NCBI GenBank assembly: GCA_004010935.1
Contig: CP026511.1
Coordinates: 4,340,001-4,404,000, forward strand
Length of the DNA stretch: 64,000 nucleotides
Reading direction: 5' to 3'
Source: Pseudomonadaceae bacterium SI-3
GTDB taxonomy: Bacteria > Pseudomonadota > Gammaproteobacteria > Pseudomonadales > Pseudomonadaceae
This document shows, in pieces, positions 1 through 64,000 of this stretch (positions are counted from its first letter, which is position 1; each line of letters begins with the position of its first letter). Position numbers and translations under genes: made by a program. The notes under the pieces are model-generated. The model saw only the letters and a program-made list of their open reading frames with translations, was not told the origin of the DNA and did no database searches.

Positions 1-29
1 GCTGGCTGAGTGCCCAGCAAACCGCCTGA
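1..29 (+). CDS. 3' end of a ruvX/yqgF-like gene (partial)
   Basis: Only the last eight codons and a stop are visible, in frame 3 (WLSAQQTA, then TGA at 27-29). The reading frame ends 19 bases before the pyrR start, and the pyrR ribosome binding site follows it. In Pseudomonas the gene immediately before pyrR is normally ruvX (yqgF), the Holliday junction resolvase-like protein, so that is the likely identity. Eight residues alone cannot prove it. Confidence 0.45.
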
Positions 30-48
30 AGCGGTCCCAGGAGAAATC

Positions 49-561
49 ATGACCCTGCCCAATCCCGACCAGCTGCTCCCGGAAATGGCTTCCGCTCTGG
101 ACCGACACCTGAACAGCCGAGCCGTCAGCGAACCTCGCTTCATCGGCATCCGCACCGGCGGCGTCTGGGTCGCCCAGGCTCTGCTTGAACGGCGGAACAA
201 GAACGAGGCGCTGGGGATTCTGGATGTCTCCTTCTACCGCGACGATTTCACCCAGAACGGTCTGCATCCCCAGGTCCGCCCCTCGGAGCTGCCTTTTGAA
301 ATCGAAGGGCAACACCTGGTACTGGTCGATGATGTACTGATGAGCGGTCGCACCATTCGCGCGGCGCTCAACGAGCTGTTCGATTATGGGCGACCCGCCA
401 GCGTCAGCCTGGTATGCCTGCTCGACCTCAACGCCCGCGAGCTGCCAATCCGGCCAGACGTAGTTGGCGCGACACTCTCGCTGGCTCCTGACCAACGAGT
501 GAAATTGCTTGGCCCAACCCCGCTAACGCTCGAGCTCCAGACCCTCGCCTCCGCCAATTGA
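49..561 (+). CDS. pyrR: PyrR bifunctional pyrimidine regulator / uracil phosphoribosyltransferase
   Basis: This is a type I phosphoribosyltransferase-fold protein of 170 aa, the usual PyrR length. The PRPP-binding motif is clear ([18 protein letters not shown], about residues 91-108). [13 protein letters not shown] near residue 30 matches the PyrR substrate loop. The ATG at 49 is chosen because AGGAG (39-43) lies six bases upstream; an in-frame GTG at 10 would overlap the preceding gene. PyrR converts uracil and PRPP to UMP and acts as a regulator of pyr genes in several bacteria. It is followed after 10 bases by pyrB and pyrC', so the three genes form a pyrimidine operon. No attenuator is visible in the small part of the upstream region included here. 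Confidence 0.93.
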
Positions 562-571
562 GACCCTCGCG

Positions 572-1588
572 ATGACGCCAACCGACGCCAAGCGCCCACT
601 CCAGCTGAACGACCATGGACAGTTGCGCCATTTCCTCTCGTTGGATGGGCTACCCCGCGCGCTACTTACCGAAATCCTCGACACCGCCGACTCGTTCCTC
701 GAGGTCGGCGCCAGAGCAGTGAAGAAAGTCCCGCTGTTGCGAGGCAAAACCGTTTGCAACGTATTCTTCGAAAACTCCACACGCACTCGCACTACATTCG
801 AGCTGGCGGCCAAGCGGCTGTCGGCGGACGTGATCACCCTAAACGTCTCGACCTCCTCGACCAGTAAGGGCGAAACACTTACCGATACCCTGCGCAACCT
901 CGAGGCGATGGCCGCCGACATGTTCGTCGTCCGTCACGCGGATTCCGGCGCCGCGCACTTCATTGCAGAACACGTCTGCCCGGATGTAGCGGTCATAAAC
1001 GGCGGCGATGGGCGCCATGCGCACCCGACCCAGGGCATGCTCGACATGCTCACCATTCGCCGGCATAAGGGCGACTTCGAAAAGCTTTCAGTGGCCATCG
1101 TCGGCGACATCCTGCATTCGCGGGTAGCCCGCTCCAATATGCTCGCGCTGAAAACACTGGGCTGCCCGGATATTCGTGTCATAGGCCCGAAGACACTGCT
1201 ACCCGTCGGCCTGGAGCAGTATGGCGTGAGCGTCTACCACGACATGAACGAAGGCCTGCGCGACGTCGACGTGGTGATCATGCTGCGCCTGCAACGTGAA
1301 CGCATGCAGGGCGGGCTGCTGCCCAGCGAAGGCGAGTTCTATCGGCTCTATGGACTCACGACCCAGCGTATGGGGTTAGCCAAGCCGGACGCCATCGTCA
1401 TGCATCCCGGCCCGATCAACCGTGGCGTCGAGATCGAGTCCGCAGTGGCGGATGGTGCCCAGTCAGTCATTCTCAACCAGGTCACCTATGGCATCGCGAT
1501 TCGAATGGCGGTGCTATCCATGGCGATGAGCGGACAGACCGCACAACGGCAACTTGAACAGGAATATGCAGCCGAGGAGCAGAATTGA
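572..1588 (+). CDS. pyrB: Aspartate carbamoyltransferase catalytic chain
   Basis: The 338-aa protein catalyses carbamoyl phosphate plus aspartate to carbamoyl-aspartate, the committed step of pyrimidine synthesis, in the cytoplasm. The carbamoyl-phosphate signature [13 protein letters not shown] is present near residues 65-77, and [12 protein letters not shown] and [11 protein letters not shown] mark the active site. The extended N-terminus ([18 protein letters not shown]) is typical of Pseudomonas PyrB, which assembles with the inactive dihydroorotase-like PyrC' as a dodecamer. The gene ends in a TGATG overlap with pyrC', which suggests translational coupling and equal stoichiometry. This is a confident family match. 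Confidence 0.97.
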
Positions 1589-2859
1589 TGCCTACCCACA
1601 TCCTCGGTGCTCGCCTGATCGACCCGGCCAGCGGGCGCGACGAAGTCACTGATATTTACTGCCAGGACGGCAAGATTGCTGCGTTCGGCCAAGCCCCAGC
1701 AGGCTTCAATGTCGCCCAGACCATTGACGCACGAGGCCTGGTCGCAGCGCCTGGCCTGGTCGACCTATCGGTAGCACTTCGTGAGCCTGGCTTCAGCCGC
1801 AAGGGCAGCATCGCCAGCGAAACGCTCGCGGCAACGGCCGGCGGCATCACCAGCCTGTGCTGCCCACCGCAAACCAAGCCTGTGCTGGACACTGCAGCAG
1901 TAGCTGAACTGATCCTCGATCGCGCCCGCGAGTCCGGTCATGCCAAGGTCTTTCCGGTCGGCGCGTTGACACGCAATCTGGCCGGCGAGCAGCTTTCGGA
2001 ACTGGTCGCGCTACGGGACGCGGGCTGCGTCGCCTTCGGCAACGGCCTGGCCAACTTCACCAGCAATCGCAACCTGGGCCGAGCACTGGAATACGCAGCC
2101 ACATTTGACCTCACGGTCGTCATCCATTCACAGGACAGCGATCTGGCCGAGGGTGGCCTGGCCCACGAAGGCCCGGCGGCGGCCTTTCTCGGCCTGGCCG
2201 GAATTCCCGAAACAGCGGAAACCATTGCCCTGGCGCGTAACCTGCTGCTGGTGGAACAAGCCGGTGTGCGCGCGCACTTCAGCCAACTCACCACTGCCCG
2301 CGGCGCGCAGATGATTGCCGATGCGCAGGCTCGCGGCCTGCCAGTCACCGCTGATGTGGCGATGTATCAGCTGATCCTCACCGACGAAGCACTGCACGGC
2401 TTTTCCAGTCTCTACCATGTACAGCCGCCTCTGCGCAGTGCCGCTGACCGTGAAGGCCTTCGCCAGGCGGTCAAGAGTGGCGTCATCTCGGTGATCTCGA
2501 GCCACCATCAACCGCATGAAGCCGACGCCAAGCAGGCCCCTTTCGGCGAGACCGAGGCGGGCATCAGCAGCGCCGAAATTCTCCTGCCTCTCGCACTGAC
2601 GCTGGTCGAAGATGGCCTGCTGGATCTACCGACCCTGCTGGCTCGCCTGAGCAGCGGCCCGGCCACGGCGCTACGGCTGCCAGCCGGCCGGCTGTCGATT
2701 GGCGGAGCCGCAGATTTGGTCCTCTTCGACCCGAGCAGTTCGACCCTGGCCGGCGAGCGCTGGCACTCGAAAGGCCGGAATTGCCCGTTCATCGGGCATT
2801 GCCTGCCCGGGGCGGTGCGCTACACCCTGGTTGACGGACGAGTCGCCTTCCTCGGCTAG
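1588..2859 (+). CDS. pyrC': Non-catalytic dihydroorotase-like subunit PyrC'
   Basis: The 423-aa protein has the dihydroorotase/amidohydrolase fold. The metal-binding HxH of active dihydroorotases (normally D-x-H-x-H-L-R-E-P-G) reads LSVALREPG here, so both histidine ligands are absent. That matches the Pseudomonas PyrC' family, a structural partner needed for assembly of active PyrB and not an enzyme in its own right. The start is the ATG at 1588, which overlaps the pyrB stop (TGATG); a TTG one codon earlier lies inside pyrB. A true dihydroorotase must be encoded elsewhere. A perfect 12-bp stem-loop follows the gene. Confidence 0.94.
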   Translation: MPTHILGARLIDPASGRDEVTDIYCQDGKIAAFGQAPAGFNVAQTIDARGLVAAPGLVDLSVALREPGFSRKGSIASETLAATAGGITSLCCPPQTKPVLDTAAVAELILDRARESGHAKVFPVGALTRNLAGEQLSELVALRDAGCVAFGNGLANFTSNRNLGRALEYAATFDLTVVIHSQDSDLAEGGLAHEGPAAAFLGLAGIPETAETIALARNLLLVEQAGVRAHFSQLTTARGAQMIADAQARGLPVTADVAMYQLILTDEALHGFSSLYHVQPPLRSAADREGLRQAVKSGVISVISSHHQPHEADAKQAPFGETEAGISSAEILLPLALTLVEDGLLDLPTLLARLSSGPATALRLPAGRLSIGGAADLVLFDPSSSTLAGERWHSKGRNCPFIGHCLPGAVRYTLVDGRVAFLG

Positions 2860-2872
2860 ATTGCTCACCCAG

Positions 2873-2902
2873 CCGTTCGCAGCCGAGCAGGGCTGCGAAC
2901 GG
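2873..2902. terminator. Strong stem-loop between convergent pyrC' and TM2 gene
   Basis: A perfect 12-bp inverted repeat (CCGTTCGCAGCC at 2873-2884, GGCTGCGAACGG at 2891-2902) with a 6-base loop sits between two convergent genes. There is no U tract on either strand, so this may be a transcription barrier or mRNA 3'-end stabiliser and not a classical intrinsic terminator. Confidence 0.5.
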
Positions 2903-2913
2903 TCAGCGCACGA

Positions 2914-3318
2914 TCAACGATCAATGCGTTTTTCCATATTCTGCATCGACACCTGGCTATTGAGCGTCCAGAAGTCATAAAGGATGCCGACGAAAAACAG
3001 CCCACCCGTGCAAAGATAGATCAGCCCGGTAATCCACTTGCCCTGGTACATCCGGTGCACGCCGAATACACCCAGGAATGTCAGCAGAATCCAGGCGACG
3101 GTGTAGTCGATCGGGCCAGGCTGGAAGCGCAGGTCGGCTTCACGGTCCATCGAAGGGATCAGAAACAGGTCGATGATCCAACCGACGAAAAACAACCCGA
3201 GCGTGAAGAACCAGATGGTGCCGGTGATCGGCTTGCCGTAGTAGAAGCGGTGCGATCCTAGAAAGCCGAAAATCCAAAGGAGATAGCCAATCAGGGTGCT
3301 ATGGGTGTTTTGACGCAT
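2914..3318 (-). CDS. Membrane protein with two TM2 domains
   Basis: The 134-aa protein contains two copies of the TM2 motif. Repeat 1 (about residues 8-55) has GSHRFYYGKPITG and repeat 2 (about 72-118) has GVHRMYQGKWITG, each followed by a G-rich hydrophobic hairpin ending in a conserved aspartate (GWIIDLF, GILYDFW). Four hydrophobic segments are expected in the inner membrane. An AGG lies about eight bases before the ATG. The biochemical function of bacterial TM2 proteins is not established. The gene is convergent with pyrC' and divergent from the LexA-controlled pair. Confidence 0.85.
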   Translation of the reverse strand: MRQNTHSTLIGYLLWIFGFLGSHRFYYGKPITGTIWFFTLGLFFVGWIIDLFLIPSMDREADLRFQPGPIDYTVAWILLTFLGVFGVHRMYQGKWITGLIYLCTGGLFFVGILYDFWTLNSQVSMQNMEKRIDR

Positions 3319-3420
3319 CTGAGCCTCGCTGTCCGATAGTGGAATTTCTTGAGCTTATCTGATTACCGCTCGATTGCAGCGCCTGCCGAGCGGACATCAT
3401 TCAACTGAGCCACCATGATA

Positions 3421-3436
3421 CTGTATATACAACCAG
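3421..3436 (+). promoter_or_regulatory. LexA (SOS) box upstream of the radical-SAM gene
   Basis: The 16-mer CTGTATATACAACCAG matches the gamma-proteobacterial LexA consensus CTG-N10-CAG with an AT-rich alternating core. The flanks TA (3419-3420) and CA (3437-3438) also resemble the extended consensus TACTG...CAGTA. It ends 16 bases before the chosen start codon at 3453, so bound LexA would be expected to block transcription or initiation. No other CTG-N10-CAG site of this quality was noticed in an intergenic region of the window. Confidence 0.75.
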
Positions 3437-3452
3437 CATCATGGTGATTGTT

Positions 3453-4664
3453 ATGCAGTTGATCGAGAAGCTCAGCGTCCTGGCCGACGCCGCAAAATAC
3501 GACGTGTCTTGTGCCAGCAGCGGTGCGCCCAAACGCAGCTCGAAGGGACGCAGTGGGCTCGGCGCCACGGATGGCATGGGTATTTGTCACAGCTTTACCC
3601 CGGATGGTCGCTGTGTGGCGCTGCTGAAAATCCTGTTGACCAACTTTTGCCTGTACGACTGCCAATATTGTGTCAACCGGCGTTCCAGCGATGTTCCGCG
3701 CGCACGCTTCACCCCAGAAGAAGTGGTGACGCTGACATTGGACTTCTACCGCCGCAACTGCATCAGCGGCCTGTTTCTCAGCTCAGGGATTATCCGCTCG
3801 GCTGACTACACCATGGAGCAGCTCAATCGCGTGGCCAAGCTGCTACGCGAAGAGCACGAGTTTCGCGGTTACATTCATCTGAAGACGATCCCAGATGCCG
3901 ACCCGCAACTCATTGCAGAGGCGGGGCGTTACGCCGACCGCCTCAGCGTCAACATTGAACTTCCGACCGAGGCCAGCCTGATTCGCCTGGCGCCTGAAAA
4001 ACAGGTAGTGACCATCAAGCAGGCGATGCACGCCATTCATGAGGGCGAGACCGAAGCGAAAGCGGAAAAGCGAGCGCCACGCTTCGCACCGGCAGGTCAG
4101 AGTACGCAGATGATCGTCGGCGCGGACGCCACCGATGACAGCACCATTCTGCATACCGCCCAATCACTGTATGGCGACTTCAGACTGCGTCGCGTCTATT
4201 ACTCGGCATTCAGCCCAATTCCGCACAGTCCGAAGACAGTACCCTTCGAAGCACCGCCGCTGCTGCGCGAGCATCGCCTATACCAGGCGGACTTCTTGAT
4301 GCGCAGCTATGGCTTCAAGGCCGGCGAATTGTTGACGGGCCCGGGCAACCTGCCGCTGGACATCGATCCGAAGCTGGCATGGGCACTGTCCAATCGCGAG
4401 CATTTCCCGGTTGATCTGAATAGCGCCGAACCTGCATTGATTGCGCGCATCCCCGGCATCGGCATTCTCAGTGCCAAACGGCTGGTCGCCCTGCGCCGGC
4501 AGAAGCGAATCCGCTTTGAAGATCTGACCCGCCTTCGCTGCTCGCTGGAAAAAGCCAAGCCCTTCGTCATCACCCAGGATTACCGCCCCAGCCTGGCCTA
4601 CCGAGAATCGTCCGCCTTGCGCCGGCAGCTCAGCGAAGGCCCGGTGCAGATGGGGCTCTGGTAA
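3453..4664 (+). CDS. Putative DNA modification/repair radical-SAM protein (TIGR03916-type)
   Basis: The 403-aa protein carries a radical-SAM cluster motif C-x3-C-x2-C (FCLYDCQYC, Cys66/70/73), so it should bind a [4Fe-4S] cluster and cleave S-adenosylmethionine. Three more cysteines lie just before it (Cys20, 45, 54). The C-terminal region (about 325-385) has a helix-hairpin-helix DNA-binding segment (DLNSAEPALIARIPGIGIL). The family resembles the putative DNA modification/repair radical-SAM proteins that occur as neighbours of a uracil-glycosylase-like protein, exactly as here; substrate and reaction are unknown. The ATG at 3453 is preferred over an in-frame ATG at 3441 because the latter has its ribosome binding region inside the LexA box. 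The stop overlaps the next start (TAATG). Confidence 0.85.
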   Translation: MQLIEKLSVLADAAKYDVSCASSGAPKRSSKGRSGLGATDGMGICHSFTPDGRCVALLKILLTNFCLYDCQYCVNRRSSDVPRARFTPEEVVTLTLDFYRRNCISGLFLSSGIIRSADYTMEQLNRVAKLLREEHEFRGYIHLKTIPDADPQLIAEAGRYADRLSVNIELPTEASLIRLAPEKQVVTIKQAMHAIHEGETEAKAEKRAPRFAPAGQSTQMIVGADATDDSTILHTAQSLYGDFRLRRVYYSAFSPIPHSPKTVPFEAPPLLREHRLYQADFLMRSYGFKAGELLTGPGNLPLDIDPKLAWALSNREHFPVDLNSAEPALIARIPGIGILSAKRLVALRRQKRIRFEDLTRLRCSLEKAKPFVITQDYRPSLAYRESSALRRQLSEGPVQMGLW

Positions 4665-5494
4665 TGCTTCAGGTTCGTTTCGACGGTCGTTTCGATGGTT
4701 GGCGCGAGGCGGCTCGCGATTTGCTCCACCGCGGAATCGCCCCACATCACGTGGAATGGCTAGCTGGCGACGAGGCGGGTGGCTTGTTCGGCGGCCACGT
4801 TGAACCGGAGTCGATCGAGCCCAGCTCGCCGGTACGCATCCCTCGGCAGTTGCTCGCCGAACTGGAAACTGCGGCGCGCTTTCGAACAGCTGACCGCTGG
4901 AGCCTGCTGTATCGCATCCTTTGGCGAGTCGCGAAGGGCGACCAGACGGCCAGGCTGGTTGGCGATGTCGACGGCAGCGAACTGCACGCGCGAATCAAGA
5001 CAATCCGCCGCGAAACGCACCATCTGCACGCCTTTCTCCGGTTCAGCCCGATTACGTGCCCGAGCGGCCCCGACTACGCGGCCTGGTTCGAGCCGGCGCA
5101 CGACATCCTGACCAGCGCCGCGCCGCACTTCGCCGAGCGGATGGGCCTGCATTCGTGGTTGATCGCGACACCGGATGATGCAGTGTTGTGGGACGGGGAC
5201 GTCATGCACTACGCCAATCCCTGCCCCGCCATCTGGCGCCAGTTGGCACAGACCGCCCAGGAGTCTGGCGCTGAGTTGTGGAAGACCTATTACGAAAGCA
5301 CCTTCAACCCGGCGCGGCTCAACCGCGACGTGTTGCAGAACAATCTGCCGGTGCGCTTCTGGAAAAACCTGCCGGAAGGGCCACTGATCCCGCAACTGAT
5401 GAGCCGTGCCCGGGCTGGAGCACAACGTGACGGCCAGGCAGAGCGTGTCGCCACCCGTCCGGGCAAGCGCATAGAACGGCCCGGACAGGCATGA
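4664..5494 (+). CDS. DUF4130 / TIGR03915-type uracil-DNA-glycosylase-superfamily-like protein
   Basis: The 276-aa protein is translationally coupled to the radical-SAM gene (TAATG). Recognisable family features are HAFLRFSP (about residues 122-129), WFEPAHDIL (about 142-150), a WLIATPDDAVLWDG block and the C-terminal WKTYYESTFNPARLN...FWKNLPE motif. The family is conserved beside the radical-SAM partner and is sometimes fused to a UdgX-like uracil-DNA-binding domain. That C-terminal domain is absent here; the protein ends in a short basic tail. The constant pairing and the LexA box suggest a DNA repair role, but no activity can be read from the sequence. The stop abuts the convergent pilU stop with no gap. 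Confidence 0.82.
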   Translation: MLQVRFDGRFDGWREAARDLLHRGIAPHHVEWLAGDEAGGLFGGHVEPESIEPSSPVRIPRQLLAELETAARFRTADRWSLLYRILWRVAKGDQTARLVGDVDGSELHARIKTIRRETHHLHAFLRFSPITCPSGPDYAAWFEPAHDILTSAAPHFAERMGLHSWLIATPDDAVLWDGDVMHYANPCPAIWRQLAQTAQESGAELWKTYYESTFNPARLNRDVLQNNLPVRFWKNLPEGPLIPQLMSRARAGAQRDGQAERVATRPGKRIERPGQA

Positions 5495-6640
5495 TCAGCG
5501 GAAGCTGCGACCCGTATCGTCGTCGCTGACTTCCAGCGTCAGCCCCTGAGATACGCTGGTGAGATGTTCACCGTCGGTTTCCGAACCCAGCTTGATCATC
5601 AGCCGTAGATCGTTGGAGGAGTCGGCATGCGCCAGGGCGTCTTCGTAAGTGATTTCGCCTTGCACGTAGAGGCTGTACAGCGCCTGGTCGAAGGTCTGCA
5701 TGCCAAGGTCGGTGGAGCGTTTCATCAACGATTTGAGCTCGTGAACCTCTCCTTTACGGATCAGATCAGCTGCAAGGGGGGTATTGATCAGCACTTCGAT
5801 CACCGCGCGACGGCCTTTGCCATCGGGCGTCGGGATCAGCTGCTGAGCGACGATGGCTTTGAGGTTCAGCGACAAATCCATCCAGACCTGCTGCTGCCGA
5901 TCAGCCGGGAAGAAGTTGATGATTCGGTCCAGCGCCTGGTTAGCGTTGTTGGCGTGCAGGGTCGCCAGACAAAGGTGGCCGGTTTCGGCGAATGCAACGG
6001 CGTAGTCCATGGTTTCCCGTGTCCGCACTTCACCGATCAGGATCACATCCGGCGCCTGGCGCAGGGTGTTTTTCAGCGCTACATCGAAGGAGTCGGTATC
6101 GATTCCGACTTCACGCTGGGTGACGATGCAGCTCTGATGCTGGTGAATGAACTCAATCGGATCTTCGATCGAGATGATATGGCCGCTGGAGTTCTTGTTG
6201 CGGTAGCCGATCATCGCAGCCAACGAGGTCGATTTGCCGGTACCGGTCGCACCGACGAACAGCACCAGCCCCCGCTTGGTCATTGCCAGCTTTTTCAGCA
6301 CTTCGGGAAGTTTCAGGTCTTCCAGCGTTGGTATGTTGGTCTCGATACGGCGCAGTACCATGCCCGCGAGGTTGCGCTGATAGAAGGCGCTGACCCGAAA
6401 ACGACCAATGCCGCGCGCGCTGATGGCGAAGTTGCATTCGTGGTTTTCCGTGAACTCGCGACGCTGCTGCTCGTTCATCACCGCGTGAACCGTTTCGCGG
6501 GTCATTTCCGGTGACATCGGTGTCTTGTTGACTGGCAGGATCTTGCCGTTGACCTTCATCGACGGCGGCACGCCAGCGGTGATGAACAGGTCGGAACCGC
6601 CTTTTTCCACCATCAGGCGCAACAGTTTCTCGAATTCCAT
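5495..6640 (-). CDS. pilU: Type IV pilus retraction ATPase PilU
   Basis: This 381-aa cytoplasmic AAA+ secretion ATPase is the PilT paralogue that assists pilus retraction. Walker A is GATGTGKST (about residues 131-139), followed by an Asp box (ISIEDPIEF), the Walker B-type element VILIGEVRTRETMD and the His box TGHLCLATLHANNA. The C-terminal extension after the core, rich in Asp and Ser, distinguishes PilU from PilT. It lies 75 bases downstream of pilT on the same strand, the usual pilT-pilU order. It starts with MEFEKLLRLMVEKGGSDLF. Confidence 0.96.
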   Translation of the reverse strand: MEFEKLLRLMVEKGGSDLFITAGVPPSMKVNGKILPVNKTPMSPEMTRETVHAVMNEQQRREFTENHECNFAISARGIGRFRVSAFYQRNLAGMVLRRIETNIPTLEDLKLPEVLKKLAMTKRGLVLFVGATGTGKSTSLAAMIGYRNKNSSGHIISIEDPIEFIHQHQSCIVTQREVGIDTDSFDVALKNTLRQAPDVILIGEVRTRETMDYAVAFAETGHLCLATLHANNANQALDRIINFFPADRQQQVWMDLSLNLKAIVAQQLIPTPDGKGRRAVIEVLINTPLAADLIRKGEVHELKSLMKRSTDLGMQTFDQALYSLYVQGEITYEDALAHADSSNDLRLMIKLGSETDGEHLTSVSQGLTLEVSDDDTGRSFR

Positions 6641-6715
6641 CGTCGTTCTCGTAGTCCGGCGTAGCCGCGCTATAGCAAAGCGAAGAACCAGGCTTAGCGC
6701 CAGGCCCCGGTAGGT

Positions 6716-7750
6716 TTAGAAGTTTTCCGGCTGTTTGGCTTTTTCTTTGGCACTGTCACGCGAGACCAGCCCCTTGGCGAGCAGCCCTTTGAGGCAGGAA
6801 TCGAGCGTTTGCATGCCCAGCGAGCCGCCGGTCTGGATGGACGAGTACATCTGCGCCACCTTGTCCTCGCGAATCAGGTTACGGATCGCAGGGGTGCCGA
6901 TCATGATCTCGTGCGCCGCCACCCGACCGCCACCGACCTTTTTCAACAGGGTCTGGGAAATCACAGCCTGCAGAGATTCGGACAGCATCGAGCGGACCAT
7001 CGACTTCTCTTCAGCCGGGAACACGTCAACGACCCGGTCGATAGTCTTGGCCGCCGAGGTGGTGTGCAGGGTGCCAAACACCAGGTGGCCGGTTTCCGCG
7101 GCGGTCAGCGCCAGGCGAATGGTCTCCAAGTCGCGCATTTCGCCGACGAGAATGATGTCCGGGTCTTCACGCAGCGCCGAACGCAGTGCTTCGGAGAAGC
7201 CGAGCGTGTCTCGATGCACTTCACGCTGGTTGACCAGACACTTCTTCGATTCATGGACGAATTCGATCGGGTCCTCGATGGTGAGGATGTGGTGGTACTT
7301 AGTGCTGTTCAGGTAGTCCAGCATCGCCGCCAGGGTGGTCGACTTGCCCGAACCGGTCGGCCCGGTGACCAGCACCAGCCCGCGAGGTACGTCGGTAATC
7401 TTGCGGAAGACCTCACCCATTCCAAGGTCTTCCATGGTCAGCACCTTGGACGGAATGGTCCGGAATACCGCACCAGCGCCGCGGTTCTGGTTGAAGGCGT
7501 TGACCCGGAAACGCGCTACGCCCGGCACTTCGAACGAGAAATCGGTTTCTAGAAACTCTTCGAAATCCTTGCGCTGCTTGTCATTCATGATGTCGTAGAT
7601 CAGCGCGTGTACCTGCTTGTGGTCCATCGCTGGGAGGTTGATCCGGCGCACGTCGCCATCAACGCGGATCATCGGCGGCAAGCCGGAAGACAGGTGCAAA
7701 TCCGACGCACCCTGCTTGGCACTGAAGGCCAGCAGCTCTGTGATATCCAT
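6716..7750 (-). CDS. pilT: Type IV pilus retraction motor PilT
   Basis: This 344-aa hexameric ATPase powers pilus disassembly in twitching motility. It shows Walker A GPTGSGKST (about residues 130-138), the Asp box LTIEDPIEF, the Walker B element IILVGEMRDLET and the His box TGHLVFGTLHT. AIRNLIRE near residue 290 is the family's C-terminal retraction motif. The ATG at 7750 (MDITELLAFSAKQGASDLHL) is preferred over a TTG four codons upstream because GGGGAG sits just before it and the length then equals that of known PilT. It is divergent from yggS, with 66 bases between the start codons. Confidence 0.97.
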   Translation of the reverse strand: MDITELLAFSAKQGASDLHLSSGLPPMIRVDGDVRRINLPAMDHKQVHALIYDIMNDKQRKDFEEFLETDFSFEVPGVARFRVNAFNQNRGAGAVFRTIPSKVLTMEDLGMGEVFRKITDVPRGLVLVTGPTGSGKSTTLAAMLDYLNSTKYHHILTIEDPIEFVHESKKCLVNQREVHRDTLGFSEALRSALREDPDIILVGEMRDLETIRLALTAAETGHLVFGTLHTTSAAKTIDRVVDVFPAEEKSMVRSMLSESLQAVISQTLLKKVGGGRVAAHEIMIGTPAIRNLIREDKVAQMYSSIQTGGSLGMQTLDSCLKGLLAKGLVSRDSAKEKAKQPENF

Positions 7751-7816
7751 GGGACTCCCCAATTACAAGCAAGCAGGTAGAATGCCGCGCAGACCCTAAG
7801 GTGGCAGGCGCAGGTA

Positions 7817-8530
7817 ATGTCCACGATAGCGACGAATATTGCAAAGGTCGGAACGCGCATCCGTGAGGCGGCGCAAGCTGCAGGGCGTGATCCCGACGGA
7901 GTGCTCCTACTTGCGGTGAGCAAGACCCAACCGGCCGAGGCCATCCGCGAGGCCAGCGAAGCAGGCCTGCGCGATTTCGGTGAAAACTATCTACAGGAAG
8001 CGCTGGAGAAACAGGCCAAACTCGCCGACCTGCCATTGGTCTGGCATTTCATTGGCCCCATCCAGTCGAACAAGACCAAGCTGATCGCCGAGCATTTCGA
8101 CTGGGTGCACTCGGTGGACCGCTTGAAAATTGCCCAACGTCTTTCGGATCAGCGTCCCGAGCACCTGGCTCCGTTGAACCTCTGCCTGCAGGTCAACGTC
8201 AGCGGTGAGGCCAGCAAATCCGGCTGCGAGCCACAAGATGTTCACGAACTGGCTCAGGCCATCTCCGCATTGCCCCGTCTGCGTCTACGCGGCCTGATGG
8301 CAATACCCGAACCGACCGATGACCCAGCCGAGCAGCGCGCTGCCTTCGCCCGCCTGCGCCGGCTACAAACCGAACTTCGGTTGAACCTGGACACTCTTTC
8401 CATGGGCATGAGCCAGGACCTCGAAGCTGCCATCGCCGAAGGGGCAACCTGGGTTCGGATCGGCACTGCCCTGTTCGGTGCCCGCGCTTATCCTTCGAAA
8501 GCAGCCGCAGACGCCCCTCCGCATGAATAA
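7817..8530 (+). CDS. yggS: YggS family pyridoxal-phosphate homeostasis protein
   Basis: The 237-aa single-domain alanine-racemase-fold protein binds PLP without racemase activity and buffers vitamin B6 pools. The PLP lysine lies in LLAVSKTQP (Lys about 36), and FGENYLQEA and MGMSQDLEAAI are conserved family motifs. An AGG precedes the ATG at 7817. It is followed 13 bases later by proC and then yggT, a very common bacterial operon. Confidence 0.95.
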   Translation: MSTIATNIAKVGTRIREAAQAAGRDPDGVLLLAVSKTQPAEAIREASEAGLRDFGENYLQEALEKQAKLADLPLVWHFIGPIQSNKTKLIAEHFDWVHSVDRLKIAQRLSDQRPEHLAPLNLCLQVNVSGEASKSGCEPQDVHELAQAISALPRLRLRGLMAIPEPTDDPAEQRAAFARLRRLQTELRLNLDTLSMGMSQDLEAAIAEGATWVRIGTALFGARAYPSKAAADAPPHE

Positions 8531-8543
8531 AAGGAACCGTACT

Positions 8544-9371
8544 TTGAGCACTCCCCGTATCGCCTTCATCGGCGGCGGCAACATGGCCGCAAGCCTAATC
8601 GGCGGTCTACGCGCCCAGGGCACTGCCGCCTCCGCGATTTGTGCCAGTGATCCCGGCGCCGATAAACGCAGCGAACTCGAAGCAGCCCATGGCATCGACA
8701 CTTTTGCCGACAACGCCCAGACCATCGCAGGCGCAGACGTAGTCGTACTGGCGGTTAAGCCGCAGGTGATGCAAGCAGTCTGCCGTGATCTGGCCGCAAG
8801 CCTGCAAGCGAATCAGTTGGTTGTTTCGATCGCAGCTGGCATCGATTGCGCCAGTCTGCAGGCGTGGTTAGGCGAACAATCCCCGCGCGCGATCGTGCGC
8901 TGCATGCCTAATACCCCGTCCTTGCTGCGCCAGGGTGTGAGCGGGTTGTTCGCCAACGATCAAGTGACCGACACGCAAAAACAGCAGGCCGAACAACTGC
9001 TTTCAGCGGTTGGGTTGGCGCTTTGGCTGGACAAGGAATCGCTGATTGATGCGGTGACTGCTGTGTCGGGCAGTGGCCCGGCGTATTTCTTCCTGATGAT
9101 CGAAGCCATGACCGCGGCGGGTGAGCGAATGGGCTTGCCACGTGACACCGCGGCACAACTGACCATGCACACCGCTTTGGGCGCCGCGCGAATGGCCTGC
9201 GAAAGCGATGTCGGAGCCGCTGAACTGCGACGCCGCGTCACCTCGCCGAACGGAACCACCGAAGCGGCGATCAAAGCCTTCCAGGCGGGCGGTTTCGAAA
9301 GCCTGGTCGAGCAAGCGATGGCTGCAGCCGCACGACGCTCGGCCGAACTCGCTGAACAATTGGGCAACTAA
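8544..9371 (+). CDS. proC: Pyrroline-5-carboxylate reductase
   Basis: The 275-aa NAD(P)H-dependent enzyme performs the last step of proline synthesis. The N-terminal Rossmann motif is FIGGGNMAASLIGGL (about residues 7-21), and the C-terminal ProC signature runs through PGGTxx-like segments (VTSPNGTTEAAI, near 232-243) after a conserved VSGSGPAYFF. The start is taken as TTG at 8544 because AAGGAA (8531-8536) lies seven bases upstream and the protein then begins MSTPRIAFIGG, like other Pseudomonas ProC. An ATG at 8523 lies inside the end of yggS and has no ribosome binding site. Confidence 0.95.
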   Translation: MSTPRIAFIGGGNMAASLIGGLRAQGTAASAICASDPGADKRSELEAAHGIDTFADNAQTIAGADVVVLAVKPQVMQAVCRDLAASLQANQLVVSIAAGIDCASLQAWLGEQSPRAIVRCMPNTPSLLRQGVSGLFANDQVTDTQKQQAEQLLSAVGLALWLDKESLIDAVTAVSGSGPAYFFLMIEAMTAAGERMGLPRDTAAQLTMHTALGAARMACESDVGAAELRRRVTSPNGTTEAAIKAFQAGGFESLVEQAMAAAARRSAELAEQLGN

Positions 9372-9380
9372 GGAGCCTTC

Positions 9381-9971
9381 ATGTCGCAACTCTCGCAAGC
9401 CCTGATCCTGATCGTTCAAACGCTAGGCAGCCTGTACCTGCTGATCGTCTTGCTACGCTTCATCCTGCAGCTGGTCCGGGCAGACTTTTACAACCCACTG
9501 AGCCAGTTCATCGTCCGCGCCACGCACCCGTTGCTTAAGCCATTGCGCCGCGTAATTCCCAGCATCGGCGGACTCGACCTGTCGTCGTTGGTATTGGCGA
9601 TCATCGTCCAGGTCCTGCTAATGGCCGCTATCCTGATGATCGCGTTCGGCACCATCGGCAATCCGCTGCAGCTACTGGTCTGGGCGATCATTGGCGTGAC
9701 CGGGCTGTTCATCAACATCTTTTTCTATGCGCTGATCATCAGCGTGATCCTGTCTTGGGTCGCACCTGGCAGCCACAACCCCGGCGCCCAATTGATCAGC
9801 CAGATTTGCGAACCGGCGCTCGCACCGTTCCGCCGCCTGCTGCCGAACCTGGGAGGGCTGGATATCTCGCCGATTTTTGCATTTCTGGCAATAAAATTGA
9901 TCGACATGCTGGTCATCAACAACCTGGCGATGATGACGCATATGCCCAACATCCTGCGTTCGCTCATCTAA
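9381..9971 (+). CDS. yggT: YggT family integral membrane protein
   Basis: The 196-aa protein contains two tandem YGGT domains, each with a pair of hydrophobic helices joined by a conserved loop: PLSQFIVRATHPLLKPLRR near residues 36-54 and NPGAQLISQICEPALAPFRR near 133-152. The loop-like P-L-(R)-R-x-(I/L)-P sequence recurs after each. It sits in the inner membrane. In other bacteria the family is linked to osmotic tolerance and membrane or division functions, but its reaction is unknown. It lies 9 bases after proC, preceded by AAGGAG. Confidence 0.9.
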   Translation: MSQLSQALILIVQTLGSLYLLIVLLRFILQLVRADFYNPLSQFIVRATHPLLKPLRRVIPSIGGLDLSSLVLAIIVQVLLMAAILMIAFGTIGNPLQLLVWAIIGVTGLFINIFFYALIISVILSWVAPGSHNPGAQLISQICEPALAPFRRLLPNLGGLDISPIFAFLAIKLIDMLVINNLAMMTHMPNILRSLI

Positions 9972-9978
9972 AACCGAA

Positions 9979-10012
9979 ACCGCCCATAGCCTCGTGTAGC
10001 CTTTTGGGCGGT
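9979..10012 (+). terminator. Possible weak stem-loop after yggT
   Basis: A 7-bp inverted repeat (ACCGCCC at 9979-9985, GGGCGGT at 10006-10012) with a 20-base loop follows the yggT stop. There is no clear U tract, so it is only a candidate 3' end of the yggS-proC-yggT transcript. Confidence 0.3.
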
Positions 10013-10092
10013 GGTTCACAAAAGGCTCGATTGACCCGTACCCGGCGGCAGGGATAATCGCCCCCTACGCCATCAGGAAGCACACCACGCTC

Positions 10093-12054
10093 ATGGAACG
10101 ACTCGACCGGCAGGTGGATGCCTATGTCTCCTGGAAACGCGACCTGATCCGCGAAATCACGCGTTATCGCAGCTGGCTGGCGCACAACCGACTGAACTCC
10201 GATGTGGTTGAAGCCAGACTGGACCGCGCACTCAAACTGTTGCGCACTGACCACATCACCCTTGCGTTTGTCGGCGAGTTTTCCCGCGGCAAGACGGAGC
10301 TGATCAACAGCCTGTTTTTTGCTGGCTACGGCCAACGCATCCTGCCATCGCGGGCCGGTCGCACCACCATGTGCCCGACTGAGCTGTTCTTCGATCCACG
10401 TGCGGAACGTTCCTACATTCGCCTGCTGCCGATCGAGTCCCGCTTGGAAGACACCAGCATCGCGCAGCTCAAACGCACCCCGCACCTTTGGACCAACATT
10501 GCACTGGATCCCGCTAACCCTGACGCCATGGTCGAAGCGTTCGGCCAGGTTGCCTCTACCCGGTCGCTGCCCGTGGAGCAAGCCATTCAGCTGGGCTTCC
10601 ATCCCGACGCACTGGAGGCGTCCGATGCCGACGGGGAAGTGATGGTGCCGGCCTGGCGACACGCCATGGTCAACTTCGATCATCCGCTGCTGCGCCAAGG
10701 CCTGCGCATCCTCGACACGCCCGGCCTCAATGCCCTCGGCAGCGAGCCAGAGCTCACCCTTTCGATGCTGCCTAACGCCCAGGCAGTGATTTTTTTGCTG
10801 TCTGCAGATGCCGGGGTGACGGCAAGCGACATGGGCATCTGGCAACAGCACATTCGCCAACTCGACGACGGTGGACAAAACCGCTTGTTCGCTGTGCTTA
10901 ACAAGATCGATGTCCTGTGGGACGACGTATCCGGTGACGCCTTCGTCAGTGAGGCGATCCAGCGGATGCAGGCCGCTACGGCGCAACAGCTGGGTATTGC
11001 CATCAAGGATGTGCTTCCTCTCTCAGCAAAGCAGGCCCTGCTGGCCAAAATTCGCGGCGACGAGGACCTGCTCAAACGCAGTCAACTGGTTGAGCTGGAG
11101 CACCTGCTCTGTGAGCGCATCCTCGCCCAGAAGGAGCGCCTGCTCGAGCAACAGGTCGTGCGCCAGGTGCTCGCGCTGCTGCAAAACAGCCAGCACATCC
11201 TGACCCAGCGACTGGCCAAGGTGCGCGAGCAATGCGAACTGCTCGACAGCCATCGCCAAGACAGCGGCCAGATGCTCATGGAGCTGACAGCCCGTACCCG
11301 CCATGACCATAACCAGCACCATAAGCGTTTGCTGCAGTTAAAAACCAACCAGCGATTACTGCAACGCCAGGGCGAGCTTCTGCGTTCGACGGTGCGCCCA
11401 GAACGGCTCGAGGAGCACCTTGCCCGACTGCGTCGCAGCCTCACAGGTAGCCTGACCACACTGGGTATCAACCTGAGCATCGTGCATTTCTTCCGCTCCG
11501 TAGAGCAGGATCTCGGTGCGCTTGAGCACGAGGCGGCATTGGCAAACAAGATGGTCTCGGCCATCTACCGGCGCCATAACGACGAAAACCCGCTGCACGG
11601 GGTAGACGCCCCGCTGTTCCGTCTGGCGCGGTACCAGAACGAACTTAAAGGCCTGCAAGGCAAGGCCGACCAGTTTCGCCTGCAGCTCAAGACCCTGCTT
11701 ACCGAGCAGCGCACCTTGACCCGACGTTTCTTCGCCACCCTTGTACAAGAGGTGGTCACCATGCATCAACGGTTGCGCCAGGAAGCCGAGCATTGGGCCA
11801 ACGAAGCGCTGCTTCCACTGATGCAGCATTCGTTGGAACACAAGCAGCAGCTGGAAGCGCATATGCTGCGCCTCAAGAGCTTGGCGCAGGACAGTCAGCA
11901 AAGCAGCCAGCGCGGCCGCCTGCTGACACGTTACAGCCTGGAGCTGGAACAACAACTGGCCCAGGCCGGCGAAATGCTGCGACTGCTGCGAAAACCCGCG
12001 CCGATCCGCCGCCAGGGCAAAGTCGTCAGTCTCACCAGCGCCAGCATCGGCTGA
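10093..12054 (+). CDS. Bacterial dynamin-like GTPase
   Basis: The 653-aa protein has a complete dynamin-type GTPase domain: G1 GEFSRGKT (residues 61-68), a switch threonine in GRTTMCPTELFF, G3 DTPG (208-211) and G4 NKID (270-273). It is followed by about 300 residues of predominantly helical, coiled-coil-prone stalk (for example HRQDSGQMLMELTARTRHD and LEQQLAQAGEMLRLLRK). No transmembrane segment is obvious, so membrane association would be peripheral. Bacterial relatives take part in membrane remodelling or stress protection; the exact role here is unknown. An AGGA lies about 13 bases before the ATG, a long spacing. It stands alone between yggT and metX. Confidence 0.85.
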   Translation: MERLDRQVDAYVSWKRDLIREITRYRSWLAHNRLNSDVVEARLDRALKLLRTDHITLAFVGEFSRGKTELINSLFFAGYGQRILPSRAGRTTMCPTELFFDPRAERSYIRLLPIESRLEDTSIAQLKRTPHLWTNIALDPANPDAMVEAFGQVASTRSLPVEQAIQLGFHPDALEASDADGEVMVPAWRHAMVNFDHPLLRQGLRILDTPGLNALGSEPELTLSMLPNAQAVIFLLSADAGVTASDMGIWQQHIRQLDDGGQNRLFAVLNKIDVLWDDVSGDAFVSEAIQRMQAATAQQLGIAIKDVLPLSAKQALLAKIRGDEDLLKRSQLVELEHLLCERILAQKERLLEQQVVRQVLALLQNSQHILTQRLAKVREQCELLDSHRQDSGQMLMELTARTRHDHNQHHKRLLQLKTNQRLLQRQGELLRSTVRPERLEEHLARLRRSLTGSLTTLGINLSIVHFFRSVEQDLGALEHEAALANKMVSAIYRRHNDENPLHGVDAPLFRLARYQNELKGLQGKADQFRLQLKTLLTEQRTLTRRFFATLVQEVVTMHQRLRQEAEHWANEALLPLMQHSLEHKQQLEAHMLRLKSLAQDSQQSSQRGRLLTRYSLELEQQLAQAGEMLRLLRKPAPIRRQGKVVSLTSASIG

Positions 12055-12135
12055 CACAGACGTTGCGATTGAGGATGAATTGAGGCGCGCTAACCTTTAG
12101 ACTTTGCCGCCTTCTTCCAGTACGAGCCAGGGTCA

Positions 12136-13275
12136 ATGCCCACAGCTATTCCAGCCGATTCCGTTGGTCTGGTGAGTCCGAAGGTCGCGCATTTCGCCGA
12201 GCCGATGGCACTCGCCTGCGGCCGCACGCTGAACGCTTACCAGCTGATCTACGAAACCTACGGCGAGCTCAACGCCTCGTGCAGCAATGCCGTGCTCATC
12301 TGCCACGCACTTTCAGGCCATCATCATGCGGCCGGCTTCCATGACGCCGAAGACCGCAAGCCCGGCTGGTGGGATAGCTGCATCGGCCCGGGCAAAGCCA
12401 TCGATACGAACCGCTTCTTTGTGGTCAGCCTGAACAATCTCGGCGGCTGCAATGGCTCGACCGGCCCCAGCAGCACCAATCCAGCAACGGGCAAGCCTTA
12501 TGGCGCGGATTTCCCGGTCGTCACCGTGGAAGACTGGGTCAACAGCCAGGCACGCCTGGCCGACATGCTGGGCATCAAGCAGTGGGCCGCAGTGGTGGGC
12601 GGCAGCCTCGGTGGCATGCAGGCCATGCAGTGGACCATGAGTTACCCGGAGCGCGTCCGCCATTGTGTGGCGATCGCCTCGGCACCCAAGCTGTCAGCCC
12701 AGAACATTGCGTTCAACGAGGTAGCGCGCCAGGCCATTTTGTCGGACCCGGAGTTTCACGGCGGGCATTTTCAAGAGAAGGGTGTAATCCCCAAGCGGGG
12801 CCTGATGCTAGCGCGGATGGTCGGGCACATCACCTACCTGTCCGACGACGCCATGGGCACCAAATTCGGCCGTGGGCTCAAGAGCGAAAAACTGAATTAC
12901 GATTTCAACAGCGTCGAATTCCAAGTCGAAAGCTACCTTCGCTACCAGGGCGAAGAGTTCTCCGGCCGCTTCGATGCCAATACCTACCTGCTGATGACCA
13001 AGGCGCTGGATTACTTCGACCCGGCGGCGACGCACGACGATGATCTGGCCAAGGCACTGTCCACGGCGAAAGCGGACTTCTGCGTTATATCGTTCACAAC
13101 CGACTGGCGCTTCTCCCCGGAGCGCTCGCACGAAATCGTCGACGCGCTGATGGCAGCGCGCAAGAACGTTTGTTATCTGGAGATCGACGCCCCTCAAGGC
13201 CACGACGCCTTCCTGATTCCGATCCCTCGATATCTACAGGCCTTTCGCGGTTACATGAACCGCATCGCCGTATAA
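12136..13275 (+). CDS. metX: Homoserine O-acyltransferase MetX (probably O-succinyltransferase)
   Basis: The 379-aa alpha/beta-hydrolase-fold enzyme acylates homoserine in methionine synthesis. The nucleophile elbow [12 protein letters not shown] is near residue 155. The catalytic Asp lies in [13 protein letters not shown], and the His in PQGHDAFL near 355. MetX proteins of Pseudomonas are known to use succinyl-CoA rather than acetyl-CoA; that is family knowledge and cannot be proved from this sequence. metW follows after 9 bases, the conserved metXW pair. The 81 bases upstream carry no recognisable S-adenosylmethionine riboswitch. Confidence 0.95.
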
Positions 13276-13284
13276 GGAACCTAT

Positions 13285-13884
13285 ATGCGCGCCGACCTGG
13301 AAATCATCCAAGACTGGATACCGGCGGGAAGCCGCGTGCTCGACCTGGGCTGCGGTAACGGTGACTTGCTGGCCTGGCTGCGGGACAACAAACAGGTGAG
13401 CGGCTATGGTCTGGAAATCGATCCAGACAACATTGCCGCCTGCGTCGAAAAAGGCGTCAACGTCATCGAGCAGGACCTCGACAAGGGCCTCGGCAACTTC
13501 GCCAGTGACAGTTTCGACATGGTGGTTATGACCCAGGCACTGCAAGCGGTCCACTACCCGGACAAGCTGCTCAAGGAGATGCTGCGGGTCGGACGCGAGT
13601 GCATCATCACCTTTCCCAATTTCGGTCACTGGCGCTGCCGTTGGTACCTGGCCAGCAAAGGCCGCATGCCGGTGTCGGATTTTCTGCCCTACACCTGGTA
13701 CAACACGCCGAACATTCACTTCTGCACATTCGAGGATTTCGAGCGGTTGTCCCACGAACTTGGCGCCCGAGTGCTCGAGCGCCTAGCCGTGGACCGCCAT
13801 CACAAGCACGGTGTGGCGAGCCGCTTGTGGCCTAATCTGATTGGTGAAATTGGTATCTATCGTGTCACCGGAGCCGTCCGCTGA
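13285..13884 (+). CDS. metW: MetW, methionine biosynthesis methyltransferase-like protein
   Basis: The 199-aa class I methyltransferase-fold protein has motif I VLDLGCGNGDLL (about residues 17-28) and the MetW-specific ITFPNFGHWRCRWYL (about 109-123). MetW works with MetX in homoserine acylation in several proteobacteria, and its own methyltransferase activity is unproven. AAGGAA lies seven bases before the ATG, and spacing to metX is 9 bases, so the two are co-transcribed. Confidence 0.94.
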   Translation: MRADLEIIQDWIPAGSRVLDLGCGNGDLLAWLRDNKQVSGYGLEIDPDNIAACVEKGVNVIEQDLDKGLGNFASDSFDMVVMTQALQAVHYPDKLLKEMLRVGRECIITFPNFGHWRCRWYLASKGRMPVSDFLPYTWYNTPNIHFCTFEDFERLSHELGARVLERLAVDRHHKHGVASRLWPNLIGEIGIYRVTGAVR

Positions 13885-13907
13885 CCGCTCATTGCTGGAG
13901 GTAATCC

Positions 13908-14330
13908 ATGAGATCTCGTTTGATATGCCTGCTCGCCCTGCTCTTTGCGCTGCCCGCCGTGGCTGAGCGCAAACACAGTGTCGGCGAATATGATGTGCAC
14001 TACATCGCGTTCAATTCCGGCTTTCTGCAGCCTGACATCGCTGCCGCAGCTGGCCTCGTGCGCAGCAAGACTCAAGGCGTGGTCAACCTATCGGTGCTCA
14101 AGTCCGGCAAACCGACCGCAGCGCAGGTCAGCGGTACGGTGAAGAACCTGCTTGGGCAGGATTACTCACTGAGTTTCAAGCAATTGAAAGAAGGCGAGCA
14201 GGCCATCTACTACCTGGCTCAGTTCCCCTTCGACTCGCAAGAAACCCTGCGCTTTAACCTGAACGTGCAGCCTGCCGGCGCCCCGGCGATCAATTTCGAC
14301 TTCAGCCAAGAATTCTTCCCGGACGAATGA
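13908..14330 (+). CDS. DUF4426 periplasmic protein
   Basis: The 140-aa protein has an N-terminal signal peptide ([16 protein letters not shown], cleavage about residue 19) followed by a small beta-rich domain, with [18 protein letters not shown] near residues 26-43 characteristic of DUF4426. Its function is unknown. GGAGG lies seven bases upstream of the ATG. The stop overlaps the rdgB start (ATGATG), placing it in the metX-to-DUF3392 gene string. Confidence 0.88.
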
Positions 14331-14923
14331 TGCTCTTCAAAGAACTGGTGCTGGCCAGCCACAACGCCGGCAAGCTAAAGGAACTGCAGGCCATGCTGGG
14401 CGACGCCGTACGCGTGCGTTCGATTGGTGAATTCAGCGACATCGAACCGGAGGAAACCGGGCTTTCCTTTGTCGAGAACGCCATCCTCAAGGCACGCAAT
14501 GCAGCGCGTATATCCGGCTTGCCTGCGCTGGCCGACGACTCGGGGCTGGCGGTTGATCACCTGGGTGGTGCGCCGGGCATCTACTCGGCGCGCTACGCAG
14601 GCGGCCAGGGCGACGCGGCGAACAATGCCAAACTGCTCGACGCCCTGAAGGACGTGCCGGACGCCGAGCGTGGCGCTCAGTTCGTCTGCGCGCTGGCATT
14701 ACTGCGGCATGCCGACGATCCGCTGCCGATTCTCTGCGAAGGACTGTGGCAGGGCCGCATTCTGCACAGCGCTCAGGGGGAGCATGGCTTCGGTTACGAC
14801 CCCCTGTTCTGGGTGCCGGAACGTGACTGCTCAAGCGCTGAGCTGGCACCGGAGGACAAGAACCAGCTCAGCCACCGCGCCCGCGCCATGGCCTTGCTCA
14901 AGCAGCGCCTGGGGATCGCATGA
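14327..14923 (+). CDS. rdgB: XTP/dITP diphosphatase (HAM1/RdgB)
   Basis: The 198-aa house-cleaning pyrophosphatase removes deaminated purine nucleotides (XTP, dITP) before they enter DNA. The signature [18 protein letters not shown] spans about residues 7-24. The conserved [14 protein letters not shown] and [22 protein letters not shown] follow, and GFGYDPLFW lies near 152. Two adjacent ATGs (14327 and 14330) overlap the previous stop, and either could be used. The end overlaps hemW by four bases (ATGA). Confidence 0.95.
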
Positions 14924-16107
14924 CCGCTGCTTCCAACGGCGGCGCTCCCGAGCCGCCTGCGGTATCGCGCCTGGAACTGCCGCCACTGGCGGCCTACGTT
15001 CATATTCCTTGGTGCGTGCGCAAATGCCCGTACTGCGACTTCAACTCCCATGCTGCCGGCGCCTCGCTACCCGAAGACGCTTATGTGCAGGCGCTGCTGG
15101 CGGACCTAGATGCCGATCGGGAGCAGATACAAAGCCGCAAGCTGACGTCGATCTTTTTCGGTGGCGGCACGCCGAGCCTGTTCTCCGCCAATGCGCTGGA
15201 ACGAATCCTCGAAGGCATGCGGCAGCGGGTCGGGTTCGCCGATGACATCGAGATCACCCTGGAAGCCAACCCTGGCACGTTCGAACAGGCGAAATTCCGC
15301 GACTACCGCAGCCTCGGCATCAACCGTTTGTCGATTGGCGTGCAAAGCTTCCAGCCCGCCAAGCTGAAGGCTCTTGGCCGCATTCACGATGGTGACGAAG
15401 CGATCCGGGCCGCCGATATGGCGCGCGCGGCGGGCTTCGATAATTTCAACCTCGACCTGATGCATGGTCTGCCTGAGCAGAGCCTGGAAGACGCGCTGAG
15501 TGATCTGCGCATCGCCATTGCCCAGCAACCGACGCACCTATCTTGGTATCAGCTCACGGTCGAGCCGAACACCGAGTTCTGGAGCAAACCACCCCAGCTG
15601 CCGGAAGACGAGACCCTGTGGGACATACAGGAAGCCGGACAGGCGTTACTCGCCGCGCACGGCTATGGCCAGTACGAAACCTCGGCTTATGCTCAACCCG
15701 GCAGGCAGGCGCGGCACAACCTCAATTACTGGACCTTCGGCGACTTCCTTGGACTGGGCGCGGGCGCCCATGGCAAGTGGACCGCACCGAATGGCGAGAT
15801 CCGCCGGCACTGGAAGACCCGCCTGCCGAAAGACTACCTCGACCCGGCGAAACGCTTCCGCGCGGGCCACAAGCAACTCGCGCTGGACGAATTGCCCTTC
15901 GAATTCCTAATGAACGTGCTGCGCCTCACCGACGGCGTCCCATCATTGTTGTTCACTCAGCGCACCGGTCTCTCGTTGGACTTGCTGGCCGACGGACGAC
16001 GGGACGCGGAAGCACGCGGTTTGCTTGAACCCGACCCGCAGCGTCTGGTTGCGACCCACAAAGGCCAGCTTTTTCTCAATGACCTGCTGCAACTCTTCCT
16101 GCCTTAA
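14920..16107 (+). CDS. hemW: HemW radical-SAM heme chaperone
   Basis: The 395-aa protein has the radical-SAM motif [13 protein letters not shown] (C-x3-C-x2-C-x-F near residues 31-43). It also has the HemW blocks [11 protein letters not shown] and [13 protein letters not shown] and a C-terminal HemW domain. The family was formerly annotated as oxygen-independent coproporphyrinogen III oxidase, but HemW proteins are heme-binding chaperones; the x-F residue after the third cysteine fits HemW better than HemN. Translation is coupled to rdgB through ATGA. Confidence 0.93.
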
Positions 16108-16116
16108 GGACCCTGC

Positions 16117-16440
16117 ATGGATCTCGTATTCGACCTCATCGCCACCCTGTCGCGCTGGAGCCGCCACCACCTGTTCGATATTTCTCTGGCGATCATGGCG
16201 ACCCTGTTTGTCCTGTTCGGCCCGGCATTGAACGCCTGGGTGCAGAAGAACATCGGCGGGCTCAATTTCGTCCTTCGCACCCTGGCGTTCGTGGTCTTCT
16301 GTGCGTTGGTCTACGGCCTTGGCATCATCTATCTCAGCCCCTGGCTGGCCAAGGGGTTGGCGCAATTCAACAACTACACCCTGGCGCCGGTACTTCTGCT
16401 CGTGCTGTTCATCATCGGCGTGGTCGCTGACCGAAACTGA
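16117..16440 (+). CDS. DUF3392 inner membrane protein
   Basis: The 107-aa protein has three hydrophobic segments (about residues 20-37, 47-68 and 85-102) and the family's conserved FGPALNAWVQKNIGGLNFVLR stretch between the first two. It matches DUF3392, whose function is unknown. AAGGA lies before the ATG, and it is nine bases after hemW, so it is probably the last gene of this operon. It is convergent with the next gene. Confidence 0.88.
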   Translation: MDLVFDLIATLSRWSRHHLFDISLAIMATLFVLFGPALNAWVQKNIGGLNFVLRTLAFVVFCALVYGLGIIYLSPWLAKGLAQFNNYTLAPVLLLVLFIIGVVADRN

Positions 16441-16446
16441 ACTGAA

Positions 16447-16809
16447 CTAGTCTTCTCGCAAAAAACGGTCGAGATCCACAGGCTCGCCGGGCATTCCGTG
16501 CAGCTGGTCGCGCAGATCCTCGAACATTGGATCGTAATCCGCGTGAAATGCGAACAGCACATCCGTGTGCAGGTGCAAACCGCGCTTGCGCAGGCATTGA
16601 CGGATGCGCTGCAGGAAATTGAAAGCCACGTCGCGGTGCATTTCAAACCGTTCGTCAATCGGCGTCTGATCGACCTCCCCATGAAGGTGGAACGAGGCCC
16701 ATTCTGGCTTTTGCGGCGCCCCTTCGACGTGGTATTCGAGTATCAAGTGATACCCGGGAAAGCCGTCGGATGGCAATCGGCTGACTTCCACATGACCTGG
16801 TCTGAACAC
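16447..16809 (-). CDS. Conserved hypothetical protein, 120 aa
   Basis: No domain is recognised. The protein is acidic and histidine-rich (FHLHGEVDQ, HLHTDVLFAFHADYD), without signal peptide or membrane segment, so it should be cytoplasmic. The start is GTG at 16809 because a good GGAGAAGG lies just upstream on the minus strand. From memory, a similar short gene occupies the same place in P. aeruginosa next to the DUF3392 gene, which supports it as a real gene. It is convergent with DUF3392 and divergent from arcD. Confidence 0.7.
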   Translation of the reverse strand: MFRPGHVEVSRLPSDGFPGYHLILEYHVEGAPQKPEWASFHLHGEVDQTPIDERFEMHRDVAFNFLQRIRQCLRKRGLHLHTDVLFAFHADYDPMFEDLRDQLHGMPGEPVDLDRFLRED

Positions 16810-16920
16810 GGACCTTCTCCTCAGTGAATCTGGCGTTGCCTGCCAGGCGCTCTACCTGCCGTGACCGCCACGGCACGCTAACAGCTCGATGCCATGCTGA
16901 CACTCTCGTTCTGACGTTTG

Positions 16921-16934
16921 TTGACGCCCGTCAT
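16921..16934 (+). promoter_or_regulatory. Candidate Anr/FNR box of the arc operon
   Basis: TTGACGCCCGTCAT has the FNR-family layout TTGA(C/T)-N4-(A/G)TCA(A/T). Its centre is about 69 bases before the arcD start, compatible with a class II site at about -41.5 of a transcript beginning near 16969. The arc operon of Pseudomonas is known to be induced by Anr on oxygen limitation. The match is imperfect and no convincing -10 hexamer was found. Confidence 0.4.
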
Positions 16935-16996
16935 TACCCTGTCGCACGCCTGGGCGCCCAATGTCTCCAGTGCTGATCCTAAAAGGAAACAGGAAC

Positions 16997-18423
16997 ATGG
17001 CAACGACCTCGAAACAATTGAAACTCGGTGCACTGATAGCGCTAGTGGTGGGCTCGATGATTGGCGGCGGAATCTTTTCGCTGCCGCAGAACATGGCCGC
17101 GAGCGCCAGCGCCGGCGCGATCCTCATCGGCTGGGGCATCACAGCCATCGGCATGCTCACGCTCGCCTTCGTCTTCCAGACGCTGGCCAACCGCAAGCCA
17201 GACCTGGATGCAGGCGTTTATGCCTACGCCAAGGCGGGCTTTGGCGACTATATGGGTTTCTCGTCGGCCTGGGGCTACTGGATCAGTGCCTGGATCGGCA
17301 ACGTCAGCTATTTCGTCCTGCTGTTCAGCACCCTGGGCTATTTCTTCCCGATCTTTGGGGAGGGCAACACCTTGCCGGCTGTGATCGGCGCATCACTGGT
17401 GCTTTGGGGTGTGCACCTGTTGGTTCTACGTGGCATTCAGCAGGCCGCGTTCATCAATCTGGTCAGCACTATCGCCAAGATCGTTCCGCTGATCATGTTC
17501 ATCGTCATTGCCGCCATCGCCTTTCGCCTGGAAGTATTCACGGCGGACTTCTGGGGCCGCGGCAATCTGGAGCTGGGCAGCGTCATGCAGCAGGTGCGCA
17601 ACATGATGCTGGTGACCGTATGGGTCTTCATCGGCATCGAGGGCGCCAGCGTCTACTCTGCTCGTGCCGAGCGACGCAGCGATGTCGGCAAGGCAACCGT
17701 GATCGGCTTCATTGGCGTGCTCGCGCTACTCGTGCTGGTCAACGTCCTATCCATGGGAATCATGAGCCAGGCCGAGCTTGCGGGCCTGAAAAACCCTTCG
17801 ATGGCGGGGGTACTGGAGCAGGTGGTGGGACGCTGGGGCGCCGTGCTGATCAGTGTCGGGCTGGTGGTGTCACTGGCCGGCGCGCTGCTCTCCTGGACCC
17901 TGCTATGCGCGGAGATCCTCTTTGCCGGGGCACGCGACCACACCATGCCGAGCTTCCTGCGCAAGGAAAATGCGAATCACGTTCCCGTCAACGCGCTCTG
18001 GCTGTCCAACGGGCTGATCCAGTTCTTTCTGATCATCATCCTATTCAGCGCTTCGACCTATCTGAGCCTGCTCTACCTCGCCACTTCGATGATCCTTGTG
18101 CCCTATTTCTGGTCCGCGGCCTACGCGCTGCTGATCAGCATTCGGGGGAAGGCTACGAGAATGCGCCTGGTGAGCGGCGCAAGGATCTGCTGGTGGCCGC
18201 CATTGCGACGCTGTACGCACTCTGGCTCGTATATGCCGGAGGCGTGCAATACCTGCTGCTTTCTGCGCTGCTCTACGCGCCAGGCGCTCTGCTGTTCGCC
18301 AAAGCCAAGCATGAATGCGGCGAGCCGGTATTCACCACCGTCGAGAAGCTGATCTTCGCCGCGGTCGTGATAGGCGCTGGCATCGCGGCCTACGGCTTGT
18401 ACGACGGTTTCCTTTCGCTTTGA
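16997..18423 (+). pseudogene. arcD: arcD arginine/ornithine antiporter, interrupted by a one-base frameshift
   Basis: The first 383 codons encode an APC-family antiporter with many hydrophobic helices, including the APC motif GSMIGGGIFSLPQNM near residues 18-32. It would exchange external arginine for ornithine. At a G5 run (18144-18148) the reading frame shifts. The family C-terminus (ERRKDLLVAAIATLYALW, LLLSALLYAPGALLFAKAKH, FAAVVIGAGIAAYGLYDGFL) continues in another frame to a stop at 18421-18423. One extra G would restore a 475-aa protein, close to the roughly 480 aa of ArcD. Unrepaired, the first frame runs on to 18352 with a nonsense tail. It could be a sequencing error, a real mutation or slippage. 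AGGAAAC/AGGA precedes the ATG. Confidence 0.85.
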
Positions 18424-18519
18424 TCCTTTTAGGCGCCTGCGCCTACTCCTCGACCATTGCCACGAGCGATGGCGAACCACTGAGCACCTACCGGTGCGAA
18501 GACTGCTAGGAGAACTGCT

Positions 18520-19776
18520 ATGACCCCGCAACCCCAGAAACTGGGTGTCCATTCCGAAGCCGGCAAACTGCGCAAGGTGATGGTCTGCTCGCCAGGCCTT
18601 GCCCACCAACGGCTGACCCCGACCAACTGCGACGAACTGTTGTTTGATGATGTGATGTGGGTAAACCAGGCCAAGCGCGATCACTTCGATTTCGTCACCA
18701 AGATGCGTGAGCGAGGGGTCGAAGTCCTCGAGATGCATAACCTGCTGACCGAGACGGTAAGCAATCCAGAGGCGCTGAAATGGATTCTTGACCGAAAGAT
18801 CACTGCGAACCAGGTCGGCACTGGTCTGCAGAATGAAGTGCGCAGCTGGCTCGAGGAGCAACAGCCCCGGCACCTCGCGGAGTACTTGATCGGCGGCGTC
18901 TCGGGCAGCGACCTTCCGGGCACGCAAAGCGGCGAAATCGTTAGCATGTTCCGCGATTACCTGGGCCATTCGAGCTTTATCGTGCCGCCGCTGCCCAACA
19001 CGATTTTCACCCGCGACACCAGTTGCTGGATATATGGGGGCGTATCGCTCAACCCCATGCACTGGACAGCGCGGCGTCAGGAAACCCTGCTCACTGCGGC
19101 GATCTACCGCTTCCACCCCGAGTTTGCCGATCAGGACTTCAAGATCTGGTACGGCGACCCCGAGCTCGATCACGGCCTGGCGACGCTCGAAGGCGGCGAC
19201 GTAATGCCGATCGGTAATGGCGTGGTGCTGATCGGAATGGGTGAGCGCAGCTCCCGCCAGGCGATTGGCCAATTGGCCCAATCGCTGTTTCGCCAGGGTG
19301 CAGCCGAGCGGGTGATTGTCGCCGGCCTGCCGCGCTCACGCTCGGCGATGCACCTGGACACTGTGTTCAGCTTCTGCGATCGCGACCTAGTGACGATCTA
19401 TCCAGACGTCGTTCAGGGCATCGTCGCGTTCAGCCTGCGATCAGACGAGAGCAAACCAGGCGGCATCGATCTGCGTCGCGAGAGTTCGAGCTTCCTTCAG
19501 GTCGTGGCCGAGGCCCTGGGCTTACCCGCTTTACGCGTAGTCGAAACGGGCGGCGATAGCTATGAAGTCGAGCGTGAGCAATGGGACGACGGCAACAACG
19601 TCGTCGCGCTGGAGCCGGGCGTAGTCATCGGCTACGACCGCAACACCTTCACCAATACCATGCTGCGCAAAGCCGGTGTCGAAGTCATCACCATCAGCGC
19701 CAGTGAGCTTGGACGAGGCCGTGGCGGTGGCCACTGCATGACCTGCCCGATCATTCGCGACGCCATCGACTATTGA
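18520..19776 (+). CDS. arcA: Arginine deiminase
   Basis: The 418-aa enzyme hydrolyses arginine to citrulline and ammonia, the first step of the arginine deiminase pathway that yields ATP anaerobically. The catalytic cysteine is Cys406 in [10 protein letters not shown], and the guanidinium-binding FTRDTS, EGGDV and [11 protein letters not shown] blocks are all present. AGGAG lies before the ATG. It follows arcD after about 97 bases and precedes arcB, with the standard arcDABC order. Confidence 0.98.
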
Positions 19777-19829
19777 TCACAGTCCCGGGCGAGCTTCGCC
19801 CGGCACGCCACATCAGAGGAATGCTCATC

Positions 19830-20840
19830 ATGCCCTTCAATATCCACAACCGTAGCCTGCTCAGCCTGATGCACCACAGCGAACGCGAGCTGCGCCACCT
19901 GCTCGACCTGTCCCGTGATCTGAAACGCGCCAAATATACAGGTACCGAGCGCCAGCATCTGAAAGGCAAGAACATCGCGCTGATCTTTGAAAAAACCTCT
20001 ACCCGCACCCGTTGCGCCTTCGAGGTGGCGGCCTATGACCAGGGAGCAAACGTCACCTACATCGATCCCAACTCCTCGCAAATCGGCCACAAGGAAAGCA
20101 TGAAGGACACCGCGCGCGTGCTGGGGCGCATGTACGACGCCATCGAGTACCGCGGTTTCAAGCAGGAGATCGTCGAGGAACTGGCCCGCTACGCCGGCGT
20201 GCCGGTCTACAACGGCCTGACGGATGAATATCACCCCACGCAGATGATTGCCGACGTGATGACCATGCGCGAGCACAGCGACAAGGCACTGCATCAGATC
20301 AGCTATGCCTACCTCGGCGATGCGCGCAACAACATGGGTAATTCATTGCTGTTGATCGGTGCCAAGCTGGGCATGGACGTACGCATCGCTGCGCCCCGCG
20401 CACTCTGGCCAAGCGAAGCGCACATCAAGGCCTGTCGGGATTTCGCCGCACAGAGCGGCGCGCGGCTGACGCTTACCGAGGACCCGATCGCAGCCGTAGA
20501 AGGTGTGGACTTCGTGCACACCGATGTGTGGGTGTCCATGGGTGAGCCGGTCGAGGCCTGGGCCGAACGCATCGAGCAATTGCTCCCCTATCAGGTGAAC
20601 ACGGCGCTCATGCAGGCCACCGGTAACCCGCGCAGCAAGTTTATGCACTGTCTGCCGGCGTTCCACAACAGCGATACCAAGGTGGGCAAGGAGATCGCTG
20701 CCAAGTACCCGCACCTGGCCAATGGCATCGAGGTGACCGAGGACGTGTTCGAGTCGCCCTACAACATTGCCTTCGAGCAAGCGGAAAACCGCATGCACAC
20801 CATCAAGGCAATTCTCGTCTCGACGCTTGCAGACGTCTAA
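19830..20840 (+). CDS. arcB: Catabolic ornithine carbamoyltransferase
   Basis: The 336-aa enzyme phosphorolyses citrulline to ornithine and carbamoyl phosphate. The carbamoyl-phosphate loop is [13 protein letters not shown] (about residues 53-65), and [10 protein letters not shown] and the ornithine-binding DVWVSMGE are conserved. The length equals catabolic OTC of P. aeruginosa (336 aa), which is a dodecamer with allosteric control. The ATG at 19830 is preferred (AGAGGA nine bases upstream); in-frame ATGs at 19821 and 19773 have worse spacing or overlap arcA. Confidence 0.97.
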
Positions 20841-20868
20841 GCCACTAGACGTACCAGGAGGACATAGC

Positions 20869-21792
20869 ATGCGCATCGTGATTGCACTGGGTGGCAACGC
20901 CCTGCTTCGCAGAGGCGAACCACTGAGCGCCGACAACCAGCGAGAGAATGTCAGAACCGCTTGCAGCCAGATTGCCCGCATCTCGCCCGGTAATGAGCTG
21001 GTAATCGCCCACGGCAACGGCCCACAGGTTGGGCTGCTGGCCCTGCAGGGAGCTGCGTACACGGACGTGCCCGTTTACCCGCTGGATGTACTCGGTGCCG
21101 AGACCGAAGGCATGATCGGCTACATTATCGAGCAGGAGCTAGGCAATCTGCTGCCCTTCGAGGTGCCCTTCGCCACCCTGCTCACGCAAGTGGAGGTGGA
21201 TGCTGCTGACCCGGCGTTCGCCAATCCGAGCAAGCCGATCGGCCCGGTGTACAGCCGCGAAGAGGCCGAACGACTGGCCAGTGAAAAAGGCTGGCACATC
21301 GCTGCCGATGGCGACCGTTTCCGCCGAGTTGTTCCGAGCCCGCGACCGAAGCGGATTTTCGAAATCAGGCCGATCCGCTGGCTGCTGGAAAAAGGCAGCG
21401 TGGTTATTTGCGCTGGCGGCGGTGGCATTCCTACGGTGTACGACCAGAACGGGCACCTGCAAGGCGTCGAGGCAGTGATCGACAAGGACCTCTGCTCGGC
21501 GCTACTGGCCGAGCAGCTCGAAGCCGATCTACTGGTGATCGCCACGGATGTCGACGGGGTCTACCTGGACTGGGGCACGCCGCAGCAGCGCCGCATCAAC
21601 GAGGCCCATCCCGACCAGCTGGAACTGTTGGGCTTTGCCGCAGGTTCGATGGGGCCGAAGGTTCAGGCAGCATGTGAGTTTGCCCGCAACACCGGCAAAG
21701 CTGCGGTAATCGGCTCGCTGGCCGACATCGAAGCGATCGTGCAGGGCCGCGCCGGAAGCCGCGTCAGCCTGTCGGCACACGGCGTGTCATAG
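20869..21792 (+). CDS. arcC: Carbamate kinase
   Basis: The 307-aa amino-acid-kinase-fold enzyme transfers phosphate from carbamoyl phosphate to ADP, giving ATP, ammonia and CO2. It begins with [15 protein letters not shown], the family nucleotide loop; [14 protein letters not shown] lies near residue 45, and [13 protein letters not shown] and [12 protein letters not shown] follow. A strong AGGAGGA lies seven bases before the ATG at 20869. It is the last gene of arcDABC and is followed by a perfect palindrome that can terminate transcription. Confidence 0.97.
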
Positions 21793-21794
21793 CC

Positions 21795-21826
21795 AAAAAC
21801 CACAAGGGCGCCCGCGGGCGCCCTTG
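21795..21826. terminator. Bidirectional terminator between arcC and the DUF1329 gene
   Basis: A perfect 24-base palindrome (21803-21826; each arm CAAGGGCGCCCG) lies between convergent genes. On the minus strand it is followed by TGGTTTTT, so it is a good intrinsic terminator for the DUF1329 gene. On the plus strand the downstream sequence is CTGCTCTC, so for arcC it is weaker. Confidence 0.75.
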
Positions 21827-21846
21827 CTGCTCTCAGCCAGTGCTGC

Positions 21847-23181
21847 TTAGTTGCCGCGACGCAGCGCTGCCGGTGAGAAGTCACGCGGGCCGAGCCGGGC
21901 ACTGAAGTCATACATCGGCTCGTTGTTATCCAGACCGTCAACGAAGTAGTTGTCGTCTTTCAGATGATAGAGCGTTTCGACGGTGCTGTTGAACATCGGC
22001 ACGTCGTAATAGCTGATTGGATGGCTTTCCTGCAGCCCGATCAGCTCGCCCTTTTCATCAAACAGGTCCACAGCCAGAATCGACCAGCTGTCCTCATCGA
22101 CATAGAACCGGCGCTTGTCGTAGGGGTGACTGAAGCCCTTGCGCAGTGTAGCGTCGACGACCCAGACCCGATGCAACTCATAACGCAACAGTTCCGGATT
22201 CAAGGTTCGCGGACCGACGATTTTATCGTAGGGGATGCCCTTCTGATGCACCGCGTAGCTGTTGTAAGGCACCAGCATTTCGCGCTTGGCGACCAGCTGC
22301 CACTCATAGCGATCCGGTGCGCCATTGAAGGAGTCCACCACGTCCGCCGTGGCCAGGCCGCTAGTGTCGGGCTGCAGCGAATCGTAGGCGAGCGAAGGCA
22401 AACGACGTACGCGGCGATCAGCCGGGCTGTAGCGCCAGGCTTTGCGTACCGCCAGCACCTGGTCGAGCGGATCCTGGACCACCAGGGCGGTACCTGACAG
22501 TTTGGCCGGCGCAGTGACACGGTACTTGTAGTACAGCGACGTGTTGTCCAGGTCGGCCTGGCTCATGCCCTCACGGTTATAAACGTAATAGATCTGCCGA
22601 TCCCGTTTGATATAGCTCGGGTTGCCGTTGATCACCACGGCCTGATTGTTCACGAAGTGAGTCTGGTCGCCCTTGTAATGCAGAACATGGTTCCAGATCA
22701 CCTCCATCCCGTCCTGGGGGATAGGAAATGGAATACCCGCTGAGGCGCCCTTGATCCCGTTGCCGTTGGCGATCAGCTCGGCATTCACCGCGTTCAGTCG
22801 CGTGGCGTCATAGATGCGCTGCGGGTTGCTGGCGCTGCGACGGGTTGGAAATACCCGCATATGAAAGTCCGGATGCCGCTCGACCAGCGCTCGCAGCCCC
22901 TCCGGCAACAAAGCGGCGTACTGAGCCACATTGCTCTGGTCCACTCGGTAGAGCATCGGGTCAGCCGCGAAAGGGTCCGGATGGTGCATGCCGGCTTCGT
23001 AGCCTGCAGGTGGCTGCACACCTCCGGTCCAAGCGGGAATGGTGCCGGCGGCGTTACCGGCGCGCTCGGCACCCAGCGGGGTCAGGTCCTGACCCAGGCG
23101 CACGGCCTGCATCTCGTCGACCTTGGCATGAGCCTGGCTGGCACAGGCCGCCAGCAGCAGAATTCCAAATTTCCTGTACAT
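21847..23181 (-). CDS. DUF1329 outer-membrane lipoprotein-sorting-like protein
   Basis: The 444-aa protein has a signal peptide (FGILLLAACASQAHA, cleavage about residue 19) followed by a large LolA/LolB-like beta domain typical of DUF1329. Motifs include AGNAAGTIPAWTGG near residue 41 and RRFYVDEDSWSILAVDLFD near 370. A lipobox is not clear. The family is periplasmic or outer-membrane associated and often sits beside RND exporters; here it is alone. AAGGAG lies seven bases before the ATG. Substrate unknown. Confidence 0.85.
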   Translation of the reverse strand: MYRKFGILLLAACASQAHAKVDEMQAVRLGQDLTPLGAERAGNAAGTIPAWTGGVQPPAGYEAGMHHPDPFAADPMLYRVDQSNVAQYAALLPEGLRALVERHPDFHMRVFPTRRSASNPQRIYDATRLNAVNAELIANGNGIKGASAGIPFPIPQDGMEVIWNHVLHYKGDQTHFVNNQAVVINGNPSYIKRDRQIYYVYNREGMSQADLDNTSLYYKYRVTAPAKLSGTALVVQDPLDQVLAVRKAWRYSPADRRVRRLPSLAYDSLQPDTSGLATADVVDSFNGAPDRYEWQLVAKREMLVPYNSYAVHQKGIPYDKIVGPRTLNPELLRYELHRVWVVDATLRKGFSHPYDKRRFYVDEDSWSILAVDLFDEKGELIGLQESHPISYYDVPMFNSTVETLYHLKDDNYFVDGLDNNEPMYDFSARLGPRDFSPAALRRGN

Positions 23182-23358
23182 CTGTTTGCTCCTTGCAGCG
23201 CGGCTGGCGCGGCAGATGACGGCTCTTGCCCGCAGGCAGAGCGCTCGTTGATGCGTTGGGATCGTGCCGTCCTGGCATTTTTCGTTATTGGATCGTCCCT
23301 GGGCCGCTTGGTCGCGGCTTTGGTGGATGTAGCGGTGGCACGTATTTCTTTCAGCGAG

Positions 23359-24069
23359 TCAGTCGATGCGCTCGAACTTAAGGTCCCAGACGCCGTGGCC
23401 GAGGCGCTCACCGCGCCGTTCGAACTTGGTGGTCGGGCGCTCCTGCGGACGATCAACGTACTGCCCGTTTACGGCCTGGTTACGGTAGCCAGGCGCGACG
23501 TTCATAACGTCGAGCATGTGCTCGGCATAGGCCTCCCAGTCGGTGGCCATATGCAACACGCCGCCGACCTTGAGTTTCTGCCGGACCAACTCGGCGAATG
23601 CCGGTTGGACGATGCGCCGTTTGTGATGACGACTCTTATGCCAGGGATCAGGGAAAAACAGCAGAACCCGGTCCAGGCTCGCATCGGGGACGCATTCACG
23701 CAGCACTTCGAGCGCATCGCAACTGTAGATCCGCACGTTATTCAGATTCTGTGACAGAAGTCCGTTTAACAGGGCCCCTACGCCCGGCGAGTGCACTTCG
23801 ACCGCAATGAAGTCCTGCTCGGGAGCCGCCGCGGCCATTTCTAGGGTGGAGTGGCCCATGCCAAAGCCGATCTCGAAGGTGCGTGGTGCCTGCCGAGCAA
23901 AGATCTGATCGAAGTCGCGCAACCCATCTGCCAGTTCCAGGCCGAACCGGGGCCAGCCCTGATCCAGACCTCGCTGCTGTCCTTCGGTCATGCGACCGGC
24001 ACGCATCACAAAGCTTTTGATGGTGCGCATGCGCCGTTGGCCCTCGGCCGGGATTGGAGTCTCACTCAT
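23359..24069 (-). CDS. trmB: tRNA (guanine-N7-)-methyltransferase TrmB
   Basis: The 236-aa SAM-dependent enzyme makes m7G46 in the tRNA variable loop. The SAM motif [14 protein letters not shown] lies near residues 66-79, and the family motif [20 protein letters not shown] is at about 136-155. It ends with [17 protein letters not shown], the conserved C-terminus. It lies downstream of thiG on the minus strand, but a U-tailed hairpin separates the two. Confidence 0.96.
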
Positions 24070-24085
24070 GAACGAACCTACAGAT

Positions 24086-24119
24086 AAAAAAGACCGGCCG
24101 CGCGATCGAGCACGCGGCC
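24086..24119 (-). terminator. Intrinsic terminator after thiG
   Basis: On the minus strand the stem GGCCGCG/CGCGGCC (24113-24119 with 24096-24102, 10-base loop) is followed by GGTCTTTTTT. This is a classical intrinsic terminator between thiG and trmB, so trmB may need its own promoter or readthrough. Confidence 0.75.
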
Positions 24120-24138
24120 TGAGACGGGAGGAGAAGTA

Positions 24139-24933
24139 TTAGCGGATCAGGCCTTCCAGAGGCGAGGAAGCGCTGGCATAGAGTTTTTTCGGCATGCGGC
24201 CGGCCAGGTAGGCCAAGCGGCCGGCGTCGATCGCATACTTCATGGCCTCAGCCATCAGCACGGGGTTCTGCGCATGAGCGATGGCGCTGTTCATCAGCAC
24301 CGCCTCACAGCCCAGCTCCATCGCGATGGTTGCGTCGGATGCCGTGCCGACGCCTGCGTCCACAAGCACCGGCACCTTGGCCTCCTCGAGGATGATGCGC
24401 AGGTTGTATGGGTTGCAGATGCCTAAACCCGTGCCGATCAGACCGGCCAGCGGCATCACCGCAATGCAGCCCATGTCGGCCAGCTGGCGGGCAATGATCG
24501 GATCGTCGCTGGTGTACACCATCACGTCGAAGCCATCCTTGACCAATACTTCAGCGGCCTTGAGGGTTTCGATGACGTTGGGAAACAGGGTTTTTTGGTC
24601 GGCCAACACTTCCAGCTTGACCAACCGGTGCCCATCGAGCAGTTCACGGGCCAGGCGGCAGGTGCGCACGGCCTCTTCGGCGTCGTAGCAGCCCGCGGTG
24701 TTCGGCAGGATCGTGTAGCGGTCTGGCGAGATCACATCCAGCAGATTAGGCTCGCCCGGGTTCTGGCCGATGTTGGTACGGCGTACCGCCACGGTGACGA
24801 TCTCCGCGCCAGAGGCCTCGATGGCCGCGCGGGTTTCCTCGAGATCCTTGTATTTACCGGTGCCCACCAGCAGACGCGATTGATAGGTGCGACCGGCAAG
24901 CGTGAAGGGTTTGTCGTGCGGAACTGGGCTCAT
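24139..24933 (-). CDS. thiG: Thiazole synthase ThiG
   Basis: The 264-aa TIM-barrel enzyme forms the thiazole phosphate moiety of thiamine from deoxyxylulose phosphate, dehydroglycine and ThiS thiocarboxylate. It contains [16 protein letters not shown], the Schiff-base lysine region [16 protein letters not shown], the family loop [18 protein letters not shown], and the phosphate-binding [13 protein letters not shown] and [11 protein letters not shown]. The start at 24933 ([18 protein letters not shown]) gives the family length and has AGGATGG upstream. It is 78 bases after thiS on the same strand. Confidence 0.97.
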
Positions 24934-25011
24934 GCGACCATCCTGTTCAGACCTAATGAAGCGAGAAGTACGCTGCTGCACGGGCGGCGTCGGGGAATAT
25001 CGATTTGTGGC

Positions 25012-25212
25012 TCAGCCACCGCCAATGGCATGCACGATTTCGATCTGATCGCCTTCGACCAGAACCGTCGCGGCATGCTGGCTGCGTGGCACGATGTCGC
25101 GGTTGAGTTCGACCGCTAGCCGGCGCCCGGTCAGCTCCAAGCGCTGCAGCAGATCAGCCACCGACTGGCCGTCCGGGAGCTCATAGCGCTCACCGTTCAA
25201 CTGGATATGCAT
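25012..25212 (-). CDS. thiS: Sulfur carrier protein ThiS
   Basis: The 66-aa ubiquitin-like protein ends in the Gly-Gly tail (HAIGGG) that is adenylated and thiocarboxylated to deliver sulfur to ThiG. It begins MHIQLNGERYELPDGQSV, typical for the family. An alternative ATG five codons upstream (25227) cannot be excluded. It is followed by thiG, the conserved pair. Confidence 0.93.
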   Translation of the reverse strand: MHIQLNGERYELPDGQSVADLLQRLELTGRRLAVELNRDIVPRSQHAATVLVEGDQIEIVHAIGGG

Positions 25213-25289
25213 AGTGATCGCCACCATTGCAAAAGGGCCAGCATTCTAGCCCGATCGACTCGGTCCACCAAGGCAACAGCTGCCACCAT

Positions 25290-25691
25290 TCATCTCCACC
25301 TCGGCCGCTCCGTCAATGAGCCACGCAGATTCCAGGCGGCCAGCATCAGACAGATCCAGCCGGCCAGGAACGCCGTACCGCCAATCGGAGTGATAATGCC
25401 GAGCTTGCCGACACCGGTCAGGGTCAGCAGGTAGAGACTGCCGGAGAACAGCAGGACACCCAGCGTAAACAAGCTGCCTGCTGCGACCAGCAGACGGCTC
25501 GGCGCATGCAACGCCAGCAAGGCGATGCCGAATAATGCCAGCGCGTGGATCAGTTGATAGTGCACGCCGGTCTGAAACACAGCGAGATAGTCAGCAGCCA
25601 GGCGGCTCTTCAAACCATGGGCTGCGAACGCGCCGAGGGCGACGCCGGTTAAGCCGAAGAATCCAGCGAGCATAAGAAACGGGCGAATCAT
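25290..25691 (-). CDS. DUF423 (YgdD-like) inner membrane protein
   Basis: The 133-aa protein has four hydrophobic segments and the DUF423 signature GVALGAFAAHGLKSR (about residues 16-30), with QTGVHYQLIHALALFGIALL following. A GG-containing C-terminal motif (ITPIGGTAFLAGW) is conserved. Function unknown. It is upstream of thiS on the same strand and divergent from mtgA. Confidence 0.9.
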   Translation of the reverse strand: MIRPFLMLAGFFGLTGVALGAFAAHGLKSRLAADYLAVFQTGVHYQLIHALALFGIALLALHAPSRLLVAAGSLFTLGVLLFSGSLYLLTLTGVGKLGIITPIGGTAFLAGWICLMLAAWNLRGSLTERPRWR

Positions 25692-25704
25692 TCGGGGGCC
25701 TTCC

Positions 25705-25732
25705 GGTCAAGGACTGTATGCACCGTTATAAT
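25705..25732 (+). promoter_or_regulatory. Candidate sigma-70 promoter of mtgA
   Basis: A perfect TATAAT lies at 25727-25732, 30 bases before the mtgA start codon. The best upstream hexamer (GGTCAA, 25705-25710, 16-base spacer) is poor. The position of the -10 supports the ATG at 25763 over the ATG at 25718, which would lie upstream of the transcription start. Confidence 0.4.
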
Positions 25733-25762
25733 GCCCGTTCTCCCCGGTTGCGACCACGCCCC

Positions 25763-26473
25763 ATGCTTCGAGCCCTGCTACGCCGACTGACCAAACTGCT
25801 GCTATGGCTGACGGCACTGTCCGTGTTGCTGGTGCTGGTGCTGCGCTGGGTGCCGCCGCCCTTCACTGCGCTGATGGTTGAACGCAAGGTCGAATCCTGG
25901 ACCGGCGGTGAAAGCATTGACCTGCAACGCAACTGGCGGCCTTGGAAAGAACTGCCGGACGACTTGAAGATGTCGGTCATCGCAGCCGAAGACCAGAAGT
26001 TTGCCGATCATTGGGGTTTCGATGTTGCGGCAATTCGAGCCGCATTCGAGCATAACGAACGTGGCGGCTCGCTGCGTGGCGCCAGCACTCTGAGCCAGCA
26101 GGTGGCGAAGAACCTGTTTCTCTGGTCGGGACGTAGCTGGCTGCGCAAGGGCCTTGAAGTCTGGTTCACCGGCTGGATCGAGCTGCTCTGGCCGAAACAA
26201 CGGATTCTGGAGGTCTACCTGAACAGTGTCGAATGGGGCAGTGGGATATTCGGCGCCGAAGCAGCTGCACAACATCACTTCGGGATTGGCGCGCCCTACC
26301 TATCCGTCAATCAGGCTAGCCAGCTGGCCGCTGTACTGCCTAACCCACGGGAGTGGGATGCCGGCCAACCGGGTCCGCACGTGCGCAGTCGCGCCGCCTG
26401 GATTCGAAAGCAGGTGAGGCAATTGGGCGGCAGCGGTTACCTGAACAAACTACAGGCGAGCGAGGCACGCTGA
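25763..26473 (+). CDS. mtgA: Monofunctional biosynthetic peptidoglycan transglycosylase MtgA
   Basis: The 236-aa family GT51 enzyme polymerises lipid II into glycan strands. A single N-terminal transmembrane anchor (LLLWLTALSVLLVLVLRWV) is followed by the GT51 domain. The catalytic Glu lies in VIAAEDQKFADHWGFD, the second conserved motif is GASTLSQQVAKNLFLW, and KQRILEVYLNSVEWG follows. There is no good ribosome binding site before the ATG at 25763, which is chosen from family length and promoter position. Confidence 0.94.
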   Translation: MLRALLRRLTKLLLWLTALSVLLVLVLRWVPPPFTALMVERKVESWTGGESIDLQRNWRPWKELPDDLKMSVIAAEDQKFADHWGFDVAAIRAAFEHNERGGSLRGASTLSQQVAKNLFLWSGRSWLRKGLEVWFTGWIELLWPKQRILEVYLNSVEWGSGIFGAEAAAQHHFGIGAPYLSVNQASQLAAVLPNPREWDAGQPGPHVRSRAAWIRKQVRQLGGSGYLNKLQASEAR

Positions 26474-26703
26474 AGGCAAACCGGAACGATACGGCGACGG
26501 GTCGGCTCCAGCGCCTCAGCGCCCTCTCACGCGCAAGATCACTAGCCGGTACGCTCTGTCGGGGCGTTATGGCAGTGCGCCATCTCAGCGAGTAAGCTGC
26601 GATGAATATGTGGCGAATGCCGGGCCACAATCCGCATGTAAGGGCGGTCGCCAGACAGGCGTCCGGTATTCTCGTCACTCGTCACTAACGCACGGCAGGC
26701 AGC

Positions 26704-29256
26704 ATGAGCGAAACCAGTGCACCTTTCGGCAAGGTGCGGCAGTTCTTTCACTGGCGTAACAGCATCGCCTGGCTTGTACTGGCGTTAGCGCTGTCGGTAC
26801 AGCTTGCGCTTCTCAATCATCTTCAGATGAAAGAAGAGCGGGCCGCGCTCAAGCAGTTCGACTTGCTGGTGAACACGACCATTGAAGCCATTCAAAAACG
26901 CATGACCGACCACGAGCAGATTCTGCTCGGAGCAGCCGGACTGTTCGACGCCGCCGGAGAGGTGTCGCGAGAACAATGGCGTGAATACAACGACCGGCTG
27001 CAACTGGCCGAACGCTACCCGGGCATTCAAGGTGTCGGTTTTGCCAAGGCCCTATTGCCGTCGGACCTCGAAGCGCATGTGCAGAACGTCCGGGCTGAGG
27101 GATATAGCGACTACGATGTTTACCCGCAAGCGGCGGACCGCTCGTTCTATACGCCAATCGTCTTCCTCGAGCCCTTCCGTGATCGCAACCTGGCCGCTTT
27201 CGGCTTTGACATGTTCTCCGAGCCGGTTCGCCGACAGGCCATGCTCAGCGCTGCCGAAACCGGAACAACCCAGATTACCGGGAAAGTGACGTTACGCCAG
27301 GAAACCCACGGCAAGGTACAAGCAGGCGTCCTCATGTACGTGCCGCTGTACAGTGATGGGGAGCCGTTAACTGCCGTGACACAACGCCTGCAAGCGCTAA
27401 AGGGCTTCGTCTACAGCCCTTATCGGCTCGACGACCTGATGCGAGGCATTCTGGGCGCAGCCAATCCGAACCTCAGCTTGCGCATTTACGCAGGCGATTC
27501 CGAGCAAACTGAGCACCTTATCTTTGCCAGTCGAGATGCACCTATGGCCGGGCAATCCCAGTACAGCAAGGAAGTGCAGCTGGGTCTTTATGGCCAGACA
27601 TGGACGCTGCGCCTGGAGAGTCGGCCGGCCTTCGAGCAGTTCTTTCACACCAACAAAGGGCTGATAGCCGGCCTTGGTACTGGCCTGAGCGCACTATTGT
27701 TCCTCCTGACGTTTTCGTTGTCGCTCAGACGCCGCCGTGCTGAGGCGCTGGCCCAGCAGATGACCGAAGACATCCGGGAAAACAAACGGGCCCTACAGCT
27801 CAGTGAAGAGCGCCTAAGCCTTGCGCTCAAAGGCAGCAATGACGGGCTATGGGACATGAACCTGGATGCCGGGACCTTCTATGCATCGCCGCGCGCCTGG
27901 CACATGCTCGGCTACCGTCCCGGCGAGCTCAGTTCGGATCTCAAGCTCTGGGAGCGACTCGTCGTAGCCGAGGACCTGCCTCAAGCGCGGACTCAGCTGG
28001 CCCGGACCATGCTTTCCCCAGTCGATCACTTCACCACCGAGCTACGCCTGCAGCACAAAAGCGGCAAAATCACGCCTGTGCTGATCCGCGGCTACATCCA
28101 GCGCGACCGCAACGGCCAGCCGCTGCGCATCAGCGGCACCAGCATGGACCTGACCGAACACAAGCGCATCGAACAGATGAAAGACGAGTTCGTCTCGACG
28201 GTAAGCCATGAGCTGCGCACCCCGCTGACATCCATCAGCGGCGCCCTGGGGCTGATCACCGGCGGCGCTCTGGGCGAGGCACCTCCCGCCATCCAGCAGA
28301 TGCTCGAAATCGCGCACCGCAACAGCTTGCGTTTGGGTTACCTGATCAATGACCTGTTGGACATGGAGAAAATCACCGCAGGCAAGATGACCTTCGATAT
28401 GCGCGAGCACTCGCTGCGCCAACTGCTGGATGAGGCGCTGACCAGCAACCAGGCTTTCGCCTCGCATTTCGGGGTGAGCTGCATACTCCGCGACCCAGTC
28501 AATGTGCACGTATGGGTCGACGGATTGCGCCTGCAGCAGGTGCTGAGCAACTTTCTTTCGAACGCCATCAAGTACACGCCGGAAGGTGGCCAGGTCACGC
28601 TGCATTGCAGCCAGCCCAATGCCGGCCATGTCCGCATCAGCGTCACCGATCAGGGGCCGGGCATCCCGCCAAGTTTCCAGAACCGTGTATTCGAGAAATT
28701 TGCTCAAGCGGATGCGTCCGACAGTCGCCAGAAAGGGGGCACCGGCCTGGGGCTTGCCATCACCAAGGAATTCATCGAGCGGATGGGCGGTCGTGTCGGC
28801 TTTGATACAGCCGAGGGCCAAGGCACAACGTTCTGGTGTGAGCTGCCCATAGTCGAATCGGCCACTGTGGCACCAGACCAGGGCCAGCCTCGCCTACTGG
28901 TAATCGAAGACGAGCCGGACACCGGCCGGTTACTGTTGCTGATGCTACGCGATGCCGGTTACGCGGTTGACCGCGTTCAGAGTCTGCACGCGGCACGAGG
29001 CAAGCTTGCCAGTACCCGTTACGAGGCGATGACACTCGATTTGCATTTGCCCGACGGCAGCGGACGTGAGCTGATTGACGAAGTACGCAGCAACCCTGGC
29101 ACTCGAGATCTGCCGATCATCGTGATATCGGCCGCCAGCCATTTCGAGCAGAACGCTGAAGACACGAGCATCACCTGGCTACACAAACCCATCAGCGCGG
29201 CACAACTGCTGATCGCCCTCACCGACACCTTGGAGCATTCCAGGCATTGCCGCTAA
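26704..29256 (+). CDS. Hybrid sensor histidine kinase: CHASE-PAS-HisKA-HATPase-REC
   Basis: The 850-aa membrane sensor has TM1 at about 18-40, a periplasmic CHASE domain (about 70-290; GFAKALLPSDLEAHVQ and a downstream VFLEPFRDRNLAAFGFDM match the CHASE pattern) and TM2 at about 318-342. A coiled linker and a PAS domain (about 365-480) follow. HisKA has phospho-His502 in FVSTVSHELRTPLTS. The ATPase has NFLSNAIKYT, DQGPGIP and GGTGLGLAI. The C-terminal receiver has acidic pocket VIEDEPD and phospho-Asp779 in TLDLHLPDGSG. The ligand is unknown. No response regulator or output gene is adjacent, so it probably passes phosphate to partners elsewhere. It sits between mtgA and rpoH, convergent with rpoH. 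Confidence 0.92.
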   Translation: MSETSAPFGKVRQFFHWRNSIAWLVLALALSVQLALLNHLQMKEERAALKQFDLLVNTTIEAIQKRMTDHEQILLGAAGLFDAAGEVSREQWREYNDRLQLAERYPGIQGVGFAKALLPSDLEAHVQNVRAEGYSDYDVYPQAADRSFYTPIVFLEPFRDRNLAAFGFDMFSEPVRRQAMLSAAETGTTQITGKVTLRQETHGKVQAGVLMYVPLYSDGEPLTAVTQRLQALKGFVYSPYRLDDLMRGILGAANPNLSLRIYAGDSEQTEHLIFASRDAPMAGQSQYSKEVQLGLYGQTWTLRLESRPAFEQFFHTNKGLIAGLGTGLSALLFLLTFSLSLRRRRAEALAQQMTEDIRENKRALQLSEERLSLALKGSNDGLWDMNLDAGTFYASPRAWHMLGYRPGELSSDLKLWERLVVAEDLPQARTQLARTMLSPVDHFTTELRLQHKSGKITPVLIRGYIQRDRNGQPLRISGTSMDLTEHKRIEQMKDEFVSTVSHELRTPLTSISGALGLITGGALGEAPPAIQQMLEIAHRNSLRLGYLINDLLDMEKITAGKMTFDMREHSLRQLLDEALTSNQAFASHFGVSCILRDPVNVHVWVDGLRLQQVLSNFLSNAIKYTPEGGQVTLHCSQPNAGHVRISVTDQGPGIPPSFQNRVFEKFAQADASDSRQKGGTGLGLAITKEFIERMGGRVGFDTAEGQGTTFWCELPIVESATVAPDQGQPRLLVIEDEPDTGRLLLLMLRDAGYAVDRVQSLHAARGKLASTRYEAMTLDLHLPDGSGRELIDEVRSNPGTRDLPIIVISAASHFEQNAEDTSITWLHKPISAAQLLIALTDTLEHSRHCR

Positions 29257-29302
29257 TCCCGGCGATCATCCAGCTGCAGTCACCCTCCGCCGGCCAGCGG
29301 CT

Positions 29303-29333
29303 AAAAAAAAGGCGCTGCAATTGCAGCGCCTTT
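29303..29333 (-). terminator. Intrinsic terminator of the ftsY-ftsE-ftsX-rpoH operon
   Basis: A perfect 20-base palindrome (29311-29330, arms GGCGCTGCAA/TTGCAGCGCC) is preceded on the plus strand by eight A, giving a run of eight U on the minus transcript after rpoH. A shorter TTT on the plus side may let it serve the hybrid kinase gene as well. Confidence 0.9.
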
Positions 29334-29366
29334 GGGCTCTGGACTAGAAAGCTCAGGCTTCGGCTA

Positions 29367-30221
29367 TTAAGCCTGGATTGAACCCTTGAGCTTGTTCATC
29401 GCATTCTTTTCAAGCTGACGAATCCGCTCCGCAGAAACCCCATACTTGGCAGCGAGATCATGCAGAGTCGCTTTGGTATCACTCAGCCAACGCTGCTGAA
29501 GGATGTCGCGGCTACGCTCATCCAGCGTGTCCAGCGCCTCATGCAGATTCGAGTTTGAGTTATCGCTCCAGTCGGCATCTTCGAGCTGCCGCGCCGGGTC
29601 GTAACGATGATCTTCGAGATAATGCGCTGGCGACTGGTAGGCGCTGTCATCATCCGCGTCGGCAGATGGATCGAAAGCCATGTCATGCCCTGTGAGACGG
29701 CTTTCCATCTCGCGGACTTCGCGGGCCTCAACGCCGAGGCTGTCGGCAACCCGCTCGACCTCGTCATTGTTCAGCCAGGCCAGACGCTTCTTCTGACTAC
29801 GCAGATTGAAGAACAGCTTGCGTTGCGCTTTGGTCGTGGCGACTTTTACGATGCGCCAGTTGCGCAGGATGAACTCGTGGATTTCGGCCTTGATCCAATG
29901 CACGGCAAAGGAAACCAAGCGCACGCCCATTTCAGGGTTGAAGCGCTTAACCGCCTTCATCAGGCCGACATTGCCTTCCTGGATCAGATCGGCCTGTGCC
30001 AGACCATAGCCGGAATAACTACGGGCGATATGCACAACGAAACGCAGGTGGGCCAGCACCATCTGACGGGCGGCCTCGAGGTCCTGTTGGTAGAACAGAC
30101 GCCCGGCCAAGTCGCGTTCCTGCTCGACCGTGAGCAGCGGAATGCTGTTGACCGTCTGCACATAGGCCTCGAGATTGCCTCCCGGGACCAGGGCTTGAAC
30201 AGGTTGGAGATTAGATGTCAT
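29367..30221 (-). CDS. rpoH: Heat-shock sigma factor sigma-32 (RpoH)
   Basis: The 284-aa sigma-70 family factor directs RNA polymerase to heat-shock promoters. Region 2 contains [19 protein letters not shown] and [18 protein letters not shown]. The RpoH-specific box is QRKLFFNLR near residues 132-140. Region 4 has the helix-turn-helix [25 protein letters not shown] lies eight bases before the ATG. It is the last gene after ftsX and also has a possible promoter of its own in the 107-base gap. Confidence 0.98.
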
Positions 30222-30265
30222 GCAGGTCCTCCAAAAATGAAGCTGCAGCAGTTTAGCACTGCCGC

Positions 30266-30293
30266 ATGAGACTGCAAGCCTGTGGAAAAGTTT
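30266..30293 (-). promoter_or_regulatory. Candidate AlgU (sigma-E-like) promoter of rpoH
   Basis: Read on the minus strand, AAACTT (30293-30288), a 16-base spacer and TCTCAT (30271-30266) match the extracytoplasmic sigma AlgU consensus GAACTT-N16/17-TCTGA at 5 of 6 positions in each element. Predicted transcription would begin about 38 bases before the rpoH ATG. AlgU control of rpoH is known in P. aeruginosa. Confidence 0.5.
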
Positions 30294-30328
30294 CCTTACA
30301 GCTACCTAAAGCCATATATATCAACAGG

Positions 30329-31339
30329 TTAGCGCGGTGAAAGCTCGTTCAAATGCCTCGCAACGGCAAGCCAAGCGCCTATGTAACCCAGCAGCACGGC
30401 TCCAAGCACAAGGGACAACCCATCGTCGGCTGGTACGCCCGCCAAGCCAAAATCACTGCCATACAAGCCAGCCAACCCAATGACCGCCTCGTTCAACCAG
30501 CCGAGCCCATAGGCGAGCAAGCCCCAGGCAATCAGGCCCGCTCCCAGCCCGTACAACGCCCCCATGTAGAGAAACGGACGCCGCACATAGCCGTCGGTTC
30601 CGCCGACCAGTTTGACCACCTCAATCTCGGTGCGGCGGTTTTCGATGTGCAGGCGGATGGTATTGCCAATCACCAGTAGCAGCGTGGCGATCAGCAACAG
30701 GCTAAGGCCGAACACGAACCGATCACCCAGCTTGAGAATGGCGGTCAGCCGTTCGACCCATAGCAGGTCCAACTGGGCCTGCTCGACCCCGGGCAACTCC
30801 GACAAGCGTTGACGCAGTGCCTCGAGGTTATCGCGATCAACTTCGTTAGGCGTCACCAGGATCACACCGGGCAACGGATTTTCCGGCAGTTCTCGCAAGG
30901 CCTCGCCAAGCCCTGACAGCTGCTGAAATTCCTCCAGCGCCTGTTCTCGACTGATCCAGCTGGCCTCGGACACGTCCGGCATCGCCAGTATCTGCTCGCG
31001 AAGCGCTTGCCCCTGCGTCGCATCCACATCCAGCTGCATGAACAGCGAAATCTGGGCTGCCCGCTGCCAGGAGCCACCGAGCCGCTCGACATTGTCCAGC
31101 AACAGCGCCAAGCCCATCGGCAAGCTCAACGCGACCGCCATGACCAGACAGGTAAAAAAGCTACCGATCGGTTGTTTGATCAGCCTGCCGACACTATCGA
31201 CCACGCTGGCCCGGTGGCTTTCCACCCAGGCATGAAACAAGGCTTTGAAGTCCGGTTCGTCGCTTCTGGGCTGCTCGGGCTTGTTGCGTACACCGCCCGC
31301 GCGTTCAGCTGGGTTCGGGTTCTGCTCGGGTGCGCTCAT
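30329..31339 (-). CDS. ftsX: Cell division protein FtsX
   Basis: This 336-aa membrane subunit of the FtsEX complex couples ATP hydrolysis at the divisome to periplasmic peptidoglycan hydrolase activation. A cytoplasmic N-terminal tail rich in Pro, Glu and Asn is followed by TM1 (about residues 62-84), a periplasmic domain (about 90-205) and three further TM helices (VFGLSLLLIATLLLVIGNTI and two after it). It overlaps ftsE by four bases. Confidence 0.94.
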   Translation of the reverse strand: MSAPEQNPNPAERAGGVRNKPEQPRSDEPDFKALFHAWVESHRASVVDSVGRLIKQPIGSFFTCLVMAVALSLPMGLALLLDNVERLGGSWQRAAQISLFMQLDVDATQGQALREQILAMPDVSEASWISREQALEEFQQLSGLGEALRELPENPLPGVILVTPNEVDRDNLEALRQRLSELPGVEQAQLDLLWVERLTAILKLGDRFVFGLSLLLIATLLLVIGNTIRLHIENRRTEIEVVKLVGGTDGYVRRPFLYMGALYGLGAGLIAWGLLAYGLGWLNEAVIGLAGLYGSDFGLAGVPADDGLSLVLGAVLLGYIGAWLAVARHLNELSPR

Positions 31340-32007
31340 CGGGTGGCCTCTCCATCGCCGATCAATCGACCACGCTGCAGTGTGAGCATGCGATGACGCA
31401 TACGGGCGATCAGCGCCAGATCGTGGCTGGCAATCAGCACGGTGGTACCGAGACGGTTGATATCTTCGAATACGCCCATGATTTCGGCTGCCAGCCGCGG
31501 ATCGAGGTTACCGGTCGGCTCGTCGGCAAGCAGCAACGCCGGGCGGTGCACCACTGCGCGGGCGATGCCGACGCGCTGCTGCTGGCCCGTAGAGAGATCG
31601 GAAGGGTATTGCAGTGCTTTGTCCTTGAGACTGACACGCTCCAGCGCGGTCATCACGCGTTGGCCAATTTCGCGCTTGTTCAAACCGAGGATTTGCAAGG
31701 GCAATGCGGCGTTATCGAACACGGTGCGATCAAACAGCAGCTGATGGTTCTGAAATACCACACCGATCTGCCGGCGGAGAAAGGGAATCTGCGCATTGCT
31801 GATTCGCGATAGGTCCTGGCCGGCCAACAGCAGCTTGCCACTGCTAGGTCTTTCCATCGCCAGCAGCAAGCGTAACAAGGTGCTCTTGCCCGCTCCGGAG
31901 TGACCGGTGACGAAGAGGAACTCACCGCGCTTCACGTGAAAGGAAAGTTCGTGCAATCCGACGTGGCCGTTGGGATAGCGCTTGCCCACCTGTTCGAAAC
32001 GAATCAT
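31336..32007 (-). CDS. ftsE: Cell division ATP-binding protein FtsE
   Basis: The 223-aa ABC ATPase has Walker A GHSGAGKST (about residues 36-44), Q-loop VGVVFQNHQLL, signature LSTGQQQRVGIARA and Walker B LLLADEPTGNLD. It partners FtsX in the inner membrane. It overlaps ftsX (4 bases) and ftsY (4 bases), so ftsY-ftsE-ftsX are translationally coupled. Confidence 0.97.
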   Translation of the reverse strand: MIRFEQVGKRYPNGHVGLHELSFHVKRGEFLFVTGHSGAGKSTLLRLLLAMERPSSGKLLLAGQDLSRISNAQIPFLRRQIGVVFQNHQLLFDRTVFDNAALPLQILGLNKREIGQRVMTALERVSLKDKALQYPSDLSTGQQQRVGIARAVVHRPALLLADEPTGNLDPRLAAEIMGVFEDINRLGTTVLIASHDLALIARMRHRMLTLQRGRLIGDGEATR

Positions 32008-33350
32008 GACGAGGCTCCGCCCGTCCCTTTCTCGGCGAACAACGCGTTGACGAAGGCATCCGCCTCGAAGGTCCGCAGATCATCAATGCCTTCACCGACG
32101 CCGATATAGCGGATCGGGGTGCCGAACTGCTTGGCCAGCGCAAAGATCACACCGCCTTTGGCGGTACCGTCGAGTTTGGTCAGCGCCAGGCCTGTCAGCT
32201 CGACCGACTGATTGAACTGTTTGGTCTGGTTGATAGCGTTCTGACCGGTTCCGGCGTCGAGCACCAACAGCACCTCGTGCGGCGCAGAATCGTCGAGCTT
32301 GCCCATCACACGACGGACCTTTTTCAGCTCCTCCATCAAATTGTCCTTGGTATGCAGGCGCCCGGCGGTATCCGCGATGAGCACATCAATGCCTCGGGCC
32401 TTGGCAGCCTGCACTGCATCGAAGATCACCGAAGCGGAATCCGCCCCCGTGTGCTGAGCGATCACCGCTATGTTGTTGCGCTCACCCCAGATCTGCAGCT
32501 GCTCGACTGCAGCCGCACGGAAGGTATCGCCTGCGGCCAGCATGACCTTCTTGCCTTCGAGCTGCAGCTTCTTCGCCAGTTTGCCGATGGTCGTGGTCTT
32601 GCCAACGCCGTTGACACCTACCACCAGGATCACGAACGGCTGCTTGCTGCTGTCGATCAGCAACGGTTGCTCGACAGGCTTGAGCAAGCTGGCCAGTTCT
32701 TCTTGCAGAGCCTTGTACAACGCGCCGCTGTCGGCCAGCTCCTTGCGCGAGACTCGGCGCGCCAGGTTCTGCATGATGGCGGTGGTGGCCTCTACGCCAA
32801 CATCCGCGGTCAGCAGGCGAGTTTCCAGTTCGTCGAGCAGGTCATCATCGATGGCCTTCTTGCCCAGAAACAGACTGGCCATACCTTCGCCAATGCTGGC
32901 GCTGGTCTTCGACAAGCCTTGTTTGAGCCGGGCAAAGAAGCCCAATTTGGCGGGCGCTTCTTGTACGGCCGGTGCTGGTGCAGGTTCGACGGCAATCTCA
33001 GCGAGGATTGGCGACTCGGGCACTTCCTGAGGATGAACAAGCTCCGGCGCTGGCGCTGGCTCGGGCTCTGCCTCCGGCTCAATCTGCAATTCAGCGTCCG
33101 GTTTAACGTGCGCAGCCTCGGGCTCCGCTTGGGTAGCCTCAGGCTCAGAACGCAAGGGCTCTTCGGCCGTCTCTACCTCGTCGGGCAATGCGGTATCGGG
33201 CTCATCGGCGAACGGCTGGCTGTCTTCCAGCGGCTCGGCAGGCGGCGGCTCGGCCGCTGGGGTCTGCGGTTTCTTGCGAAACCAGCCAAACAAGCCTTTC
33301 TTCTCGCCAGCCTCGGCCGGCGCCTTCTTATCGTCGTTGGAACCAAACAT
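32004..33350 (-). CDS. ftsY: Signal recognition particle receptor FtsY
   Basis: The 448-aa SRP receptor GTPase targets ribosome-nascent-chain complexes to the membrane. A variable acidic N-terminal A domain (Glu/Pro/Ala-rich, about residues 20-130) with basic start KKGLFGWFRKKP precedes the NG domain. G1 is GVNGVGKTTTIGKLA; the IADTAGRLHT and LTKLDGTAKGG motifs and the C-terminal GEGIDDLRTF follow. The ATG at 33350 is chosen because family members begin MFGSNDD-like and upstream in-frame codons have no conserved sequence. It is the first gene of ftsYEX-rpoH. Confidence 0.96.
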   Translation of the reverse strand: MFGSNDDKKAPAEAGEKKGLFGWFRKKPQTPAAEPPPAEPLEDSQPFADEPDTALPDEVETAEEPLRSEPEATQAEPEAAHVKPDAELQIEPEAEPEPAPAPELVHPQEVPESPILAEIAVEPAPAPAVQEAPAKLGFFARLKQGLSKTSASIGEGMASLFLGKKAIDDDLLDELETRLLTADVGVEATTAIMQNLARRVSRKELADSGALYKALQEELASLLKPVEQPLLIDSSKQPFVILVVGVNGVGKTTTIGKLAKKLQLEGKKVMLAAGDTFRAAAVEQLQIWGERNNIAVIAQHTGADSASVIFDAVQAAKARGIDVLIADTAGRLHTKDNLMEELKKVRRVMGKLDDSAPHEVLLVLDAGTGQNAINQTKQFNQSVELTGLALTKLDGTAKGGVIFALAKQFGTPIRYIGVGEGIDDLRTFEADAFVNALFAEKGTGGASS

Positions 33351-33589
33351 GGAGAAGATTTTCTCAAGAGGGCGATACGCCGGCGGCCATGCCACCAGCC
33401 AGACGGGCGCTATCCTAGCACTGCGCATCGGCCTGCGCTAAGCGTGGCCATCCGCCCAGTCTTCTGCATTGGCAAAGCGAGCTTTATATGCCTTTGCCCT
33501 GACACAAGGGCACCAGTACCATGGCCCGCGTGTCCTCACCAGCCGGCATTGTCGCGGGCGGGATCGATCACTGAACGAGCCTTTCTCCT

Positions 33590-34942
33590 ATGCCTTTGAT
33601 GCTACGCCGCGCCGCAGCCCTGCTACTCGGCACTTTATACCTTCCGCTGGTGATGGCTGCCGAAGCCCAGCCCACCCACGAATTCTTTCTGGATAACGGC
33701 CTCAAGGTGATCGTGCGCGAGGACCACCGGGCGCCAATTGTGGTCTCTCAGCTCTGGTACAAGGTCGGCTCCAGCTATGAATCACCGGGGCAGACAGGCC
33801 TGTCCCACGCGCTCGAACACATGATGTTCAAGGGTAGCCACAAGCTTGGCCCGGGCGAGGCCTCTCGCATCCTTCGTGAACTGGGCGCTGAGGAAAATGC
33901 ATTCACCAGCGACGATTACACCGCTTATTACCAAGTCCTGGCGCGCGATCGCCTAGCCGTGGCGTTCGAATTGGAAGCCGATCGCCTGGCAAGCCTCAAG
34001 CTGCCGCCGGAAGAATTCGAGCGCGAAATCGAAGTGATCATGGAAGAGCGCCGGCTGCGCACCGATGACAAGCCCAGCGCGCTGGCCTTCGAGCGCTTCG
34101 AGGCCATGGCCTACCCTGCCAGCGGCTATCACATCCCGACCATTGGCTGGATGGCCGACCTCAAGCGGATGACCATCGAGGATCTGCGCACTTGGTACGA
34201 GCGCTGGTACGCGCCCAACAATGCGACCCTGGTGGTGGTCGGTGACGTCACGGTGGAAGAAGTCCGGACCTTGGCCGAACGCTACTTCGGGCCGATCGAG
34301 AAACAGGAAGTGCCGAACGCCAAGCGCCCATTGGAACTGGACGAGCCCGGCGAACGCCGGCTGCGCCTGCATGTGCAGACTCAGGTACCCAGCCTGATCA
34401 TGGCCTTCAACACACCGAGTCTGGCCACCAGCGAGGAGCCGAGTCAGATCCATGCGCTGCGGCTGATCAGCGCGCTGCTCGACGGCGGCTACAGCGCACG
34501 TCTGCCCCAGCAACTTGAGCGCGGCGAGGAGCTGGTGACCAGCGCCTCGGCTTGGTACAACGCCTACGCCCGCGGCGACACACTGTTTGTTCTGAGTGCT
34601 GCACCAAACATGCAGAAAGGCCGAACGCTGGAAGAAGTCGAGGCGGGCCTCTGGAAGCAGCTAGAACAGCTCAAGCAAACCGCGCCGTCCACCGAGGAGC
34701 TGGAGCGGGTCCGCGCGCAGGTCATCGCCGGATTGGTCTACGAGCGCGACTCCATTACCCAGCAGGCCACCACCATCGGCCAATTGGAAACCGTTGGCCT
34801 CTCCTGGCGGCTGATGGACGAGGAGCTCAGCGCTCTGGAAGCCGTTACCCCAGAGGACATCCAAGAAGCCGCCCGTACCTATTTCACCCGCTCTCGCCTG
34901 AGCGTTGCCCATGTTCTACCCGAGGAGTCCAGCGATGAGTGA
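33590..34942 (+). CDS. M16 family zinc peptidase (catalytic subunit)
   Basis: The 450-aa periplasmic insulinase-type peptidase has a signal peptide (AAALLLGTLYLPLVMA). The inverted zinc motif HxxEH is intact in GLSHALEHMMFKGS (about residues 76-80), with the distal Glu in a VIMEERRLRTDD-like segment. The partner M16 gene overlaps its end by 8 bases. It is divergent from ftsY. No clear ribosome binding site is seen; an ATG three codons later is an alternative start. Confidence 0.92.
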   Translation: MPLMLRRAAALLLGTLYLPLVMAAEAQPTHEFFLDNGLKVIVREDHRAPIVVSQLWYKVGSSYESPGQTGLSHALEHMMFKGSHKLGPGEASRILRELGAEENAFTSDDYTAYYQVLARDRLAVAFELEADRLASLKLPPEEFEREIEVIMEERRLRTDDKPSALAFERFEAMAYPASGYHIPTIGWMADLKRMTIEDLRTWYERWYAPNNATLVVVGDVTVEEVRTLAERYFGPIEKQEVPNAKRPLELDEPGERRLRLHVQTQVPSLIMAFNTPSLATSEEPSQIHALRLISALLDGGYSARLPQQLERGEELVTSASAWYNAYARGDTLFVLSAAPNMQKGRTLEEVEAGLWKQLEQLKQTAPSTEELERVRAQVIAGLVYERDSITQQATTIGQLETVGLSWRLMDEELSALEAVTPEDIQEAARTYFTRSRLSVAHVLPEESSDE

Positions 34943-36485
34943 TCGCCACCTGTTGCGTCGCGGCCTGCTCGGCCTGGCGTTGGCGTCCTGCCTCGGCCTG
35001 GCCGCCTGCAGCGAAGAAGCCAGCGACGCCGCCGCATCGATCCCGGTTCCCACCGAGGAAACCGTCGCCACACCGTCCGAATCCGGACAGGCGATCGCCA
35101 AAGAGGCTGAAGAAGCTGAAGCAGCCAGCACTCAGCTCGAGTCCTTGGCCGAGCTCGGCGACAAACCCTTGGCCCGGCGCGAATTGGACATCCAGAGCTG
35201 GCAGACCGATGGTGGCGCCAAGGTGCTGTTCGTCGAGGCGCACCAGCTGCCCATGTTCGACCTGCGTCTGACCTTTGCCGCCGGCAGCAGCCATGATGAT
35301 GGGGTGCCCGGCCTGGCAATGCTGACCAATGCCATGCTCAATGAGGGCGTCGAGGGCAAAGATGTCACCGCCATCGCCGAGGGCTTCGAAGGCCTTGGCG
35401 CGAATTTTGGCAACGGTTCCTACCGCGACATGGCTGTCGCCAGCCTGCGCAGCCTCAGCGAGGCTGACAAGCGCGAGCAAGCGCTACAGCTGTTCAGCCA
35501 GGTCGTGGGCAAACCGACCTTTCCCGAAGACTCGTTGCAGCGAATCAAGAACCAGGTCCTGGCCGGCTTCGAATTCCAGAAACAGAACCCGGGAAAGCTG
35601 GCCAGCCTCGAACTATTCGAGCAGCTGTATGGCGATCATCCCTATGCCCACTCCAGCGAAGGCACGCCCGAGTCGATCCCAGGCATCAGCGTCGCGGAGC
35701 TGCGCGCGTTTCATCAAGAGGGCTACACGGCCGGTAACGCAGTGATCGCGCTGGTTGGCGACCTCAGCCGCGAGGAGGCCGAAGCCATCGCCGCGCAGGT
35801 TTCCGCAGCGTTGCCTCAGGGCCCGGTCCTGCCGCCTCCGCCCTCGCCAAGCGAGCCAACCGCCGGCACCCAGCACATCGAGTTTCCTTCCAACCAGACT
35901 CATTTGATGCTGGCGCAGCTGGGGATTCCGCGTGGCCATCCGGATTACGCCGCGCTGTATCTGGGTAACCAAATCCTCGGCGGCGGTGGCTTCGGCACTC
36001 GCCTGATGGAGGAAATCCGCGAAAAGCGCGGCCTGACCTACGGTGTCTATTCAGGCTTCAGCCCTATGCAAGTGGCTGGTCCCTTCATGATCAACCTGCA
36101 GACCCGCGCCGAGCTGGCTGAGGGTACGCTGGAGCTGGTTCAGCGACTGGTTGCCGACTTCCTGCAGAACGGCCCGACCAGCGCTGAGCTTGAGCGCAGC
36201 AAACGCGAAGTCGCTGGCAGCTTCCCGCTGTCCACAGCCAGCAACAGTGACATCGTCGGCCAGCTGGGCAGCATCGGCTTCTATGGCCTGCCGCTGACCT
36301 ACCTTGAAGACTTTATGCAACAGGTCCAGGCGTTGTCGGTCGAAGACGTCAAGGCTGCGATGAACAAGCATCTGAGCCCGGATGACTTCGTGATCGTCAC
36401 CGCGGGCCCGCAGGTTGAGCAGAAGCCGCTGCCACCGCCCAGCACGAAGCCCCTCGAACAACCCAGCAGCGTTCCGGAGCATTGA
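34935..36485 (+). CDS. M16 family peptidase-like lipoprotein, inactive partner subunit
   Basis: The 516-aa protein begins with a lipoprotein signal (LGLALASCLGLAAC|S; lipid Cys about residue 23) and a low-complexity Ala/Glu linker (about 25-75). At the position of HxxEH it reads GVPGLAMLTNAML, so the zinc ligands and catalytic Glu are missing. The substrate-binding R/Y motif in EKRGLTYGVYSGF remains. This is the usual active/inactive M16 heterodimer arrangement. The start is the ATG at 34935 overlapping the previous stop. The C-terminal tail is Pro-rich. Confidence 0.9.
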   Translation: MSDRHLLRRGLLGLALASCLGLAACSEEASDAAASIPVPTEETVATPSESGQAIAKEAEEAEAASTQLESLAELGDKPLARRELDIQSWQTDGGAKVLFVEAHQLPMFDLRLTFAAGSSHDDGVPGLAMLTNAMLNEGVEGKDVTAIAEGFEGLGANFGNGSYRDMAVASLRSLSEADKREQALQLFSQVVGKPTFPEDSLQRIKNQVLAGFEFQKQNPGKLASLELFEQLYGDHPYAHSSEGTPESIPGISVAELRAFHQEGYTAGNAVIALVGDLSREEAEAIAAQVSAALPQGPVLPPPPSPSEPTAGTQHIEFPSNQTHLMLAQLGIPRGHPDYAALYLGNQILGGGGFGTRLMEEIREKRGLTYGVYSGFSPMQVAGPFMINLQTRAELAEGTLELVQRLVADFLQNGPTSAELERSKREVAGSFPLSTASNSDIVGQLGSIGFYGLPLTYLEDFMQQVQALSVEDVKAAMNKHLSPDDFVIVTAGPQVEQKPLPPPSTKPLEQPSSVPEH

Positions 36486-37084
36486 TGGCCAAGCCACCCG
36501 TCCGTCCCTCCGCCCATGGGGGCCAGGGCCAGCTGCGTATCATCGGCGGTGAGTGGCGCAGCCGACGCTTCGGTTTTCCCGACGCCGATGGCCTGCGACC
36601 GACACCTGATCGCGTCCGCGAAACACTGTTCAACTGGCTCGCGCCGTACATCTCTGGCGCGCGAGTGCTCGACCCCTTCACCGGAAGTGGTGCGCTCTAC
36701 CTTGAGGCCCTCTCGCGCGGCGCCAGCATGGCACTCGCGCTGGATGTGAATGCCAATGCCATTGCCAACCTGCGCAAGCATCTGGATACGCTCAAGTGCG
36801 GCCAGGGCCAGTTGCTGCAAAGCGACGCCCTGCGCTATCTCGAAACCCAGAACCCGACCCCATTCGACTTGGTGTTTCTCGACCCCCCGTTCAACAAGAA
36901 CCTGCTGCTACCCACCTGCGAGCTGCTCGAAAACAGGGGCTGGCTAGCTAAACATGCCTGGGTCTATACCGAGAGCGAAGCTGCCCCCTCCAGTCTTGGC
37001 CTACCTGGCAACTGGCGCCTGCACCGTGAAAAGCAGGCGGGCAAAGTGAACTATGCGTTGTGGGAGCGCAGCGGAGCAGACTAA
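36485..37084 (+). CDS. rsmD: 16S rRNA (guanine966-N2)-methyltransferase RsmD
   Basis: The 199-aa SAM-dependent enzyme has RIIGGEWRSRRFGFP near residues 19-33, RPTPDRVRETLFNWL, SAM motif I VLDPFTGSGALYLEALSRGA and the catalytic DPPF in LVFLDPPFNKN. The ATG at 36485 overlaps the preceding M16 stop (TGATG). The coupling to the M16 genes is a common Pseudomonas arrangement. Confidence 0.95.
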   Translation: MAKPPVRPSAHGGQGQLRIIGGEWRSRRFGFPDADGLRPTPDRVRETLFNWLAPYISGARVLDPFTGSGALYLEALSRGASMALALDVNANAIANLRKHLDTLKCGQGQLLQSDALRYLETQNPTPFDLVFLDPPFNKNLLLPTCELLENRGWLAKHAWVYTESEAAPSSLGLPGNWRLHREKQAGKVNYALWERSGAD

Positions 37085-37103
37085 GCCTCAGAGCAGCGCT
37101 CTT

Positions 37104-37125
37104 CTGGCCGGGCAAAGCCGGCCAG
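37104..37125 (+). terminator. Stem-loop after rsmD
   Basis: CTGGCCGG (37104-37111) and CCGGCCAG (37118-37125) form an 8-bp perfect stem with a 6-base loop 20 bases after the rsmD stop. No U tract follows, so it is a weak terminator candidate. Confidence 0.4.
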
Positions 37126-37162
37126 CGTTACGGACCCGCATTGCAATCGAGCCTGGGTGACC

Positions 37163-38188
37163 ATGCCCACCACCATTCCTGATACCAGCGCTGCACTCGA
37201 AATGGATCGCCCCTTCGCCCCGGCCGGGTGGCTGCCCGGCGGCCATCTGCAAACGCTATGGAACCCGTTCTGCCGCCGTGCGCCTCTCCTGCAACGTCGC
37301 CGTGAGCGGTTGTGGCTCGCTGACGGCGATTTCATCGATCTCGATTGGCATGGGCCGCATGAAGCGGACGCACCGCTCGTGCTGGTATTGCATGGCCTGA
37401 CTGGCTCATCGAGCTCACTCTATGTGCTCGGCCTGCAACAGGAGCTGGCGAGCCGGAACTGGGCAAGCATCGCGATCAACTGGCGAGGCTGCTCGGGCGA
37501 GCCAAACCTGCTGCCGCGCGCCTATCACTCCGGTGCAAGCGATGATCTGAGCGAAGTCATAGCTCATCTGCAAGCCTCGCGGCCGCTGGCCCCGCTGTAT
37601 GCCGTGGGCTACTCGCTCGGTGGCAACGTGCTGCTCAAATACCTCGGCGAAACCGGCCAGGCAGCACCTCTGCAAAAAGCCGTGGCGGTGTCCGTGCCGT
37701 TTCGCCTGGACCAGTGCGCCGACCGTATCGGCCTCGGCTTTTCGCGGGTGTACCAGGCGCACTTCATGCGCGAAATGGTGACCTACGTGAAAGAAAAGCA
37801 GCGCCTCTTCGCGAGCAACGGCGATGATCTCCATCTCACGGCGCTGCAGCGTCTGGGCTCACTGGAAGGCATGCGCACCTTCTGGGACTTCGACGGCCGC
37901 TTCACCGCCCCACTGCATGGCTATGCTGATGCAACCGATTACTACCGCCGCGCCTCAAGCCGCTACTTCCTGCCCGACATCCGCATCCCAACGCTGCTGA
38001 TCCAGGCCGAAGACGACCCCTTCGTCTTCCGCCACAGCGTGCCCGAGCCTGATGAGCTATCCGCAACCACCACTCTGGAACTGCACAGGACCGGCGGGCA
38101 CGTCGGCTTCGTCGAAGGCTCCCCGCTCAACCCTCGCTATTACCTGGAGCGGCGGATACCGGAGTGGCTGGCGCCTGCCAGCCGCTAG
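37163..38188 (+). CDS. YheT-like alpha/beta hydrolase
   Basis: The 341-aa cytoplasmic alpha/beta-hydrolase is of the YheT/ABHD1 family. It has the family N-terminal WLPGGHLQTLWNPF, the oxyanion VLVLHGLTGSSSSLY, RGCSGEPNLLPRAYHSG and the nucleophile elbow GYSLGGNVLLKYLGE (Ser about residue 153). It also has the acid loop IQAEDDPFV and the His segment GGHVGFVEG. The substrate is unknown, probably an ester. The start at ATG 37163 is chosen over a GTG two codons upstream. It is convergent with pelG, 11 bases apart. Confidence 0.88.
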   Translation: MPTTIPDTSAALEMDRPFAPAGWLPGGHLQTLWNPFCRRAPLLQRRRERLWLADGDFIDLDWHGPHEADAPLVLVLHGLTGSSSSLYVLGLQQELASRNWASIAINWRGCSGEPNLLPRAYHSGASDDLSEVIAHLQASRPLAPLYAVGYSLGGNVLLKYLGETGQAAPLQKAVAVSVPFRLDQCADRIGLGFSRVYQAHFMREMVTYVKEKQRLFASNGDDLHLTALQRLGSLEGMRTFWDFDGRFTAPLHGYADATDYYRRASSRYFLPDIRIPTLLIQAEDDPFVFRHSVPEPDELSATTTLELHRTGGHVGFVEGSPLNPRYYLERRIPEWLAPASR

Positions 38189-38199
38189 GAGCGTTAACG

Positions 38200-39570
38200 C
38201 TATCGTCCCAGCATGAAAGTTTCGTACTCGAGATCTTCAAGCGAGCTGGACAAGCGAACCAGCCCTAGCAGTACGCAGGCCAATACCGACAAGGTGAAGC
38301 CATAGCCGAAGAAACTTGGGCCCAACTGCTGGCTGACAACCGTCAGCATGGCGTTGAGTAATACGAAGATCACACACAGCTCGAGCACGATGCTTCGCTT
38401 GTCCAGATAGAAAAAGACGTTCAGGAGCGCCATGAACACCACCTGAATGCTCACGCCGATGAGGTCGACGTAGAACAGAGGAAGATAAAAGGCGGATATC
38501 CCCAGCCATGCCAGCAGCTTCGGCGCGATAAGAAACAACAGCACGACGGTCAGGCCCTGAACCTTACAGATTTCCAACAACCCTTGACGCACCGACAGGA
38601 TCATCTGCTGTTTGAGCTGGCCGATGTGCTGCAGCGTTTCGCCGCCTCGAATGGCTGAAAAGACCCGGTCATACCACTCGGCAAAGTCGGTTTCGATGCG
38701 CACGAGAAAAACCGCCATGCCGGGAATGATTGCCAGGTAAGCGAGAAAAATCGGCAGGTCGTAGAGCATCGAAGCACGCAGCGGGCCAATCACATGACTG
38801 GACGTACTGGGGTTGAACCAGAAAATGATCTTGTCGATCCATATTCCAAGGTTGTAGCACAGCCCTGTCAGCAAGAGGCTGACGTACACCTGCTTGCGCT
38901 TGAAGAAGTCGAACGCCACTAGCTGCCTGGCCGGATACTCCCGCAGGATATCGAACAGAAACATGAAGAACAGACTGGCATGCCCGATGAGCAAGCCCAG
39001 CAACAATCCTTCGAGCTTCAGAAAGCGCAACAGGAACGAGCACAGCACCATCACCGAATAGCCCACCACCATGACCAGCAGGATTCGGTTGTAAGCCTTC
39101 ATGCCGGACAGAAAGATGATGGTCAGCCACAAATTGCAGAGCACCACGAAGTTGGCCAGCATCAGCAGGCGATACAGGAATGGCTGATCGAACAGCAGGC
39201 TGAGCAGGAGAAAACCCAGCACACCCGATGAAACCGTGATCACCAGCAAGATGCCTATCAGGTTCGGCAGGATCAGCTCCTGCCGTTTTTCAAACAGACG
39301 ATCGGATATGAAGCGGGTAAAGAACAGCTGCGCGCCGCCAGTGAAGATCAGCGAGGAGGCCATCAGATAGGTCACGCTCACCAGGAACTGTCGAATCAGC
39401 AGTTCCGGCACCACCACCCCGAGGCTCATCACTCCAATGACCATGACGCTGATGATCGACAGTACCCACGGACCGGAACTGATCAGCCCGGCGTACACAT
39501 AGGCGCGCAGCGTGGCCGTGTAGGAATCCCGCGACAGAATCTTACGCAGCTCGAATCCAATCCCGGCCAT
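38200..39570 (-). CDS. pelG: Pel polysaccharide flippase-like membrane protein PelG
   Basis: The 456-aa protein has about 12 hydrophobic helices and belongs to the MOP/Wzx-related family. It begins MAGIGFELRKILSRDSYTA, typical of PelG. It works with PelD, PelE and PelF in the inner membrane synthase complex that makes and exports Pel, a partly deacetylated GalNAc/GlcNAc-type polymer. It starts one base after the pelF stop, so it is translationally coupled. It is the last gene of the operon. Confidence 0.93.
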   Translation of the reverse strand: MAGIGFELRKILSRDSYTATLRAYVYAGLISSGPWVLSIISVMVIGVMSLGVVVPELLIRQFLVSVTYLMASSLIFTGGAQLFFTRFISDRLFEKRQELILPNLIGILLVITVSSGVLGFLLLSLLFDQPFLYRLLMLANFVVLCNLWLTIIFLSGMKAYNRILLVMVVGYSVMVLCSFLLRFLKLEGLLLGLLIGHASLFFMFLFDILREYPARQLVAFDFFKRKQVYVSLLLTGLCYNLGIWIDKIIFWFNPSTSSHVIGPLRASMLYDLPIFLAYLAIIPGMAVFLVRIETDFAEWYDRVFSAIRGGETLQHIGQLKQQMILSVRQGLLEICKVQGLTVVLLFLIAPKLLAWLGISAFYLPLFYVDLIGVSIQVVFMALLNVFFYLDKRSIVLELCVIFVLLNAMLTVVSQQLGPSFFGYGFTLSVLACVLLGLVRLSSSLEDLEYETFMLGR

Positions 39571-39571
39571 T

Positions 39572-41092
39572 TCAGGCTGCTCCCGTAGCGTTGCGATAGA
39601 GGTTGCGGTAACGGTCGAGCATGATCGTCTCGGTGTAGTACCGATTGACTCGCTTTAATCCGACCGACTGTGCGGCCCGCCAACGCTCAGGGTCACGCAG
39701 CAGATCGACGATGGCTCGGGACGTGGCCTGGGGATCTGCGATGGCTACCACCTCGCCTGCCCTCCCCAATTTCGGTTCCTCATCGGGCGCACCTTCGATC
39801 AATTCGCGGCACGAGCCGACGTCGCTGGTAACTACTGGCGTACCGGCAGCCCAGGCTTCCAGGATGACCAGCGGTTGCGCCTCGCTAATCGAGGTCAGCA
39901 CCATCAAACCAAGGTTAGGTAGCAGCTCGTGAATCTGACGAAAGCCGAGAAACTTGACCTTGCCTTCGAGCCCCAGGCTGACCACCAGGCTGCGGCATTC
40001 GGCAGCGTAGGCGCGATCCTCTTCTTCGGGACCGACGATCCAGCCTTCGGCCTCGGGAATGGCGCTGACCACGCCTCGCATCGCCCGGATGAAGGTTTTC
40101 ACATCCTTTATCGGCACCACACGACCCACCAAGCCAACGACCGGTGCGATGCCTGGAGGACGACGCTGCAAGGCGTCCCCCCACGCAGCCATGGCGATGC
40201 CGTTGGGGATCACCCGCGTGCGCGCCGGATCGGCACCATCTGCAATCTGCCGTTGGCGGTTGCCGTCGTACAGCGAAATGATCGGGTCGGCAGCGCGATA
40301 GGTTAGCAGACCAATGCGCTCGAAAAATCGGATCCAGAGCTTACGAATGTAACTGAATTCGGTATCCAGGCCGGTACGCAGCGCCTCGTCCGGGCTTTCA
40401 GATATCCAGCTGGCCTGCGCCAGATCGATCTTGCGTTCCTTCGTATAGATTCCATGCTCGCTGAGCAGGTAAGCGCACTGCCAGCGATGTTGCAGGATCG
40501 CGCCTAGCAACCCTGCATAACCTGTCGAGATCGAGTGCAACACCCTTGCACGCGGCAACCGGGCCGCCGCTTGCGCAAGCATGACCAGCGGCGCCTGCAT
40601 GGTGCGCAGTGTCCAGAAATAATTGATGAAAGAAGGATCGCTGCAATGCTGGGTGTAGCCGGCCGTAATGGCTTCCCAGCTGGCACGACTGTGCAGTACG
40701 TCATCGAGATTCAGTCGTCCGGAGGCCAGGGTAGCCAGGACAGCCTCGCCCTGTTCGAGGCTGGGCTGCTCAGGGTGATGCAGAAATTGGTGCAACTGGC
40801 GCATGTGCTCTGCAGCACCCTCTCGCTTGGCCGCGACCACTCCATCTCCTGGGCGCCAAGCACACTCGACAAAGTGCTCCTCGATATGCACCACGTTTGG
40901 CGGAATCTTGTATTGGCGCTCAGAGTAGGCTTCGCGTTGACCACCAATGAAGAACACCGAGAACGTGAACGCTGGCAGCCCGAGGATCAATTGGTTGACC
41001 CAACTGGATACGCCGCCGCGCACGTAGGGCCAAGTCCCCTCAAGCAACAGGCAGATATCGGTGGGGGGCGTTTCAGGTGGCGTTTTGGTCAC
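39572..41092 (-). CDS. pelF: Pel glycosyltransferase PelF
   Basis: This 506-aa cytoplasmic GT4-type glycosyltransferase is the polymerising enzyme of Pel synthesis. The family start ICLLLEGTWPYVRGGVSSWV is near residues 13-32. The GT4 nucleotide-sugar motif E-x7-E lies in ISEAQPLVILEAWAAGTPVV near residues 400-420, preceded by KFLGFRQIHELLPNL. It overlaps pelE by four bases (ATGA). Confidence 0.95.
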   Translation of the reverse strand: MTKTPPETPPTDICLLLEGTWPYVRGGVSSWVNQLILGLPAFTFSVFFIGGQREAYSERQYKIPPNVVHIEEHFVECAWRPGDGVVAAKREGAAEHMRQLHQFLHHPEQPSLEQGEAVLATLASGRLNLDDVLHSRASWEAITAGYTQHCSDPSFINYFWTLRTMQAPLVMLAQAAARLPRARVLHSISTGYAGLLGAILQHRWQCAYLLSEHGIYTKERKIDLAQASWISESPDEALRTGLDTEFSYIRKLWIRFFERIGLLTYRAADPIISLYDGNRQRQIADGADPARTRVIPNGIAMAAWGDALQRRPPGIAPVVGLVGRVVPIKDVKTFIRAMRGVVSAIPEAEGWIVGPEEEDRAYAAECRSLVVSLGLEGKVKFLGFRQIHELLPNLGLMVLTSISEAQPLVILEAWAAGTPVVTSDVGSCRELIEGAPDEEPKLGRAGEVVAIADPQATSRAIVDLLRDPERWRAAQSVGLKRVNRYYTETIMLDRYRNLYRNATGAA

Positions 41093-42078
41093 AGCCAGTA
41101 CTTCGCTAGGGCAGCAAACGGTGGGCGTTGCAGAACATCTTCGGTCAGCCTCGCCAGCTGCTGGGAAACATCCTCGTAGCTGCCTTCGATGAAGGCGATC
41201 TCGGCGCGAAAGGGCGCCAGCGTTTGCACGCCGACGCCTACCGTTTCAGCCTGGTTGAAGTGCATCTTCGCAGCATCCAGCCGTGTCTGCTCAAGGGCAA
41301 TCCGCCCGGCTAGCACATGCGCATAGGGGTTGCCTGCAGCGCTCAGGGCCTGTTCCACATGTTCGCGGGCCTGCTCGAGTACGTGCTCAAGCACGCTACC
41401 TTGCGCCAGCCCCAGGTAGGCGAGCTCCCAGTACCAGCGCGCCAGCGCGTCGTGCAACGCGGCTTGGTGAACGCCTTCTGCTGCCGACAGCTGTCGCAGG
41501 GTAGTTTCTATGCGAAGGTTGATCTCGCTTTCCTGCTTGTCCAGCATCGAATAGGCCAACAGCCGCACGTCATCCGCAGGGTCGCGCAATGCCAGCTTGA
41601 GAATGGGGATCGCCTCACGAGCAGGCATGCGACGCGTAGCGAACAGTGCCGTCAATCGCTTCTCGGTATCGGGGGCGTCACGCAGCACATCTTGCAATCC
41701 ACCATCGTTGAACATCAGAGCCTTGCTGCGCTCCTGGGGGCGGAAAGGCAGATCGGGTACGCCCCTCGAGTCCCAGTTCTGCTCCTGCTTCCGGCGAGGC
41801 AGATACAACGCTGGAAACAACGAGACAGCAACACCTATGGCACCCAAGCCAGGCACGAAAAAAGCGAGACTGAAGACGAACAACGGGCTCCAGGGCAGTG
41901 GAAATTTGTAGCGCCGCGGCAGCAGCAACCAGATGCCTGCACTGAGCATGGCACTGCTCAGCAGGTGAGCGCCAAGGTAAAGCGTAGTCGCCTGAGCCAC
42001 GCTCAACTGCTGATGGAACGCCACCCAGCTGCCAATTTCGAACAGCAGCGCACCGCTAAATAGCCACTTGCTGATCAT
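41089..42078 (-). CDS. pelE: Pel biosynthesis membrane/TPR protein PelE
   Basis: The 329-aa protein has two N-terminal hydrophobic segments (about residues 5-55) and a third near 66-92, followed by a cytoplasmic helical TPR-like region (RLTALFATRRMPAREAIPIL and following). In P. aeruginosa PelE bridges PelD and PelF in the inner membrane complex. Its start lies 23 bases inside the end of pelD and its end overlaps pelF, so all three are coupled. Confidence 0.9.
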   Translation of the reverse strand: MISKWLFSGALLFEIGSWVAFHQQLSVAQATTLYLGAHLLSSAMLSAGIWLLLPRRYKFPLPWSPLFVFSLAFFVPGLGAIGVAVSLFPALYLPRRKQEQNWDSRGVPDLPFRPQERSKALMFNDGGLQDVLRDAPDTEKRLTALFATRRMPAREAIPILKLALRDPADDVRLLAYSMLDKQESEINLRIETTLRQLSAAEGVHQAALHDALARWYWELAYLGLAQGSVLEHVLEQAREHVEQALSAAGNPYAHVLAGRIALEQTRLDAAKMHFNQAETVGVGVQTLAPFRAEIAFIEGSYEDVSQQLARLTEDVLQRPPFAALAKYWL

Positions 42079-43429
42079 TCAATGCGCACTCGTTGTAAAG
42101 GAAACGACGCAGGGCATCATGGCCATTGCCGACACCTAGGTCATGGGCAGAGACTCGTACTTCCAGACTTTCTAGCGTCTGCGCCATGCCGAAACGCTCA
42201 TTGATCAGCGTATTGAGGCGGAACAGATAGCCTTGCGCGCCCTCGGCTGAGGTCAGCGGCAGCAGGACCAGAACACAGCTATTTCCCCGCTGGTTGGTCA
42301 CTCTGCGCTGCAGATCGAGTCCGCGACGGCTGCCTTCGATCAGGTGCAGCAATGCTTCGCTATGCGAAGACTCAGCCACCTCCAGAAAAAACAGGCTGGC
42401 ATCCAGCCCATGATTTTGCGCATCGATCAACGAGCGCTTCAGGTTCTGGCTGAACTCTTGGCTGTCCCAATCGTTAAGCTGGAGGAACTGCGGGTCGCTC
42501 AGGATCAAGTCAGCAATGTGCCCGGCAAGGATTGCCAGTAAGCCGAAGACGCGATCATTGAACGAGAAGAAAGGCATTTGCTCCACCGCCAATATCGCCA
42601 GGATTCGATCTTCCGTATCGATGAGCGGGACGCAAAGCTGATACCGGGAGTGCTGACGATGCTCGCCACGCTCAAGCAATTGCTCGCGGATGCTAACCAG
42701 CTCACCGCGCTGCAAGCACATGCGCACCAGCAGGTCGTGCTCGTTCAGGGGATCCATTGCGCCGATCATGCCCAGTGGATCAGGCACGACCGAGCCATCA
42801 CTTACCCGGTAAAGCCCGGCTGCCCGGAACGCGCCGTATTGCGCAAGCAGGCTCAACACCGGATCGGCAAGCGCAGCGAGGGCATCATTACCACGCGACA
42901 ACCGACGCAACTGATTGCGCAAGCCAACCAGTGAGCTGCGCAGGCTCTGGTCGCTCCCTGCGACCCGCTGCTCAAGCCGATCGTGCGAGATACGAAGGAT
43001 GTAATGGGCGCGAGTGAATTCGTCGAGTCGCAGCTGACGATATTCGTTGGCCATATCCAGTCGTTCCAGTCGACGCTCCCATATGTCGCGAAACTCGCCG
43101 ACCAGCATTCCGCTGATCAGTACGCCAACGATGAAAGACGCGGGCATTTCCGGGTATAGCCCTTCGCCGTAACGGTGAAAGGCAATCAATGCGAGGATAA
43201 GTAGGACCGAACTGACCAGGCCGCGCATGAAGCCATAGCGCATACCCAACAGCAGCGGCGCCATGATTGTCCATGGAAACGAACCGTTGACCATCAACGG
43301 GTCTTCAGGGGACAACCAGTAGCCAAGCGCAACCGCCAGACCACTTAGAAACCAGGTTTCCAGCCAGGAAACAGTGCCACTGGCGCGTGGCGCCAGCGTG
43401 AAATCCTTGTGTGCCGAGCTGAGCGCCAT
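42056..43429 (-). CDS. pelD: c-di-GMP receptor PelD
   Basis: The 457-aa protein has about four N-terminal membrane helices, a GAF domain (about 150-310; LCVPLIDTEDRILAILAVEQ) and a degenerate GGDEF domain. The inhibitory-site motif RxxD is kept as RGLD at residues 369-372, almost the same numbering as the known c-di-GMP site R367/D370 of P. aeruginosa PelD. No GGDEF active-site sequence is present, so it should bind but not make c-di-GMP. The start shares its A with the pelC stop (TAATG). Confidence 0.95.
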   Translation of the reverse strand: MALSSAHKDFTLAPRASGTVSWLETWFLSGLAVALGYWLSPEDPLMVNGSFPWTIMAPLLLGMRYGFMRGLVSSVLLILALIAFHRYGEGLYPEMPASFIVGVLISGMLVGEFRDIWERRLERLDMANEYRQLRLDEFTRAHYILRISHDRLEQRVAGSDQSLRSSLVGLRNQLRRLSRGNDALAALADPVLSLLAQYGAFRAAGLYRVSDGSVVPDPLGMIGAMDPLNEHDLLVRMCLQRGELVSIREQLLERGEHRQHSRYQLCVPLIDTEDRILAILAVEQMPFFSFNDRVFGLLAILAGHIADLILSDPQFLQLNDWDSQEFSQNLKRSLIDAQNHGLDASLFFLEVAESSHSEALLHLIEGSRRGLDLQRRVTNQRGNSCVLVLLPLTSAEGAQGYLFRLNTLINERFGMAQTLESLEVRVSAHDLGVGNGHDALRRFLYNECALNDQQVAI

Positions 43430-43947
43430 TATTCGAGGCGCAACGCGCCGACCAGCTCACGCAGTACTTTCTGCGCCGTGCCTGCAAGGCTTTCACGAGA
43501 CCAGCCGGCGCGTGCGCCGCTTTTGCTCCAGATGATCCGCCCAGTGGCAGGCTCAATCACCTTTAGGCTGATGCCCACGGCGGGCTCACCATCCAGACCG
43601 CTCTTATATTGCCACTCCTCCACGCTGCCGCTGATGACATAGTCGAGACGCTCGGACTGTGCCCAGGACAACGCCTGGGAGAGGCGTTCACGATCATCCA
43701 GCATGGGCAGGTCCGCCTGCACGACGAGAGGATAGTGAAGCAGTTGCAAGCCACGCTCGGCCAGAACGCTCAGCAGGATCTGTTCAGCACGTTCACCCGC
43801 CTGCGGGGCCTGCGAGTAGTTCACGATCGGCACGAGCCCCCAGGTAGCCCCCTGTGGCAGAGCCGATGCGGGCTGGTCGGTGAACGTGGTACAGCCACCG
43901 ATGAAAAATGCCACGGCCAGCACGGCCAGCACGCGAATGAATGACAT
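43429..43947 (-). CDS. pelC: Pel outer-membrane export lipoprotein PelC
   Basis: The 172-aa lipoprotein has signal MSFIRVLAVLAVAFFIGGC (lipid Cys19), the same length as P. aeruginosa PelC. PelC forms a dodecameric ring under the outer membrane that guides Pel toward the PelB channel. GGGAGGA lies about eight bases before the ATG at 43947, which decides this start over an ATG ten codons upstream. It lies 26 bases after pelB. Confidence 0.94.
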   Translation of the reverse strand: MSFIRVLAVLAVAFFIGGCTTFTDQPASALPQGATWGLVPIVNYSQAPQAGERAEQILLSVLAERGLQLLHYPLVVQADLPMLDDRERLSQALSWAQSERLDYVISGSVEEWQYKSGLDGEPAVGISLKVIEPATGRIIWSKSGARAGWSRESLAGTAQKVLRELVGALRLE

Positions 43948-43973
43948 GGTTGATCCTCCCTGTAAGTTCCGCA

Positions 43974-46900
43974 TCAACGCCCGAAACGGGCGCTATAAGT
44001 CACACCCAGCGTCCCACCTGGCTCCCCGTCACCATTGCGAGGTGCGGATTGGTACCCAAAGGTGAAGGCCAGTTCATCGTCGCCGAGCACTCGCATGCCG
44101 ACGCCCGTAGTAATCGCGTAGTTGGCTTGCTGTTCGGTCCATTGCCAGCCCGCCAACACATCGAGCAGCCAGCTAAATTGCGCTGTGCCGCGATTCAAGG
44201 CACCAGGAAATCCACGACGCCAGGTGCTGCCGACGTAAAGCTGACCGAAGCGCTCCTGTAGAAGATCGGCGGGCGTTGACATGAACTCACTGACGTCATC
44301 TTCTGTTTCGTCTGGAAGCTCGTTGTTCTTTAATCGATATTTCGCATAGCTGAGTCCGCTGCGTAGCGTCCAAGCAGGTCCTTCGAAGAACACCGCATGG
44401 CTGAGCTCCAGATTCGCCTGTTGCCCGCTGCCCACCGCTTCGCCGTCTAGCATGCTGTAGCGCTGATGCGTCAGCGACCAACTGAGCTGATCGCGCGCGC
44501 TGATTCCATGTGTACCGCTTATTCCGACCCCATCGCGCTGGCCCAGCGCTCGCAGCAGTCCGCTGTCTTCGGCCTGGCGCTGCCAGTCAGCACGAAACAC
44601 CAGTGCATCCTTGCTGGTCAGCTGAAGCCCCCTGGAAAGACCGAAACCAAAGCGGTCCCCCTCGTCGTGGCTGCTGCTATCGACCGCAACGCCCAGCGAC
44701 CCGTTATCCAATGTTCGGGTCAACTCCAGTTCGGCTGACTGCTCAATGCCAGGACGAGCCTGATACAGGCCGCTTCCCGAGTATTCCATTTGCGCAAGCG
44801 AGAGACTCGCATGCCAATCGTGATCCAGCTGCCGAGCAACCAGCACGGTTGGGCCCTGAAGCTTCAGTGAACCGAAATCCTGCTGCCGCATGCCCACCTG
44901 AATACCCTGCGGGTTGCGTTCCTGCAGCGCCAGTGCCTGCCGAAGCAACTGCTGACGAACAACAACAGGTTGCTCAGAGGAAAGTGCCGCCAGAGCTTCG
45001 GCCATCGCCTGGCTGTTAGCACCCAGACGCTGCAACGCCTCGACACGCTGCGCTGGGTCCAGTCCATCCTGCGCAAGCAGGCGCTCCAGGGCCTGACGGT
45101 TTTGCGTCTGCAACGCTTCTTGCAATTCCGCATAGCGGCTGATTTTCAGGCCGTTGCGCCGTGCCCATGCCAGCCACTGCCCCTTCAGCGAACTCTGATT
45201 GAGCACGTCAAGCTGCTCGCTGAACTGATCGAACCAGAGCTGCAACATCGGCCGAGAGCCATCGCGCCAGCGAAGCGCCAGCTCACCGGCTGCCGCGCCT
45301 GCGCCGCTGGCGGACATCAATCTCAGATAGGTCTGGTATTGCGCTACGTCTGCGCCACGCATCGGCATTTCGATCGTGCGTAGCATATGCCGACGCAGGC
45401 GTAGTGCACGATCCGAGTAACCGGCACTCTCCAGGGCATCGGCATAACCTGCCTGCACCAGGCTGTCGTCCGGGTTCAGTTCCAGATAAAGATCGAACCA
45501 GCGCAAGGCTTGATCATTACGATTGAGCAGCAGGTTGGCACTTGCGAAGGGCAACCATAGAGCACTCCGTTTAAGCGCGAGGTTCTGCCATTGCCGAAGC
45601 AGTGGAGCAAGCGGCTCACGCTGCCCTTGGTCAATGTAATGCCAGAGCAACTGCGGGCGGAACTCACCGGTTTCCGGGAAACGAGCCAGCGCTTCGAGGT
45701 ATAGACGCTCGGCCCCCTTGCTGTCCCCGACCTCTGCGGCTTGCATGGCACGTGCACTCCAGAGCGCGCTGATGCTGTCACTATCGGGCAGCAGCCGCCC
45801 CTCACGAACCAATGCATCAAGACGAACCATGTCGCCGAGTTGCATGGCCATCTGGATTGCACGGCTTAGACTCGCCGGCGTGCGGGTGCGCTTCCAGCTG
45901 ACGATCAACACGTCCAAAGCACGGTCGGGCGCACTGTGCTCGTAAAGGGAAATCAGCCGCTCCTCGGTCGTGCTGTCGGCCTTTACGCCCGACGCCTCGA
46001 GCCTGAGATAGCTCTCAAGGGCTTCCTCGTCCCGCTCCAGCTCCCATGCCAACTCGCCTCGCAGACGCCAGTAGCCTTGGTCAGTCACCGAGTCAGCATC
46101 GATGGCGTTGAGTACCTGCCATGCAGCCTGTGGATCGAACAATTGCCAGTTGGCTTCCGCCCAATCGACACGCTGGACGATGGACAGCCCAAAACGCCCC
46201 TCTATGTCGGCCCAAAGTTCTGCCTCAGCGGACAGCTGCTGGGTTTGCTCGAGGATCTGCTGCAGGCGCATCCATGCCAGTTGATGACTGGGGTGTACGC
46301 GCAGATAGCCACGCAACCATTGCTCGGCTTGCTCCGGGGTGCCTCGCTCGCTATGGCTGAATACGAGCGCGTCCAATTCCGCGTCCAGCAACTGCCGACG
46401 CGCTCCTGTATCGGCCAACAGAGCAATGGTGTTGTCAAAGTCATACAGTTGAGCAGCCAGGCGCCAGGCATGCTCCCGAACCGCCGGCGTATCCTCCAAC
46501 TGGATCAGGCGCAGCCAGAAATTCAGCGCTGCCGTGGTGTGCCCCGTCCACTCACCGAGCAGGGCCAGCTGCTTGAGCTGACCTGCAACCGGAGGCTCAA
46601 CGGCCGCCAGCCGCTGGCCGACAGCCCACGCCTGTTCGAGTTCGCCCGCAGCAAGATGCAGCCCAAACTCGGCGTTTAGCGCCCCCAGGTCATCCGGTTG
46701 CAGCGTACGCCAAGACGCTATCGTATCGGTCACCAGATCGTAACGACGGGTACCGATTCCCGCTTGCACAGCTGCACTGAACAGCGCCCCATCCTCTGCG
46801 TTCATCAGCGATAAATGGCGATGAACCAGCTCTGCTGCCTGCTCGCTCCGGTCCGCCGAGAGCAGCGCTGAAAACGCCTGATGCAGATAACGACGCCGGT

Positions 46901-47528
46901 CGGCTGTTGTCTCGGCATCACTGAGCTGTTCGATGAAGAGTTCGGCAGCCGCCGACGTCTCACCCGCCCCCAAGTGAGCCCGGGCCGCCTCGTTTAACCA
47001 GCTGTCACGGCGCGTTTCATCTCGCACGGCGAGGTCGCGATAGGCTTGTGCTGCCAGCCCCGGATCGGTGAGTGACAACGCATAAGCGGCATAACGAATA
47101 AGCTCCTCGGTTGAGATACTGTCGCGGTCCACCGCTCTCAACTGATCTTTCAGGGCCGTGCGGGCTTGCAGCGTCATGCTTTCCGGGGCTGTTTGAGCTT
47201 CAAGCACTGCTAATTCGGCGCGCAAAAAACGTACGATGCCAGCTTCGCTTTCAGGCAGCAGATAGACATGCGACCGGGCCCGCGGGAGATCGCCCAGCTC
47301 GATTAACTGCTCGATCAGCTTGAGCCGAAGGCTCATGTTCTCCGGGTGTGCCTGGAGCAACAGTTCGGCGTAGTTGATGGAGACGGCATCAGGTTGCCTG
47401 TCGTCTGGTAACAACGCGTCTTCGTCGGTATAGGTCAGCACAAGTAATGCGCCCAGCAGCGCGGCTATCAATAGCAGTGCCCAGGGGCTCAATAATCGAG
47501 TGGAACTAGGGGCAGTTGAGTTGCGCAT
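43974..47528 (-). CDS. pelB: Pel outer-membrane porin and TPR scaffold PelB
   Basis: The protein is 1184 aa (P. aeruginosa PelB is about 1190). It has an N-terminal anchor (LLSPWALLLIAALLGALLVLT, about residues 11-31) and a long periplasmic TPR superhelix (about 45-860; repeats such as RAEWs with W..L..A..Y patterns). A C-terminal 16-stranded-type beta-barrel begins near 880 and ends VTYSARFGR. It passes Pel across the outer membrane with PelC and binds PelA through its TPRs. The ATG at 47528 lies 23 bases inside pelA; upstream in-frame ATGs would lie deeper in pelA. Confidence 0.93.
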   Translation of the reverse strand: MRNSTAPSSTRLLSPWALLLIAALLGALLVLTYTDEDALLPDDRQPDAVSINYAELLLQAHPENMSLRLKLIEQLIELGDLPRARSHVYLLPESEAGIVRFLRAELAVLEAQTAPESMTLQARTALKDQLRAVDRDSISTEELIRYAAYALSLTDPGLAAQAYRDLAVRDETRRDSWLNEAARAHLGAGETSAAAELFIEQLSDAETTADRRRYLHQAFSALLSADRSEQAAELVHRHLSLMNAEDGALFSAAVQAGIGTRRYDLVTDTIASWRTLQPDDLGALNAEFGLHLAAGELEQAWAVGQRLAAVEPPVAGQLKQLALLGEWTGHTTAALNFWLRLIQLEDTPAVREHAWRLAAQLYDFDNTIALLADTGARRQLLDAELDALVFSHSERGTPEQAEQWLRGYLRVHPSHQLAWMRLQQILEQTQQLSAEAELWADIEGRFGLSIVQRVDWAEANWQLFDPQAAWQVLNAIDADSVTDQGYWRLRGELAWELERDEEALESYLRLEASGVKADSTTEERLISLYEHSAPDRALDVLIVSWKRTRTPASLSRAIQMAMQLGDMVRLDALVREGRLLPDSDSISALWSARAMQAAEVGDSKGAERLYLEALARFPETGEFRPQLLWHYIDQGQREPLAPLLRQWQNLALKRSALWLPFASANLLLNRNDQALRWFDLYLELNPDDSLVQAGYADALESAGYSDRALRLRRHMLRTIEMPMRGADVAQYQTYLRLMSASGAGAAAGELALRWRDGSRPMLQLWFDQFSEQLDVLNQSSLKGQWLAWARRNGLKISRYAELQEALQTQNRQALERLLAQDGLDPAQRVEALQRLGANSQAMAEALAALSSEQPVVVRQQLLRQALALQERNPQGIQVGMRQQDFGSLKLQGPTVLVARQLDHDWHASLSLAQMEYSGSGLYQARPGIEQSAELELTRTLDNGSLGVAVDSSSHDEGDRFGFGLSRGLQLTSKDALVFRADWQRQAEDSGLLRALGQRDGVGISGTHGISARDQLSWSLTHQRYSMLDGEAVGSGQQANLELSHAVFFEGPAWTLRSGLSYAKYRLKNNELPDETEDDVSEFMSTPADLLQERFGQLYVGSTWRRGFPGALNRGTAQFSWLLDVLAGWQWTEQQANYAITTGVGMRVLGDDELAFTFGYQSAPRNGDGEPGGTLGVTYSARFGR

Positions 47529-50355
47529 CAGCCACCCGCGACATCGGAAGATCGAACTGCCATAAGCCATTCTTGCCGGTACTCGGATAACGCTTTCCCG
47601 CGACTTCAAGCACGCAGGTTCCTGCTGCGCGTACCGAGAAGCGCAGCGGCATTTCGCCGGCAAAAGACAATCTGACCTTATGCTTGCCAACGTAGTCCCA
47701 GGCGAGCAACGGCAGGTTCGCCTGTTCTAGAGCAAGGCGCGGGTCGCGCTCGCTACGCAGCGCCAGCACTGCACTGGCATCGCTTAGGTGTACGTATCGC
47801 CCTTGTGGCAAATCGCGCACTCCAGCGATGCCTTGCGAGCGCGCAAGATCCGGCCAGCCAAGAGCCGGGTCCAACCGCAGGGTGCGCAGCCCATCCATGC
47901 CACGAAGTTGCCACCTCCCGTCTCCCAAGCGCGCCAGGCTCGCCTGATGCAGCCCATGCATACGCTTGAGGTACTGACTCATCCAGAGCGATATCGGCTG
48001 CTCGGCTTCCATCGATTGATAGATGTCCTGCATGACACGGATCGAAGCCTGCTTGGTGCCCGAATAGAAGTGGTAATAGAGGTGCAAACCGCGCAGCCTT
48101 CGAGGCTTGTCCGTAAGCGCGAAGGTTTCCAGCACGCCACGAAACCCGTAATAGGGGCCGCGCCAAAGATTGGTGTACATGTTTTCATTTATGACCGGCG
48201 CGTAATACTGAACGCCGCCAGCAGTTGGCCTGATTAGCGGTGACAGGCCGGTCAGCGACGGATGCGCGTTGGTCAGCACGGTCGTACCCCCATTGACGTT
48301 CGCCAGTCCAGCGTCGTAGGCCAGTTTGATCGTCGCTGCATCTGGCAATGCGTCGCCGGTCCAAAAGATCATCTTTACCGGTTTCTGGGCGCTGGTCAGG
48401 CGCTCATTTATATAGGCTGTAGAACCAACCACCTCACGGGCGAAATCAATTTTTTCATAGCCGGGAATCGCCATCATCATCCCGTACTCGGCAGTGAATC
48501 CTTCCTGCTTCTGGACCCGCTCCGGCTGCCAGAAGAAGGGATGGCTGAAGGTATGAGTCGCCACTTCAACCTTAGGCTCGGCAAAGATTTCCCGTGCGAT
48601 GGGCTCCAGCTCTCTGGCGAGATGCGGATAGCGACCTCTGGGGCCAACCTCGCCCTCGATAACCGAAACAGAGGTCAGAAACGGGTGAGGCTTGATGAAT
48701 CCATCCAGCACCGCACGCCCCGAATACGGAGAGCCAATGATTTCGGCACGCGAGATGAAGCCGTCGCCATCGATATGCACCGTAGCGATGCGACGTCCAT
48801 TTTCGGTAGTAGCATCCGGACGTGGCAACGCTGGCAATCTCAAGGCTCTCTGCAAAAAGGCAAAGGGGTCGACTATCCAACGCTGGCTGTCTCGGCCATC
48901 TTCAATGACGTAAGGAGACAAGGCGATGCCTCCGGCCGGCCCGGTAGCCACAGGCACGTACTGCCGTTCTTCGCTATCAACCAGTGTAAGTGCCGAAACA
49001 GCGCCACCGTCGTCGACCAACGTGAGGGGAACCAGGTCGCGCGTACGAACCACCACGGGCGCCTCGAAGTGGCCCAAGATCGTCTCGTCTTGGTTGGCGA
49101 TGACCACGTCACCCTTCGCCGGTGGCTGAACGCGGCGCAGCCCGATCCTTTTCAAAAGCCCATCATTGGCGATCGGCAATCCAGCCAAGAGTGCCAGCGG
49201 AACGGACTCGTCGATTCGTTCGCCCATCCATCGATTGAACTCGGCGGCGTCATCAGGCGGGCCGCTGGTCATCCAGGTGACAACACCAGCGTACAGCCCG
49301 CCCAGGGGACCATGGGGCAACTGGTCGGCCGGTAGATAGTCCACGCGATAGCCGAGATACTCAAGCAATCCACCCAGAACGGTATGGCCTGGATTGGACG
49401 TCAATGCGCCTTCGCGCGGGTCATATACCACCGCGATCCGCCGGGGCTGAACCTCGACACCACTGATGCCGAGATAGTTGAGGTCCGGCATAGTGACGAA
49501 CGGTACGAAGCCCTCCTGCCGTAGCTGTACGGCAAGGGCTCGCGCCTCATCGCGCCGCGCCGAAGGAAGGTAGTCGATGGCAATCAGGGGGACGCCTTGC
49601 GCACGCAGCGGATCCAGCTGGGGGCGCAGCCAGTCTCGGTCTTCCTGAGGAACCTTCCGATAGCGCCGGGTATTGGCATCCCACCCGGAATGAATTGATT
49701 CAATAGCCACTGCCGCGGCGACACCCGGCAGTTCGGGAAGCACTTCAAATCCCCGGTTGAATATCAGCTTGAGCCCTGGCTGTTGACGGTGAAGTTCGGC
49801 AAGGAAATCTCGTAAGGCCAAGCGCTGAGCCTCCCGATTGGCTTCAGGCAGTAACTGAAAGCTGTCCAGCGTATCTAGAAAAAGCCCGGCGTATCCCCGG
49901 CTTGCCAGCTCTTGCGCACGGCGCAACAGGTGGTGTCGCCAAGCAGAAGAGGTCAGCAGCATCACCTGGCTAGACCACGCCTCGTTACGCACGTCACTTG
50001 CGCCGGGGGCGAGGCCATCCGCTAGTTCATCGATATCGCCGTCATATTCGCCGACCGAGAGATAGGCAAATGGTTGACTGCCCTGCGCGCGAAGGAAGTC
50101 GATGCCCGCGGGCTCTACATGAGCGGGCTCGAGTACCGCCCAATCAAATTGCGATAGCTCGGCAAGTGGTGGATTGGCGGCGTACCAAAAGGCCACGCTT
50201 GTCGGTGCAGCTGAGACGCTGGCCATCGAATGACCGCTAAGCGGCAGCACACTGAGCAGCAGCATCGACAGCACAATGGGGCACCACCGCTTTAGCAAAC
50301 GGAGCAACTTACACGCCAAGCCACGACGGTAAACAAGTGCTCGGACATTCCGCAT
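47506..50355 (-). CDS. pelA: Pel periplasmic hydrolase/deacetylase PelA
   Basis: The 949-aa protein matches PelA of P. aeruginosa (about 948). A signal segment (IVLSMLLLSVLPLSGHSMASVSA) precedes a glycoside-hydrolase domain (about 50-300). Its acidic residues Asp161 (LDTLDSF) and Glu219 (AIESIHSGWD) match the known catalytic region around D160/E218. A reductase-like central domain follows, then a CE4-like deacetylase domain with HIDGDGF and HTFSHPFFW (H-x3-H). It partly deacetylates and trims Pel in the periplasm. The ATG at 50355 has no clear Shine-Dalgarno, so the true start is uncertain. It is the first gene of pelABCDEFG. Confidence 0.94.
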   Translation of the reverse strand: MRNVRALVYRRGLACKLLRLLKRWCPIVLSMLLLSVLPLSGHSMASVSAAPTSVAFWYAANPPLAELSQFDWAVLEPAHVEPAGIDFLRAQGSQPFAYLSVGEYDGDIDELADGLAPGASDVRNEAWSSQVMLLTSSAWRHHLLRRAQELASRGYAGLFLDTLDSFQLLPEANREAQRLALRDFLAELHRQQPGLKLIFNRGFEVLPELPGVAAAVAIESIHSGWDANTRRYRKVPQEDRDWLRPQLDPLRAQGVPLIAIDYLPSARRDEARALAVQLRQEGFVPFVTMPDLNYLGISGVEVQPRRIAVVYDPREGALTSNPGHTVLGGLLEYLGYRVDYLPADQLPHGPLGGLYAGVVTWMTSGPPDDAAEFNRWMGERIDESVPLALLAGLPIANDGLLKRIGLRRVQPPAKGDVVIANQDETILGHFEAPVVVRTRDLVPLTLVDDGGAVSALTLVDSEERQYVPVATGPAGGIALSPYVIEDGRDSQRWIVDPFAFLQRALRLPALPRPDATTENGRRIATVHIDGDGFISRAEIIGSPYSGRAVLDGFIKPHPFLTSVSVIEGEVGPRGRYPHLARELEPIAREIFAEPKVEVATHTFSHPFFWQPERVQKQEGFTAEYGMMMAIPGYEKIDFAREVVGSTAYINERLTSAQKPVKMIFWTGDALPDAATIKLAYDAGLANVNGGTTVLTNAHPSLTGLSPLIRPTAGGVQYYAPVINENMYTNLWRGPYYGFRGVLETFALTDKPRRLRGLHLYYHFYSGTKQASIRVMQDIYQSMEAEQPISLWMSQYLKRMHGLHQASLARLGDGRWQLRGMDGLRTLRLDPALGWPDLARSQGIAGVRDLPQGRYVHLSDASAVLALRSERDPRLALEQANLPLLAWDYVGKHKVRLSFAGEMPLRFSVRAAGTCVLEVAGKRYPSTGKNGLWQFDLPMSRVADAQLNCP

Positions 50356-50372
50356 GACGATACCGGGGGAGA

Positions 50373-50401
50373 GTTACAACGTGCCTATTAGCCACAATCA
50401 A
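50373..50401 (-). promoter_or_regulatory. Possible sigma-70-like promoter of pelA
   Basis: On the minus strand TTGATT (50401-50396), a 17-base spacer and TGTAAC (50378-50373) match the -35/-10 consensus at 4 of 6 positions each. The implied leader would be only about 10 bases, which is a weakness. The -35 falls inside one copy of a 16-bp direct repeat. Confidence 0.25.
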
Positions 50402-50426
50402 AATGCCATTACAATCAAAATGCCAT
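50394..50426. repeat. Two tandem 16-bp direct repeats upstream of pelA
   Basis: ACAATCAAAATGCCAT occurs at 50394-50409 and again at 50411-50426, separated by one base (17-base period), about 40-70 bases before pelA. Tandem identical sites this close to a start suggest binding sites for a regulator, or a recent small duplication. Confidence 0.8.
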
Positions 50427-50463
50427 CATGCCCGACAGAAGGCTGACCGCAGTCACGACAAAG

Positions 50464-50477
50464 GTCAATAACTTGAC
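50464..50477. promoter_or_regulatory. FleQ-box-like site upstream of the pel operon
   Basis: GTCAATAACTTGAC matches the published FleQ binding consensus GTCaNTAAAtTGAC at every specified position but one. It is 109 bases upstream of pelA. FleQ represses and, with c-di-GMP, activates pel in P. aeruginosa, so the site agrees with the expected regulation. Confidence 0.7.
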
Positions 50478-50528
50478 TAAAGGACCCGTCAGAAACTATT
50501 CACTTGCTGAAAGCGATACCGAACTTCT

Positions 50529-51197
50529 TTAGATCGTTGAGAAGAGTTCGGTCAGCGGCACGTGTAAGCGGCGACGCAACTCGTCGAACGTCGGTCTCGC
50601 ATGTTCGGATACAAACCCATCTTCAAGCGTAAGCACCTGATAGATGCCACGCCGTAACATAGGCTCGGTTAAGCATTCCCCACTCACGCCTGTGGTGCAT
50701 AGAAACCTTACCCAAGAAGTAACGACAATCCAGGCGTTGACTGCGACCGCCTCGACCTGGGTTTCTGTCATACGTAAAAGCCCGGCGTCGACAAAGCCCG
50801 CATAGATGCGCCGAGCCACCTCCAGATGGCTTGCAGCGAATCCGCGATACCGTTCAGCCAGTGCCTCGTCACCGCCGAGAAGATGCTCCAGGTCCCGATG
50901 TAAAAACCGGTAGTCCCACATTGCCGAGAGCAGCGACTCGAGATAGAAGGTTTTGTCGTCCATGGTCACGGCCCGCCCTTTGGGGACCTGTAAAAAACCG
51001 TCGACCGCCACCTCATAGCGATCAAACAGCTCGGCGATGATCGCCTGCTTGTTGCGAAAGTAGTAATAGAGGTTGCCCGGCGATATCTCCAGGTGTGCAG
51101 CGATGTGGTTGGTGGTCACGCTGCGCTCGCCTTGAGCATTGAACAGCTCCAGGCTCGCTTGCAGGATGCGCTCGCGGGTGCTCGGTTTGGGTGACAT
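50529..51197 (-). CDS. laoR: TetR family repressor LaoR
   Basis: The 222-aa regulator has an N-terminal TetR helix-turn-helix (TRERILQASLELFNAQG then VTTNHIAAHLEISPGNLYYYF, about residues 6-48) and a large C-terminal ligand-binding domain. It is divergent from an aldehyde dehydrogenase-LaoB-GMC alcohol dehydrogenase operon, the arrangement of laoR-laoCBA in P. aeruginosa (PA0367-PA0364), where LaoR represses long-chain alcohol oxidation genes. The ATG at 51197 is chosen because the TetR fold starts just after it; the longer frame upstream would run across the shared promoter. Confidence 0.85.
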   Translation of the reverse strand: MSPKPSTRERILQASLELFNAQGERSVTTNHIAAHLEISPGNLYYYFRNKQAIIAELFDRYEVAVDGFLQVPKGRAVTMDDKTFYLESLLSAMWDYRFLHRDLEHLLGGDEALAERYRGFAASHLEVARRIYAGFVDAGLLRMTETQVEAVAVNAWIVVTSWVRFLCTTGVSGECLTEPMLRRGIYQVLTLEDGFVSEHARPTFDELRRRLHVPLTELFSTI

Positions 51198-51268
51198 GCA
51201 GAAAGCTACTTTCGTCTTGCTAAAGCGGGAACGCAAAGGTAACCCGGCCATCGTGGCTGCGCACAGGT

Positions 51269-51297
51269 TTGACACTTTAGAGTTTTTACTCTAGAAA
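51269..51297 (+). promoter_or_regulatory. laoCBA promoter with overlapping palindromic operator
   Basis: A consensus -35 TTGACA (51269-51274), a 17-base spacer and -10 TAGAAA (51292-51297) lie 34 bases before laoC. Within it is the inverted repeat TAGAGT-TTTT-ACTCTA (51278-51293), which fills the spacer and touches the -10. That is a typical place for a TetR-family operator, so it is probably the LaoR site. Confidence 0.7.
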
Positions 51298-51330
51298 TCG
51301 TCGATCTGTCGCCTTTCCGGAGCATCTCTA

Positions 51331-52761
51331 GTGCTTGCCGACGCCGTGTATCCGCATCCCAGCCATTTCGAAGCCGAGCATTTACAGGCGTTATTCGAGC
51401 GTCAGCGCAGCGCTTTTCAGGCCTACCCCAGCCCTACTGCCGCTGATCGCCTGCAGTGGCTGGAGGCGTTCCACGATTTGCTCGCCAGTCATCAGCAGCC
51501 GGTGATCGATGCCATCAGTGAGGACTTCGGTAACCGCTCGGCAGACGAGACGCGGCTAGCCGAGATCATGCCCAGCCTGGATGGCATTCGACACGCCAAA
51601 CGCCACCTGACGCGCTGGATGAAGCCCTCTAGGCGTCGTGTGGGCATGGCTTTTCAGCCCGCCAGCGCCCGCGTCGTCTACCAGCCACTTGGGGTGATCG
51701 GCATCATCGTGCCGTGGAATTACCCGTTGTATCTGGCCATCGGCCCGCTGATCGGCGCGCTGGCTGCCGGCAACCGGGTGATGCTGAAGATGAGCGAGTC
51801 CACGCCAGCCACTGGTCAGCTGCTCAAGGATCTGCTCGCACAAATCTTTCCTGACGATCAGGTCGCGGTTGTCCTCGGCGAGGCAGATGTGGGTATCGCC
51901 TTTTCAAAGCTGCCCTTCGATCACATGTTGTTCACCGGCAGCACCAGCGTTGGCCGGCACGTTATGCGAGCGGCCGCGGAAAACCTGACGCCAGTGACGC
52001 TCGAACTGGGCGGTAAATCGCCCGCGATCGTCTCGACCGACGTGCCGCTCGCCGATGCGGCCGAGCGGATCGCGTTTGGCAAGACGCTCAATGCCGGGCA
52101 GACCTGTGTTGCGCCGGATTACGTGCTGGTACCCCGGCCACGCATCGATGAATTTGTCGAGGCCTATCGAAAGGTAGTTCGGCGCTTTTACCCACAGCTG
52201 GCAGACAATCCGGACTACACCTCGATCATCAACCGGCGTCAGCATGCCCGGCTGCAAGGCTACCTGGACGACGCCCAGGCCAAGGGCGCGCGCCTGCTGC
52301 CGCTGTTCGAGCAAGGCCAGGAACGGCGAATGCCGCACTGCCTCCTGCTCGATGTCACCGATGAGATGCAGGTCATGCAGGACGAGATCTTCGGACCGCT
52401 GCTGCCGGTGGTGCCTTATGACGAGATCGGTCAGGCCCTCGCCTATGTCAACGCACGCCCTCGGCCGCTGGCGCTGTACTACTTCGGGTATGGCCGAGCC
52501 GAGCAGCGCCATGTGCTGCGCCACACCCATTCCGGTGGGGTCTGCCTCAACGATACGCTGCTGCATGTCGCCCAAGATGACCTGCCATTCGGGGGCGTTG
52601 GTCCGTCGGGAATGGGCCATTACCACGGGCACGATGGATTCCTCACCTTCAGCAAGGCCAAAGGCGTCTTTATCAAGCAACGTTTCAATGCCGCGCGAAT
52701 GATTTATCCCCCTTACGGCAAGACGCTGCAGAAGCTGGTCTACAAGCTCTTCGTGCGCTGA
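51331..52761 (+). CDS. laoC: Long-chain aldehyde dehydrogenase LaoC (coniferyl-aldehyde-dehydrogenase-like)
   Basis: The 476-aa NAD(P)-dependent aldehyde dehydrogenase has IIVPWNYPLYLAIGPLIGAL, the FTGSTSVGRHV glycine loop, catalytic Glu in TLELGGKSP and catalytic Cys in NAGQTCVAPDYVLV. It oxidises long-chain aldehydes produced by LaoA to fatty acids, by analogy with P. aeruginosa LaoC. A GTG start at 51331 is supported by GGAG (51319-51322) eight bases upstream. A C-terminal hydrophobic/basic end (KLVYKLFVR) may aid membrane association. Confidence 0.9.
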   Translation: MLADAVYPHPSHFEAEHLQALFERQRSAFQAYPSPTAADRLQWLEAFHDLLASHQQPVIDAISEDFGNRSADETRLAEIMPSLDGIRHAKRHLTRWMKPSRRRVGMAFQPASARVVYQPLGVIGIIVPWNYPLYLAIGPLIGALAAGNRVMLKMSESTPATGQLLKDLLAQIFPDDQVAVVLGEADVGIAFSKLPFDHMLFTGSTSVGRHVMRAAAENLTPVTLELGGKSPAIVSTDVPLADAAERIAFGKTLNAGQTCVAPDYVLVPRPRIDEFVEAYRKVVRRFYPQLADNPDYTSIINRRQHARLQGYLDDAQAKGARLLPLFEQGQERRMPHCLLLDVTDEMQVMQDEIFGPLLPVVPYDEIGQALAYVNARPRPLALYYFGYGRAEQRHVLRHTHSGGVCLNDTLLHVAQDDLPFGGVGPSGMGHYHGHDGFLTFSKAKGVFIKQRFNAARMIYPPYGKTLQKLVYKLFVR

Positions 52762-52785
52762 AAAGCGCAGCCGGTGACAACAACA

Positions 52786-53322
52786 ATGATCAATACCGAG
52801 CGACCATTTTCCCGCCGCAGCCTTCTCAGGGTCGGCCTGTTTGGCAGCACGGCCCTCGCCGGCGCTGGCCTGATCGGCAGTTTGTCCGGCTGCAGTGCCG
52901 AGCATTCTGCTGCTGGCTTCGTACAGTTGCGCGAAAGCGACCTGCCGGTGCTGCGTCGCCTGACGCCAATCATCCTGGAAGGCGCCGTTCCGGCATCGAG
53001 CATGCCCAGCGCCGTGCGGGGCACTCTGACGAGCCTTGACGAGGGGCTCGCCCACCTGCCTCCCGCCGTATCGAAACAAGTTTCGCAGCTGTTCGATCTG
53101 CTGAGTCTGCCGCTCACCCGCGGTCCGCTGACCGGTGTCTGGGGCGGCTGGGAGCAGGCGCGGGACGGCGAGATTCAGGCGTTTCTGCAGCGCTGGGAAA
53201 ACAGCCCGATTGCATTATTGCGGCAGGGTCATGCCTCGCTTCAGCAGATGATTCTGATGGCGTGGTATGGCCGACCGGAGTCCTGGCGCCACTGCGGGTA
53301 TCCCGGCCCGCCGGTCATCTAG
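52786..53322 (+). CDS. laoB: Tat-exported lipoprotein LaoB
   Basis: The 178-aa protein begins with a twin-arginine signal (FSRRSLLRVG) leading to a hydrophobic stretch and a lipobox (GSLSGC), so it should be exported folded and lipidated. It resembles the small subunit that accompanies GMC or gluconate-2-dehydrogenase-type membrane oxidoreductases. It lies between laoC and laoA and is needed with them in P. aeruginosa. The ATG at 52786 has GGTGA eight bases upstream; a GTG at 52774 is an alternative. Confidence 0.85.
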   Translation: MINTERPFSRRSLLRVGLFGSTALAGAGLIGSLSGCSAEHSAAGFVQLRESDLPVLRRLTPIILEGAVPASSMPSAVRGTLTSLDEGLAHLPPAVSKQVSQLFDLLSLPLTRGPLTGVWGGWEQARDGEIQAFLQRWENSPIALLRQGHASLQQMILMAWYGRPESWRHCGYPGPPVI

Positions 53323-53363
53323 CGATGAACACGAAGACCGCTCGCCCGACCTAAGGAACCGAA

Positions 53364-54959
53364 ATGCCTGTCACCGACCCCTTTGCCGAAGGTATCGCCC
53401 GCGGCTGGAAAACCCATGACGGTTCTCGGCTGGAGAAGGACATCACGCTCGACGCCGATATCGCCATCGTTGGCAGCGGGGCCGGTGGTGCCACCAGCGC
53501 CGAGTTCCTCAGCGCGGCCGGTTACAAGGTGCTGTTGATCGAGGAAGGCCCGTTGCGCAGCAGCCAAGACTTCGACATGCAGGAACCCGCCGCCTACGCC
53601 TCGCTCTACCAGGAGGCGATCGGACGGACCAGCAAGGACGGCGCCATCACCATTCTGCAGGGCCGCGCCGTCGGCGGCTCGACCCTGGTGAATTGGACGT
53701 CGAGCTTCCGCACGCCAGCCGCCACACTGGAGCACTGGGCTCGCGAACATTCGGTCAAAGGGCTTTCCGAACAATCCATGGCGCCCTGGATCGAACGCAT
53801 GGAGCAGCGCTTGGGCATCGAGCCATGGCCACTGCCGCCCAACGCCAACAATCAGGTGATCCGCGACGGCTGCGCAGCACTCGGCTACAGCTGGGCGGTG
53901 ATCCCGCGCAACGTGCGAGGCTGCTGGAATCTGGGCTATTGCGGCATGGGCTGCCCGACCAATGCCAAGCAATCAATGCTGGTGACAACCATCCCGGCCA
54001 CACTGGATGCTGGCGGCGAGCTGCTCTACCTCGCCCGCGCCGACCGTCTTATTGTGGACAAGGGGCGCGTCGCCGCATTGGAGTGCCTCGCCATGGATGC
54101 GCGCAGCGTTGCGCCAACAGGTCGCAAGATTAAAGTACGTGCACGCCACTACATCCTCGCCGGGGGCGGTATCAACACGCCCGCCATCCTGCTGCGGTCG
54201 GATGCGCCCGACCCGCACCAGCGCGTCGGAAAACGCACCTTTCTTCATCTGGTGAATTTTTCCGCCGCACAGTTTGAAAAGGTAATCAACCCGTTCTACG
54301 GCGCGCCCCAATCGATCTATTCCGACCATTTCCAATGGGACGATGGCACGCGTGGGCGTATGTCCTACAAGCTTGAAGTACCGCCCATCCATCCGGCCCT
54401 GGCCGCGACGCTGCTTGGCCGCGCCGGTATCGACAACGCCAGGCGCATGGAGCAGCTGCCACATACCAACGCGATGATTGCGCTGATGCGCGACGGTTTT
54501 CACCCGGAGAGCGCCGAAGGGCAGGTCCAGCTGCGCAGCGACGGCACGCCCACACTCGACTACCGGGTGACTCCCTACACCTGGGATGGCATTCGCCGTG
54601 CCTACCACAGCATGGCGGAAATCCAGTTTGCCGCCGGCGCCAGAACGGTCCTGCCACTGCACAACGACGCCAGCCATGCGACCAACCTCGGACAAGCGCG
54701 CCAGATGATCGACGGGCTGAATCTTGAGCTATATCGCACCCGGCTCGGCAGTGCTCACGTGATGGGCGGTTGCGCCATGGGCGAAGACCCGCGTCAGGCG
54801 GTCACCGACAGCCTTGGCCGGCACCACCAGTTGGAAAACCTGTCGATCCACGACGGCTCTCTGTTTCCCACCAGCATCGGGGCCAATCCGCAGTTATCCA
54901 TATACGGCCTCGCCGCCAAACTCTCGAGTCAATTGGCCGAACGATTGAAAAATGCGTGA
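53364..54959 (+). CDS. laoA: GMC-family long-chain alcohol dehydrogenase LaoA
   Basis: The 531-aa FAD-dependent GMC oxidoreductase has the FAD motif IAIVGSGAGGATSAEFLSAA (about residues 33-52), GRAVGGSTLVNWTSSFR near 94, the cluster-like CWNLGYCGMGCPTNAKQS near 188-205 and the catalytic His/Asn end HVMGGCAMG and TSIGANPQLSIYG. By analogy with P. aeruginosa LaoA it oxidises long-chain alcohols to aldehydes, passing electrons to the membrane via LaoB. It is last in the laoCBA operon. Confidence 0.92.
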   Translation: MPVTDPFAEGIARGWKTHDGSRLEKDITLDADIAIVGSGAGGATSAEFLSAAGYKVLLIEEGPLRSSQDFDMQEPAAYASLYQEAIGRTSKDGAITILQGRAVGGSTLVNWTSSFRTPAATLEHWAREHSVKGLSEQSMAPWIERMEQRLGIEPWPLPPNANNQVIRDGCAALGYSWAVIPRNVRGCWNLGYCGMGCPTNAKQSMLVTTIPATLDAGGELLYLARADRLIVDKGRVAALECLAMDARSVAPTGRKIKVRARHYILAGGGINTPAILLRSDAPDPHQRVGKRTFLHLVNFSAAQFEKVINPFYGAPQSIYSDHFQWDDGTRGRMSYKLEVPPIHPALAATLLGRAGIDNARRMEQLPHTNAMIALMRDGFHPESAEGQVQLRSDGTPTLDYRVTPYTWDGIRRAYHSMAEIQFAAGARTVLPLHNDASHATNLGQARQMIDGLNLELYRTRLGSAHVMGGCAMGEDPRQAVTDSLGRHHQLENLSIHDGSLFPTSIGANPQLSIYGLAAKLSSQLAERLKNA

Positions 54960-54977
54960 ACGGCTTCGTTGTGCTGA

Positions 54978-55547
<570 letters not shown>

Positions 55548-55592
55548 AACACCCAACCTTCGCGCGGCGGATGATTGCCGACAGAAGGGTGA

Positions 55593-55937
<345 letters not shown>

Positions 55938-56205
55938 TCGACCTTCCGACCTCGCCCTGAAGGTGAGGTCCGCCCCAAAACCGGTGCCCGTCTTTCCACG
56001 CCGCTGCAAGAGCTGTCTAAGCACCGTGGGTGAGGCTTCAAGTCGACCACGACTGCTGAGCTGTTGCTGCCACAAAGTGTCTGCTGGCTGCTCAGCAAGC
56101 TAGGAACGCACGAGCCGAAAACGACACGGCCCCGCACGCGATGAAGCGGCGAGGCCGTAGAGCGAATCGGATAAACCGCCGACCCGGTAAAGCTGAACCG
56201 CGGGA

Positions 56206-56547
56206 TCAATCCTGGCGGTTATAACCGACGCGGGTGCAACCCAGGCAGCGAGCAAAGGCCGCAGCACCTGGCTCAACAACCAGCGCATGCCCCGTCTCCT
56301 TGATGCCGCCGCCCATGGCGCTGAACGGTAGGCTTACGACGAACAGGCCGGCTCCGACGACAGTGGCCGCGATCAGCAGCGGACGGGCGATCAGCAGATC
56401 GCCCACGATGGAAAAGGCTTTCGGGGCCTCGACGGTGTACATCGGATCGCCGCTGGCGTTCTGCTGTACCGATTGCGCCTGCACAGGCATCGTCAGCAGA
56501 CCTGTGGTCAGGGCCAAGACAACAGCAGTGGAGCGAAACAGATTCAT
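56206..56547 (-). CDS. Small signal-peptide membrane protein often annotated 'multidrug transporter'
   Basis: The 113-aa protein has an N-terminal signal ([16 protein letters not shown]) and one strong hydrophobic helix ([27 protein letters not shown]), followed by [19 protein letters not shown]. It belongs to a common Pseudomonas family of about 115 aa, whose 'multidrug transporter' label has no sequence support. AAGGA precedes the ATG. Function unknown. The 268 bases between it and fdx contain no gene that I can support. Confidence 0.75.
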
Positions 56548-56671
56548 GGTGTGGTCCTTCAGCTGGGCGAAACGAGGCAGATGATTGTAGTGAGCGTCAC
56601 TATAGCAGTGGCCGCCGGTTGTTGATCGTGAACACCGTCAATGCCTGCGCAGTGCATGGCTGATCGGTTTT

Positions 56672-57484
56672 TCATCGCTGGCAGCGTCCGCAATAGACAC
56701 TGGCCCGCTGGCCGAGGCGAATTTCTCGCAGGGTCGAACCACAGGTTTTGCAAAAATCCCCGCCCCGACCGTAGACGAACAGCTCTTGCTGGAAGTAACC
56801 CGGCTTGCCGTCGCCACCCACGAAGTCGCGCAGCGTGGTGCCGCCGCGCTCGATGGCATAGGCCAGGATCCGTTTGATCTCGACGGCCAGCTTCAGGTAG
56901 CGCGCCCGCGACACCGCGCCGGCCGCTCGCCGCGGATCGATTCCGGCAGCAAAAAGCGCCTCGCTCGCATAAATATTACCGACGCCGACCACCACCGCGT
57001 TATCCATGATGAACGGCTTGATCGCCATGCTGCGTCCACGTGACATCTGATACAGACGCTCTCCGTCGAACGCATCGCTGAGCGGCTCCGGGCCCAGGCT
57101 GGCGAGCAGCACGTGGCTCAGCGGATCATCGCTCCACAGCAGGGTGCCGAAGCGGCGGGGGTCGGTGTAGCGCAGCGCCATGCCGGATTCCAGCACGATG
57201 TCGACATGCTCGTGCTTGCCCACTGGAAGATCAGCCGGTACCAGCCGCAGGCTGCCGGACATGCCCAGGTGCGCGATGAGCGTGCCCACTTCAGCCTTGA
57301 TCAGCAGGTACTTGGCGCGTCGTTCGACCGCCTCGATCCGCTGACCGGACAGCCGTACGTCCAGGTCCTCCGGGATCGGCCAGCGCAACCGTCGCTCGCG
57401 CACGATGACCTGGCTGACACGTTGGCCGACAAGATGCGGAGCGATGCCGCGGCGGGTGGTTTCGACTTCTGGGAGTTCGGGCAT
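56672..57484 (-). CDS. mutM: Formamidopyrimidine-DNA glycosylase MutM
   Basis: The 270-aa bifunctional glycosylase/AP lyase removes 8-oxoguanine. It begins [13 protein letters not shown] with catalytic Pro1/Glu2 after Met removal. The beta-hairpin lysine lies in RRAKYLLI, the H2TH region in [18 protein letters not shown], and the C-terminal zinc finger is [11 protein letters not shown]...VYCGRCQ. It lies downstream of the HDOD gene (56 bases) on the minus strand. Confidence 0.97.
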
Positions 57485-57540
57485 ACAGGCAAATCGAGAA
57501 GGGAACGGCAGGCGACCTTAGCAGCTAACGCACGGCCCGG

Positions 57541-58404
57541 TCAGCCGACACCCAGCTCCCGAATGATGTCGCGCTGGCATTCGAAATCGTATTCGGAGAG
57601 GCCAACGTATTCGAGCACCAGCTGCGCCACGGCAGCCCATTCGTGGTCCTCCGGCTGATCGCCCAGTACGCGATGGCAGGCGCAGATGTGCTCAGCCATC
57701 TTCAGGATCGCCAGCAACGTTTTAACCTGGGGGTCGCTCCATTCATCGTTGAACAGTGCCAGCGCGTTGTGGTGGTTGGCGATGGCCTCACACAGATGCT
57801 GCGGCAGCTTCCATGAGCGCGCCACGAAGTACCCGACCACCGCATGATTGGTATTCAGCACCCGATTTTCGACATCGGTAATGCGCGTTTCGGCACCGAC
57901 ACTGGCGTAGGCCTCCTCCAGCACCCTCATATAGCCAGGAAAGCGGGTCAGCATCAGCGGGATACCGCAATTGTGGAACAGTCCGAGGGTATAGGCCTCG
58001 TCAGGCGCCGGATGACCGATGCGCTTGGCCAACGCCAGACAGGTGCTGGCCACATCCTGCGCCGAATCCCAGAAACGGTTGAGCGTGACGATCGCCGCAT
58101 CGGTCAGCTCGCCGCGGATCGATTGCGCATTGATCAGGTTGATCACTGAACGGCAACCCAGCAGGTTGACGGCCTGCTGGATCGAGGCGATGCGGTTGGC
58201 GAGGCCGAAGAACGGTGAGTTAACCGTTTTCAGCAAGGCGCCGGACAACCCTGGATCCTGGCTGATCAGGCGGGCAATGGCACGCAAGTCGGGATCAGGC
58301 ATGACCTGCTCCATCTGCAGGTCGACCATGATCTGCGGCTGTGGCGGCACGCTGATCCCCTGCAGCACGCTGCGGATCTGCTCGTCGGTGAGTTCAATGG
58401 ACAT
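57541..58404 (-). CDS. HDOD domain protein
   Basis: The 287-aa protein contains an HDOD domain over most of its length (about residues 20-215): LISQDPGLSGALLKTVNSPFFG, ASIQQAVNLLGCRSVINLI and a degraded HD segment LPQHLCEAIANHHNAL. No GGDEF, EAL or receiver domain is attached. HDOD proteins are linked to signalling, motility and stress responses, usually without enzymatic activity. It is divergent from pfpI and upstream of mutM. Confidence 0.9.
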   Translation of the reverse strand: MSIELTDEQIRSVLQGISVPPQPQIMVDLQMEQVMPDPDLRAIARLISQDPGLSGALLKTVNSPFFGLANRIASIQQAVNLLGCRSVINLINAQSIRGELTDAAIVTLNRFWDSAQDVASTCLALAKRIGHPAPDEAYTLGLFHNCGIPLMLTRFPGYMRVLEEAYASVGAETRITDVENRVLNTNHAVVGYFVARSWKLPQHLCEAIANHHNALALFNDEWSDPQVKTLLAILKMAEHICACHRVLGDQPEDHEWAAVAQLVLEYVGLSEYDFECQRDIIRELGVG

Positions 58405-58475
58405 AGAAAGCGGCTCGACCTTGTCGATAGCACAAGGCCACCAAGGAAAGAGTGCGAACTTTGGCCGAGATGGCG

Positions 58476-58509
58476 GTCGGATTTCAAGTAGATCAATTTG
58501 AAATCCGAC
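58476..58509 (+). promoter_or_regulatory. Perfect 12-bp inverted repeat just before the pfpI ribosome binding site
   Basis: GTCGGATTTCAA (58476-58487) and its exact complement (58498-58509) flank a 10-base loop and stop one base before AGGAGG (58511-58516). It could be an operator dyad or an mRNA hairpin controlling access to the ribosome binding site. Confidence 0.7.
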
Positions 58510-58524
58510 GAGGAGGAAAACGAA

Positions 58525-59064
58525 ATGGCCGATTCCCTGAAAGGCAAACGCATCGCGATCCTGGTGACAGACGGTTTCGAGCAGGTCGAGCTGACTGGGC
58601 CAAAGGAGGCGCTGGAAAAAGCAGGCGCGACCGCCGAGATCATTTCATCATCGAACGGCGAAGTGACCGGCTGGAACCACACCACGCCCGCCACCAAGTT
58701 TCACGTCGACAAGACGTTCGACACCATTCACATGGAAGACTACGACGCCGTTCTGCTTCCGGGCGGCGTGGTGAATTCCGACACCATCCGCACCGACGAG
58801 ATGGCCCAGAAGCTGGTTCGCGATGCGGCCCGCGCCAACAAGACCATAGCCGTGATCTGTCATGGCGCCTGGTTGCTGGCCTCCGCTGACCTGGTCAAAG
58901 GCAAGAAGATGACCAGCTGGCCGTCGCTGACCGACGACTTGAAGAACGCCGGCGCACAGTGGGTCGACGAGCAGGTCGTGGTCGACGGCCATCTGATCAG
59001 CAGCCGCAAGCCGGACGACATCCTGGCGTTCAACGAAGCGCTGATCAAAGCCCTCGCGGCCTGA
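58525..59064 (+). CDS. pfpI: DJ-1/PfpI family protein
   Basis: The 179-aa PfpI-type protein has the nucleophile elbow AVICHGAWLLASADL (Cys about residue 111), a conserved Glu in VTDGFEQVELTGP near 22, and YDAVLLPGGVVNSD. The family includes proteases, glyoxalase III-like and deglycase enzymes; P. aeruginosa PfpI is linked to stress protection. The activity here cannot be decided. AGGAGGAAAA lies before the ATG at 58525, directly after a strong inverted repeat. Confidence 0.92.
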   Translation: MADSLKGKRIAILVTDGFEQVELTGPKEALEKAGATAEIISSSNGEVTGWNHTTPATKFHVDKTFDTIHMEDYDAVLLPGGVVNSDTIRTDEMAQKLVRDAARANKTIAVICHGAWLLASADLVKGKKMTSWPSLTDDLKNAGAQWVDEQVVVDGHLISSRKPDDILAFNEALIKALAA

Positions 59065-59082
59065 CGCCACCTAGGTAACGCC

Positions 59083-59161
59083 GAGGCATCGCGAATACCG
59101 GTCGACCGCGACAGGCCGATGCCTCTCCTGAGCCGCCTGCTGGGGCAACTGCTCCCAGCAG
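59083..59161 (+). other. Two stem-loops between pfpI and rlmI
   Basis: GAGGCATCG (59083-59091) pairs with CGATGCCTC (59117-59125), enclosing the palindrome CGGTCGACCG (59099-59108). A second stem, CTGCTGGG/CCCAGCAG (59137-59144 with 59154-59161), follows. No U tract is present. This may be the 3' end of the pfpI mRNA or part of the rlmI upstream region. Confidence 0.4.
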
Positions 59162-59251
59162 CGACGGCTAACCCCAACGCCCTCCTCCATCCAGCCAGCG
59201 CTTTTGTCAGCCCTCTGGCCTATAATCGCGCCCTTTTCCCGGAGCCTCCCG

Positions 59252-60448
59252 ATGAGCCTGCCCAGCCTGCGCCTCAAAGCCAACGCCGACCGCCGCCTGC
59301 GCGCCGGCCATCTGTGGGTCTATAGCAATGAGGTGGACACCGCAGCCACGCCGCTGAGCGGTTTTGCCGCTGGTGATCAGGCCATCCTCGAAGCAGCGGG
59401 AGGCAAGCCGCTGGGCATCGTCGGCGTCTCGCCGAACAACCTGATCTGCGCGCGCCTGCTGTCACGTGACCTCAAGCACAGCCTGGACAAGTCGCTGCTG
59501 GTCCATCGCATTCAGGTCGCACTGTCGCTGCGCGATCGCCTGTTCGATCAACCTTGCTACCGCCTGATCTACGGTGATTCGGATCTGCTGCCGGGCCTGG
59601 TGGTGGACCGTTTCCATGACCATCTGGTGGTTCAGCTGGCCTCCGCCACCATGGAGCGCAACAAGGATGCCGTGCTCGAAGCGCTGGTTCAGGTGCTCAA
59701 GCCCCGCGGCGTGCTATGGAAGAACGACTCCAGTGCCCGCGATGCCGAGGGTCTCGAGCGCTACGTCGATACCGCGTTCGGCGTGGTCCCGGAATGGGTC
59801 GCGCTGGAAGAGAACGGCGTGAAGTTTGAAGCGCCGGTGCTGCAAGGCCAGAAGACCGGCTGGTTCTATGACCACCGCATGAACCGCGCGCGTCTGGCGC
59901 CTTACGTGAAAGGCAAGCGTGTGCTGGACCTGTTCAGCTACATCGGCGGCTGGGGCGTCCAGGCCGCTGCCTTTGGCGCCAGTGAAGTGTTCTGCGTCGA
60001 TGCCTCGGCGTTCGCGCTGGATGGCGTCGAGCGCAATGCCGCGCTCAATGGCGTTGCCGAGAAAATGACGTGCGTGGAAGGCGACGCCTTCGAAGCGATG
60101 AAGGAGCTGAAGAACGCCGAAGAGCGCTTCGACGTCGTCATCACCGATCCGCCAGCGTTCATCAAGCGCAAAAAGGACATCAAGAACGGTGAAGGCGCTT
60201 ACCGCCGCCTCAACGAAGCCGCCATGCGTCTACTGAACAAGGACGGCATTCTGGTCAGCGCCTCTTGCTCGATGCACCTTGAAGAGGACAACCTGCAGAA
60301 CATCCTGCTCGGCAGTGCGCGCCATCTGGATCGCAACATCCAGCTGCTTGAACGTGGATCACAGGGCCCGGATCACCCGGTGCATCCAGCGATCCCCGAA
60401 ACCCGCTACATCAAAAGCATCACCTGTCGCATCCTCCCTAACAGCTGA
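59252..60448 (+). CDS. rlmI: 23S rRNA (cytosine1962-C5)-methyltransferase RlmI
   Basis: The 398-aa enzyme has an N-terminal PUA domain (about residues 1-75; RLRAGHLWVYSNEVD) and a class I SAM domain. SAM motif I is VLDLFSYIGGWGVQAAAFGA, the catalytic base motif is VVITDPPAFIKRKKD near 305, and the catalytic Cys lies in SASCSMHLEEDN near 340. The ATG at 59252 follows GGAG and is preferred over an in-frame ATG at 59204. A TATAAT at 59221-59226 lies upstream, without a clear -35. Confidence 0.94.
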   Translation: MSLPSLRLKANADRRLRAGHLWVYSNEVDTAATPLSGFAAGDQAILEAAGGKPLGIVGVSPNNLICARLLSRDLKHSLDKSLLVHRIQVALSLRDRLFDQPCYRLIYGDSDLLPGLVVDRFHDHLVVQLASATMERNKDAVLEALVQVLKPRGVLWKNDSSARDAEGLERYVDTAFGVVPEWVALEENGVKFEAPVLQGQKTGWFYDHRMNRARLAPYVKGKRVLDLFSYIGGWGVQAAAFGASEVFCVDASAFALDGVERNAALNGVAEKMTCVEGDAFEAMKELKNAEERFDVVITDPPAFIKRKKDIKNGEGAYRRLNEAAMRLLNKDGILVSASCSMHLEEDNLQNILLGSARHLDRNIQLLERGSQGPDHPVHPAIPETRYIKSITCRILPNS

Positions 60449-60466
60449 TAGCTGTCGCCGGACGAA

Positions 60467-60500
60467 CGAAGCCCCACATCAAAACGCATGCGGGGCTTCG
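60467..60500. terminator. Stem-loop between convergent rlmI and esterase genes
   Basis: CGAAGCCCC (60467-60475) and GGGGCTTCG (60492-60500) form a 9-bp perfect stem with a 16-base loop between two convergent stops. No strong U tract is seen on either side, so it is a probable but not classical terminator. Confidence 0.5.
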
Positions 60501-60509
60501 CCGATCGCC

Positions 60510-61358
60510 TTACTCGATTCCCTTGCGCTGCTCGGTCCAAAGATAGCTGGTGCACAACCCGCAGAAGCGACCATAGAAGGTGCTGCGCGCCGTTTCATCC
60601 TCCATCAGGTGATAGCGGAACCAGGCGGTCGACGGGCCGCGGTAGGCGCCACCGTCGCCGACCGGCTCGAAGTGACTGACATACCGCCGCTCACCCCAGA
60701 ACACCGGCACATTGGCCCGTGTGTAGACCGGCTGCGCGTTGAGGTACGGAAACGCGATGGTGTCGCCCCCGCCTGACATCAGAAACATCGGCCCCTTCTG
60801 ATTTCGCTGGGACGACGGGTCATGGCCCAGCCCGATGGTGTAGGGCTGGATTGGCGCGGTCACGCTCACCCGATCATCCTGCCCAGCCATGATCGATCCA
60901 CCGCCGCCCTGGGAGTGACCTGACGTGCCGACCCGACCGGTGTTGAGCACGCCAACGTAAGTGCCATAGGTGCGATTGCTCTCTTGTACCAGGTAGTCGA
61001 GGCAGGCCAGCATGTCCCGTCCGGTCCCGGCGTTGGACGTCTCCGCCGCTGCGACAACGAATCCATGGCTGGCCCAGTGCGATAACAGTCCCGAATACGC
61101 GGTCGGCCCGGTCCCGGTACCGTTACCCCAGAGAATTACCGGATGCCGGACGCCGTTCTGCCCCAGGTTACTGGGACGATAAACGCGGCAGTTGGGGCCT
61201 TCGCTGCGACTGGTCGTGGCGTAGGGGCCGGAGCGGTCGAAGTTCGACACGCCCGGAAATGGCGTGCCGGGCGTATCCGGCAGTGGTGCAGCCATGGCAG
61301 ATCCGCAAATCGCCAAGCTCAGCGCAGCGGCAATGCCGCCGAGTTTGATGTCCAGCAT
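60510..61358 (-). CDS. Secreted alpha/beta-hydrolase, polyester hydrolase/cutinase-like
   Basis: The 282-aa protein has a signal peptide (AAALSLAICGSAMA, cleavage about residue 23) and an alpha/beta-hydrolase core. The nucleophile elbow is GTSGHSQGGGGS (Ser149), the acid is probably Asp199 in MSGGGDTIAFP, and the His is His229 in RYVSHFEP. A C-terminal stretch STAWFRYHLMEDETARSTFY followed by Cys266/Cys269 resembles the end of PET-hydrolase and cutinase-like enzymes. The substrate is unknown; secretion and fold suggest esters or polyesters. The second ATG (61358) is chosen because AGAGGA lies six bases upstream; the first ATG touches that site. Confidence 0.82.
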   Translation of the reverse strand: MLDIKLGGIAAALSLAICGSAMAAPLPDTPGTPFPGVSNFDRSGPYATTSRSEGPNCRVYRPSNLGQNGVRHPVILWGNGTGTGPTAYSGLLSHWASHGFVVAAAETSNAGTGRDMLACLDYLVQESNRTYGTYVGVLNTGRVGTSGHSQGGGGSIMAGQDDRVSVTAPIQPYTIGLGHDPSSQRNQKGPMFLMSGGGDTIAFPYLNAQPVYTRANVPVFWGERRYVSHFEPVGDGGAYRGPSTAWFRYHLMEDETARSTFYGRFCGLCTSYLWTEQRKGIE

Positions 61359-61831
61359 GTGCATTCCTCTTGTTGTTCTGATTATGTGTATGGACGTTCG
61401 CGCCAGCCCGCCATGCGAGTCGAGCGCACTGCACCTCCTATATCCCCGACCGTCAACGACGCGGGTGGCCAGTCGGCCCGAATCAACCCTAGCCAGCTGA
61501 AACCACAGCGCCACTGGAAGAGCCCTTGCAGCGGACGAACGGCCGCGCTTCGCTCCAGCTGAATAATTCATCATTAGCTTCGGTGTTGATGCGCCTGACT
61601 CAACGTAGGATGAGCGCCGGTAATCGTGCCGTTTGGCTCGCCAGAGGGAACGGGCGTAGAATCGGCGCATTCCTCGCCACCATCCCCCGGCGGGCCATGA
61701 GCCCAGGCCGCCCGAGCGATACCCCGCCTCGATCGGCCCCTCCGCACGCACGGTCACCTGCCGTTGCACGCGGCACAGGTGACGCTCACCATAAGCACTA
61801 TTCGAACCGCTGATTAGCCGCAGGAACCGTC
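61359..61831. other. 473-base divergent intergenic region between the esterase gene and ilvD
   Basis: No gene is supported here; the open frames have unusual composition, no ribosome binding sites and no recognisable family. It must hold both divergent promoters. The only clear structure is a stem-loop near ilvD, GTCACCTG (61753-61760) with CAGGTGAC (61776-61783) and an inner CCG/CGG extension. A CAGGAACC ribosome binding site precedes the ilvD ATG. Confidence 0.6.
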
Positions 61832-63670
61832 ATGCCCGATTACCGCTCGAAAACTTCCACGCACGGCCGCAACATGGCCGGTGCCCGCGCACTGTGGCGT
61901 GCCACCGGCATGAAGGACGAAGACTTCAAGAAGCCGATCATCGCCATTTCCAACTCTTTCACCCAGTTCGTGCCCGGCCACGTGCACCTGAAAGACCTGG
62001 GCCAGTTGGTCGCCCGCGAGATCGAAAAGGCCGGCGGCGTCGCCAAGGAATTCAACACCATAGCGGTCGACGACGGCATCGCCATGGGCCACGACGGCAT
62101 GCTCTATTCGCTGCCCTCGCGCGAAATCATTGCCGACTCGGTGGAGTACATGGTCAACGCGCATTGCGCCGACGCCATCGTCTGCATCTCCAACTGCGAC
62201 AAGATCACCCCCGGCATGCTGATGGCCGCCCTGCGCCTGAATATTCCGGTGGTGTTCGTCTCCGGCGGCCCGATGGAAGCTGGCAAGACCAAGCTGGCCA
62301 GCCACGGCCTGGACCTGGTCGACGCCATGGTCATCGCTGCCGATGAAAGCGCCTCCGACGAGAAGGTCGCCGAATACGAGCGCAGCGCCTGCCCGACCTG
62401 CGGCAGCTGCTCCGGCATGTTCACCGCCAACTCGATGAACTGCCTGGCCGAAGCCTTAGGGCTAGCCCTGCCTGGCAACGGCTCGACCCTGGCGACCCAC
62501 AGCGACCGCGAGCAGCTGTTCCTGCGCGCCGGCCGCACCGTCGTCGAGCTCTGCCAGCGTTATTACGGCGAAGGCGACGAGTCGGTGCTGCCGCGCAATA
62601 TCGCCAGTCGCAAGGCGTTCGAGAACGCCATGACCCTGGACATCGCCATGGGTGGTTCCACCAACACCATCCTGCACCTGCTGGCCGCCGCTCAGGAAGC
62701 CGAGGTCGACTTCGACCTGCGCGCCATCGACGCCCTGTCGCGCAAGGTGCCGCAGCTGTGCAAGGTTGCGCCGAACATCCAGAAGTACCACATGGAGGAC
62801 GTGCACCGCGCCGGCGGCATTTTCTCCATTCTCGGCGAGCTGGCCCGTGGCGGCCTGCTGCACACTGATGTGCCCACCGTGCACAGCCGAACGCTTGCCG
62901 AAGGCATCGCTAAATGGGACATCACCCAAACCCAGGACGAAGCGGTACACACCTTCTTCAAGGCAGGCCCAGGCGGTATCCCAACGCAGACGGCGTTCAG
63001 CCAGTCGACCCGTTGGGACACCCTGGATCTGGATCGCGCCGAAGGCTGCATCCGCAGCGTCGAGCATGCCTATTCGCAGGAAGGTGGCCTCGCCGTGCTC
63101 TACGGCAACATCGCCCTGGATGGCTGCGTGGTGAAGACCGCGGGTGTGGATGAATCCATCCATGTCTTCGAAGGCACCGCCAAGATCTTCGAAAGCCAGG
63201 ACAGCGCCGTGAAGGGCATCCTGAATGACGAAGTGAAGGCCGGCGACATCGTCATCATTCGCTACGAAGGCCCGAAAGGCGGCCCGGGCATGCAGGAAAT
63301 GCTCTACCCGACCTCGTACCTGAAATCCAAGGGACTGGGCAAGGACTGCGCCCTGCTCACCGACGGCCGCTTCTCCGGCGGCACCTCGGGCCTGTCCATC
63401 GGCCACGCTTCGCCTGAAGCCGCTGCGGGCGGCGCCATCGGCCTGGTACGTGACGGTGACAAGGTGCTGATCGACATCCCCAACCGCAGCATCCAGCTGC
63501 AGGTCAGCGATGAAGAACTGTCCCACCGCCGCATCGAGCAGGACAAGAAAGGCTGGAAGCCTGCCGCCCCGCGCCCGCGCAAGGTGACAACAGCGCTCAA
63601 GGCCTACGCCCTGCTCGCTACCAGTGCCGACAAGGGCGCGGTGCGCAACAAGGCCATGCTGGACGGCTGA
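61832..63670 (+). CDS. ilvD: Dihydroxy-acid dehydratase
   Basis: The 612-aa iron-sulfur enzyme makes 2-oxo acids for valine, isoleucine and pantothenate synthesis. Family signatures are [19 protein letters not shown] (about residues 119-137), [20 protein letters not shown] (near 187-206) and [23 protein letters not shown] near 508. The three cysteines expected for the cluster are present. The length equals the long (about 612 aa) proteobacterial type. It ends in a good intrinsic terminator. Confidence 0.98.
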
Positions 63671-63686
63671 TCCATCGCTGTAAAAC

Positions 63687-63713
63687 AAGCCCGGCCTTCG
63701 CGCCGGGCTTTTT
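63687..63713 (+). terminator. Intrinsic terminator of ilvD
   Basis: AAGCCCGGC (63687-63695) and GCCGGGCTT (63702-63710) form a 9-bp stem with loop CTTCGC, followed by a run of T to 63713. The stop codon of the convergent gene begins within this region. Confidence 0.85.
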
Positions 63714-64000
63714 CATGGTTCGCCGATGGCCGGTTCCAGCCGAACTCCGTCAATTTCAATCGCGTTGAAGCGGGGCGCGACCAGTTCGAATTCACCCCTA
63801 TCAAGAAGCTCGCCTAGCGCCTCGCTGTCCGGAAGCGCGTCTCCGGTAACGCGCAGCTGGCCAAGCCAACGCCAGCCTCCGGCAGCAACCCGACCCAGCA
63901 CCGGCACCACCCGAGGCTCGCCGCGGAGCAGCAGCACTTCGGATTGGCCGTCCCGATCCAGATCCACTGCAAACAACCGACACTCTGCTAAGCATCCCTG
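63713..64000 (-). CDS. C-terminal part of an unidentified protein (runs off the window)
   Basis: The reading frame is open from the window edge to a stop at 63713-63715, giving 95 residues of C-terminus. It contains FAVDLDRDGQSEVLLLRG, a D-x-D-x-D-G-type segment like those of calcium-binding or VCBS/FG-GAP repeats, then a small beta-rich end. Codon use looks like its neighbours. By position it might be the end of a membrane protein with a DUF4153-like region, but this is a guess. It is convergent with ilvD. Confidence 0.55.
   Translation of the reverse strand, partial: QGCLAECRLFAVDLDRDGQSEVLLLRGEPRVVPVLGRVAAGGWRWLGQLRVTGDALPDSEALGELLDRGEFELVAPRFNAIEIDGVRLEPAIGEP

Follow-up and report, generated by a model that had tools for sequence, protein, structure and literature searches.

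The closest described systems are a two-gene SOS operon and the protein families that make it up. According to the passages of PMC8565304 that deal with it, SOS regulation of a COG1573-COG4277 operon is predicted in Bacteroidetes and has been cited for Verrucomicrobia and Caulobacter, the operon is described as a uracil-DNA-glycosylase-based repair operon, and SplB (COG1533) is listed apart from COG4277. An excerpt of an earlier paper associates SplB-like radical SAM proteins with DUF4130, and the legend of a 2013 figure names DUF4130 a predicted mutagenesis-related enzyme. A radical SAM protein, not necessarily of the family studied here (TIGR03916), belongs to the Streptomyces LexA regulon (PMC9380542), and one, again not necessarily TIGR03916, to two SOS networks (PMC7739468). 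The passages of the review PMC13114513 on the subject give about 15 LexA-regulated genes without naming PA0069, and the main text of PMC12700426, PMC13384398 and PMC9705874 makes no mention of uracil, radical SAM or glycosylase. NCBIfam holds the relevant families as TIGR03914 (uracil-DNA glycosylase, UDG), TIGR03915 (DUF4130) and TIGR03916 (radical SAM). We take COG4277, from its COG name, to be the TIGR03916 family, and P. aeruginosa PA0069 is said, after the work of Cirz in 2006, to be a LexA-controlled orthologue. Among open-licence papers none was found that treats PA0069 together with LexA; in the single paper that mentions PA0069, the gene serves as a site for insertions.

The locus compared with these systems lies in a 64-kb stretch of DNA (the window) from Pseudomonadaceae bacterium SI-3, whose whole genome is a single contig of 4.84 Mb; its features are collected in Table 1. 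A preliminary description had called the gene pair undescribed. This does not hold for the pair, which is catalogued in the three NCBIfam families, nor for its SOS regulation, which appears in the relevant passages of PMC8565304 and PMC3765255; it stands for the reaction, since no paper assigning one to the pair was found among the open-licence papers listed. We regard the locus, at slightly better than even confidence, as an operon of two genes under LexA repression, whose two proteins make up a radical enzyme system directed at damaged DNA.

Table 1. Features of the locus, in window coordinates.
Feature	Position	Strand	Basis
LexA (SOS) box, CTG-N10-CAG	3421..3436	+	motif match and conservation among relatives
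Extended imperfect palindrome with the LexA box at its centre	3411..3446	.	CCGTGATACTG...CAGTATCACGG type
Gene A, TIGR03916 (rSAM_link_UDG), 403 aa	3453..4664	+	family match; start by comparison with relatives
Gene B, TIGR03915/DUF4130 protein, 276 aa	4664..5494	+	family matches; no UDG domain found

SOS motifs upstream of gene A

The CTG-N10-CAG box that had been reported ahead of two overlapping genes was confirmed, with the sequence CTGTATATACAACCAG, and the genes overlap as TAATG at 4662-4666. Matches to the LexA pattern with three mismatches numbered 283 in the window, against 281 expected from shuffles; without such an excess the box alone proves little, and conservation was used instead. 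In the whole genome, 15 sites lay within three mismatches of the palindromic consensus CTGTATATATATACAG, compared with four for the reversed pattern, and the box ahead of gene A is one of these 15. The genes recA, recN, imuA and dinG lie beside some of the 15 sites, as read by us from the adjacent open reading frames and named by no tool, and one LexA protein over the family cut-off is encoded in this genome. The right half of the box is imperfect; with a scoring matrix built from eight further boxes that we selected in this genome, it scored 18.1, against 22.5-26.6 for the eight on which the matrix had been trained. No sigma-70-like promoter was found by a simple scan.

Many genus members retain the longer palindrome centred on the box, some of them with matching changes on both arms, but most of the family loci compared outside the genus do not. 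The palindrome might form a hairpin in RNA or act as an enlarged operator. Elsewhere in the genome, the best LexA-like site (one mismatch; L002, G000:C1:126336-126351) is located at the start of an open reading frame of about 400 aa. An exact CTGTAT-N6-ACAG match at 46406-46421 is probably due to chance, as it falls within a long open reading frame of the opposite strand.

Conservation of the box was surveyed at three levels, using for CTG-N10-CAG a filter of our choice (at least six A/T among the ten middle bases). All the genus genomes having gene A (47/47) carried the box ahead of it, at 30 to 35 bases from the Met codon in every case, whereas the dinucleotide-shuffle controls gave a mean of 0.40 of 47 and in-gene windows 1/282. 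With the eight-box matrix, the score of the box was reached at each genus locus solely by the tile holding it. The family sample comprised 248 genomes; gene A was over the cut-off in 128, all of which were examined (46 genus members plus 18 and 64 other loci; three genomes with weaker matches, G105, G182 and G083, were dropped), and the box was present in 126/128: 46/46 in this genus, and 16/18 and 64/64 elsewhere. In the two misses (G067 and G094) no LexA exceeded the cut-off, and what matched was confined to the C-terminal two thirds of the protein. The survey of orthologous pairs, which the preliminary description had proposed as a test of its SOS claim, came out in favour of that claim, as far as motif conservation can speak for it.

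In a phylum sample of 249 genomes, gene A was over the cut-off in 39, each of which was examined (seven further genomes, whose matches were weaker, were left out), and either CTG-N10-CAG or GAAC-N7-GAAC was detected upstream in 37/39. One group of 29 loci (L082-L110) had a motif in 27, namely GAAC-N7-GAAC in either orientation in 25 and CTG-N10-CAG in two, and every one of the ten remaining loci carried one of the two motifs. The phylum misses were a genome without LexA over the cut-off (G318) and one with LexA present and no recognised box (G338). The GAAC-N7-GAAC carriers are presumably alphaproteobacteria, given the motif itself and their relationship to SI-3 (another class of the same phylum). 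A wider search confirmed 586 loci, of which the best 80 were named and compared; these lean to Bacteroidota, since the query alignment began with L064. Among these 80, the published CTAA-N5-TTAG motif was at most 120 bases away in 21 (shuffle mean 0.25) and GGA-N5-TCC in none; the Bacteroides-like part (L111-L139) had neither, and the motif-based evidence for SOS control does not reach all Bacteroidota. A higher-scoring radical-SAM subfamily (L064, L065 and L082) occurs in genomes without LexA over the cut-off, and at loci with a similar subfamily (L066-L068) both box and LexA are present.

Three lineages place the pair under three different SOS motifs, and genomes in which LexA is absent lack the box as well, observations that together constitute the strongest non-experimental evidence for SOS control. 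On these comparisons, SOS control of the pair is strongly supported, and DNA damage very probably switches both genes on in this bacterium.

The radical-SAM protein and its regular neighbour

Gene A matched TIGR03916 with 542.5 bits (cut-off 343.5) and also PF04055. An in-frame ATG is present at 3441 as well, and the Met at 3453, being common to the relatives, is the likely start. The CX3CX2C motif (C66, C70 and C73) was kept in 175/175 aligned rows, and a C-terminal helix-hairpin-helix (HhH) at residues ~319-359 scored 26.3, just under the Pfam cut-off of 27, in agreement with the radical-SAM protein with a C-terminal HhH that had been noticed before. Besides CX3CX2C, a second invariant set (C20, C45, H46 and C54) suggests a second metal site in the protein; in the structural model the N-terminal Cys region is of low confidence, with pLDDT of 45-57 in blocks at residues 11-50. 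The solved structures matched by sequence were radical-SAM and HhH fragments, and the nearest solved folds to the radical-SAM part included, among the matches listed, LipA, HydE, BioB, RlmN and MiaB. The nearest named relative is from Pseudomonas knackmussii (95%). Gene A was present on 158/72,556 plasmid records, 142 of the 158 predicted to be non-mobilizable. A phage origin was rejected: 10 phage records matched gene A, all below 60% identity.

Two other readings of the radical chemistry were weighed against these data. The pair might modify a non-DNA target during the SOS response (tRNA, DNA polymerase or clamp), favouring damage tolerance or mutagenesis, as the listed folds include protein, cofactor and RNA enzymes and the 2013 legend points to mutagenesis; we hold this to be unlikely, because the HhH is a DNA-binding motif whose region gave profile matches to a ComEA-related protein and to RuvA, and because of the recurring DUF4130 neighbour described below. 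By analogy with LipA and MiaB, the second cluster might instead aid sulphur or methyl transfer, the pair installing a protective DNA modification during damage. This seems rather improbable to us: HydE and biotin synthase score equal to those enzymes within error, confidence in the model of the Cys region is low, and induction by damage only would fit repair better.

Among the best 80 of the 586 loci, DUF4130 was the one family seen next to gene A in clade after clade, lying in the flank at 75; at one of the other five the locus ends there (L132), and four had room for it (L125, L135, L166 and L168). No A-B fusion was seen in the same 80 loci, and the 14 largest neighbour groups listed contained no third conserved neighbour beyond clade-specific genes. 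In the phylum sample, TIGR03915 was present in 39/39 genomes with TIGR03916 over the cut-off, on the same contig and strand and within ~3.1 kb; conversely, TIGR03916 was present in 39/41 genomes with TIGR03915, the other two having DUF4130 without gene A. The spacing of the two genes seen here occurs in 40/47 genus genomes, this one included, as extrapolated from alignments. In 46/47 genus loci the pair is flanked by pyrC, a gene with a TM2 domain, and pilU (the exception is the short L018 locus, in which no pilU was found), indicating a settled chromosomal locus in the genus; gene A is missing from 9/56 genus genomes. Neither protein matched any PADLOC anti-phage defence family at E up to 1. 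The pair is an old, widespread, DNA-repair-like unit. Gene B evolves faster than gene A, with identities of 42-82% and 75-97%, respectively, among 46 genus relatives.

DUF4130 and the accessory glycosylase domain

Gene B matched TIGR03915 with 192.8 bits (cut-off 112.25) and PF13566 (DUF4130) with 119.6 (cut-off 27); its nearest named relative is from Stutzerimonas xanthomarina (82%), and the genus surveyed here is presumably Stutzerimonas. The preliminary description had assigned it both to DUF4130 and to something resembling the uracil-glycosylase superfamily, and only the first assignment survived. Searches of NCBIfam and Pfam at E up to 1 returned just TIGR03915 and DUF4130 for this protein, without TIGR03914 or PF03167, whereas the same libraries do detect the UDG domain in fused relatives. 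Profile-profile comparison (hhalign) of DUF4130 with 21 fused UDG domains gave a probability of 0.4-0.6%. Homology between DUF4130 and UDG was rejected on the family searches and hhalign, with a supportive result from the genomes of Bacteroidota with the pair, in which the UdgX/family-4-type UDG (TIGR03914 model, which does not see Ung-type enzymes) was found in 0/12. Elsewhere in the SI-3 genome there is one weak match to the TIGR03914-type family (32.6 bits, cut-off 189.95).

The supposed resemblance is explained by fusion: outside this class, many relatives have DUF4130 joined to a UDG domain, named UdgX by family search. In the phylum sample, by our reading of the coordinates, the partner protein contained a contiguous UDG domain in 26/39, none in 11 and an unclear one in two. 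A KRRIH-like string, which we link to UdgX, was present in 13/26 of the partner proteins with a tail longer than 100 residues. Gene B homologues at the best 80 of the 586 loci mostly end with DUF4130 (tails of 0-34 residues). Within the genus, the fused domain persists in 5/47 genomes (L018, L023, L043, L049 and L058), with altered motifs, and falls below the family cut-off in L018 and L049; from these sequences it looks to be decaying. The UDG domain is missing from many partners and from 12/12 of the Bacteroidota genomes under the TIGR03914 model; it is accordingly an accessory and dispensable domain, an optional fusion outside this genome.

These results bear on the published account, also hinted at in the preliminary description, in which the pair would carry out SOS-induced uracil-glycosylase-based base excision repair, the gene B protein being the glycosylase, or glycosylase-like, and the gene A protein assisting. 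The operon description in the cited passages of PMC8565304 speaks for it, together with the many relatives outside this class having UDG over the cut-off and the KRRIH-like string in half of the long-tailed partners; the lack of any UDG match in gene B, the hhalign probabilities, the Bacteroidota genomes (for the UdgX/family-4 type) and the sparse survival of the domain in the genus weigh against it, and we consider it very improbable for this pair.

A search of solved structures by sequence returned nothing for DUF4130 (best E 0.26). For its AlphaFold2 model, the top PDB fold matches were of the DHH/DHHA1 superfamily (RecJ, Cdc45 and PAP phosphatase), and in a viral structure library ranks 1 and 2 were named DHH family phosphohydrolase and phosphohydrolase; none reached E <0.001 in either library. 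The model weakly resembles a DHH (RecJ/Cdc45) fold without sequence support. Although DHH-type folds ranked first in two libraries, homology found no support in profile comparison, with a probability of 0.1% against RecJ and NrnA-type alignments (60% for the positive control, RecJ against NrnA-type), and no DHH motif occurs in the DUF4130 columns conserved in at least 75% of 90 sequences.

Taken as a whole, the preliminary interpretation was partly supported: it was right on SOS control and on the radical enzyme, and wrong on the glycosylase and on the pair being undescribed.

Proposed mechanism and comparison with known systems

For the favoured reading, an SOS-controlled radical system acting on damaged DNA, we propose the following course. 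The operon, the box and its conservation, the families, the invariant residues, the pairing and the dispensability of the UDG domain come from the computations above, whereas LexA repression, cluster loading, DNA as the substrate and a physical A-B complex are inferred. In the undamaged cell, LexA would occupy the box, a short way ahead of gene A, and keep the operon shut; upon damage, RecA-driven cleavage of LexA would free the operon, and the TAATG overlap would couple the synthesis of the two proteins. The radical-SAM protein would use the [4Fe-4S] cluster held by CX3CX2C, together with SAM, to generate a 5'-deoxyadenosyl radical, while the putative second metal site at C20/C45/(H46)/C54 would serve catalysis or structure and the C-terminal HhH would grip the DNA backbone. 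The DUF4130 protein would be a regular partner without glycosylase function, most likely a subunit that binds nucleic acid or presents the substrate, and a DNA lesion would probably be reversed directly, or processed, by radical chemistry.

In a bolder version, which we put forward as doubtful but not negligible, the pair would form a glycosylase-free radical DNA repair machine, composed of a two-metal-site radical-SAM enzyme and a catalytically dead DHH/Cdc45-like DNA clamp, that reverses a lesion no known SOS enzyme repairs. If this were true, the "uracil-glycosylase-based" SOS operon would be misnamed, and UDG would be an accessory lost or never acquired in many lineages. To our knowledge, few radical-SAM enzymes act on DNA. 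The occurrence of three SOS motifs across lineages, and the absence of the box where LexA is lacking, make the pair a strong candidate for a new branch of the SOS repair response, and the dispensable UDG domain turns the search for the reaction from uracil excision towards the radical-SAM and DUF4130 proteins.

The pair resembles several known systems in part. The DHH/DHHA1 superfamily provides the top-ranked fold matches of the gene B model, none with E <0.001, but gene B shows neither profile similarity to it nor a conserved DHH motif. Spore photoproduct lyase (SplB), too, is a radical-SAM protein with a connection to the SOS response and DNA damage, but the window protein belongs to another NCBIfam family and has the extra invariant Cys, the HhH and the regular DUF4130 partner; the SplB family was not among the 11 families listed for gene A at E up to 1, and neither spore photoproduct lyase nor UDG-fold chains were among the listed fold matches, a result that speaks neither for nor against kinship with either. 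UdgX is the domain fused to DUF4130 in many relatives, and the window protein is without it. Both window genes are members of the NCBIfam families, TIGR03916 and TIGR03915 (with TIGR03914), and are adjacent as the names rSAM_link_UDG and SAM_7_link_chp imply, but the TIGR03914 UDG domain to which rSAM_link_UDG alludes is missing from the version in the window. Finally, the COG1573-COG4277 operon, as presented in the cited passages of PMC8565304, is alike in having two genes with a LexA-type/SOS motif upstream, and differs in that no UDG of the TIGR03914 family was found in the window pair or in the 12 genomes of Bacteroidota searched; its description as a UDG-based operon, as worded there, does not fit the window pair or those Bacteroidota members.
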